A DNA stretch of 30,188 bases from a virus. Within the stretch, counting starts at the first letter, position 1. Each line of letters starts with the position of its first letter. A program made the translations under genes and the position numbers. The stretch lies in the IMG/VR virus record IMGVR_UViG_3300024348_000173, positions 1 to 30,188 of that record. One strand, 5' to 3'. A model generated the notes under the pieces. The model saw only the letters and a program-made list of their open reading frames with translations, had not been told where the DNA came from and did not search any database. Below, piece by piece: positions 1 to 30,188 of this stretch.

Positions 1-260
1 TACAATGTTTTTCATCTAAGCATTGGGCGTGGCATTTAGGTATTGATCAAGAAGATTTCGCTAGAAATGGCGCTAAATATTCAAACTTAAATAAACTATC
101 TGTAGGTATCGAGGTTTGTAACTGGGGCTACCTTAAAAAGAAAGGCGACAAGTATTATAACTACGCTGGCGGTGTAGTTAATCCGTCTTACGTTACTGAA
201 CTAGAAACACCTTACAAAGGTTATAAGTATTGGTATAAATACAGCGACGCACAAATAGAG
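1..260. repeat. Terminal direct repeat, left copy (circular overlap)
   Basis: Matches 29929-30188 at 256 of 260 positions by eye. The four differences (128, 131, 146, 161) are C here and T in the right copy, and all fall in third codon positions of the amidase gene. Joining the copies restores one continuous amidase frame, so this is the overlap of a circular or circularly permuted genome rather than a duplicated gene. Confidence 0.93.
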
Positions 261-452
261 TCTTTACGCCAGTTAGTTGAATACCTTTGCGAAACTTACG
301 ACATTCCAAAAGACTATCGTTCTGAAATCTGGGCAATTGACAAAGAAGCATTTAAAGGGACTAAAGGAATTTTTACACATAACTCGGTTCGTAAAGACAA
401 GTCGGACATGTACCCAGACCCCCGCGTTATTAAAATGCTCGAAAACCTATAA
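1..452 (+). CDS. N-acetylmuramoyl-L-alanine amidase (endolysin), C-terminal part; 5' end at the other window edge
   Basis: Endolysin of the Amidase_2 (T7 lysozyme-like, zinc-dependent) family, which cuts the amide bond between N-acetylmuramic acid and L-alanine in peptidoglycan. The first full codon is at base 3; this piece encodes residues 68-216 of a 216-residue protein whose start is at 29730. Visible here are the conserved VGIEVCN segment (E104 of the full protein) and the C-terminal THN...DKSD segment, where H193 and D202 are the expected zinc ligands; the first ligand, H32, lies in the piece at 29730. The stop TAA is at 450-452, three bases before the spanin gene. It sits between holin and spanin as the middle gene of the lysis cassette. 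The reading frame at base 1 is set by the right-hand copy of the repeat. Confidence 0.93.
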   Translation, partial: QCFSSKHWAWHLGIDQEDFARNGAKYSNLNKLSVGIEVCNWGYLKKKGDKYYNYAGGVVNPSYVTELETPYKGYKYWYKYSDAQIESLRQLVEYLCETYDIPKDYRSEIWAIDKEAFKGTKGIFTHNSVRKDKSDMYPDPRVIKMLENL

Positions 453-455
453 CAG

Positions 456-908
456 ATGAAAGTTTCGATAATTATTCTGTCGCTAATTTCTACTATATTT
501 GCGACAAGTTGCAGCGTGAACTATCATTTACGTAAGGCAATTAAAAAAGGCTATAGCTGTGACGTGGATAGTGACACAATTACTATTTCATCTATTGACT
601 CCATTCCGTACGTTTTAAGAGACTCTATTTTCTGGGAAAGGATAATAGTCCAAAAAGATACAATAGTTCGTTATAAACGTTCCTACGTGCCTAAAACGCG
701 GTTTCAAACTAAGATTGAATATAAATACAAAACAAAAGTCCTAAAATCGGACGTTGAAAAGATAAAATATAAAAATAAATACATAACAAAGACGAAAATT
801 AATTGGTTATTTGTTATAATTGCATTCGTTTTAGGATTCCTTACGAGGTTATCTTTTAGCGAAACCTTTAGAAGTAGGTTAAAACTTCTACCTAAACTTT
901 TCAAATGA
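456..908 (+). CDS. Probable unimolecular spanin (outer-membrane lipoprotein with C-terminal TM)
   Basis: A 150-residue protein with a lipoprotein-type signal (hydrophobic residues 4-16 followed by ATSC, so Cys19 would be lipidated), a periplasmic middle rich in charged residues and beta-branched repeats such as IKYKNKYITKTK, and one C-terminal membrane helix (about 116-133) followed by a basic tail that would stay in the cytoplasm. This two-anchor topology is that of u-spanins such as T1 gp11, which link the outer and inner membranes and fuse them at the end of lysis. It follows the amidase by 3 bases and its stop overlaps the next start (ATGA). The function is inferred from topology and position; spanins have little sequence conservation. 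The lipobox is imperfect (A-T-S-C rather than L-x-x-C). Confidence 0.72.
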   Translation: MKVSIIILSLISTIFATSCSVNYHLRKAIKKGYSCDVDSDTITISSIDSIPYVLRDSIFWERIIVQKDTIVRYKRSYVPKTRFQTKIEYKYKTKVLKSDVEKIKYKNKYITKTKINWLFVIIAFVLGFLTRLSFSETFRSRLKLLPKLFK

Positions 909-1999
909 ATAAAAACAAAGGCGGGCGCCCAGTAGTAAGCAAAGGCGTTCCACGTGTGCGGTTAAGTCCGCAAGAATTCGACCTAATTAAACAATATCGG
1001 GCAATCAAAGACAAGTCTAACGAAATGGGCTTAAACGAAAACGATGTTAAACACGGCTGGATAAAAACAAAAGACGCAAGTTTATTCTTTGCTAACCCTA
1101 GTTTTAACGCTGGTAAAGAATTAGACCTAGACTTTCATAAGCTACTAGAAAACGCGCCTAAAATAAACACGGAAAAAGTAAAGAAAAAAGAGTATAGCGG
1201 TGAATTCGACAAGTTAGTTTTTACAGACGTACATATAGGTATGGACGCTAGCGACAAAGGTCGTAGTTTATACCCGTCCGAATGGAATGAAGACATACTT
1301 TTCGAGCGTTTGTCTAAAATGATAGACTACACACTAGCTAAACAGAATAGCAACGTACTTTATATATTAGATTTAGGCGACTATTTAGACGGCTTTAACG
1401 GACAAACTACTAGAGGCGGTCATTCGTTACCACAAAACATGAGTAACCAAAAAGCGTTTGACGTTGGTTTTCTATTTAAGACTTTATTAATTACCCAGCT
1501 TTCGCCGTTCTACGACAAAATCTACGTTCGTAATATTTGTAACGATAACCATAGCGGGGACTTTTCCTACTTTGTTAACCAGTTCTTTAAAACGTATGTC
1601 GAAAGGGATTTAAAAAACGTCTTAGTAACTAACCAGACTTTGTTTATTGATCATGAAATAATAGGCAATAAATGTTTTGTAACGACACACGGAAAAGATA
1701 CGCATAACATGAAGTTCGGTTTTAAACCTAAGATTGACCCTAACCAAATCAATAGAATACTAGGGTATCTAAATACGAACCAACTATTGAACAAAGGCTA
1801 CGAAATAATCTTTGAAAAAGGCGACAGCCATTTATACTTATTCGATTCGTCTAGTAGTGATGTGTTTAAGTATTATAATTACCCAGCTTTTAGCCCGTCT
1901 TCTAACTGGGTGGCTATGAATTTCCAGCTAGGTAAAAGCGGATTTATACATTTTAACTACGATTTAGAGCAAAAGAGTATAAACGAGTTCTTTTTTTAA
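905..1999 (+). CDS. Calcineurin-like metallophosphoesterase
   Basis: A 364-residue protein with the motif series of the metallophosphoesterase superfamily: TDVHIG (D108, H110), LGDYLDG (G158-D159), NDNHSG (N215, H216, replacing the usual GNHD), TTHGKDTHN (H262, H267) and GDSH (H309). Such enzymes cleave phosphomono- or diesters, including DNA ends or cyclic nucleotides; the substrate cannot be told from sequence. The first 20 residues are basic and contain GGRPV, which resembles an AT-hook core, so nucleic-acid contact is possible. It overlaps the spanin stop by 4 bases and is the last gene of the late arm, followed by a terminator. A DNA-processing or anti-defence role is only a guess. Confidence 0.8.
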   Translation: MNKNKGGRPVVSKGVPRVRLSPQEFDLIKQYRAIKDKSNEMGLNENDVKHGWIKTKDASLFFANPSFNAGKELDLDFHKLLENAPKINTEKVKKKEYSGEFDKLVFTDVHIGMDASDKGRSLYPSEWNEDILFERLSKMIDYTLAKQNSNVLYILDLGDYLDGFNGQTTRGGHSLPQNMSNQKAFDVGFLFKTLLITQLSPFYDKIYVRNICNDNHSGDFSYFVNQFFKTYVERDLKNVLVTNQTLFIDHEIIGNKCFVTTHGKDTHNMKFGFKPKIDPNQINRILGYLNTNQLLNKGYEIIFEKGDSHLYLFDSSSSDVFKYYNYPAFSPSSNWVAMNFQLGKSGFIHFNYDLEQKSINEFFF

Positions 2000-2036
2000 T
2001 GTATATTTGAACTTTCATAATAGGTTTTTAAGAATT

Positions 2037-2070
2037 AGGGTTAGCAGTTGAAAGCGTTAACCCTTTTTTT
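2037..2070 (+). terminator. Rho-independent terminator ending the late arm
   Basis: AGGGTTA (2037-2043) can pair with TAACCCT near 2058-2064 across a short loop, and the 3' arm runs into seven or more T residues. It lies 38 bases after the metallophosphoesterase stop and separates late from early transcription. Confidence 0.85.
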
Positions 2071-2251
2071 ATTAAATATTTGTCCAGTTTTTTTGACAAT
2101 TTACTGGACATTAATCGGTTTTATTCCGATTATCTAAATGAATTTTTCCAATTTTACACTTATTTTAATACCTTTTCGGGTATAAATTTTACAAGTAAAT
2201 ACAAGCAATTCAAAAATAAATGTAAAAAACTTTAAAAAAATGTTAAAAAAG
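2071..2251. other. Non-coding AT-rich region with clustered hairpins (regulatory or origin candidate)
   Basis: No gene is seen between the terminator and the early promoter. Three inverted repeats stand close together: TGTCCAGT at 2081-2088 with ACTGGACA at 2103-2110 (8 bp perfect, 14-base loop); TAATCGG at 2112-2118 with CCGATTA at 2126-2132 (7 bp perfect, 7-base loop); ATACC at 2168-2172 with GGTAT at 2079-2083 plus 100, that is 2179-2183. The rest is A/T runs. Neither of the first two hairpins is followed by a T run, so they are not ordinary terminators. It is the largest gap in the genome and sits at the late/early boundary, which fits an operator region or a replication origin; the sequence alone does not decide. 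Confidence 0.5.
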
Positions 2252-2282
2252 TTTGGTAGTTCGGATTTAGTATTTATATTTG
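2252..2282 (+). promoter_or_regulatory. Early promoter, Bacteroidota type
   Basis: TTTG at 2252-2255, a 19-base spacer, then TATATTTG at 2275-2282, matching the Bacteroidota -33/-7 consensus (TTTG, 19-21 bases, TAnnTTTG). Transcription would start near 2289, giving a leader of about 30 A-rich bases before the first early gene at 2321. Confidence 0.82.
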
Positions 2283-2320
2283 CATATAATTAATTCACAA
2301 ACACACAAAAAAAACAAGTT

Positions 2321-2488
2321 ATGAAAACGAAAAAAGAAATGAACGAAATTATTTTAAAAGAGTTAAACGACTTATGGAATGAGTACGAACAATTTAACGA
2401 AGTATTAGGCGCAGACCACGAAGCTACGCAAAGAGCTGCGACACGTTGGGCGTCAATTAATGAACTAGTAATAAAATTAGGACTATGA
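2321..2488 (+). CDS. Small early protein, 55 aa, unknown function
   Basis: First open frame downstream of the early promoter: 55 residues, starts MKTKKEMNEI and ends VIKLGL. It is predicted largely helical and charged, with no membrane segment and no motif I recognise. The ATG follows AACAAGTT and an A-rich leader, and the stop overlaps the next start (ATGA), so the two are probably translationally coupled. First position in the early operon is often used for host-takeover proteins, but nothing in the sequence shows this. An alternative start (Met7, base 2339) would shorten it to 49 residues. Confidence 0.7.
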   Translation: MKTKKEMNEIILKELNDLWNEYEQFNEVLGADHEATQRAATRWASINELVIKLGL

Positions 2489-2682
2489 AAAATATAAATT
2501 TACAAGAATCATTCGGCGACATCTGCGCTGGTGTAGTTATTTTGATCGTAATTAGTTTGGCTGTAATTAGACCTTATGGCGCGGAAAACACGAACGAAGT
2601 AAAACAAGAAGTAACAGAAAAAGCCGTTAAGCAAAGCAAAGTCTTAGAAAAGTACGGCGAATTAATAACTAAAAACTGGTAA
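2485..2682 (+). CDS. Small single-pass membrane protein, 65 aa
   Basis: Residues 12-30 (ICAGVVILIVISLAVI) form one clear membrane helix, followed by a charged tail rich in Glu, Lys and Gln (about 33-65). There is no signal-peptidase site or lipobox. It starts within the stop of the preceding gene (ATGA) and ends two bases before the next start, so it belongs to the early operon. The function is unknown; small early membrane proteins of phages sometimes act in superinfection exclusion, which here would be speculation. Confidence 0.72.
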   Translation: MKNINLQESFGDICAGVVILIVISLAVIRPYGAENTNEVKQEVTEKAVKQSKVLEKYGELITKNW

Positions 2683-2684
2683 CA

Positions 2685-3047
2685 ATGTTTGATATTTTAG
2701 AATGTGAACTAGACGTATACACGTTAAATTTATCCTATAGCTATAAAGGCTTTATTTACGACGTTGTCTGCGACTTTGACTGGTTAGACAAAGAATATAA
2801 CGGGTCTATGTTAGACTTTAGTTTAAAACCAATTAAAGGAACGTATTTTAGTGGCGAAGTAGGTAACGACGAAGAAGGCGAAATAGAAATAACACCAGCT
2901 TATTCAGAATGGCTTTTAGAAATGGTAAGAGAATACAGAAAAAAACACATTTATTTTATGTGTGAAGAAGAAGAAAACGAACTAAGAAAATTAGATTTAA
3001 ACGTAGAAGACGACAACCCTCAAAACTGGCACTACTATGGTATTTAG
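2685..3047 (+). CDS. Acidic hypothetical protein, 120 aa
   Basis: A soluble, strongly acidic protein (a CEEEENE run near residues 93-99 and NVEDDNP near 107-113) with several Tyr and Trp residues. No motif I can name. The start follows the previous stop by two bases. The composition (negative charge, aromatic residues, early operon) resembles small inhibitors that mimic DNA, but this is only a compositional resemblance. The last 11 bases overlap the preferred start of the next small gene. Confidence 0.72.
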   Translation: MFDILECELDVYTLNLSYSYKGFIYDVVCDFDWLDKEYNGSMLDFSLKPIKGTYFSGEVGNDEEGEIEITPAYSEWLLEMVREYRKKHIYFMCEEEENELRKLDLNVEDDNPQNWHYYGI

Positions 3048-3165
3048 ACTTCAAAGAATGGTAAGGTTCTGGACGACCAAAACCACCCATGAACACGTAA
3101 GAGGTTCTTTTAACGAAGAACTTTATAAAAGAATTTGTGAAATTAAATTTACCCAGAACTTATGA
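3037..3165 (+). CDS. Very small basic protein, 42 aa, unknown
   Basis: Frame from ATG 3037 to TGA 3163-3165, 42 residues; a second in-frame ATG at 3058 would give 35. Its end overlaps the next start as ATGA, the same coupling used by its neighbours, and it fills what would otherwise be the only 115-base hole in this operon. The product is basic, with RFWTTKTTHEHVRGSF near the middle. No family is recognised. Confidence 0.55.
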   Translation: MVFRLQRMVRFWTTKTTHEHVRGSFNEELYKRICEIKFTQNL

Positions 3166-3407
3166 CACCAAAAGAAACAGCAGAATTTATTTTAGATGAA
3201 TGTTATAGATTAGAATTAGAAACGGTTTACTATGGCGTTAACAATTATTTAGCCAAGAAATTTTGTGATATTGCAATAGAAGCTGGTTTAGAATTTGAAA
3301 AGAAAATGGTTAAAGATTTAGAAATACTATGCAAAGAAATGAATAGGGAATTTAAGTTCGAGGGTTATTTTTGGGATGAAGTTAAACAAGAAATTGAAAA
3401 GTTATGA
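3162..3407 (+). CDS. MTPKE-family small protein, paralogue 1, 81 aa
   Basis: Starts MTPKETAEFI and ends FWDEVKQEIEKL. The same beginning (MTPKEKA) and ending (EVK-x-EI) recur in the products at 8633 and 9371, so these are three divergent copies of one small helical family. A central segment FCDIAIEAGLEF matches CALIAVDEIINN in the 9371 copy in position and pattern. Function unknown; I know similar short proteins from flavobacterial phages but cannot name a domain. It is coupled to both neighbours by ATGA overlaps. Its codons are more AT-rich than those of flanking genes, suggesting a mobile origin. Confidence 0.8.
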   Translation: MTPKETAEFILDECYRLELETVYYGVNNYLAKKFCDIAIEAGLEFEKKMVKDLEILCKEMNREFKFEGYFWDEVKQEIEKL

Positions 3408-3550
3408 AATTTAAACTGGTATACTACAGCGGTTCGAATGTTATTCACAGCTGGACGTTTGACAATAAAGCGTTGTGTAATTGGAAAAAGAAAGAACTAA
3501 GGTCAAGGGGACTTTGTTTATTAGGTAATTTTAGAATAGAAAAAGCATGA
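3404..3550 (+). CDS. Small basic protein, 48 aa, unknown
   Basis: ATG at 3404 overlaps the stop of the previous gene, and its stop TGA overlaps the next ATG (3547), giving a continuous coupled chain. The 48 residues start MKFKLVYYSG and carry a basic stretch (WKKKELRSRG, about 27-36) that could bind nucleic acid. Two Cys residues (25 and 38) do not form a recognisable zinc motif. No family recognised. Confidence 0.65.
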   Translation: MKFKLVYYSGSNVIHSWTFDNKALCNWKKKELRSRGLCLLGNFRIEKA

Positions 3551-3948
3551 ACGACAAAATAATAGAAGTAATCCGAGTTTTTATTGATCGTGACGGATTA
3601 AACACACCAAACAGAAAACGCCAACAGATTTACAAAAAGGCGTATTTACAACACAAGCTAAAGGAATGCGGACTAACTTACAAGGCTATAGCTGAAATGT
3701 TCAATATGACGCACGCCAGCGCTATACATAACATTAAAACGCACTACATTTTAGTTCAATACCACAAAAACGAATACGAGGCTTATATATATGAATACTT
3801 AGAGACTCTAGACGGCTATAAAGTAGAACCAAAAACACGGAATTTAATAGAAGACATTAACAATTGTGCTAATTTATACCAGTTAAACAGAGTTAAACGC
3901 TGGATTCGTGAAAAAAAATATGAAATAGATGCAACTTTAATAGAGTAA
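3547..3948 (+). CDS. DnaA domain IV-like DNA-binding protein
   Basis: A 133-residue protein whose N-terminal half (about 18-65) resembles the DNA-binding domain IV of DnaA. A basic RKRQQIYKKAYLQHKL helix is followed by LTYKAIAEMFNMTHASAIHNI, where the THASAIH stretch corresponds to the DnaA signature around DHTTVLH. The AAA+ part of DnaA is absent, so it cannot open an origin by itself. Stand-alone domains of this kind occur in phages and could recognise DnaA boxes, mark the phage origin, or divert host replication; this is inference. The C-terminal half is helical and charged with no clear domain. It lies just upstream of the structured RNA and the replication genes. Confidence 0.68.
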   Translation: MNDKIIEVIRVFIDRDGLNTPNRKRQQIYKKAYLQHKLKECGLTYKAIAEMFNMTHASAIHNIKTHYILVQYHKNEYEAYIYEYLETLDGYKVEPKTRNLIEDINNCANLYQLNRVKRWIREKKYEIDATLIE

Positions 3949-3954
3949 ATACGT

Positions 3955-3962
3955 TATATTTG
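3955..3962 (+). promoter_or_regulatory. Possible promoter -7 element ahead of the structured RNA
   Basis: TATATTTG matches the Bacteroidota -7 box exactly and would start transcription near 3969, right at the first hairpin. No good TTTG lies 19-21 bases upstream (only TTTA at 3936-3939), so it may be weak or need an activator. Without it, the RNA would be transcribed from the early promoter. Confidence 0.5.
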
Positions 3963-3967
3963 TACAC

Positions 3968-4058
3968 GCGTTCATCCGACATTATAAACGCAAAGGTATT
4001 ATTTAGCCATTTTAATGAACAAGAGGTCGGATGCTTGGGATTTAAAGTGGCTTTTTTT
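3968..4058 (+). ncRNA. Structured leader RNA with complementary hairpin loops over an intrinsic terminator
   Basis: Hairpin 1 pairs GCGTT (3968-3972) with AACGC (3987-3991). Hairpin 2 pairs AGCCATTTTAA (4005-4015) with TTAAAGTGGCT (4042-4052; 11 bp, one G-U) and is followed by seven T (4052-4058), as in an intrinsic terminator. The loop of hairpin 1 holds CATCCGAC (3973-3980), and the loop of hairpin 2 holds its perfect complement GTCGGATG (4026-4033), so the loops could kiss or form a pseudoknot. A competing pairing, GTTCAT (3970-3975) with ATGAAC (4015-4020), would disturb both stems. The region lies between the DnaA-like gene and the replication initiator and has no coding frame of note. 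It could be an attenuator of the replication genes or a short separate RNA of about 90 nt. No known RNA family recognised. Confidence 0.62.
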
Positions 4059-4078
4059 ATGCTGAAAAATTAAATACA

Positions 4079-4693
4079 ATGAGTAAAGAACTTCCATTCT
4101 TTAAGTTTAACGCCACCGAGTGGATAACTGGTAACATAAGTTACGAATCATTTGAACTTCAAGGCGCATTTATTAGCGTATGTGCTGAATACTGGAATCG
4201 TAATAACCAAATGACAATAGAAGAAGCAAAGCTGCGTTTACGTAATGCCGAAATAGTTGATTTATTAATAGCAAAAGGATATTTAAAAACGAAAAAAAAT
4301 AATTTAGTTATTAGATTTTTAGATTTAGAGAAACAAGAAATAAAAGCTAAACGTTTGAAACTCAGTGAATCTGGACGCAAGGGTGGCTTAAGCAAGGCTA
4401 AAGCGTCGCTAAAGCAAGGCTCTAGCATTATAGATAAAGATAAAGAAGAAGATACTATAATAGTTCGCAAACAAAAGTTTGGCGATAAATTAAAACCTTT
4501 TTTAGAATCTTATGAAAAGCAAATGATTAGGGAATTTTTTGACTATTGGACTGAACACGGCGACAAAGACAAGAAAATGCGATACGAAAAACAGACTTCG
4601 TTTAACATTGAATTACGCTTAAAGACATGGCTTAAAAATAAAATCGAAAGAAATAAACCTAAATTTAATTTACCCACTACAATTATAGACTAA
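4079..4693 (+). CDS. Replication initiator / replisome organiser-like protein (Lin1244/Lin1753-like N-terminus)
   Basis: 204 residues. The N-terminal part (1-75, KELPFFKFNATEWITGNI and onward to a short winged-helix-like segment LIAKGYLK) resembles DUF4373/Lin1244-Lin1753 and DUF1376-type domains found at the start of phage replication proteins. The middle (about 95-130) is polar and basic with SGRKGGLSKAKA, a typical linker. The C-terminal part (YEKQMIREFFDYWTEH, later FNIELRLKTWLKN) matches the C-terminal helical end of phage replication organisers. Such proteins bind the origin and load the helicase, which is encoded directly downstream with a one-base overlap of stop and start. Domain names are from memory. 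Confidence 0.72.
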   Translation: MSKELPFFKFNATEWITGNISYESFELQGAFISVCAEYWNRNNQMTIEEAKLRLRNAEIVDLLIAKGYLKTKKNNLVIRFLDLEKQEIKAKRLKLSESGRKGGLSKAKASLKQGSSIIDKDKEEDTIIVRKQKFGDKLKPFLESYEKQMIREFFDYWTEHGDKDKKMRYEKQTSFNIELRLKTWLKNKIERNKPKFNLPTTIID

Positions 4694-5682
4694 TGTACAA
4701 AAGACTAACAAACGTAAATAACGAACTTTTCGATATACGCCAACAGAAAGACGTACGCGGAAAGTCAATAGGCTGGGACTGGGATTTATTACCGTACACA
4801 ATAAAAGAAGGCTGCACTACTTATATAGGTTCTGCGCCAGCTAGTGGAAAAACGGAACTTTGGTTTGAAATTCTTATAAACCTTTCGTGTTTACATAACT
4901 GGAATCATGTAATATTTTCGCCAGAAACTGGTAGTAGTGCTGAAATATTCGCCGAACTATGTTACAAGTATATCGGAAAACCCTACGTACAAGGTCAAAA
5001 CTCTATGTCGAACAGCGAACAAGTAATAGCTGAAATGTTTATTAACGAACATTTTATTGTAATTGATCCAATAGACGAAGACCTAACTATTACAAAATTT
5101 TACGAACTAGTAGACGAAATAGAGAAAAAAGAGGGCATGAAAATACACACCACAACTATTGACCCGTGGAACGAACTAACCGAGGAATTTATACAAGCTG
5201 ACCTAGGACGCGAAGATAAGTATCTTAGTAGGATTTTAGGACAAGTAAGAAAAAACGCGCGTAAAACTGGACGGCATAACTGCGTAATTAATCACGTACG
5301 CGACCAACCTATGGTAAGTAGTAAAACAATAGCTGGAACCGACATAAGTTATTTCCCTATGCCTAGCGCTAGAGACTTCGCGGGCGGTCAAGTTTGGTTT
5401 AGAAAAGGTCTAAGCGTATTAATACCATGGCGACCACCTTACGGCTTGTTGGATTCAGAGGGTAACGGCGCAGAAAAAAACGAAGTACATTTAAAAGTAG
5501 CCAAAAGCAAACCGAAAGGCGTATCGAAAAACGGAGTTTATAAGTTATATTTGGACTTAGATAAATACCAGTATTATATGCTAGATTTTAAAGGGAATAG
5601 GATTTACGCAAATAGGGAAAAGAAACAAGCGCCACAGCTTAAAATGACAAATTTAGGACACAAATTAAAATCAATGCAATAA
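4693..5682 (+). CDS. RecA/DnaB-superfamily replicative helicase
   Basis: 329 residues with a P-loop SAPASGKTE (47-55), a Walker B-like strand TTTIDPWNEL (D157), and a DnaB motif-3-like strand NCVINHVRDQ (H201). A C-terminal segment, FAGGQVWFRKGLSVLI, resembles the DnaB region that follows the mobile loop. The N-terminal domain of DnaB is missing, as in many small phage helicases. It would unwind DNA at the fork after loading by the upstream initiator-like protein; the two genes overlap by one base. No primase domain is seen, so host DnaG is probably used. Related AAA proteins without proven helicase activity remain an alternative. Confidence 0.78.
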   Translation: MYKRLTNVNNELFDIRQQKDVRGKSIGWDWDLLPYTIKEGCTTYIGSAPASGKTELWFEILINLSCLHNWNHVIFSPETGSSAEIFAELCYKYIGKPYVQGQNSMSNSEQVIAEMFINEHFIVIDPIDEDLTITKFYELVDEIEKKEGMKIHTTTIDPWNELTEEFIQADLGREDKYLSRILGQVRKNARKTGRHNCVINHVRDQPMVSSKTIAGTDISYFPMPSARDFAGGQVWFRKGLSVLIPWRPPYGLLDSEGNGAEKNEVHLKVAKSKPKGVSKNGVYKLYLDLDKYQYYMLDFKGNRIYANREKKQAPQLKMTNLGHKLKSMQ

Positions 5683-5978
5683 TGGACATAGGACTAAAAC
5701 TATTACTAGCAAAGGGCAAAATTCTTTCGATGAAATGGCGAATTAAATTGACCCGCGAAGAACTAGAGAAAAAACGACCAACCGCGAAAGCATTTATAGA
5801 AGGCGCTAACGACGTAGAAATAGACCTAGACGAAGTTTATAACGTAATAGACGACCTAGAAACAGAACTGCGAATACAAGGACGCGAAATAAACCGCTGT
5901 TTACAGATTAACGGACAGCTAAAACAAAGAATAGAAGAACTAGAACACGAACTTAAATTTAAAAATGTAGACTTATGA
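5682..5978 (+). CDS. Coiled-coil hypothetical protein, 98 aa
   Basis: Follows the helicase with a one-base stop/start overlap. Residues 45-95 form a heptad-rich acidic/basic helix (VYNVIDDLETEL onward to IEELEHELK), a likely coiled coil. The N-terminus is amphipathic. A second in-frame ATG (5730) could give an 82-residue form. No family recognised; the position suggests an accessory role in replication or recombination. Confidence 0.72.
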   Translation: MDIGLKLLLAKGKILSMKWRIKLTREELEKKRPTAKAFIEGANDVEIDLDEVYNVIDDLETELRIQGREINRCLQINGQLKQRIEELEHELKFKNVDL

Positions 5979-6223
5979 CAAAAGAACAGAAACTAGTAGC
6001 GCTTTGCGCACTATTACCAGTAGTAGGCGACTGGATAGAAGACCTAAACGACCAGCGAATATTTACAAAGCTAGTTAAACAACGCGCAAACATGCTATTA
6101 ACTGAAATAAGACGCATAGATAACGACGTTTTAAGCACTGGTGAACAAGAAATTTTTAACCAGCAAGTAGACTTACAGCGTGCGTTTATTCAATTCGTTT
6201 CAAAACAAATAAAACTAGACTAA
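5975..6223 (+). CDS. Hypothetical helical protein, 82 aa
   Basis: Overlaps the previous stop by 4 bases (ATGA) and the next start by one (TAATG). It is all-helical in appearance, starting MTKEQKLVALCALLPVVGDW, with no membrane segment long enough to be certain and no catalytic motif. Similar short proteins occur beside phage replication genes, but I cannot name the family. Confidence 0.7.
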   Translation: MTKEQKLVALCALLPVVGDWIEDLNDQRIFTKLVKQRANMLLTEIRRIDNDVLSTGEQEIFNQQVDLQRAFIQFVSKQIKLD

Positions 6224-6873
6224 TGAATTTACTAGAACTTCATGCGGGCAGCAGATCAATAGGAAAAGTAGCTGAAAAATTAGGAATGAATGTTTTTTCT
6301 GTTGACTGGACTAATTACGAAAATATCAATTTAGTAATAGACATAGAAAAATTAAAACCTACAGACATTCCATTTATTCCAGACATTATTTGGACTAGTC
6401 CAGATTGTACTACTTATTCAATTGCAGCAATAAGTCACCATAGAAATGGAACTATTCCAGTAAGTGAATATGCAAAAAAATGCGATGCAGTAAATTACCA
6501 CCAAATAGAATTAATTAATTACTATTTAAATATTAATCCTAATTTAAAGTTTTTTATTGAAAATCCTAGGGGTATGATGCGAAAAATGCCGTTTTTAAAT
6601 GGAATAGATAGGACAACTATTTGGTATTGTCAATATGGAGACGACCGCGCAAAGCCTACTGATATTTTTACAAATAATTTATATAGCGTATTTAATCCAA
6701 ATGGATGGATTCCAAAACACGAATGCCATAACGGAAATAAAAATTGTCACCATGAATCTGCGCCTAGAGGATCTAAGACGGGAACGCAAGGAAAAAAGGA
6801 TAGTTATAATAGAAGTAAAATACCAGAACAATTAGCACTAGAAATATTAAAAAGTTGTCAAAATGAGATGTAA
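6223..6873 (+). CDS. C5-cytosine DNA methyltransferase-like protein, orphan
   Basis: 216 residues with a compressed set of C5-methyltransferase motifs: motif I LHAGSRSIG (6-14), motif IV SPDCTTYS (59-66) with the catalytic Cys62 but Asp in place of the usual Pro before it, motif VI FIENPRG (111-117), and a C-terminal RSKIPEQLALEIL (197-209) that corresponds to motif X. It is much shorter than typical enzymes (300-400 aa), leaving little room for a target-recognition domain. No restriction enzyme gene is adjacent, so it would protect phage DNA rather than form a restriction system. Codon use is clearly more AT-rich than in the neighbours, a sign of recent acquisition. It overlaps the nuclease gene by 11 bases. 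Confidence 0.78.
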   Translation: MNLLELHAGSRSIGKVAEKLGMNVFSVDWTNYENINLVIDIEKLKPTDIPFIPDIIWTSPDCTTYSIAAISHHRNGTIPVSEYAKKCDAVNYHQIELINYYLNINPNLKFFIENPRGMMRKMPFLNGIDRTTIWYCQYGDDRAKPTDIFTNNLYSVFNPNGWIPKHECHNGNKNCHHESAPRGSKTGTQGKKDSYNRSKIPEQLALEILKSCQNEM

Positions 6874-7378
6874 AAACTGCAAAGAGAAGTTTGAGCCTAT
6901 ACGCTTTAACCACAAATTTTGTTTAAAAGACGAATGTATAAAAGCCTTTGTAGAAGAAGTAAAGACGAACCAATGGAAAACGACTAAAAAACGAATGAAA
7001 GAAGACCTAAAAACACTACAAGACTGGCTTAAAGAAGCGCAGACAATCTTTAACAAGTATATAAGACTACGCGACATGGGTCTAGTCTGTATTTCATGCC
7101 AGCAACCGCCTAAGAAACGAAATTGCGGGCATTATTTTTCTAGTGGGGGACATAGTAACGTTCGTTTTGACGAAGACAATTGTCACCTACAATGTGAACA
7201 CTGCAATACATATTTGTCTGGCAACCTACTTAACTACCAGATAGGAATACAAAAGAGAATCGGGGCGCAAAAGCTACTTGAACTACAAGAACGGGCGCAC
7301 CTTACGAAAAAATGGACTATAGATGAACTGAAAGAAATAATAAAAACGTATAAAACAAAAGTAAGATCATTGCAATGA
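6863..7378 (+). CDS. ninG: NinG/Rap-like recombination nuclease
   Basis: 171 residues in the NinG (lambda Rap) pattern: an N-terminal zinc ribbon with C3, C6, C20 and C25, a helical linker, then VCISCQ (C76, C79), NCGHYFSSGG (C88, H90) and a CHLQCEHCN segment (C107, H108, C111, C114) that resembles an HNH core. Lambda Rap is a structure-specific endonuclease that resolves recombination intermediates. The gene sits between the methyltransferase and the ERF/exonuclease pair, in keeping with a recombination role. The length is close to that of lambda NinG (204 aa), slightly shorter. Confidence 0.85.
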   Translation: MRCKNCKEKFEPIRFNHKFCLKDECIKAFVEEVKTNQWKTTKKRMKEDLKTLQDWLKEAQTIFNKYIRLRDMGLVCISCQQPPKKRNCGHYFSSGGHSNVRFDEDNCHLQCEHCNTYLSGNLLNYQIGIQKRIGAQKLLELQERAHLTKKWTIDELKEIIKTYKTKVRSLQ

Positions 7379-7396
7379 AAAAAATAAGTTAAAAAG

Positions 7397-7426
7397 TTTG
7401 TATATTTAAAATAAGTGTTATATTTG
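7397..7426 (+). promoter_or_regulatory. Promoter of the recombination operon, Bacteroidota type
   Basis: TTTG at 7397-7400, an 18-base spacer, then TATATTTG at 7419-7426. It lies in the only sizeable gap (7379-7449) of this half of the early arm and would start transcription near 7433, shortly before the ATG at 7450. Confidence 0.78.
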
Positions 7427-7449
7427 CATATAAACAAAAACCAATTTTT

Positions 7450-7959
7450 ATGAAAAATCTATTTAAAGCGCTGGCTAATTTCCAGCAAGAAGTCCCAGTA
7501 ATTCACAAAGCGACGCAAGGTTATGGCTATAGCTACGCAGACTTACCGAAAATTTTTGAGGTTATCAATCCGTTACTAAAAAAACACGGACTAGGATTTA
7601 TGCAGTTGATTAATGGCACGGATCTAGTTACATGCGTTTTCCATGTAGACAGCGAAGAACAAATAACAAGCACTACGGCAATACCTCAAAACGTAGCTTT
7701 AAAAGGAATGAACGACTTTCAAGTTATGGGTTCGGCTATTACTTACGTTAGACGTTATGCTATCAGTTCTATGTTAGGATTAGTAACCGACAAAGACACG
7801 GACGCAAGCGGCGAACAAGTAAAGAAACTACCTACAATAGACGCTAAACGATTCCAGAAAGCTGTCGAAGCTATTCAGTCTGGCAATTACACACGCGAAG
7901 AACTAGAATCGAAGTTCACTTTAACAGAAGGTCAAACGGATTTACTGAACGCTTTATGA
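7450..7959 (+). CDS. erf: ERF-family single-strand annealing protein
   Basis: 169 residues. The signature MGSAITYVRRYAISSMLGL (93-111), followed by DKDTDASG (114-121), is that of the ERF (essential recombination function) family. ERF proteins form rings on single-stranded DNA and anneal complementary strands for recombination-dependent replication and end joining. The N-terminal segment YSYADLPKIFEVINPLLKKHG is also typical. The protein is shorter than P22 Erf (204 aa), with a reduced C-terminal part. It is the first gene after its own promoter and overlaps the exonuclease gene by 4 bases, forming a Red-like pair. Confidence 0.9.
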   Translation: MKNLFKALANFQQEVPVIHKATQGYGYSYADLPKIFEVINPLLKKHGLGFMQLINGTDLVTCVFHVDSEEQITSTTAIPQNVALKGMNDFQVMGSAITYVRRYAISSMLGLVTDKDTDASGEQVKKLPTIDAKRFQKAVEAIQSGNYTREELESKFTLTEGQTDLLNAL

Positions 7960-8636
7960 ATGCTTTTAAAATTAGATGTTCGGCAATAGGTAAAATCATG
8001 ACAAACCCCCGCACTAAGGGGGAGTTGTTAAGCCAGACCGCTAAAACATACATAGAAGAACAAGTAATATCGGACAAGTACGGAATTAAAAAGCAATTTT
8101 ACAGCCGTTACACGGACAAAGGTATACTAGTAGAAGACGACGCTATCAATTTAGTGTCGGATGTCTTAGATTTAGGTTTTATATGGAAAAACGAAGAACA
8201 TTTTAGCAATGACTGGATGACTGGAACACCAGACGTAAACACGGACAGCGTTTTATTAGACGTAAAATCTAGCTGGGACGCTACGACATTTCCTTTTTTC
8301 GCTACAGAAATACCTACGAAAGACTATTACTACCAATTGCAAGGCTATCTAGAACTTACGGGCAAAACTGAATCGTTACTTTGTTATTGTTTAGTTAATA
8401 CACCCGCAGACATGGTAGAAGACGAAGTAAGACGCGCACATTGGAACGCTAACTTATTAGAAGAAAGTATAGACCTACGCGACGAAGTACAAAAACGACA
8501 TAACTTCGACCACATACCAGATAACCGACGCGTTAAAGTCTTCAAAGTAGAAAAAGACGAACAAGTAATAGAAGCAATCAAAGAACGCGTAGAGCTTTGC
8601 AGAGAATATTATAACACCTTAATGAATTTCTTATGA
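7956..8636 (+). CDS. YqaJ-like viral recombinase / exonuclease (PD-(D/E)XK)
   Basis: 226 residues with the PD-(D/E)XK nuclease core of YqaJ/lambda-exo-like proteins: E60 (GILVEDDA), GTPDV (D93), LLDVKSS (D102, K104) and YYYQLQGYLELTG (Q127). The KDYYYQLQGYL helix is very typical of the family. Such enzymes chew one strand of double-stranded DNA and hand the exposed 3' strand to an annealing protein, here the ERF product encoded immediately upstream (ATGA overlap). It ends in an ATGA overlap with the next gene. Confidence 0.86.
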   Translation: MNAFKIRCSAIGKIMTNPRTKGELLSQTAKTYIEEQVISDKYGIKKQFYSRYTDKGILVEDDAINLVSDVLDLGFIWKNEEHFSNDWMTGTPDVNTDSVLLDVKSSWDATTFPFFATEIPTKDYYYQLQGYLELTGKTESLLCYCLVNTPADMVEDEVRRAHWNANLLEESIDLRDEVQKRHNFDHIPDNRRVKVFKVEKDEQVIEAIKERVELCREYYNTLMNFL

Positions 8637-9079
8637 CACCAAAAGAAAAAGCTGAAAAAATGATAAGTTGGTTTGATGAAATACATATTGATCATAAAAA
8701 AGATATTGCTTATTCATTTGCTCATTTAACTTTAGAAGAAAAAAAATACATTTTAAATAAATCGATTGATGAAATTCTAAAAAGCCAAAATAATATATAT
8801 GGCGTAAATAATAAAGCAACTAAATTTTATTTAGAAGTTAAAAAAGAAATAAACAATATGAACCAACAAATAGAAGATAAAATAGTATTACGTGTTTTAG
8901 CACGTTTTAACGAACGTTCGCAAGTAGGAATAAACAAGTACAACACAACACTTGAAAGAACCGATTTAAGCACCTTAGAATGGCTTACACACGCACAAGA
9001 AGAAGCTATGGACTTTGTACTTTACTTGGAACGACTAAAAGACGAATTTAAAACACAACAAACAAAAGACAATAAATAA
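8633..9079 (+). CDS. Fusion: MTPKE-family domain plus MazG-like domain, 148 aa
   Basis: Residues 1-73 are a member of the MTPKE family (start MTPKEKAEKM, end YLEVKKEINN), related to the products at 3162 and 9371, which stop at this very point. Residues 76-148 start with an internal Met (MNQQIEDKIV) and contain ERSQVGINKYNTTL and STLEWLTHAQEEAMDFVLYLE. That pattern is known from stand-alone phage proteins resembling all-alpha NTP pyrophosphatases (MazG-like; the EExxD helix could bind magnesium). The frame is open across the joint, with AAC AAT ATG where the paralogues have a stop. The first half is AT-rich, the second half matches the rest of the genome in codon use, so the fusion joins pieces of different origin. 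Translation of the second half from ATG 8858 alone is possible. Confidence 0.78.
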   Translation: MTPKEKAEKMISWFDEIHIDHKKDIAYSFAHLTLEEKKYILNKSIDEILKSQNNIYGVNNKATKFYLEVKKEINNMNQQIEDKIVLRVLARFNERSQVGINKYNTTLERTDLSTLEWLTHAQEEAMDFVLYLERLKDEFKTQQTKDNK

Positions 9080-9122
9080 AAATAGTGTCAAATGTTTGAT
9101 TATTAACTAAACAACAAGAACA

Positions 9123-9374
9123 ATGACAGCAGTAGAAAAATTTATAGAGCAACTCGAGGCACAAGGCGAATCTTGGGAAAATGTAAGCATTGGAAGAATA
9201 CAAATTTCAATTAATGTTGAAGACTATTTGAAGCTAATAGAACAAGCTAAAGAAATGGAGAAGGAGCAGATGGGTTATAGTGAAGAAGATGTAATTAAAA
9301 TTGTCGAAAAAAGTAGAGAAACGGGATTAACTGCGGAGTATTTACTACTAACCTTTAAACAACAAGAACAATGA
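9123..9374 (+). CDS. Small helical protein with EQAKEMEK motif, 83 aa
   Basis: Starts MTAVEKFIEQL and contains DYLKLIEQAKEMEKEQM (about 34-50) followed by EEDVIKIVEKSRETGLTAEYLL. I know this start and the EQAKEMEK helix from short proteins of flavobacterial and marine phages; no function is established that I can name. It is preceded by the 20-bp leader, and its last residues (FKQQEQ) are the next copy of the leader read in frame, so the end of the protein was set by the repeat. Strongly helical, soluble. Confidence 0.78.
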   Translation: MTAVEKFIEQLEAQGESWENVSIGRIQISINVEDYLKLIEQAKEMEKEQMGYSEEDVIKIVEKSRETGLTAEYLLLTFKQQEQ

Positions 9375-9586
9375 CACCAAAAGAAAAAGCAAAGGAATTA
9401 TTTTATAAAATGTCAGATGTTTTTCAAGGTAACTTGGATAATTATACTGCAGAAAGATGTGCATTGATTGCAGTTGATGAGATAATAAATAATAATTCAA
9501 AAATACCTGGAGATTTGGATGGTTTACATATTATGGAAAATATATTATTTTGGGAAGAAGTAAAACACGAAATAAAGAACCTTTAA
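9371..9586 (+). CDS. MTPKE-family small protein, paralogue 3, 71 aa
   Basis: Starts MTPKEKAKELF and ends FWEEVKHEIKNL, the same ends as the 3162 product (WDEVKQEIEKL) and the first half of the 8633 product. The middle CALIAVDEIINN matches CDIAIEAG of paralogue 1. AT-rich codon use. It lies between two copies of the 20-bp leader, and its stop TAA is part of the downstream copy. Function unknown. Confidence 0.8.
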   Translation: MTPKEKAKELFYKMSDVFQGNLDNYTAERCALIAVDEIINNNSKIPGDLDGLHIMENILFWEEVKHEIKNL

Positions 9587-9598
9587 ACAACAAGAACA

Positions 9599-9712
9599 AT
9601 GAGTATAGGCGGAACTTCTCTTCGATATAGAACGCTGGCAGCTCGGAAAGACGAGCATATTTTTAACTTTAAAAAACAAGAACAATGGAAACAAAATTTT
9701 TACAAAGTGTAG
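9599..9712 (+). CDS. Possible tiny protein, 37 aa (or an untranslated unit)
   Basis: This unit between two leader copies is only 86 bases long. From the leader ATG a frame of 37 codons runs MSIGGTSLRYRTLAARKDEH and on through the next leader copy to TAG at 9710-9712, overlapping the next gene by 28 bases. It is more GC-rich than its neighbours and contains a 5-bp hairpin, GCTCG (9641-9645) with CGAGC (9652-9656), followed shortly by a T run. The leader supports translation, but a small RNA or a decayed gene is also possible. Confidence 0.42.
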   Translation: MSIGGTSLRYRTLAARKDEHIFNFKKQEQWKQNFYKV

Positions 9713-9891
9713 AGAGATACACAAACAAACAAGAAGGAAAAACTGGATACAAAGCTATTTATAGCAATGGAATTGATTTTCAAACATTATTCTTCCCAAT
9801 TAGAAATGGAGTAGATGTTATTAATATTCCTTCAATTATTAACTCAGTTCAAACAATAGATGATTTAGAAGCTATTGGAGCAGAACTTTAA
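9685..9891 (+). CDS. Hypothetical protein, 68 aa
   Basis: Preceded by the variant 20-bp leader at 9668-9687, which fixes the start. It has a mixed alpha/beta look: METKFLQSVERYTN, then GYKAIYSNGIDFQTLFFPIRNG, then a short helix IDDLEAIG. No motif or membrane segment. AT-rich, and it ends in the next leader copy (its TAA lies inside it). Function unknown. Confidence 0.7.
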   Translation: METKFLQSVERYTNKQEGKTGYKAIYSNGIDFQTLFFPIRNGVDVINIPSIINSVQTIDDLEAIGAEL

Positions 9892-9903
9892 ACAACAAGA
9901 ACA

Positions 9904-10080
9904 ATGATTAAATTTTATATCGTAATAACATTAGCAATAGTACAATTTATTGTGTGTAGTTTATTAATTGTTATTTATAGAAAGAGTAAAGAACCAAAAC
10001 ACGAAGGAACAGTATATGGTTGTATACTTGGAGTTGGATTATCTTTTGCTTATGCGATAGAAGCATTTGCTAACCTTTAA
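9904..10080 (+). CDS. Small two-pass membrane protein, 58 aa
   Basis: Starts at the ATG of a leader copy (9887-9906). Residues 4-25 (FYIVITLAIVQFIVCSLLIV) are one clear membrane helix, YRKSKEPKH is a basic loop, and 39-56 (GCILGVGLSFAYAIEAFA) is a weaker second one. Stop TAA at 10078-10080 lies inside the following leader copy. Function unknown. Confidence 0.68.
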   Translation: MIKFYIVITLAIVQFIVCSLLIVIYRKSKEPKHEGTVYGCILGVGLSFAYAIEAFANL

Positions 10081-10092
10081 ACAACAAGAACA

Positions 10093-10284
10093 ATGAAGAT
10101 ACAAACAGAATTTTATAATAATGAAATAGGTAGAAATTATTTCGAGCAGTATTTTACTACTGAAACACCAAAGCCAATAAACGCAAATGACTATTTTTTA
10201 TTAAAGGAAAGCCTAGAAAACGCTTTGTATTTATTAATGCAAGACAAAAAAATAGAATTACGAATTGTAATTAAAGAACAATGA
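10093..10284 (+). CDS. Hypothetical protein, 63 aa
   Basis: Follows the last full leader copy (10076-10095). Starts MKIQTEFYNNEIGRNYFEQY; the second half (DYFLLKESLENALYLLMQDK) is one amphipathic helix and the end (IELRIVIKEQ) a strand. No recognised family. Its stop overlaps the next start as ATGA within a shortened leader-like sequence. Confidence 0.68.
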   Translation: MKIQTEFYNNEIGRNYFEQYFTTETPKPINANDYFLLKESLENALYLLMQDKKIELRIVIKEQ

Positions 10285-10385
10285 AAGAGAAAAACTTAGC
10301 TATTATTTTAACGCTTTCTATAGTAGGATTGGCGTTATATGGATTTTTTAACCTTGTCGCGTGGTTATGGCGTGGCGTATTTTAG
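10281..10385 (+). CDS. Tiny single-pass membrane protein, 34 aa
   Basis: ATG at 10281 overlaps the previous stop and is preceded by TTAAAGAACA, a remnant of the leader. After MKEKN, residues 6-30 (LAIILTLSIVGLALYGFFNL and on) form one membrane helix with an aromatic end rich in Trp. Coupling and leader support a real gene despite its size. Function unknown. Confidence 0.58.
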   Translation: MKEKNLAIILTLSIVGLALYGFFNLVAWLWRGVF

Positions 10386-10406
10386 TAACAATTAAATAAA
10401 TATACA

Positions 10407-10640
10407 ATGGAAAACAAGTTAAACACGGGGGCAATCTTTAAAAACACGAACAAGAAAGCGGAAAACCACCCAGACTACAAAGGTAAAGTAAACGTAAACG
10501 GGAAAGAAATGGAAGTAGCGTTATGGGTTAAACAAGGAAAAGCTGGATCGTTCTTTTCAGCGTCATTTAGTGAACCTTACGTAGCACCAGCGCAAAGCGA
10601 ACCAGTAAGCAAAGTAGAAAACGACGATTTCCCGTTTTAA
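10407..10640 (+). CDS. DUF736-like protein with SSB-type acidic C-terminus
   Basis: 77 residues. The N-terminal part (GAIFKNTNKKAENHPDYKGK, then VNVNGKEMEVALWVKQGKAG and FFSASFSEP) follows the pattern of DUF736-type small phage and plasmid proteins. The last residues, ENDDFPF, are nearly the acidic tip of bacterial single-stranded DNA-binding proteins (DDDIPF), which recruits many replication and repair enzymes. A role near single-stranded DNA or as an SSB-tip mimic is therefore plausible but inferred. It follows the small-gene array, with an A-rich leader (AAATAAATATACA) before the ATG, and is followed closely by an HTH-like gene. Confidence 0.68.
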   Translation: MENKLNTGAIFKNTNKKAENHPDYKGKVNVNGKEMEVALWVKQGKAGSFFSASFSEPYVAPAQSEPVSKVENDDFPF

Positions 10641-10642
10641 GT

Positions 10643-10843
10643 ATGGAAATAAACGACACCGAACTACGTAAAAAGCTACAAGCATTACTTAGAACACGAA
10701 CACGGAACCAAATAGTAACAGAAATAAAAACACGGACTGGCAAATTTCACCAATACCAAATAGACAAGTTCCTAAAAGGTCATGACGTAAGCCTAAGCAC
10801 AGCTATAAAGCTAGACGAATACGTTTTAAGAGAATCAATGTAA
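10643..10843 (+). CDS. Small HTH-like DNA-binding protein, 66 aa
   Basis: The pattern ELRKKLQALLRTRTRNQIVTEI followed by HQYQIDKFLKGHDVSLSTAIKLDEY looks like a lambda-repressor/Cro-type helix-turn-helix (recognition helix near residues 38-47, then the typical V-S-L-S-T-A-I-K-L-D-E helix). As the last gene before the terminator that ends the early arm, it could switch early to late expression; this is inferred from position. It starts two bases after the previous stop. Confidence 0.6.
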   Translation: MEINDTELRKKLQALLRTRTRNQIVTEIKTRTGKFHQYQIDKFLKGHDVSLSTAIKLDEYVLRESM

Positions 10844-10848
10844 CACGA

Positions 10849-10874
10849 AGCCAGTTTAACCGCTGGCTTTTTTA
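10849..10874 (+). terminator. Rho-independent terminator ending the early arm
   Basis: AGCCAG (10849-10854), an 8-base loop, CTGGCT (10863-10868), then six T residues. It lies five bases after the HTH-like gene. Confidence 0.9.
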
Positions 10875-10914
10875 TTGTTAATAACTTTTTTACAGCGTGT
10901 TTAGATTTTCATCG

Positions 10915-10922
10915 TAAGTTTG
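10915..10922 (+). promoter_or_regulatory. Possible late promoter -7 element
   Basis: TAAGTTTG fits TAnnTTTG and lies 15 bases before the first late gene, after the early terminator. No TTTG stands at the right distance upstream, so recognition might depend on a phage factor such as the sigma-like product at 11352. Confidence 0.42.
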
Positions 10923-10937
10923 ATTAAAATTTAACCA

Positions 10938-11189
10938 ATGAATTACATTTATCTAGTAGCTTTTGTTTGGTGGTTCGTCAAGTTCGAACCTTTACAGCTT
11001 GCGTTTGACTACATTTTTAGACGTTTGCCTATTAACCACCTTACAAATATTATTTACGAATCGTTAGGCTGTCCTAAATGCGTAGGGTTTTGGGCTTCGC
11101 TGTTTATTACTGGCAACTTTTTTACGGCTTGCGTCGTTAGTTTGTTATCTTTTACCCTTGACGTATGCTTAGCGAAGCTGGACAGATAG
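10938..11189 (+). CDS. DUF1360-like membrane protein, 83 aa
   Basis: Two to three hydrophobic segments (4-16, 56-78) and the conserved motif GCPKCVGFWASL (44-55). This motif is the hallmark of DUF1360-type membrane proteins (C-x-x-C, then G-F-W), common in Bacteroidota phages. The biochemical role is unknown; the Cys pair may bind a metal or form a disulfide. It is the first late gene and overlaps the next by 25 bases. Confidence 0.7.
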   Translation: MNYIYLVAFVWWFVKFEPLQLAFDYIFRRLPINHLTNIIYESLGCPKCVGFWASLFITGNFFTACVVSLLSFTLDVCLAKLDR

Positions 11190-11371
11190 CAATAGACGCA
11201 CTACTAACGGAAATAAACCCCGAACGACTTAGCAAAATGCACCTTAGAAAGTTGCAAGCTATCAAAGTAAAAGAAACGGGCGTCCGTGACAATGAATGTT
11301 TTTGCCGTCCAGACAAAAGACAGAAATGGTTTGCCGAATTTAATACGTGGTATGAAAAAAACGCTAGATAA
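11165..11371 (+). CDS. Small protein with CFC...WF...WYE pattern, 68 aa
   Basis: The N-terminal half is helical (MLSEAGQIAIDALLTEI). The C-terminal half, VRDNECFCRPDKRQKWFAEF then NTWYE, has a pattern I know from short flavobacterial phage proteins (E-C-F/Y-C, basic residues, W, F, WYE); C46 and C48 could bind metal. It overlaps both neighbours (25 and 20 bases), unusual but consistent with the compact arm. The start could be later (Met24, base 11234... in the same frame, MHLRKLQ), which would remove the upstream overlap. Confidence 0.62.
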   Translation: MLSEAGQIAIDALLTEINPERLSKMHLRKLQAIKVKETGVRDNECFCRPDKRQKWFAEFNTWYEKNAR

Positions 11372-11906
11372 ATACATAAGCGAACACTACGACGAAGTAA
11401 GAAAGTATACAAACCACTTTTTAAAGGCGTACAATAAGCGTAAAAATATAACCTTGTCAATGCTGAACGCGGACACGTGCATAAATAACGCCTACCTACA
11501 CGTCTTAACTATTGACACGGACAAAATAGACACCAATAGCGTAAAGTCTTACCTACTTAATACAATTAAATATCAAATAATCTGGGACACTAGCCTAAGC
11601 CACAAACAAGACGACTGCCTAGCGTTGGAATTTATACCAAAAGACGAACCAGATAACGACGACGTTAAACATAAGATAGGAATAGAAAACAAATATAACG
11701 ACCAGCTAGCCTATATAGAGATCTATAGAAATAGTTTAACTTGTCCAGTAGAAAAAAAGGTATTCGAAAGCTATTACGACAAGGGACACCGAACGGCAAA
11801 GAGTCTAGGTAAATACTTTGGCATATCGAACACGTCAGCACATTATTTAATACGCGGAATTAAATTAAAAATCCGTGAAATTCAATATAGTTATGAAAAC
11901 AAATGA
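11352..11906 (+). CDS. Sigma-70-like / HTH regulatory protein
   Basis: 184 residues when started at ATG 11352 (MKKTLDKYIS); a longer frame from 11286 reads through the neighbour and is less likely. An N-terminal helical region contains DTCINNAYLHVLT and VKSYLLNTIKYQIIWD, recalling sigma region 2 in pattern. A C-terminal HTH, CPVEKKVFESYYDKGHR then SLGKYFGISNTSAHYLIRGI, resembles sigma region 4. It may be a phage-encoded sigma-like factor directing RNA polymerase to late genes, consistent with its place at the head of the late arm and with weak -33 boxes there. Sequence similarity to proven sigma factors is distant. Confidence 0.6.
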   Translation: MKKTLDKYISEHYDEVRKYTNHFLKAYNKRKNITLSMLNADTCINNAYLHVLTIDTDKIDTNSVKSYLLNTIKYQIIWDTSLSHKQDDCLALEFIPKDEPDNDDVKHKIGIENKYNDQLAYIEIYRNSLTCPVEKKVFESYYDKGHRTAKSLGKYFGISNTSAHYLIRGIKLKIREIQYSYENK

Positions 11907-12057
11907 AATAACAGCGGCGCTGGCTAGAGTAGTTCTATTCACTATAGGCGGGGTTATTTGTCTAGGTGGTTACGAAACAGCTTTGCGTATGTTTGGCGTG
12001 CTAATTATAATTAAAGCCATAGGAAACGAACTAAAACACGAAGAAAATGAAAATTAA
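11893..12057 (+). CDS. Small membrane protein, 54 aa
   Basis: Start chosen at 11893 because it follows AATATAGTT, the leader that precedes several late genes; a longer frame from 11875 would overlap the previous gene more. Residues 8-25 and 30-45 are hydrophobic (ARVVLFTIGGVICLGG, RMFGVLIIIKAIG), giving two likely membrane helices and a charged end. Function unknown. It overlaps the previous gene by 14 bases and the next by 11. Confidence 0.62.
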   Translation: MKTNEITAALARVVLFTIGGVICLGGYETALRMFGVLIIIKAIGNELKHEENEN

Positions 12058-12328
12058 AGACGAATACAAAGGGAAAACCATAGTAACTTATGACAGCGTA
12101 CTAGGTCAAAGACGCATCGAAGTAGACAAAATCCACCCCGCGCAGTTTAAATATTACGTGACTATAGGACTAGGCTACATTTTCGAAAAGGAAAACGCTA
12201 CAATAAGCTATAAAGGCGTAGAAGAAGCCACCGAAAACACGGAAAAAGAACCTATTCAAGAACCAGTAACAAAGAAACCAAATGCCACAACCAATAAAAG
12301 GAGAAAAAAAAGAGACGTTCCTAGCTAG
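12047..12328 (+). CDS. Hypothetical protein, 93 aa, with charged disordered tail
   Basis: The folded part (1-55) appears as beta strands: GKTIVTYDSVLGQRRIEVDK, then FKYYVTIGLGYIFE. The tail (56-93) is a low-complexity mix of Glu, Lys, Pro and Thr ending in NKRRKKRDVPS. It overlaps the previous gene by 11 bases and the next by 47. This kind of short protein with a SVLGQRR-like core precedes terminase genes in other phages I recall; it may be structural, but nothing proves it. Confidence 0.65.
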   Translation: MKIKDEYKGKTIVTYDSVLGQRRIEVDKIHPAQFKYYVTIGLGYIFEKENATISYKGVEEATENTEKEPIQEPVTKKPNATTNKRRKKRDVPS

Positions 12329-12470
12329 ATGCATAGCAGACGAAGAAAGCGTAAACGCATTTCCCGACAAATTCCAACGTTACGCCGTTTGTGTCCATAC
12401 GTGGGAAACTCATTCACGTGAAGCGTTAAGCATTTACAAGGAGACCTTTAAAAACACGAAAAAGAAATGA
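12282..12470 (+). CDS. Small protein with KGEKK...C...FPD...QR...C...W motif, 62 aa
   Basis: The sequence MPQPIKGEKKETFLARCIAD, then FPDKFQRYAVCVHTWE, matches a widespread short phage motif (P-x-x-x-E-x-x-x-x-F-x-x-R-C, F-P-D, Q-R-x-A-V-C, W). The motif is often found alone or attached to prohead proteases and other head proteins. C17 and C37 are its conserved cysteines. Its function is not known to me. The 47-base overlap with the previous gene in another frame is large, but the motif makes this frame certain. Confidence 0.75.
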   Translation: MPQPIKGEKKETFLARCIADEESVNAFPDKFQRYAVCVHTWETHSREALSIYKETFKNTKKK

Positions 12471-12658
12471 AGTTCTACATTCTAGACTATGGTAAAGACA
12501 TGATCCACGAAGGTAAAGTAATAACAGACTACCTAGAGAAAATGCAATTTCACCATATAGCCTATCTAACAAACGCCGACGGGTTACTATGTTTAGAAGA
12601 AGTAGACGAAGACGATTTTTTAAACCACTTCAAAAACACGAAACATGGCAAAGCCTAG
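12467..12658 (+). CDS. Hypothetical protein, 63 aa
   Basis: Starts within the previous stop (ATGA) and overlaps the terminase small subunit gene by 14 bases. An acidic small alpha/beta protein: MKFYILDYGKDMIHEGKVIT, then LCLEEVDEDDFLNHF. No motif recognised. Its position directly before terS suggests a packaging-related or neutral passenger role. Confidence 0.68.
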   Translation: MKFYILDYGKDMIHEGKVITDYLEKMQFHHIAYLTNADGLLCLEEVDEDDFLNHFKNTKHGKA

Positions 12659-13073
12659 ATACATAGAGACACCAGAAAAGCTGTACGAACTATTCGAGCA
12701 ATACACGGAAGATACAAAACGTAGAGTAAGAACAATACCAAAAGCAACTAACAAAGGCGTACTATACGAAGAACACGTGCCACCCCTTACAATAGACGGA
12801 TTTAAAACCTACGCCAACAAACAAGGTACAGATATAAACCGATACTGGTATAATGTAGACGGGACACTCAACGAGTATGTAAGCATCGTTACGCGCATTA
12901 AAGAAGAAATTCGAAACGACCAAGTCGAAGGCGCACTAGTCGGGCAATATCAACAGAACATAGTAGCCCGCCTAAACAACCTAACCGAAAAGACGGACGT
13001 AACCAGCAACGGAGAAAACATAAATGAAATTAAAATATCAATCATTCGACCAGACACCAAAGAACTAGAGTAA
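12645..13073 (+). CDS. terS: Terminase small subunit
   Basis: 142 residues resembling gp3-like DNA-packaging small subunits. It starts MAKPRYIETPEKLYELFEQY, has an HTH-like stretch PPLTIDGFKTYANKQGTDIN (N-terminal DNA recognition), a helical oligomerisation part (EYVSIVTRIKEEIRNDQVEG then ALVGQYQQNI) and a short C-terminal tail (KISIIRPDTKELE) that would contact the large subunit. It selects phage DNA for packaging. The large subunit follows, separated by one small gene. Confidence 0.82.
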   Translation: MAKPRYIETPEKLYELFEQYTEDTKRRVRTIPKATNKGVLYEEHVPPLTIDGFKTYANKQGTDINRYWYNVDGTLNEYVSIVTRIKEEIRNDQVEGALVGQYQQNIVARLNNLTEKTDVTSNGENINEIKISIIRPDTKELE

Positions 13074-13261
13074 TGGAACATATAACACTTAGAGTAACAA
13101 GACCAGACATGTCAGTATATGAAATTACGTTTACTGATGTTAGAATACGAAAAGACGAAACTGGAATATCGGTATACCAAAAAGGATGCAACAATACTTT
13201 AGTAGGGTTTTACCCTTTGACGTGGTCTTTAGAATTGGCAAATTTTGAAACCATTGAATAA
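13073..13261 (+). CDS. Hypothetical 62-aa protein inserted between the terminase genes
   Basis: Starts inside the terS stop (TAATG) and ends exactly at the base before the terL start. Mostly beta in appearance (HITLRVTRPDMSVYEITFTD, then VRIRKDETGISVYQK). Codon use is more AT-rich than in terS and terL, so it may be a recently acquired extra gene. No family recognised. Confidence 0.68.
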   Translation: MEHITLRVTRPDMSVYEITFTDVRIRKDETGISVYQKGCNNTLVGFYPLTWSLELANFETIE

Positions 13262-14413
13262 ATGGAACTAAAGTCTACAATAGTCTTTGAAAGGAATTAC
13301 GACGCGCTTTACAATAACGAGGCGCGTTTTATTATTAACGAGGGTGGTAGCCGTTCATCTAAGACCTATAGCCTTTGCCAGCTTATTCTAGTCTATTGCC
13401 TACAGAACAAAGGCGTAGTGGTGTCAATCATTCGTAAGACTTTCCCAGCGTTACGCGCTACAGCTATGCGAGACTTTCTAGAAGTTCTTAAGGATTCTGG
13501 CATCTACGACAAAGCCAGTCATAACATGTCCGAACACATTTACTCTTTCGCTAATGGATCTATAGTAGAGTTCTTTAGTGTAGACGACGAACAAAAGATA
13601 CGAGGGCGCAAGCGTCACCTAGCATGGTGTAATGAAGCTAACGAACTATTCTACGACGACTTTACGCAACTTAACATGCGTACCGAATCCAAACTAATCT
13701 TTGACTACAATCCCAGCGACTCGAACAGCTGGCTATATGAACTACCAAAAAACGAAAGTATATTAATTAAGTCCACGTACAAGGATAACCCGTTTTTACC
13801 AGAAAGCATAAAGATACAAATCGAAGACCTTAAGCGAACAGACGAAGCGCTTTACCAGATTTACGCACTAGGTGAAAAAGCCATCAGTAAGTCGAACATA
13901 TATTCTAACTGGACATTCTTACCACATAGACCCGCACGCTTTACAGAATTTATATACGGGCTGGATTTTGGTTATAACCACCCGTTAGCTTTGATGCGCA
14001 TATACTGGCATGAAAAGGACATCTTTATAGAACCAGTCATTTACGAAAGCTACCTAACCACCGCGAACCTAATCGAAAAGCTAGCCAGTCTAAACATAGA
14101 AAAGAACGCGGACATTATAGCCGACTATGCCCGACCCGAAATAATAGCCGAACTTAACAACGCTGGTTATAACGTGCTGAACGCAAACAAGGCGGTAAAG
14201 AAAGGACTAGACGCCGTTAAGTCATTTGGGGTTTACGCACAAGAACACGAAGCCCTAAAGAAAGAATACCAGAACTACAAATGGAAAAAGGTAGGGGACA
14301 CAATCCTAGACGAACCAGTTAAACTTTGGGACGATGCAATGGACGCGACACGTTACGCGGTTACTTACATCAAAGAACAATACTATACCGACGACAGCTA
14401 CTTTGCTTTTTAG
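13262..14413 (+). CDS. terL: Terminase large subunit (PBSX-type)
   Basis: 383 residues. ATPase domain: Walker A GGSRSSKT (28-35) and a Walker B region HLAWCNEANE (119-128) with the catalytic acid at E125. Nuclease domain of RNase H fold: IYGLDFGYNHP (D235), IIADYARPE (D288) and DDAMDATRY (D357/D361). The protein cuts concatemeric DNA and pumps it into the capsid through the portal. The length is normal to slightly short for PBSX-type terminases (about 400-430). Its start follows directly on the stop of the preceding gene. Confidence 0.95.
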   Translation: MELKSTIVFERNYDALYNNEARFIINEGGSRSSKTYSLCQLILVYCLQNKGVVVSIIRKTFPALRATAMRDFLEVLKDSGIYDKASHNMSEHIYSFANGSIVEFFSVDDEQKIRGRKRHLAWCNEANELFYDDFTQLNMRTESKLIFDYNPSDSNSWLYELPKNESILIKSTYKDNPFLPESIKIQIEDLKRTDEALYQIYALGEKAISKSNIYSNWTFLPHRPARFTEFIYGLDFGYNHPLALMRIYWHEKDIFIEPVIYESYLTTANLIEKLASLNIEKNADIIADYARPEIIAELNNAGYNVLNANKAVKKGLDAVKSFGVYAQEHEALKKEYQNYKWKKVGDTILDEPVKLWDDAMDATRYAVTYIKEQYYTDDSYFAF

Positions 14414-14434
14414 AACCTAAACAAACACGGAAAA

Positions 14435-14447
14435 TAATATAGTTATG
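14435..14447 (+). promoter_or_regulatory. Late-gene leader TAATATAGTTATG (copy 1)
   Basis: Identical 13-base sequence ending at the start codon of a late gene; also at 18624, 21194 and 27078, with one-base variants at 24432 and 11883. It may be a ribosome-binding signal or part of a late promoter. Confidence 0.72.
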
Positions 14448-15914
14448 GCACAATCAATAATAGCACAACCGCAGAGAATTATGCCCGCTTACAATCCGAT
14501 TAGGTTTATAGCGGACAGCACAAACAAAAATAAAACTGGCTTTAGGTACATTTACCAAATTTACAGCGGCGCTACCTTGTTAGGTACGTTCAAAGTATTA
14601 CCGACCTTTTCGACTGGTTACGGCGAAATAGACCTATCTAAATTCCTTTCGAGTTACGTAAGCTGGGATTTTAGCCCTAGCGTAACACTAGACAAAGCCG
14701 CGCCGAATAGTTATAAGAACTACCAAGTAAACATAGGCGAAGAATATTTGTACGAAATTACCTATACGTCTGCGCTAACCAACAGCGGTACGAATACACG
14801 AATTAACGTAGCTAACATCTTTCAAGTAGGTGACCAAATAAACATAACACAAAATGACGGCGGTGTGGCTAACCCATTACTAGAGGGACTACACACAATT
14901 GTAGCCGTGTCGGGAACTTGGATTGACGTTAACGTACCTTTCAGTTCAATTACGAACGTGAATATAGACGGCGTTATTAACTATGCTAATCAACAAAAAG
15001 TAGTGACATACAATATAACCACTATTACAAACCTAAGAGTCTTTAATGGGGCGTTTACGTGGGTCGATTGGGTTACGTACAATTTTAACGACTACACTCT
15101 AGACGGCGATACTAAGCAATGGCTAACGAACCAGCCAAAAACGGACTTTTATTGTACACTAGGACAAGACCTATTTCTAAACGCAAGGGCTGTAGTAGGT
15201 AAAAAGATTTACTTTCAAAATAACGACGGCGACACGTACAGCAAAAACGTAGTGAATAACGATTCGATAGTAAGCGTAGCTGTAGGCTGTAACAATTACG
15301 GCGCATTGACGCCCATTACTGGCGTGCTACCAATGTTAAAAGACGATACAACCTATTATGACTTTTGGTACGAAGACGCGGGACAGAAGTCCGTTAAGTA
15401 TAGAGTAAACGTAGACAGACGCGTTCAGATTAACGAATATCATATTTGCTTCTTGGATCGTTTAGGGTCATTCTCTAGCTTTGCATTTCAGCTAAAGAGT
15501 TACGAACGCGGCGACGTTACACGCGACGAATTTAACAAAGACGTACAAGGCTACGTTAAAGCGGGCGCATGGAATTACAATTACGAAGAATTCGGATTTA
15601 ACACGTTCAATATTAACGTGACTAAGACGCTAGAGTTAAACACCAACTGGATGACTCAAAACATGTCGGACTATTTCCAAGAACTGATAACATCGCCTCA
15701 AACGTTTTTAAAGTTAGTTCAATACGTAACGACAGAAGACGGCGAACTAGTCCTAGATGAAGACGGCTGTCCTATACACGTAGCAGAAAGCACGGCTTAC
15801 GTTCCTTGCATCGTACAAAACAACAGCTTCGAAGTCTACAAACAACGTAACAAGCACCTAATCAAACAAAGCATTTCAGTTAAACTAGCAAACAACGACA
15901 ACGTAAATGGTTAA
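14445..15914 (+). CDS. Tail tip / baseplate-like structural protein, 489 aa
   Basis: A large, beta-rich, Asn/Thr/Tyr-rich protein without membrane segments. The N-terminal part (PYNPIRFIADSTNKNKTGFR-like, about 14-33) and the C-terminal half (YFQELITSPQTFLKLV, then NNSFEVYKQRNKHLIKQS) have the look of distal tail or baseplate proteins of Bacteroidota phages. A middle part (about 110-190) is a separate small beta domain (NIFQVGDQINITQ). It follows terL and overlaps the next large tail gene by 8 bases. A structural role is inferred from composition, size and position rather than from a motif. Confidence 0.6.
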   Translation: MAQSIIAQPQRIMPAYNPIRFIADSTNKNKTGFRYIYQIYSGATLLGTFKVLPTFSTGYGEIDLSKFLSSYVSWDFSPSVTLDKAAPNSYKNYQVNIGEEYLYEITYTSALTNSGTNTRINVANIFQVGDQINITQNDGGVANPLLEGLHTIVAVSGTWIDVNVPFSSITNVNIDGVINYANQQKVVTYNITTITNLRVFNGAFTWVDWVTYNFNDYTLDGDTKQWLTNQPKTDFYCTLGQDLFLNARAVVGKKIYFQNNDGDTYSKNVVNNDSIVSVAVGCNNYGALTPITGVLPMLKDDTTYYDFWYEDAGQKSVKYRVNVDRRVQINEYHICFLDRLGSFSSFAFQLKSYERGDVTRDEFNKDVQGYVKAGAWNYNYEEFGFNTFNINVTKTLELNTNWMTQNMSDYFQELITSPQTFLKLVQYVTTEDGELVLDEDGCPIHVAESTAYVPCIVQNNSFEVYKQRNKHLIKQSISVKLANNDNVNG

Positions 15915-18618
15915 TAACGTAAAAATAGTCCTAGAGACTGGCGTTCTAGATGTCCGTCAAGACGTACAATTTCCCCTCAACTTTTCAGTAGGTGACATTC
16001 GCGACATATCAAAACGTAGCGGTACGTTTAGTAAGACTATCGTACTAGCTGGAACTGATAACAATAACCAACTATTAAACCATTACTACGACGTTAATAT
16101 AAGCGCTGGAACGTTTGACATAACTAAGTTAACTAAATGTCAAGTAGTACAAAATAACGTAGTCATTTTAGACAATGCCCTTTTGCAGTTGGTGAATGTA
16201 AACAAACAGCAGTTGACGGACGCACACGAACAAATTGTTAACTACGAAGTTTTAATAAAAGACACGAAAGCCGAACTATTTACTACAATGAATAGTAAGG
16301 AACTAAACGACCTAGACTTTTCAGACCTTGACCACTTCCAAACAAGCGCTGGAATTGTTTCGACGTTTAACAATACGATAGCAGACGGGTACAAGTACGT
16401 GCTACCTTATTCGACCACAAACACGAATAACTACCACATAAGGAAAATGAAGCCCGCTATCTATGCTAAGACTTATTTTGACCGCATCTTTAGCAACGCT
16501 GGCTACACATACCAGTGGGACGATATAGTACAAGCTAGGTTTGATAAACTTTTAATTCCTTACAACGGCGACGAAAACGTAATAGACTGGAACGACTTTA
16601 AAGTAAAAGCGGAAAATTCCTTTAACACTTCTGTTACGCAGTCTTTTAGTTTTTTTATTCCATTTCAACAAGTAATAACTGGATGGACGGAAACGCTAGA
16701 CACCCAAAACATATTTAACCCATTAACGGGATTTTATACCGCACCAACAAACACCGATCCTTTAGCTTCGCAGTCTTACGAATTTAATTTTACAATTACT
16801 TACGAAATAGAATTTGATAACCACAACGCGAACCCAGCTAGGATTTATCAATTTACAAATGGTAGTTACACGCCATCTTCGGCAACTTTTAGCCCGTATC
16901 TTAAAGCGCTTAACCCCGTTACCATAGGTACAACCGCAGCACTAAACCCAGTTGTTATAAATAATTTTATACCTTCTGGCGTTTCTACGTTTGGAACTTA
17001 TTCCAATTCAGTTATAACTAGTCCGTCTGGCTATATTACTACTGGCGACATTTTGAAAATGGCTGTCGGAATAGATTCTACAATGAACAACGGCGCTTAT
17101 AACTGGCGAACTGCTGGCGGTTCTTCGGCTTTGGTAGACGTTAATATAAAGGTTTTAGATATTAAAGTAGAAATAGTTCCTAATAGTAACACGGCTGTTA
17201 TTTCTGGGTTCTTAAATATGAACGAATACGTACCGCAAAAGATTAAACAAGCGGACTTTGTTAAGTCTATTTTTCAAATGTACAACCTATTCGCAGACGT
17301 AGACCCAGCGCAACCGAATAACATTATATTAAGACACCGCGACGAATACTACGACAACGGCGCGCAGAAAGACTGGACGTATAAACTAGCAAAAGACCGC
17401 GAACAAAACCTAGAGTTTTTGCCAGACGTTACAAACAAACGTTTAATATTAACCTACAAACAAGACGAAGACGAACCTAACCAATTGTACTACCAAAGCA
17501 CGGACGAAATATACGGGCAACAAGAATACATTTTTGATTCAGAATATGTAAGGGACGTAGACACAAAGGAAATAATCTTTAGCCCTACGCCAATTACTAA
17601 AACTAGTTTTGGGGCTATCGTTCCAATGATTGACGGACAAGCGCCTAAAACGAACATAAGAATACTTTACGACGGCGGCGAACAGCCGTGCGGACTATGG
17701 AACTTAGTAGCTAGCGGGACAACGGGAACTTTTAACATAGCAACTTACCCAGCTATTACCCATTTCGACGATGCGAACACACCAACGTTTGACATTAATT
17801 TCGGAACGTGCGACTTTTACTATTACAATCCAGCGACACTTACTAACAATACTTTGTTTAACATGTACTGGCGTCGTACGATCAATCAAATAAACGTCGG
17901 CAAAATGCTTACGGCATTCTTTAAACTAGACGAACGCGACATACATAGTTTAAAACTTAACGACAAAATACGTATTGATAACAGCTGGTGGAATATTAAC
18001 AAGGTAATAGATTATAACGCGGGTTTAAACCAGTTAACAAAAGTCGAACTAATAAGCGTAGATACCGAAATAGACCTAGCGCCGTTTCAAACTGCAAGCG
18101 GTAACCCAGCGCCTAGCACAACTACCAGCGTAGCTTTAACTTCTGTTATGTCGTCGGCAATGCAAACGAATAACGTAATTCTAGCGGGTGCAAACGTAGC
18201 TATTTACGGCACGCGTAACATGGTAGCGCAGAACGTTCGCGGAATGATTATAGGCGACGAAAACACGTTAAACGAAGACGGACTAATTACGCCACGAATT
18301 AACGGCGTAGCTATGCAAGCGACTGGCTATATTGCTAATCTAACCCAAACGGGAACGAACGCACCAGAAGCAAACGTTTTTACTGGTCAATTAGTTACAT
18401 GGACTAGAACGGCGGCTGGTGAATACTTAGGTACGCCAGAAACGCCTTACGACTTTTCCGCGACTTACGTAATGATTAACAACGTAGAACATGACTTCTT
18501 AACTAGTGCGTACATAAACACGGACGGGAACGTAGTGGTAGTAACATGTAAAACTAGCGGACATTCACATCAAGACAATGTACTAAATAATACAACTCTA
18601 GAAATTCGAACCTACTAA
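15907..18618 (+). CDS. Tail hub / tail-associated protein, 903 aa
   Basis: The largest gene. The N-terminus (ETGVLDVRQDVQFPLNFSVG, then DIRDISKRSGTFSKTI, about 10-45) is a sequence pattern I know from the conserved tail proteins of Bacteroidota phages. The middle contains a beta-sandwich-like insert (about 240-440, low Lys, rich in Asn/Thr/Ser). Later, YVPQKIKQADFVKSIFQMYN (about 439-458) resembles hub proteins of contractile and siphovirus tails. The C-terminal third (about 735-903) has turns such as GMIIGDENTLNEDG and may bind the host or a fibre. No peptidase or lysozyme motif was seen. Confidence 0.6.
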   Translation: MVNNVKIVLETGVLDVRQDVQFPLNFSVGDIRDISKRSGTFSKTIVLAGTDNNNQLLNHYYDVNISAGTFDITKLTKCQVVQNNVVILDNALLQLVNVNKQQLTDAHEQIVNYEVLIKDTKAELFTTMNSKELNDLDFSDLDHFQTSAGIVSTFNNTIADGYKYVLPYSTTNTNNYHIRKMKPAIYAKTYFDRIFSNAGYTYQWDDIVQARFDKLLIPYNGDENVIDWNDFKVKAENSFNTSVTQSFSFFIPFQQVITGWTETLDTQNIFNPLTGFYTAPTNTDPLASQSYEFNFTITYEIEFDNHNANPARIYQFTNGSYTPSSATFSPYLKALNPVTIGTTAALNPVVINNFIPSGVSTFGTYSNSVITSPSGYITTGDILKMAVGIDSTMNNGAYNWRTAGGSSALVDVNIKVLDIKVEIVPNSNTAVISGFLNMNEYVPQKIKQADFVKSIFQMYNLFADVDPAQPNNIILRHRDEYYDNGAQKDWTYKLAKDREQNLEFLPDVTNKRLILTYKQDEDEPNQLYYQSTDEIYGQQEYIFDSEYVRDVDTKEIIFSPTPITKTSFGAIVPMIDGQAPKTNIRILYDGGEQPCGLWNLVASGTTGTFNIATYPAITHFDDANTPTFDINFGTCDFYYYNPATLTNNTLFNMYWRRTINQINVGKMLTAFFKLDERDIHSLKLNDKIRIDNSWWNINKVIDYNAGLNQLTKVELISVDTEIDLAPFQTASGNPAPSTTTSVALTSVMSSAMQTNNVILAGANVAIYGTRNMVAQNVRGMIIGDENTLNEDGLITPRINGVAMQATGYIANLTQTGTNAPEANVFTGQLVTWTRTAAGEYLGTPETPYDFSATYVMINNVEHDFLTSAYINTDGNVVVVTCKTSGHSHQDNVLNNTTLEIRTY

Positions 18619-18623
18619 AAAGG

Positions 18624-18636
18624 TAATATAGTTATG
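18624..18636 (+). promoter_or_regulatory. Late-gene leader TAATATAGTTATG (copy 2)
   Basis: Precedes the tape measure gene; identical to the copies at 14435, 21194 and 27078. Confidence 0.72.
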
Positions 18637-20739
18637 AATGAAGTAACGATACCATTAAAGCTGACGGGCGTCGGTTCGATGAAAGCCGAACTACGCGCCT
18701 TAAAAGCTGAACTAGCAAACGCTACAGACCCCGCACAAATGGAAGCACTCGCAATGAAAGCGGGTGAACTATCGGACAAAATAAAAGACGCTAACGACGC
18801 GGTAAATGTTTTCGCTAGTGGCTCAAAGTTTGAACAAGTAAGCAACGGACTAGGCGGTATTAAAGACTCTTTAATGAGTCTAGACTTTGAAGAAGCTAGC
18901 CAGAAGTCCGCAGCATTTGCGCAGAACTTAGGTAAGTTAAGCCAGACAGATATAAGCGGGGCGCTTAAAGGTATCACTGGTATGGTTAAAAATATGGGTG
19001 CGGCTTTCATTAAGTTAGGTATTCAGATTCTAGCGAACCCTTTGTTTTTATTAGTTGCTGTTATTGTGGCTATTGTGGCTGCGATTGCTATTTTCTTAAA
19101 TAAAATAGGTGTACTAGGTAAGGTTATGGACGTAATCATGGCGCCTATTAATGCTGTAATTGCTGGTTTTAAAATGCTTACCGACTGGTTAGGTTTAACA
19201 AGTTTTGCCGCAGAAGAAAACGCGGAAAAAATACAAAAAGCGAACGAAGAAATAATAGAGTCTAGTAAGAAAAGAAGCGAAGCACAAGCCGCAGCTTATG
19301 ACTTTGAAATAGAAAAGGCTAAGATTAACGGAAAAGACACCACTAAACTAGAACTAGAAAAGTCTAAAGCCCTAACAAACGAGGCTAAGTTACGACGTAA
19401 TCGTCAAATGATGGAACTAAAAGCATTGAACGCCATTGCAAACGACGACAATAAAGAACAACGTAAGAAACTACGCGAGTCTATTAACGCGGAAAACATT
19501 ACAATACGTCAAGGATCACGCGAACGCATGTTAATTTTAATGCGTGAAACCGCAGCTAAACGCGAGGAGTACAGAAAGCAAAGAGAAGCTGCACAGAAAG
19601 CCGCAGAAGAAGAAGCAAAAGCAGCAGCACAAGCCGCAGCAGATGCAGCACGCGAAGCCGCAGCACGTTGGAAAGAAAAGAAAGACGCTATTAAAAAGGC
19701 GACAGAAGACATTCAAAAAGAAATTGCTTCTGCTAACAAGTTACTAACCGATTCAACTAAAACACAACAACAAGTAGAAGTTGACGACGTAAAAGTTAAA
19801 TACGAGGCGTTAATAGCAGAAGCTGTAAAGTACAAACAAGACACTACAGCACTAGAGAAAGCGAAGCAATTAGAAATAGAAAGAATTAACAAAGGCTATA
19901 CAGACGCAGAAATAGAAAAGCAAAAGAAAATTGACGACGAAAAACTAGCCGACCAGAAAAGACAAGCTGACCAGTTAAAAGCGTTTAACGATGCCGAAGC
20001 GTTAAAGTCCGAAGAACTAGACGAACAAATTTACCAGTCGAAACTTAGCGCACAACAAAAGGAACTAGAGACAAATCAATATCATTTCGACGAATTAAAA
20101 GCGCAGTACGAACGATACGGAAAAGACACAACCGATTTAATAGCTAAGCAAAAAGAAGAAGAAGACAAAATAAACGCTAAGTATGCACTAGCAGAAATCG
20201 AAAAGGCTAAAGGTATACGGGATTCAAAGATTCAATTTACCCAAGACATTGCAACGGGTATAGGCGCTATAGGCGAAATGTTTATAAAAGACCAGAAGAA
20301 ACTAGAGAAATTCAACAAAGCACAAGCGCTAGTTCAAATCGGAATTGACACGGCGAAGGCTATCAGTTCGTTAGTTGCTATGTCGCAAGCTAACCCGCTT
20401 AACGCGGTTACTGGTGGCACGGCTGGGATTGCACAATACGCTAGCGGTATCTTACAAATTATAACCAACGTAGCAAAAGCAAAAAGTTTGTTGTCAAATC
20501 CTAGCGGGTCTGTTTCTGGCGGTGGTGGCGGTGGTGGTGGCTCTGAGTCATCAACTAGCGTTACGGCTATTTCGCCAGCTACTCAAATGTTCGGACAAGG
20601 TAACAACTTAAATACTGCGGGCGGTCAAGGTTCTGTTAACTCTAATCAAAATATGGTAGTTACTGCTGTCGTTTCTGAAACGGACATAACTAACACACAA
20701 AACAAAATAGATAAAATCAAAAAATCTGCGGAACTATGA
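18634..20739 (+). CDS. Tail tape measure protein
   Basis: 701 residues. The N-terminus is helical, a strong membrane segment lies at about 134-156 (NPLFLLVAVIVAIVAAIAIF), followed by a very long charged, Ala/Lys/Glu-rich coiled-coil region (about 195-550). A C-terminal hydrophobic part (FNKAQALVQIGIDTAKAISS, near 560-580) is typical of tape measure proteins, and a run of eight or more Gly follows near 632-640. The tape measure sets tail length and enters the membrane on DNA injection. By the rule of about 1.5 Angstrom per residue the tail would be roughly 100 nm, which suits a siphovirus. Confidence 0.85.
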   Translation: MNEVTIPLKLTGVGSMKAELRALKAELANATDPAQMEALAMKAGELSDKIKDANDAVNVFASGSKFEQVSNGLGGIKDSLMSLDFEEASQKSAAFAQNLGKLSQTDISGALKGITGMVKNMGAAFIKLGIQILANPLFLLVAVIVAIVAAIAIFLNKIGVLGKVMDVIMAPINAVIAGFKMLTDWLGLTSFAAEENAEKIQKANEEIIESSKKRSEAQAAAYDFEIEKAKINGKDTTKLELEKSKALTNEAKLRRNRQMMELKALNAIANDDNKEQRKKLRESINAENITIRQGSRERMLILMRETAAKREEYRKQREAAQKAAEEEAKAAAQAAADAAREAAARWKEKKDAIKKATEDIQKEIASANKLLTDSTKTQQQVEVDDVKVKYEALIAEAVKYKQDTTALEKAKQLEIERINKGYTDAEIEKQKKIDDEKLADQKRQADQLKAFNDAEALKSEELDEQIYQSKLSAQQKELETNQYHFDELKAQYERYGKDTTDLIAKQKEEEDKINAKYALAEIEKAKGIRDSKIQFTQDIATGIGAIGEMFIKDQKKLEKFNKAQALVQIGIDTAKAISSLVAMSQANPLNAVTGGTAGIAQYASGILQIITNVAKAKSLLSNPSGSVSGGGGGGGGSESSTSVTAISPATQMFGQGNNLNTAGGQGSVNSNQNMVVTAVVSETDITNTQNKIDKIKKSAEL

Positions 20740-21179
20740 CAAGCTATCAAGCACTAATAAACGAAATAACTACATTTTACGACAATCATATTCAAGTAAA
20801 AAAGGTAGGTTCGGACTTCAAAGAGCAAATGTTTAACTTCGCTACTAAAGACGAAAAGTACCCTATTGTATATATAGTACCAGTAAGCGCTTTGCCGACT
20901 GAAAACACGAACGATTTTACTTTAGAAATATATTGCTTTGATATAATCCAAAAAGACCGCGCTAATATTAACGTAATCCTTTCAGATTGCCAGCAAATTC
21001 TTTACGATCTTTACACGTACTTTATTAACTCTAATAACTACGCCTTTGACGTTATAGACATTCCTAGCTTTACGCCTTTAAATAACGATTTATTAGACTA
21101 TTGTGCGGGCTGGGTTATGACTGCGACTTATTCAGTAAACAACTGGACAGACTGCGCCGTCCCTTTAAAGGCAAACTAA
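20736..21179 (+). CDS. Tail completion / terminator-like protein, 147 aa
   Basis: Overlaps the tape measure stop by 4 bases. Alpha/beta protein starting MTSYQALINEITTFYDNH, then YPIVYIVPVSALPTENTNDF and FTLEIYCFDIIQKDRANI, followed by a helix with DCQQILYDLYTYF. The pattern (helix, 'YP..Y..P', strand with 'D..D') is that of tail terminator/completion proteins that cap the tube and join it to the head. A baseplate connector is an alternative. Confidence 0.55.
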   Translation: MTSYQALINEITTFYDNHIQVKKVGSDFKEQMFNFATKDEKYPIVYIVPVSALPTENTNDFTLEIYCFDIIQKDRANINVILSDCQQILYDLYTYFINSNNYAFDVIDIPSFTPLNNDLLDYCAGWVMTATYSVNNWTDCAVPLKAN

Positions 21180-21193
21180 ACGACTTTTTAAAA

Positions 21194-21206
21194 TAATATA
21201 GTTATG
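21194..21206 (+). promoter_or_regulatory. Late-gene leader TAATATAGTTATG (copy 3)
   Basis: Precedes the 90-residue gene at 21204; identical to the copies at 14435, 18624 and 27078. Confidence 0.72.
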
Positions 21207-21476
21207 GGATCAAATTTATTAGGAGAATTAGCGGGTAATAACGGAACTTTTATTTTGAATTCCGATATTAACCTAACAAAAAAAATAGACGCTATCGTAG
21301 TTTTAGAAGATACTATTTTCCAAACTATCGGAGTAAATGGAGTTGACGCGAAAGCAACCTATTTAGCAGACCCAACGATAGCAATTAAAGCGGGTGCAAT
21401 TATAACGCCGTTAGACGCATTGCAGTTTAGTAATGTAAGAATAGATAGCGGTTCTATTGCTTTAGTTTTAGGGTAA
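21204..21476 (+). CDS. Small beta-rich virion protein candidate, 90 aa
   Basis: Starts MGSNLLGELAGNNGTFILNS and ends RIDSGSIALVLG; rich in small and beta-forming residues, acidic, no Cys or His. I recall short proteins of this type beside the fibre genes of flavobacterial phages, often without assigned function; a decoration, spike or fibre-base protein is plausible. It carries its own leader, which suggests separate translation control. Confidence 0.6.
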   Translation: MGSNLLGELAGNNGTFILNSDINLTKKIDAIVVLEDTIFQTIGVNGVDAKATYLADPTIAIKAGAIITPLDALQFSNVRIDSGSIALVLG

Positions 21477-21477
21477 T

Positions 21478-21615
21478 ATGTACGGCTTCGCTATTTCACT
21501 TTATAATACAACGCGCTGGATTTATAGTCAAGGTTCTAGCTTGTTTGTTTTTAGAATAACCGAAAACACGGACGCACGAATAACAGAAAATAACGACAAA
21601 TTAATCATTGAATAA
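21478..21615 (+). CDS. Tiny protein, 45 aa, fibre-module gene
   Basis: ATG at 21478 begins one base after the previous stop, and the stop TAA touches the next ATG (21616), so the frame exactly fills the gap. The product begins MYGFAISLYN and ends in RITENTDARITENNDKLIIE, where the repeated R-I-T-E-N-x-D pattern is characteristic of short proteins encoded beside phage tail fibres. It may be a fibre-tip or cap protein; unproven. Confidence 0.68.
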   Translation: MYGFAISLYNTTRWIYSQGSSLFVFRITENTDARITENNDKLIIE

Positions 21616-22518
21616 ATGGCAAATATTAAAATAAGTCAATTACCAGCGAAAGGCGCTAACTTAGAAGCTACGGACCTAGTAGAAATTTCCGAATTTAACG
21701 GGTCTGGCTATGTTTCCAAATCAATAACGGGACAAGAAATAATAGACGCTGCTAGTGGTGGGGGCGTAACAGACGTAACAGCTACGGCGCCGTTAAGTTC
21801 TACGGGTGGTAGTACGCCAGATATAGCAATTACACAATCTGGCGCAGCAGACGACGGCTATTTAAGTAGTGGCGATTGGAACGCTTTTAATAATAAACAA
21901 GACGGACTTATAAGTGGTTTTAATATTAAAACAATTAACGGAAATTCTGTTTTAGGAAGTGGCGATTTAACAATAAGCGGTGGAGGAGCATCTGGAATCC
22001 ATAGTATTTTTTTACCCGGTAGTTCTTGGAATGTTGAAACATCAAACAATTTAACGGGAGGTGCTGTTGGGGCGTATACAACTCAATCGGGTCAAATGAC
22101 CTATGTTCCATATGTGCCAAATAATAACATTACATCAACGACATTGGCTTTTAACTGTTCCAATGCAATTGCTACAAGTAAAGCAAAACTTTGCATTTAT
22201 TCACATAATGGAGTGAATCAACCAAACGCAAAACTTTACGAAAGTGCGGAGATTGATTTATCAACAAGCGGATTAAAAACTATTACGGTATCTTTTAATT
22301 TTGTAAAAGGTACTATTTATTGGTTTGGAATTTTATCAAACATTTTTAATAGCCAGATTTCTGGAATGACAACATCACAAGGCGGTTTACATATAGGTTG
22401 GATTGGTGCATCGAGTGTATTATCTTGGACTCAAACTTCCATAACATATCCAAACGCTCCAGCAACTGCTACACTAAATTCATTTGGTACAACTGCAGTA
22501 GTAATCAGAATTAAATAA
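21616..22518 (+). CDS. Tail fibre / receptor-binding protein candidate
   Basis: 300 residues. The N-terminus (MANIKISQLPAKGANLEATD, then LVEISEFNGSGY) is the virion-anchoring start seen in many phage fibres. The middle carries the fibre-type segments ITQSGAADDGYLSSGDWNAF and NGNSVLGSGDLTISGGG (about 74-125). The C-terminal part (about 130-300) is beta-rich with no recognised domain and is probably the receptor-binding tip. From about base 21980 the codon use becomes more AT-rich and less like the rest of the late arm, as expected when tips are exchanged between phages. Followed by a small accessory gene. Confidence 0.75.
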   Translation: MANIKISQLPAKGANLEATDLVEISEFNGSGYVSKSITGQEIIDAASGGGVTDVTATAPLSSTGGSTPDIAITQSGAADDGYLSSGDWNAFNNKQDGLISGFNIKTINGNSVLGSGDLTISGGGASGIHSIFLPGSSWNVETSNNLTGGAVGAYTTQSGQMTYVPYVPNNNITSTTLAFNCSNAIATSKAKLCIYSHNGVNQPNAKLYESAEIDLSTSGLKTITVSFNFVKGTIYWFGILSNIFNSQISGMTTSQGGLHIGWIGASSVLSWTQTSITYPNAPATATLNSFGTTAVVIRIK

Positions 22519-22524
22519 ATAATT

Positions 22525-22680
22525 ATGCCACAATTGAGAAACGAAATTTATGATGAGAACGGGTTAGTTCGAGTTGAGTTCATTGAAGTAGACGAACCTA
22601 CACAAGAAGAAATTATTGCACAAAAAGAAGCTGAACTGCTAGCAATGTACAATGAACTTAAACAATTAAAAGGCGAGTAA
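22525..22680 (+). CDS. Small acidic protein, 51 aa, possible fibre accessory
   Basis: ATG at 22525 follows the fibre gene by 6 bases; the stop overlaps the next start (TAATG). The product starts MPQLRNEIYDENGLVRVEFI and continues as one long acidic helix (TQEEIIAQKEAELLAMYNEL). A short beta start with a coiled-coil end fits small fibre chaperones or trimerisation helpers; this is inferred from position only. Confidence 0.65.
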   Translation: MPQLRNEIYDENGLVRVEFIEVDEPTQEEIIAQKEAELLAMYNELKQLKGE

Positions 22681-23111
22681 TGGCATACGCTAACAACGGG
22701 GTTTTCAATATTAAATATAAGACGCGTAATAAAATAGCGCAGACTTTGCGCCGTATTATTGCAGATGAAACGCTAATTGACACGGGTTCGCTTTACGATT
22801 CCGTTAGAATTAACGCGCAGATTCCCGCACTAGGTGAATTGGAAATACAGATTTTAGCTATGTATTATTTTGGTTACCTAAACAACGGAACCGAAAAAAT
22901 GGCGGCGTTTGATTTATGCGCTAAGTTAACAGAAGCCCTACAAAATAACGGAACGACACAAGAAATATTTCAGCAGTACACTGAATGGATGGCGCAAAGA
23001 TACCCTATCTTACAAGTGGCTAATATCTTAGGACAAAAGAATAGTATTATTTATACATTCGAACCGATAGGCGGTGAATTCAACTGGGATTTAAAATTTA
23101 GGGGTTTCTAA
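22680..23111 (+). CDS. HK97 gp10-like / tail-component protein, 143 aa
   Basis: Contains ADETLIDTGSLYDSVRI (about 28-44) and MYYFGYLNNGTEKM (about 61-74), which resemble the D-T-G-x-L-x-x-S and Y-x-x-x-x-x-x-G-T patterns of HK97 gp10-like head-tail or tail-completion proteins. The C-terminal half is helical. The gene ends by overlapping, tail to tail, the leftward gene at 23091-23876 by 21 bases. Function assigned by pattern only. Confidence 0.5.
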   Translation: MAYANNGVFNIKYKTRNKIAQTLRRIIADETLIDTGSLYDSVRINAQIPALGELEIQILAMYYFGYLNNGTEKMAAFDLCAKLTEALQNNGTTQEIFQQYTEWMAQRYPILQVANILGQKNSIIYTFEPIGGEFNWDLKFRGF

Positions 23112-23876
23112 ATAACCCATTTCTTTACGCATAGATAACATATTAAAGACAAATATTAAAGGCAATTTGCCTATTTCTTCTATTTTAGTTAGGTCACCTT
23201 CGCAAAGGTCAAACAATAAAGCCTCCCAGCCCCATTTTTTAGAACGCTTACCTTGTTCTTTTTGTTCTAAACTAGCTTTATAGTCTTCTATAGAGTCGAA
23301 ATCTTTAACGTCTAGCTGTTCTTCTTCGTCTTCGTCGTCTGTTTCATTGAACAAATTTTCGTATTTATTCATAAAGTCTTCGCGGTACTTCATGTAATCC
23401 GTTAAAATGCCGTAAACATCTGTTACATTTAAGTCGTCGAATAGTTCGTAACGATCAAACGGACTAAATATATACGGCTCAAACTCTACATTTTGCCACT
23501 TGTCCGCGTCTACACGTCTATAAAATACGCTAGCTATGTGCGAAATATGGTTTATATAGTCGTTAGTCAGAAAGTATTCAAGGTCTATAAACTCAAACAA
23601 CGTAAGTTTTTTAAACGGCTGTAGTATATACGTTTGTTCTTCTAAAACCAGTTCGTGTTTATAGTTCTTTTTTGGTTCGGATTGATACCATTTAATAGAT
23701 TCGTACATGGACGTTATTTCATCTATGCTTAGGTCTTCTAAGTCTTCGCTAGGTACGTCTAATAAAACGGCAAGGCTATCTAACTGAAAAGAAAAATAGC
23801 CCGCTGTCTTGTCAATTTGTCGCAGTTCTTTAAACTGGTAAAGCTTAATTTTGTTCCAACCCGTTGGCAGCTTCAT
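23091..23876 (-). CDS. Tail assembly chaperone-like protein, downstream gene, 261 aa
   Basis: Leftward gene starting MKLPTGWNKIKLYQFKELRQ. The opening (L-P-x-x-W-x-x-I-x-L-x-Q-F-x-E-L) and the following leucine-rich helices (LDSLAVLLDVPSEDLEDLSI) are those of tail assembly chaperones that coat the tape measure protein. The middle has a strongly acidic linker (ETDDEDEEEQLDV, about 178-190) and the C-terminus a helical FDLCEGDLTKIEEIG. It begins inside the last codons of the other leftward gene (32-base overlap, +1 frame). A TAG lies just upstream in its own frame, so a fused product would need a shift within about 40 bases. A leftward chaperone in a rightward late arm is unusual. Confidence 0.55.
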   Translation of the reverse strand: MKLPTGWNKIKLYQFKELRQIDKTAGYFSFQLDSLAVLLDVPSEDLEDLSIDEITSMYESIKWYQSEPKKNYKHELVLEEQTYILQPFKKLTLFEFIDLEYFLTNDYINHISHIASVFYRRVDADKWQNVEFEPYIFSPFDRYELFDDLNVTDVYGILTDYMKYREDFMNKYENLFNETDDEDEEEQLDVKDFDSIEDYKASLEQKEQGKRSKKWGWEALLFDLCEGDLTKIEEIGKLPLIFVFNMLSMRKEMGYLETPKF

Positions 23877-24399
23877 TTGCTTTTTCTACGTGGTTATTAA
23901 TTGCACTAGCTACAGCCACTAAGTAAGGCACGGCAACTTCGGCTTTTAATTCTCTAATCAATTTAGCTTTCTGTTTAATGTGTGCGTCTGTATAGTGTTC
24001 TGTTTTAGTTAAGTCCGTTCGTTTAAACAATACCGCTAGAACTTCTGAAATGTAGCCTTTATGTTTATTAGCTAAAATCTTTTCAATTGTCTTTGTGTCC
24101 TTTGCAGTTAGTTTAAAGTCTTCGTCGTAGGCTTGGTATGTAAAGCCGTCAATTTCGAAACGCTTTAATAGTTCTGAACTGGGAACTTTTGCCGTATTGA
24201 ATTTGCTAATGTACTCCTTAAAAACCTCAAAGTCTACGTCTTCTATTTCTTCTGGAACACCCATAAATTTAAAGACCTCTAAATGTTTTTCGATTACGTC
24301 TAGCTTGTCGTTAGCGTGAATTTCTGTAATTTCTTCGAACTGCTGAATAGTCATTTCATTCATTTCGTTCGGAATTTCTTTTCCTAATATTTCTACCAT
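23845..24399 (-). CDS. Tail assembly chaperone-like protein, upstream gene, 184 aa
   Basis: Leftward gene. The start is taken at ATG 24399 (MVEILGKEIPNEMNEMTIQQ); a longer frame begins with TTG at 24417, inside the promoter element. The start with MTIQQFEEI and the helical, acidic, Leu/Phe-rich pattern (EVFKEYISKFN) resemble gpG-like tail assembly chaperones. Its end overlaps the next leftward gene by 32 bases in a +1 frame. In lambda-like phages gpG and gpGT arise by frameshift; here re-initiation at the internal ATG is simpler, but a programmed shift cannot be excluded. Confidence 0.52.
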   Translation of the reverse strand: MVEILGKEIPNEMNEMTIQQFEEITEIHANDKLDVIEKHLEVFKFMGVPEEIEDVDFEVFKEYISKFNTAKVPSSELLKRFEIDGFTYQAYDEDFKLTAKDTKTIEKILANKHKGYISEVLAVLFKRTDLTKTEHYTDAHIKQKAKLIRELKAEVAVPYLVAVASAINNHVEKANEAANGLEQN

Positions 24400-24414
24400 G
24401 ATATAAATTTTGAA

Positions 24415-24422
24415 CAAATATA
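24415..24422 (-). promoter_or_regulatory. Leftward promoter -7 element for the chaperone-like pair
   Basis: On the minus strand TATATTTG matches the Bacteroidota -7 box and would start transcription about 9 bases before the ATG at 24399. The -33 region is not a good TTTG (TTTC at a similar distance). The only leftward genes in the genome follow it. Confidence 0.6.
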
Positions 24423-24431
24423 CATTTTTTT

Positions 24432-24444
24432 TAATATGGTTATG
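24432..24444 (+). promoter_or_regulatory. Late-gene leader TAATATGGTTATG (one-base variant)
   Basis: Same element as at 14435 with G for A at 24438. By analogy with the other copies it marks the second ATG (24442), rather than the ATG at 24436, as the start of the protease gene. Confidence 0.65.
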
Positions 24445-25428
24445 TTGAAAGACCTACCTATTTACAAAATTACAATTGACCCCGAATATTCAGACGGCGA
24501 AGAATTAGGAATAGAACAAATAGCTTTTACAGATGCACCAGCTATTAAGGTAAAAGGGTTAGCATTTAGTCAACACAAAAGGCACTTCTTTTCGGATAGT
24601 CTAAAATATAGAGTAACAGCACCAGCGATGATTCCTATGGAAATCTACAGACGCGACGACGAAGCTGGCGACTACTATGTTCAATTCGACGAACAGACCA
24701 TAGAACAAATCTATGTGAAGTTCATGAAGGACTTGCAAAATAAAAATGTGTTCAATCTAGAACATGACGCAAGCCAAGAAGTTCCAGCGTATATTCTCGA
24801 AAGCTGGATAGTAGAAAACCCGAAACAAGACAAAGCCTATACAACCTACGGAATAGAAGTTCCAAAAGGTACGCTTATGTTAACGGCTCAAGTAACCGAC
24901 ACGGACTACTATAACGAACTAGTAAAAAACGAAAAACTAGGATTCTCTATTGAAGGTTTTCTAGGAATGAAATTAAGCAAACACTTAAACAAATATACAA
25001 TGAAATTACCAGACGGAGAACACCGCATCGAAGACAAGATTTACGTTGTCAAAGATGGCGAAGTAATCGAAATTAAAGAAGTAGAAAAAGAAGAAGTCGA
25101 AATGGCAGACGAAAAAACTACAGAAGAAGAAGTAGTTAAAGAAGAAGTTGCTATGGAAGAAGTCGTAGAAGAAAAGAAAGAAGAAGTAAAAGAAGAAGTC
25201 AAAGAAGAAATGGCTATTGATCCAGCAATGGACACCGAAGCTATTTTAGCTATCGTTAAACCAGTTATCGAAGAAAACGTTAACGCGGTTATTGCAATGA
25301 TTGCAGACCTTAAGAATCAAATGGAAGAACTTCTAGTAAAAGAAGAAGAAGCGGAAGACATGGAAATGGCTAAAGACGTTAAAATGTCAGCATTCGACAA
25401 ATTCAAAGCGTTTCGCGCATTTAAATAA
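24442..25428 (+). CDS. XkdF-like prohead protease fused to a scaffold-like tail
   Basis: 328 residues from ATG 24442. The N-terminal domain (1-180; EQIAFTDAPAIKVKGLAFS, then NVFNLEHDASQEVPAYILES, and LGFSIEGFLGMKL) is that of XkdF-type phage serine proteases of the herpesvirus assemblin fold: H108 in LEHD and S169 in FSIEG are the probable catalytic residues. The C-terminal part (about 200-330) is very rich in Glu, Lys and Val, with internal near-repeats of KEEV, and ends in a short helix (FDKFKAFRAFK), as in internal scaffolds that guide capsid assembly and are then digested. It directly precedes the major capsid gene. Confidence 0.85.
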   Translation: MLKDLPIYKITIDPEYSDGEELGIEQIAFTDAPAIKVKGLAFSQHKRHFFSDSLKYRVTAPAMIPMEIYRRDDEAGDYYVQFDEQTIEQIYVKFMKDLQNKNVFNLEHDASQEVPAYILESWIVENPKQDKAYTTYGIEVPKGTLMLTAQVTDTDYYNELVKNEKLGFSIEGFLGMKLSKHLNKYTMKLPDGEHRIEDKIYVVKDGEVIEIKEVEKEEVEMADEKTTEEEVVKEEVAMEEVVEEKKEEVKEEVKEEMAIDPAMDTEAILAIVKPVIEENVNAVIAMIADLKNQMEELLVKEEEAEDMEMAKDVKMSAFDKFKAFRAFK

Positions 25429-25462
25429 GTAACAATTTAAAAACAAATAAAAACAAATAACA

Positions 25463-26392
25463 ATGATTAGAAATTTAAAATTTGACCTTGACGTAGATAC
25501 AAACGCGTTATTGTGTCCAAACCCAGACGAGTTTTACTCAAAAGCGTATTTAACAGAAGACATCGCAGACAATTACAGAACGTTGCCTGGCATCAAATCT
25601 GCTACGAAATTAGCTAACGTTACTTTCGGAAACTTATTAGCGCCTTCTACTTGTAACTTTACAGCGCCTACAGACAACCTAGACGCAATCACAATCGACG
25701 TTTGCGCCCTAAGCGGCATGTCTCAAATCTGTCAATTTGAGCTGGAGCAGTCTTTCTTGGCTTTGCAAATGTCACAAGGTTCTAACGGAGACTTTAGCGT
25801 AGCTTCTTTCATGTCTTACTACTGGAATGAAATGGCTGGACGTATCGGAAACGATTTAGAGTTAATCCGTTGGCAAGGTGACACAGAAAGTTTAGACCCA
25901 GTTCTTTCTTTGTGTGATGGTTACTTGAAAAAATTATGTGCTGACGTAGCTGTAAACGGTTTATATGGTGGTGCAATTACAAGCGCTAACGTATTGGCTC
26001 AAATGACTGCTGTATTACAAGCGTCACCAGCTGCAGTTCAAGCAAAACGTTCCGACCTTCGTTTGTTCGTTTCTTCTGACGTATTCGTTAACTACCAAAT
26101 CGCTGCGGCTTCTGGTAACACTTTGACTTATGTTACTGCACCTTTAGCGCCTACGTTCTTAGGAATTAAAATCGTTCTTGCAGAAGGTATGCCAGCTTCA
26201 ACTATGGTATTAGCTTTGAAAACAGACCTTATTTATGCATTCGATGCAGAAGGAGACGCAAAAGCATTGAAAGCGGTTAACCTTGCAGACTCTGTAGCAG
26301 AACCTTATATCCGTACACGTGCTAACTTGAAAGCTGGTTTCGCTTACACTAACCCTAGCCAGATTGTAGTTTATAACGTTTGTTTCGACTAG
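25463..26392 (+). CDS. Major capsid protein (HK97-like fold likely)
   Basis: 309 residues, located after the protease-scaffold. Features: an N-terminal helical part, SATKLANVTFGNLLAPSTCN, a central MCP-like helix region FSVASFMSYYWNEMAGRIGN DLE in sequence, the strand-loop region RSDLRLFVSSDVFVNYQIAA, and a C-terminal PYIRTRANLKAGFAYTNPSQ typical of major capsid proteins of Bacteroidota phages. Codon use is unlike the rest: more host-optimal codons and a long A-rich leader (25430-25462, with AACAAATA repeated), as expected for the most abundant virion protein. A terminator follows the gene. It contains at least seven Cys residues. Confidence 0.85.
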   Translation: MIRNLKFDLDVDTNALLCPNPDEFYSKAYLTEDIADNYRTLPGIKSATKLANVTFGNLLAPSTCNFTAPTDNLDAITIDVCALSGMSQICQFELEQSFLALQMSQGSNGDFSVASFMSYYWNEMAGRIGNDLELIRWQGDTESLDPVLSLCDGYLKKLCADVAVNGLYGGAITSANVLAQMTAVLQASPAAVQAKRSDLRLFVSSDVFVNYQIAAASGNTLTYVTAPLAPTFLGIKIVLAEGMPASTMVLALKTDLIYAFDAEGDAKALKAVNLADSVAEPYIRTRANLKAGFAYTNPSQIVVYNVCFD

Positions 26393-26413
26393 TCAATAAA
26401 CAACTAAAATAAC

Positions 26414-26445
26414 GGGGGTGGGTAATGCGCCCGCCCCTTTTTTTT
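26414..26445 (+). terminator. Rho-independent terminator after the major capsid gene
   Basis: GGGG-T-GGG (26415-26422) pairs with CCC-G-CCCC (26430-26437, one T-G pair), followed by eight T residues (26438-26445). A strong GC stem in an AT-rich genome. Confidence 0.88.
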
Positions 26446-26464
26446 AACTTTAAAAATTTTTAAA

Positions 26465-26983
26465 ATGGCTGCATGTAGCACTTTACAAGAGATCCTCAAA
26501 GGATGCGACCCTAACAGCGGGGGTATATATACGCTATTAATAAACCAACAAGACGAAATTACTTCAATTACTACTTTAGAAACTGGTACTAACTGGGAAG
26601 TAACCGCTATTGCACACACAACGCCTTTCGTGGCTTTGGAGTTCAAACGTAATACTGGTAACTTTACAGAAGAAGCTGCTATTGATTTAGTAAATGGTTC
26701 GTCTTATGTTACTCAAACAATTAACTTAATGTTTCACCGACGCGACCAAGAGAAGTCGAAAGCTATTAAAATCTTAGGCGCTGGACAACAATACTTAACA
26801 GCTGTCGTAGGTGACGCAAATGGTAAGTTTTGGTATTTCCCGTTCTTACAAGTAACCGCTTTTGGTGAAGGTTCTGGGACAGCCCGTGCGGATGGTTCTA
26901 AATATTCATTGGTCTTAAGCTCGGAAAATCCAGAGCTTGCATTTGAGGTTGACCCCGCTATTATTGCTGGTCTTACAGCTTAA
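26465..26983 (+). CDS. Tail tube-like major tail protein, 172 aa
   Basis: Starts MAACSTLQEILKGCDPNSGG and continues in beta strands (IYTLLINQQDEITSI, WEVTAIAHTTPFVALEFKR) ending SSENPELAFEVD. The pattern (short helix with CSTLQ..L.GCD.N.GG, then a strand set, then a polar turn with TARADGSKYSLVL) matches the tail tube proteins of Bacteroidota phages. It is set off by terminators on both sides (26414-26445 and 27020-27054), as expected for a highly expressed structural gene, with an A/T-rich leader before the ATG. Confidence 0.7.
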   Translation: MAACSTLQEILKGCDPNSGGIYTLLINQQDEITSITTLETGTNWEVTAIAHTTPFVALEFKRNTGNFTEEAAIDLVNGSSYVTQTINLMFHRRDQEKSKAIKILGAGQQYLTAVVGDANGKFWYFPFLQVTAFGEGSGTARADGSKYSLVLSSENPELAFEVDPAIIAGLTA

Positions 26984-27019
26984 TTGGTTTTAGTTACATT
27001 CTAGAAACGTAACACTTAT

Positions 27020-27054
27020 AACAACCCTACCTATTCGGTGGGGTTTGTTGTTTT
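27020..27054 (+). terminator. Rho-independent terminator after the tail tube gene
   Basis: AACAACCCTACC (27020-27031) pairs with GGTGGGGTTTGTT (27037-27049; one bulge and one T-G pair) across the loop TATTC, followed by a T-rich tail. Confidence 0.85.
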
Positions 27055-27077
27055 ATGAACATTTGCTTTTTAACTTT

Positions 27078-27090
27078 TAATATAGTTATG
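27078..27090 (+). promoter_or_regulatory. Late-gene leader TAATATAGTTATG (copy 4)
   Basis: Ends at ATG 27088 and decides the start of the following gene, since an earlier in-frame ATG (27055) lies in the tail of the terminator. Confidence 0.75.
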
Positions 27091-27438
27091 ATTTACATTG
27101 AAAAAGGACAAGTTAATACGTTTGCTTTGACGCTGTCAGAAGTAACAACGTTAGTAGACCCCTTTTATTTATTCGTTTTTGAAGACGAATTTAACACGGC
27201 TGTCGATCCGATATACTGGATAGGCGCGGACACGTCTAGTTACCCTTATAGATACAACCTATTTACGTTAGAAGAAGGCGTAGACTTAGATTTATTGAAA
27301 GGTCAATACACCTATAAAGTGTTTGAAAGCCTAACAGACATAATAATAGACGAAAACACGAATACAGAAGAACTTAATTTAATCGAAGAAGGGCGCATGG
27401 TGGTAAGCGGTGTAGCTGTTTCTTCTATATATGAATAA
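27088..27438 (+). CDS. Virion-associated protein candidate, 116 aa
   Basis: Started at 27088 (see the leader). Beta-rich acidic protein: MIYIEKGQVNTFALTLSEVT, then PYRYNLFTLEEGVDLDLLKG, then QYTYKVFESLTDI. This order (strand, F/Y-rich turn, L-K-G-Q-Y-x-Y-x-V-F/Y-E) is familiar from small structural proteins near the portal and capsid of Bacteroidota phages; it is probably a head or neck decoration protein. It is followed by the portal gene after 3 bases. Confidence 0.6.
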   Translation: MIYIEKGQVNTFALTLSEVTTLVDPFYLFVFEDEFNTAVDPIYWIGADTSSYPYRYNLFTLEEGVDLDLLKGQYTYKVFESLTDIIIDENTNTEELNLIEEGRMVVSGVAVSSIYE

Positions 27439-27441
27439 AAT

Positions 27442-28749
27442 ATGGGAATTTTTGACAGATTTAAACAACAAAAACCAGAAGTAGTAGAAGGCTATCAGTC
27501 ATTTAGTACGCCTTTCGGTAAGATAGGCAACGCTAACTTGTCGCTACCTTACGTAAACGGACGTTACCAAGTGTCTGGCTATATTCCATTTGGTCAAGAT
27601 AACCTATTTCCAGAAACTTTAAACCAGCTTTATTTTACTAGCCCACTTCACGGGGCAATTGTGGACTTTAAAGTTAACGCTACTATAGGCGCTGGCTACC
27701 AATTAAAGACGGACAAGTTAACGCCAGACGAAAAGCTAGATATTTACACGTGGGAAAAGAAACTAAAGTTAGCTAAGTCTGTTAGACTAGTGGCTAAACA
27801 AATCGTACTACACAACCGCGTTTATTTTATGCTACACTTTGATGAAAAGCACAAAGTAAAAAGAGTCGAAAACATTTCGCCAGAAAAGGTTCGTATTAAT
27901 CGCGCGAAAGATTGTTATTTTTTATGTGACGATTGGGCTTCTAGAATTGACGTAATCCCAGTTACTAAATACCACCCGTTAAATACGGACAAATGCCAGC
28001 TTTACGCTTACGAAATTTCAGCAATCGGACAAGATTATTACCCATTGCCACAATATACAAGCGCTTTAAATTTTGCGTTTCTTTCGGGCGAACTGAGTTA
28101 CTTTGCAAAATCTAACATTCAAAATAGTATTTTCCCAGCCTTTGCAATGATGTTTCCTAAACGTCCACAAAGCGAAGAAGAAAAGAAAGTCTTAAGAGAC
28201 ACTATAGACAGAATGAAAGGCGCGCAGAACGCTGGAAAAGGTGTAGCATTTTTTGCAAATAGTCCAGACCAATTACCTAAAATCGAAAGCATTCCGACTA
28301 ATTCAAACGACAAAATGTTTCAAGAAGCTAGCGGACTAAATACAGAACAAATTTGTTTTGCGCATACAATCGACCCAATCTTAATGGGTGTGCGTACAAC
28401 TGGATCACTAGGTAACGGCGCAGACATTAAACAAGCCTATATTATTTTTGAAAAGAATGTAGTTATTCCTTTGCGTGAAATGGTCGAAGAAGTCTTTACA
28501 GAATTGCTTTTAATCTGCAAACAAAAAGCGGACTTTACTATTAAGAATTTCCAAATAATTAACGAAACTATTGTAGAAGTAGAAGGCGACGCTAGTAAAA
28601 CTCAAGACGCATTAAATGCAATGAGTCCACTAGTAGCGACAAAGGTACTTAATACAATGACAACTAACGAAGTTCGCGCGCTTGCGTCACTTGCACCTAT
28701 CGAAGGTGGCGACGTAGTACCAAGTTCAACACCAGCAACACCTTTATAA
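27442..28749 (+). CDS. Portal protein
   Basis: 435 residues. The start GIFDRFKQQKPE, the FTSPLHGAIVDFKVNATIGA segment (about 70-90) and later TNSNDKMFQEASGLNTEQIC then RTTGSLGNGADIKQAYIIFE (about 310-335) correspond to the portal pattern of SPP1/HK97-like phages: an initial arm, crown contact, and the tunnel-loop/stem part. Twelve copies form the DNA channel and the site where terminase docks. Here the gene lies far from terL and behind the capsid gene, near lysis. Confidence 0.82.
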   Translation: MGIFDRFKQQKPEVVEGYQSFSTPFGKIGNANLSLPYVNGRYQVSGYIPFGQDNLFPETLNQLYFTSPLHGAIVDFKVNATIGAGYQLKTDKLTPDEKLDIYTWEKKLKLAKSVRLVAKQIVLHNRVYFMLHFDEKHKVKRVENISPEKVRINRAKDCYFLCDDWASRIDVIPVTKYHPLNTDKCQLYAYEISAIGQDYYPLPQYTSALNFAFLSGELSYFAKSNIQNSIFPAFAMMFPKRPQSEEEKKVLRDTIDRMKGAQNAGKGVAFFANSPDQLPKIESIPTNSNDKMFQEASGLNTEQICFAHTIDPILMGVRTTGSLGNGADIKQAYIIFEKNVVIPLREMVEEVFTELLLICKQKADFTIKNFQIINETIVEVEGDASKTQDALNAMSPLVATKVLNTMTTNEVRALASLAPIEGGDVVPSSTPATPL

Positions 28750-28750
28750 A

Positions 28751-29308
28751 ATGCTATACTTTATAACAGAAACATATTTAAAGACGAACACACCTATTAC
28801 GGCTAACGTAGACGTAACAGACGTAACGCCGTACATTAAAACGCAGTCAGACCTACGTGTACAGCCCATTCTAGGTAGTGTCTTTTATAACTACTTACTA
28901 GACGCGTACAATACGCAAACGTTAAACCCAGACGAAGAAACACTAGTAGGTTTTATTCAACCCGTAGTGGCTTGGCGTTCAGCAGAAGACGCTGTTTTTG
29001 GACTATCTTACCAGCTTAAAAACAAAGGTCTTCAAACTCAAAACGGCGACTTTTCAAATAGTGTAAGTCGTACAGAAGTAGTTTTCGGAATGGAACACTT
29101 CGCACAAAAGGCGTCTTTCTTTGAAGCTAGATTAATTAAATACCTACTAGCTAATAAAAACTTATTTCCAGAGTTCACAAGTCAAGAAAACCGCGACACG
29201 GATTTACGCCCACAAATAGAAATGTGCGATTGTGTAGGGACTTGTTACGGACGTTGTGGACAACGCTACAATGACAACGGATATAATAACGCTATAATGG
29301 TATTTTAA
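28751..29308 (+). CDS. Head-tail adaptor-like protein with Cys cluster, 185 aa
   Basis: Starts one base after the portal stop region. Helical N-terminal half with LRVQPILGSVFYNYLLDAYN (about 35-54), as in gp6/gp15-type connectors, and a central helix LVGFIQPVVAWRSAEDAVFG. The last part, CDCVGTCYGRCG (C159, C161, C165, C169), is an unusual four-Cys cluster that may bind a metal or form disulfides in the virion. The stop overlaps the holin start by one base. The adaptor role comes from position after the portal and size. Confidence 0.6.
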   Translation: MLYFITETYLKTNTPITANVDVTDVTPYIKTQSDLRVQPILGSVFYNYLLDAYNTQTLNPDEETLVGFIQPVVAWRSAEDAVFGLSYQLKNKGLQTQNGDFSNSVSRTEVVFGMEHFAQKASFFEARLIKYLLANKNLFPEFTSQENRDTDLRPQIEMCDCVGTCYGRCGQRYNDNGYNNAIMVF

Positions 29309-29733
29309 TGAAGTCTAAGCTATCTATTTTCATTCTTTCGGCGTTCGCTATTCTTTCACCAGTTAAGCCGCTTATTTTAGTTGCTGTTTTAGCTATTATT
29401 TTAGATACGTGTTTCGGCATCTGGCGTAGTGTTAAAAAGGGTGGCTGGAAATCAATAAGAAGTAGACGGCTTTCGCACACTATCAGTAAGTCTTTACTTT
29501 ATTCGGGCGCTATTGTGTTCATTTTCTTAATGGAAAAGTACGTGGTTTCAGACATTCTAGGGCATTTTATTGCTATTGACTTAGTATTAACTAAAGCATT
29601 TACGTTCTTTTGTGTCATTACAGAAGTGAAAAGCATTAACGAAAGCTACTTTAGTGTAACTGGCGTAAATGTTTGGGACAAGTTTATAAATTTTGTTAAA
29701 CGATCTAAAGAAAATTTCGACGAACTAAGATGA
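29308..29733 (+). CDS. Holin (Phage_holin_4-like)
   Basis: 141 residues with about three membrane helices (5-17 with 20-37, 62-79, 86-107), a basic loop WRSVKKGGWKSIRSRRLSH between the first and second, and a polar tail with NINFVKRSKENFDELR-like residues. The segment YVVSDILGHFIAIDLVLTKA is familiar from phage_holin_4-type proteins of Bacteroidota and Firmicutes phages. It forms the inner-membrane lesion that lets the amidase out or triggers lysis. Its stop overlaps the amidase start (ATGA). Confidence 0.82.
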   Translation: MKSKLSIFILSAFAILSPVKPLILVAVLAIILDTCFGIWRSVKKGGWKSIRSRRLSHTISKSLLYSGAIVFIFLMEKYVVSDILGHFIAIDLVLTKAFTFFCVITEVKSINESYFSVTGVNVWDKFINFVKRSKENFDELR

Positions 29734-30188
29734 AAAAACTAGACATTCAAGCTATTAAACAAGTACGTTTAAAAGACAATCAGTATTTTGCTGAAAGTTC
29801 ACCTAAGACGCAGATTTATTTACACCACACGGCGGGAAATGGCAATGCTGAAGGGGTTTCAAGGTATTGGAATGGTAACGACAGCCGAATAGCTACGGCT
29901 TTTATCATTGGTGAAAACGGAACGATTGTACAATGTTTTTCATCTAAGCATTGGGCGTGGCATTTAGGTATTGATCAAGAAGATTTCGCTAGAAATGGCG
30001 CTAAATATTCAAACTTAAATAAACTATCTGTAGGTATCGAGGTTTGTAACTGGGGTTATCTTAAAAAGAAAGGTGACAAGTATTATAATTACGCTGGCGG
30101 TGTAGTTAATCCGTCTTACGTTACTGAACTAGAAACACCTTACAAAGGTTATAAGTATTGGTATAAATACAGCGACGCACAAATAGAG
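29730..30188 (+). CDS. N-acetylmuramoyl-L-alanine amidase (endolysin), N-terminal part; continues at base 1
   Basis: Encodes residues 1-153 of the amidase; the frame runs off the window end and continues at base 261 of the left copy. The zinc-ligand start LHHTAGNG (H32), FSSKHWAWHLG (70-80) and VGIEVCN (E104) are all visible here. The start ATG lies in the holin stop. In the region shared with the left copy, the four base differences are synonymous, so both versions give the same protein. Confidence 0.93.
   Translation, partial: MKKLDIQAIKQVRLKDNQYFAESSPKTQIYLHHTAGNGNAEGVSRYWNGNDSRIATAFIIGENGTIVQCFSSKHWAWHLGIDQEDFARNGAKYSNLNKLSVGIEVCNWGYLKKKGDKYYNYAGGVVNPSYVTELETPYKGYKYWYKYSDAQIE
29929..30188. 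repeat. Terminal direct repeat, right copy
   Basis: Counterpart of 1-260, with T instead of C at 30056, 30059, 30074 and 30089. The overlap offset is 29,928 bases, which is the inferred genome length. Confidence 0.93.

Follow-up and report, generated by a model that had tools for sequence, protein, structure and literature searches.

A kissing-loop leader RNA at the head of replication operons in flavobacterial phages, a candidate transcription attenuator

The put leader RNA of phage HK022, made of two hairpins and close to a promoter, influences termination: it contacts RNA polymerase and so acts at remote terminators. The P4 CI RNA immunity leader is a structured leader of a phage replication operon in which RNA-RNA pairing, between a processed RNA and the two target sites seqA and seqC, is tied to premature termination (PMC4825925). 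In the guanidine-IV riboswitch (mepA motif), found upstream of guanidine export genes, the loop of a 5' hairpin kisses the loop of the terminator hairpin; this contact impedes complete formation of the terminator stem, and as that stem grows it shortens the linker and so works against the kiss (PMC11611296). The HMP-PP riboswitch (thiS motif), with a conserved loop and two exclusive stems, lies as a regulatory fold, possibly with a pseudoknot, inside an intrinsic terminator hairpin (PMC6478431). Among the described RNA motifs of the Flavobacteriaceae is the Flavo-1 RNA, RF01705 (PMC9723704).

Here we describe a phage leader in which the loops of two hairpins pair with each other over a predicted intrinsic terminator. 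Unlike put, its second hairpin stands directly before a U run and its loops pair; unlike the P4 leader, both pairing partners are loops of one fold. Whereas guanidine-IV serves guanidine export genes, the leader precedes phage replication genes, its kissing strands are freely variable and covary, and its internal loops differ between subtypes. In contrast to HMP-PP, it has four non-overlapping helices and no ligand pocket conserved across subtypes. It has no cmscan match to Flavo-1, and searches of Rfam 15 with the leader and its relatives returned no family at gathering score; the best weak matches of a relaxed search were RsaH (25.3 bits, threshold 50) and IMES-4 (16.2 bits, threshold 48). 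The sequence-only reading, which recognised no known RNA family here, is borne out in this respect. The open-licence literature yielded no description of the element and no transcriptome of FCL-2 infection. A kissing-loop leader over a terminator is a known kind; what looks new is the class, its setting in phages and the fact that its architecture is conserved and its sequence is not.

The window, meaning the whole stretch of DNA analysed, is a viral contig of 30,188 bases and carries the leader element on its plus strand. The features are as follows.

3547..3948, + strand: upstream gene for a small protein, DnaA-domain-IV-like helix-turn-helix by eye; stop codon 7 nt before the -7 box
3955..3962, + strand: -7 promoter box TATATTTG, Bacteroidota sigma-A type TAnnTTTG
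3968..3991, + strand: hairpin H1, 5-bp stem and 14-nt loop; 5/5 pairs with compensatory changes and 91.6% paired in 44 homologues
3973..3980, + strand: kissing strand k1, CATCCGAC; partner 4026-4033
3981..3986, + strand: loop 1, 3' half, ATTATA; 6 nt long in every homologue (44/44)
3992..4004, + strand: single-stranded H1-H2 linker, AAAGGTATTATTT; 13 nt in the window, 13-14 nt in 40/44 homologues
4005..4052, + strand: hairpin H2, 11-bp lower stem, internal loop, 4-bp apical stem and 10-nt loop; from covariation and the MFE fold
4026..4033, + strand: kissing strand k2, GTCGGATG, within the H2 loop; from covariation and the loop-swap test
4052..4058, + strand: T run at the 3' side of H2, predicted to act as an intrinsic terminator and to give a ~92-nt RNA its 3' end; retained across the alignment
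4079..4693, + strand: first downstream gene, putative replication protein (phrog_19415, phrog_29280); ATG 20 nt past the T run
4693..5682, + strand: putative replicative helicase / primase-helicase ATPase (phrog_5482, phrog_239)

The H1 stem pairs GCGTT (3968-3972) with AACGC (3987-3991), and its loop consists of k1 followed by ATTATA. H2 is built of a lower stem (4005-4015 with 4042-4052), an internal loop (UGAA, 4016-4019, facing GGAU, 4038-4041) and an apical stem (CAAG, 4020-4023, with CTTG, 4034-4037), closed by a loop of AG plus k2. The match between k1 and k2 is exact over 8 nt, with a duplex energy of about -11.8 kcal/mol. The two hairpins with exactly complementary 8-nt loops are therefore present as described in the sequence-only reading, and the fold is kept in homologues; the terminator-type second hairpin also stands, its 11-bp lower stem and the following T run both being conserved. 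With a covarying lower stem of this length and U7 directly after it, H2 qualifies as a predicted intrinsic terminator; a simple terminator scan gave no match at H2 because it accepts only loops of 3-8 nt. A third pairing, GTTCAT (3970-3975) with ATGAAC (4015-4020), had been proposed as a built-in competitor of the stems. It occurs in the window, but all six pairs form in only 2 of 44 homologues, and we regard it as a coincidence.

The nested fold of the window sequence alone is unremarkable (z = -1.3) and does not decide the matter; it is the comparative evidence that makes the fold real. Viral loci were gathered through relatives of the first gene, relatives of the helicase and a DNA pattern, and a kissing-aware descriptor was run on 2.0 Mb of sequence with the reversed sequence as control. 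It gave 228 matches against 16 in the control, and 202 against 0 at scores of at least 62. In the alignment of 44 homologues, 28 pairs including the loop-loop helix were 97.6% formed, with double-sided changes at 22 of them. The compensating changes anticipated for stem 1, stem 2 and the loop-loop helix were found in all four helices: beside H1, the H2 lower stem was 98.6% paired (double-sided changes at 7/11 pairs), the apical stem 98.9% (4/4) and the kissing helix 99.1% (6/8, with zero G-U). The covariation score was 0.769, compared with 0.223 for shuffles and at most 0.123 for slid pairings, and none of 500 shuffles reached the observed value.

Since the 44 aligned homologues had been selected with the descriptor, a second test was made on matches to a pattern that fixes neither H1 nor the six variable bases of k2. 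Among nonredundant viral matches (n=66), loop complementarity of at least 7/8 was found in 66/66, against 14% after k2 was swapped between sequences, and perfect 8/8 complementarity in 61/66, against 0.1%. The apical stem was complete in 65/72 pattern matches (7% in the control). Bacterial genome contigs gave 8 pattern matches; the 6 that entered the loop test account for every match without loop complementarity and are chance-like. Complementarity under sequence change had been set beforehand as the refuting test, and the loops vary constantly and stay complementary. G-U pairs far outnumber A-C mismatches (86 vs 6), so the folded molecule is RNA from the plus strand, and the constant length of the loop 1 3' half and the nearly constant one of the linker are a sign of fixed geometry. 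Taken together, the comparative data make a conserved RNA fold close to certain.

The -7 box noted at the 5' end of the leader is conserved: a box of any form was found in 113 of 124 leaders, and exactly TATATTTG in 96. Its start usually lies 11-13 nt upstream of H1 in the leader set, and in the window it ends 5 nt before H1. As the TAnnTTTG box of F. psychrophilum spans -12 to -5 (PMC9723704), the RNA start is predicted at ~3967, one base before H1, and the predicted RNA would run from there to the T run, ~92 nt. No TTG -33 box stands at the usual spacing before the window's leader box, and the same holds for most homologues. Two other TATATTTG boxes of the window, at 2275 and 7419, have TTG 21-22 nt upstream like ordinary sigma-A promoters; unlike these, the leader promoter may need an activator. 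A promoter-like context is also repeated on the minus strand at 89 and 30017 (regions 1-~130 and ~29930-30188), which may point to a direct terminal repeat and hence to a genome that is complete.

The position just before replication genes is borne out by the gene calls and by homologous loci. The element usually opens the replication operon, usually in one copy per phage and on the operon strand; H1 commonly starts 17-20 nt past the stop codon of a gene that lies upstream in the same orientation, and the distance from the T run to the next ATG is usually 20-26 nt. The window's upstream gene, whose product has no Pfam match above threshold, belongs to the commonest upstream family (C2), which precedes 72 leaders. 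The first downstream gene varies, being either a replication protein or a small ORF of one of several unrelated kinds with replication protein and helicase behind it, and four loci (L196, L160, L246, L241) carry a different downstream module with an ~800-aa protein that we read as primase/VirE-like. Because the first gene is exchanged while the leader stays, the leader is part of the transcription unit as a whole, not of any single gene. Phages FCL-2, V186, 11b, P12002L, phi18:3 and JQ have this architecture before replication genes too, in unrelated sequence. Confinement to the replication context does not hold strictly, as shown by the 'antirepressor' operon of Gundel_1 and a second copy in phi18:3. 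The slot between leader and replication genes (4058-4079 in the window) stands out as a hot spot where small ORFs of ~60-75 aa, unrelated to one another (clusters C5, C8, C9, C10, C19 and C30), occur in L006, L007, L078, L083, L130 and others.

A model match was found in 28 of 33 phage records, exactly one per record in 27 of those. Most of the remaining records (L095, L099, L107, L111) have a second form, type 2, with a kissing helix of 5-7 bp and an AGUA/GAA internal loop in place of the UGAA/GGAU of type 1; the leader of L119 probably lies outside the fetched stretch. Model matches among named phages were Tenacibaculum phage Gundel_1 (54.7 bits), Flavobacterium phage FL-1 (53.8) and Cellulophaga phage phi18:3 (48.2). 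The descriptor, combined with a 5' -7 box, located the architecture with unrelated letters in FCL-2 (CATCCAC), 11b (CGGGCAGG) and JQ (GCATCCTAC), in P12002L (GGTCGTAG) ahead of a 'primosomal protein', and in two copies in phi18:3. V186, V156 and FCV-1 share GTAGAGAG/CTCTCTAC where FCL-2 has CATCCAC/GTGGATG (read by eye and checked). In the named phages the descriptor gave 16 matches in total, some of them weak, and the control with complementary, non-antiparallel strands gave 1, at a true site. Only weak matches at chance level were obtained in Cellulophaga phi38:1 (first 50 kb), phi12:1 and phi46:1, Nonlabens P12024L, Flavobacterium 6H and Bacteroides B40-8, and a model search of 398 bacterial genomes of one order gave 0 matches under stricter filters, by which weak matches may be lost.

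Three further arrangements were seen in these records. The second copy in phi18:3 (L278:23596, CCTTCAC/GTGAAGG) lies ahead of gp059, away from the replication genes. Gundel_1 has a possible second kissing element (L271:5066-5180), GGTTAGTA/TACTAACC after a TACATTTG box, ~1 kb before its main element. A distant relative of the first gene (L051:~1000-1130) has a different long complementary arrangement, CGGTGATG...CATCACCG, with a terminator-like hairpin before the ATG.

With moderate confidence we read the element as a transcription-attenuation leader in which the loop-loop helix would set termination before the replication genes; that it acts in cis as an attenuator of the replication operon is somewhat the likelier case, and the leader RNA probably decides the amount of replication protein made. 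Host RNA polymerase would start near 3967, judging from the -7 box, and H1 would fold at once in the nascent RNA. The apical loop of H2 would emerge next and could kiss H1 through 8 Watson-Crick pairs, the fold seen in the covariation. Having made the 3' arm of H2 and the U run, the polymerase would either stop near 4058, leaving the ~92-nt RNA, or read into the replication and helicase genes. The kissing helix would be the part that sets stop against read-through, a balance for which a protein, another RNA or transcription speed are candidate modulators. For the direction of its effect two readings stand close together: kissing may work against full closure of the terminator and favour read-through, which we hold only tentatively, and nearly as likely, if a little more doubtful, is that it pre-organises and strengthens the terminator and favours termination. 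By our own rough estimate the stacked H1-kiss-H2 rod measures ~32 bp, or roughly 90 angstrom, and the linker of 13-14 nt reaches ~80-95; the linker thus barely spans the rod, and a conflict between kissing and full terminator closure, as in guanidine-IV, is plausible. The alignment shows no two-state switch, because all four helices are compatible on paper.

Against attenuation stand the length of H2, long for an intrinsic terminator, and the short gaps before genes that are common in dense phage genomes, because of which a stand-alone RNA gene ahead of the operon would look alike. Such a small RNA might have the host as its target or shield an RNA end, and merely happen to sit before the replication genes. 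It would explain why the ends coincide with promoter and T run and why the fold is compact; we think it improbable, since operon-head position and strand are kept while the first genes change and no conserved sequence could serve as a fixed antisense seed. Somewhat less remote, although still unlikely, is a riboswitch or autoregulatory site, with termination tuned by a metabolite or a phage protein that docks on the kissing complex together with the conserved internal loop. Among known riboswitches there is precedent for a kissing loop and for an aptamer placed within the terminator (PMC11611296, PMC6478431), and unpaired bases are conserved in type 1 (AAUGAA/GGAUUU, AC-A-NNAUA in loop 1, a purine before k2). 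These bases are, however, wholly different in type 2, FCL-2, V186 and P12002L, where context and topology are kept, so there is no common pocket; the differing internal loops of types 1 and 2 likewise argue against one conserved small-molecule pocket, and the genes share no metabolic pathway beyond replication. An element acting as DNA, such as a replication origin cruciform, would fit the adjoining replication genes and has next to no probability: the strand-specific wobble pairs rule it out, and the element also occurs in the other contexts of Gundel_1 and phi18:3. A peptide-leader attenuator was rejected as well, since a frame read from the AUG in H2 is closed by a stop after 2-4 codons in most homologues and runs on open in others, as was an antisense-controlled attenuator of the pT181 type, an antisense TAnnTTTG being present in only 2/44 homologues.

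The exchange of leaders between phages bears on a further alternative. Phages that are 93-98% identical in the flanks have had their leaders replaced: the window and L078 share 93.8% identity upstream, 100% in the promoter, 75% in the leader and 96.8% in the replication genes, the leader-swapped pair L004 and L006 gives 94.6 / 68.7 / 97.7%, and L132 (type 1) and L140 (type 2) have flanks of 93.3% and 97.0%. The kissing sequence is common to only 68 of 142 pairs at 95-98% helicase identity, against 93 of 99 at 98% or more, and FCL-2 and V186, of one genus, have unrelated loop pairs. These observations would suit a trans-acting, self-specific RNA: the accumulated ~92-nt RNA would pair with the loops of nascent leaders of the same phage and cause premature termination, giving negative feedback on the replication genes or exclusion of a second phage with the same loop type, in the manner of plasmid copy-control RNAs or of P4 CI RNA, which ends transcription of the P4 replication genes by pairing within its leader (PMC4825925). 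We consider this rather unlikely. Each loop has its partner on the same molecule, which should give cis pairing the kinetic advantage; the window phage yielded no integrase; and the swapping could be plain recombination. Leader swapping may indeed be either plain recombination promoted by the conserved flanks or the outcome of selection for differing loop-pair specificity. More doubtful still is a self-recognition code in which every phage has its own choice among many complementary loop pairs and the terminated RNA shuts down replication operons only where the loop pair matches; if true, it would provide copy control and like-against-like exclusion through RNA folding alone, and phages would trade loop types as cassettes to evade it. 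In several swapped pairs the swap is accompanied by gain or loss of small ORFs, and one locus (L010:2886-2980) has an apparent recombinant leader of CCTTCGAC-type H1 and GTCGGATG-type H2, whose kissing helix is left with one mismatch and one G-U.

Because architecture and not sequence is conserved, divergent forms of the leader are missed by sequence-based RNA searches, and a kissing-aware search recovers them. The leader is present in the cultured phages FCL-2, V186, FL-1, 11b, phi18:3, Gundel_1, P12002L and JQ and is thus directly testable, and its loop pairs are natural orthogonal parts for RNA regulation in Bacteroidota. Compensating changes in an element of nearly free sequence, at the heads of replication operons in many flavobacterial phages, point to a shared and apparently undescribed step that would time or limit their DNA replication.
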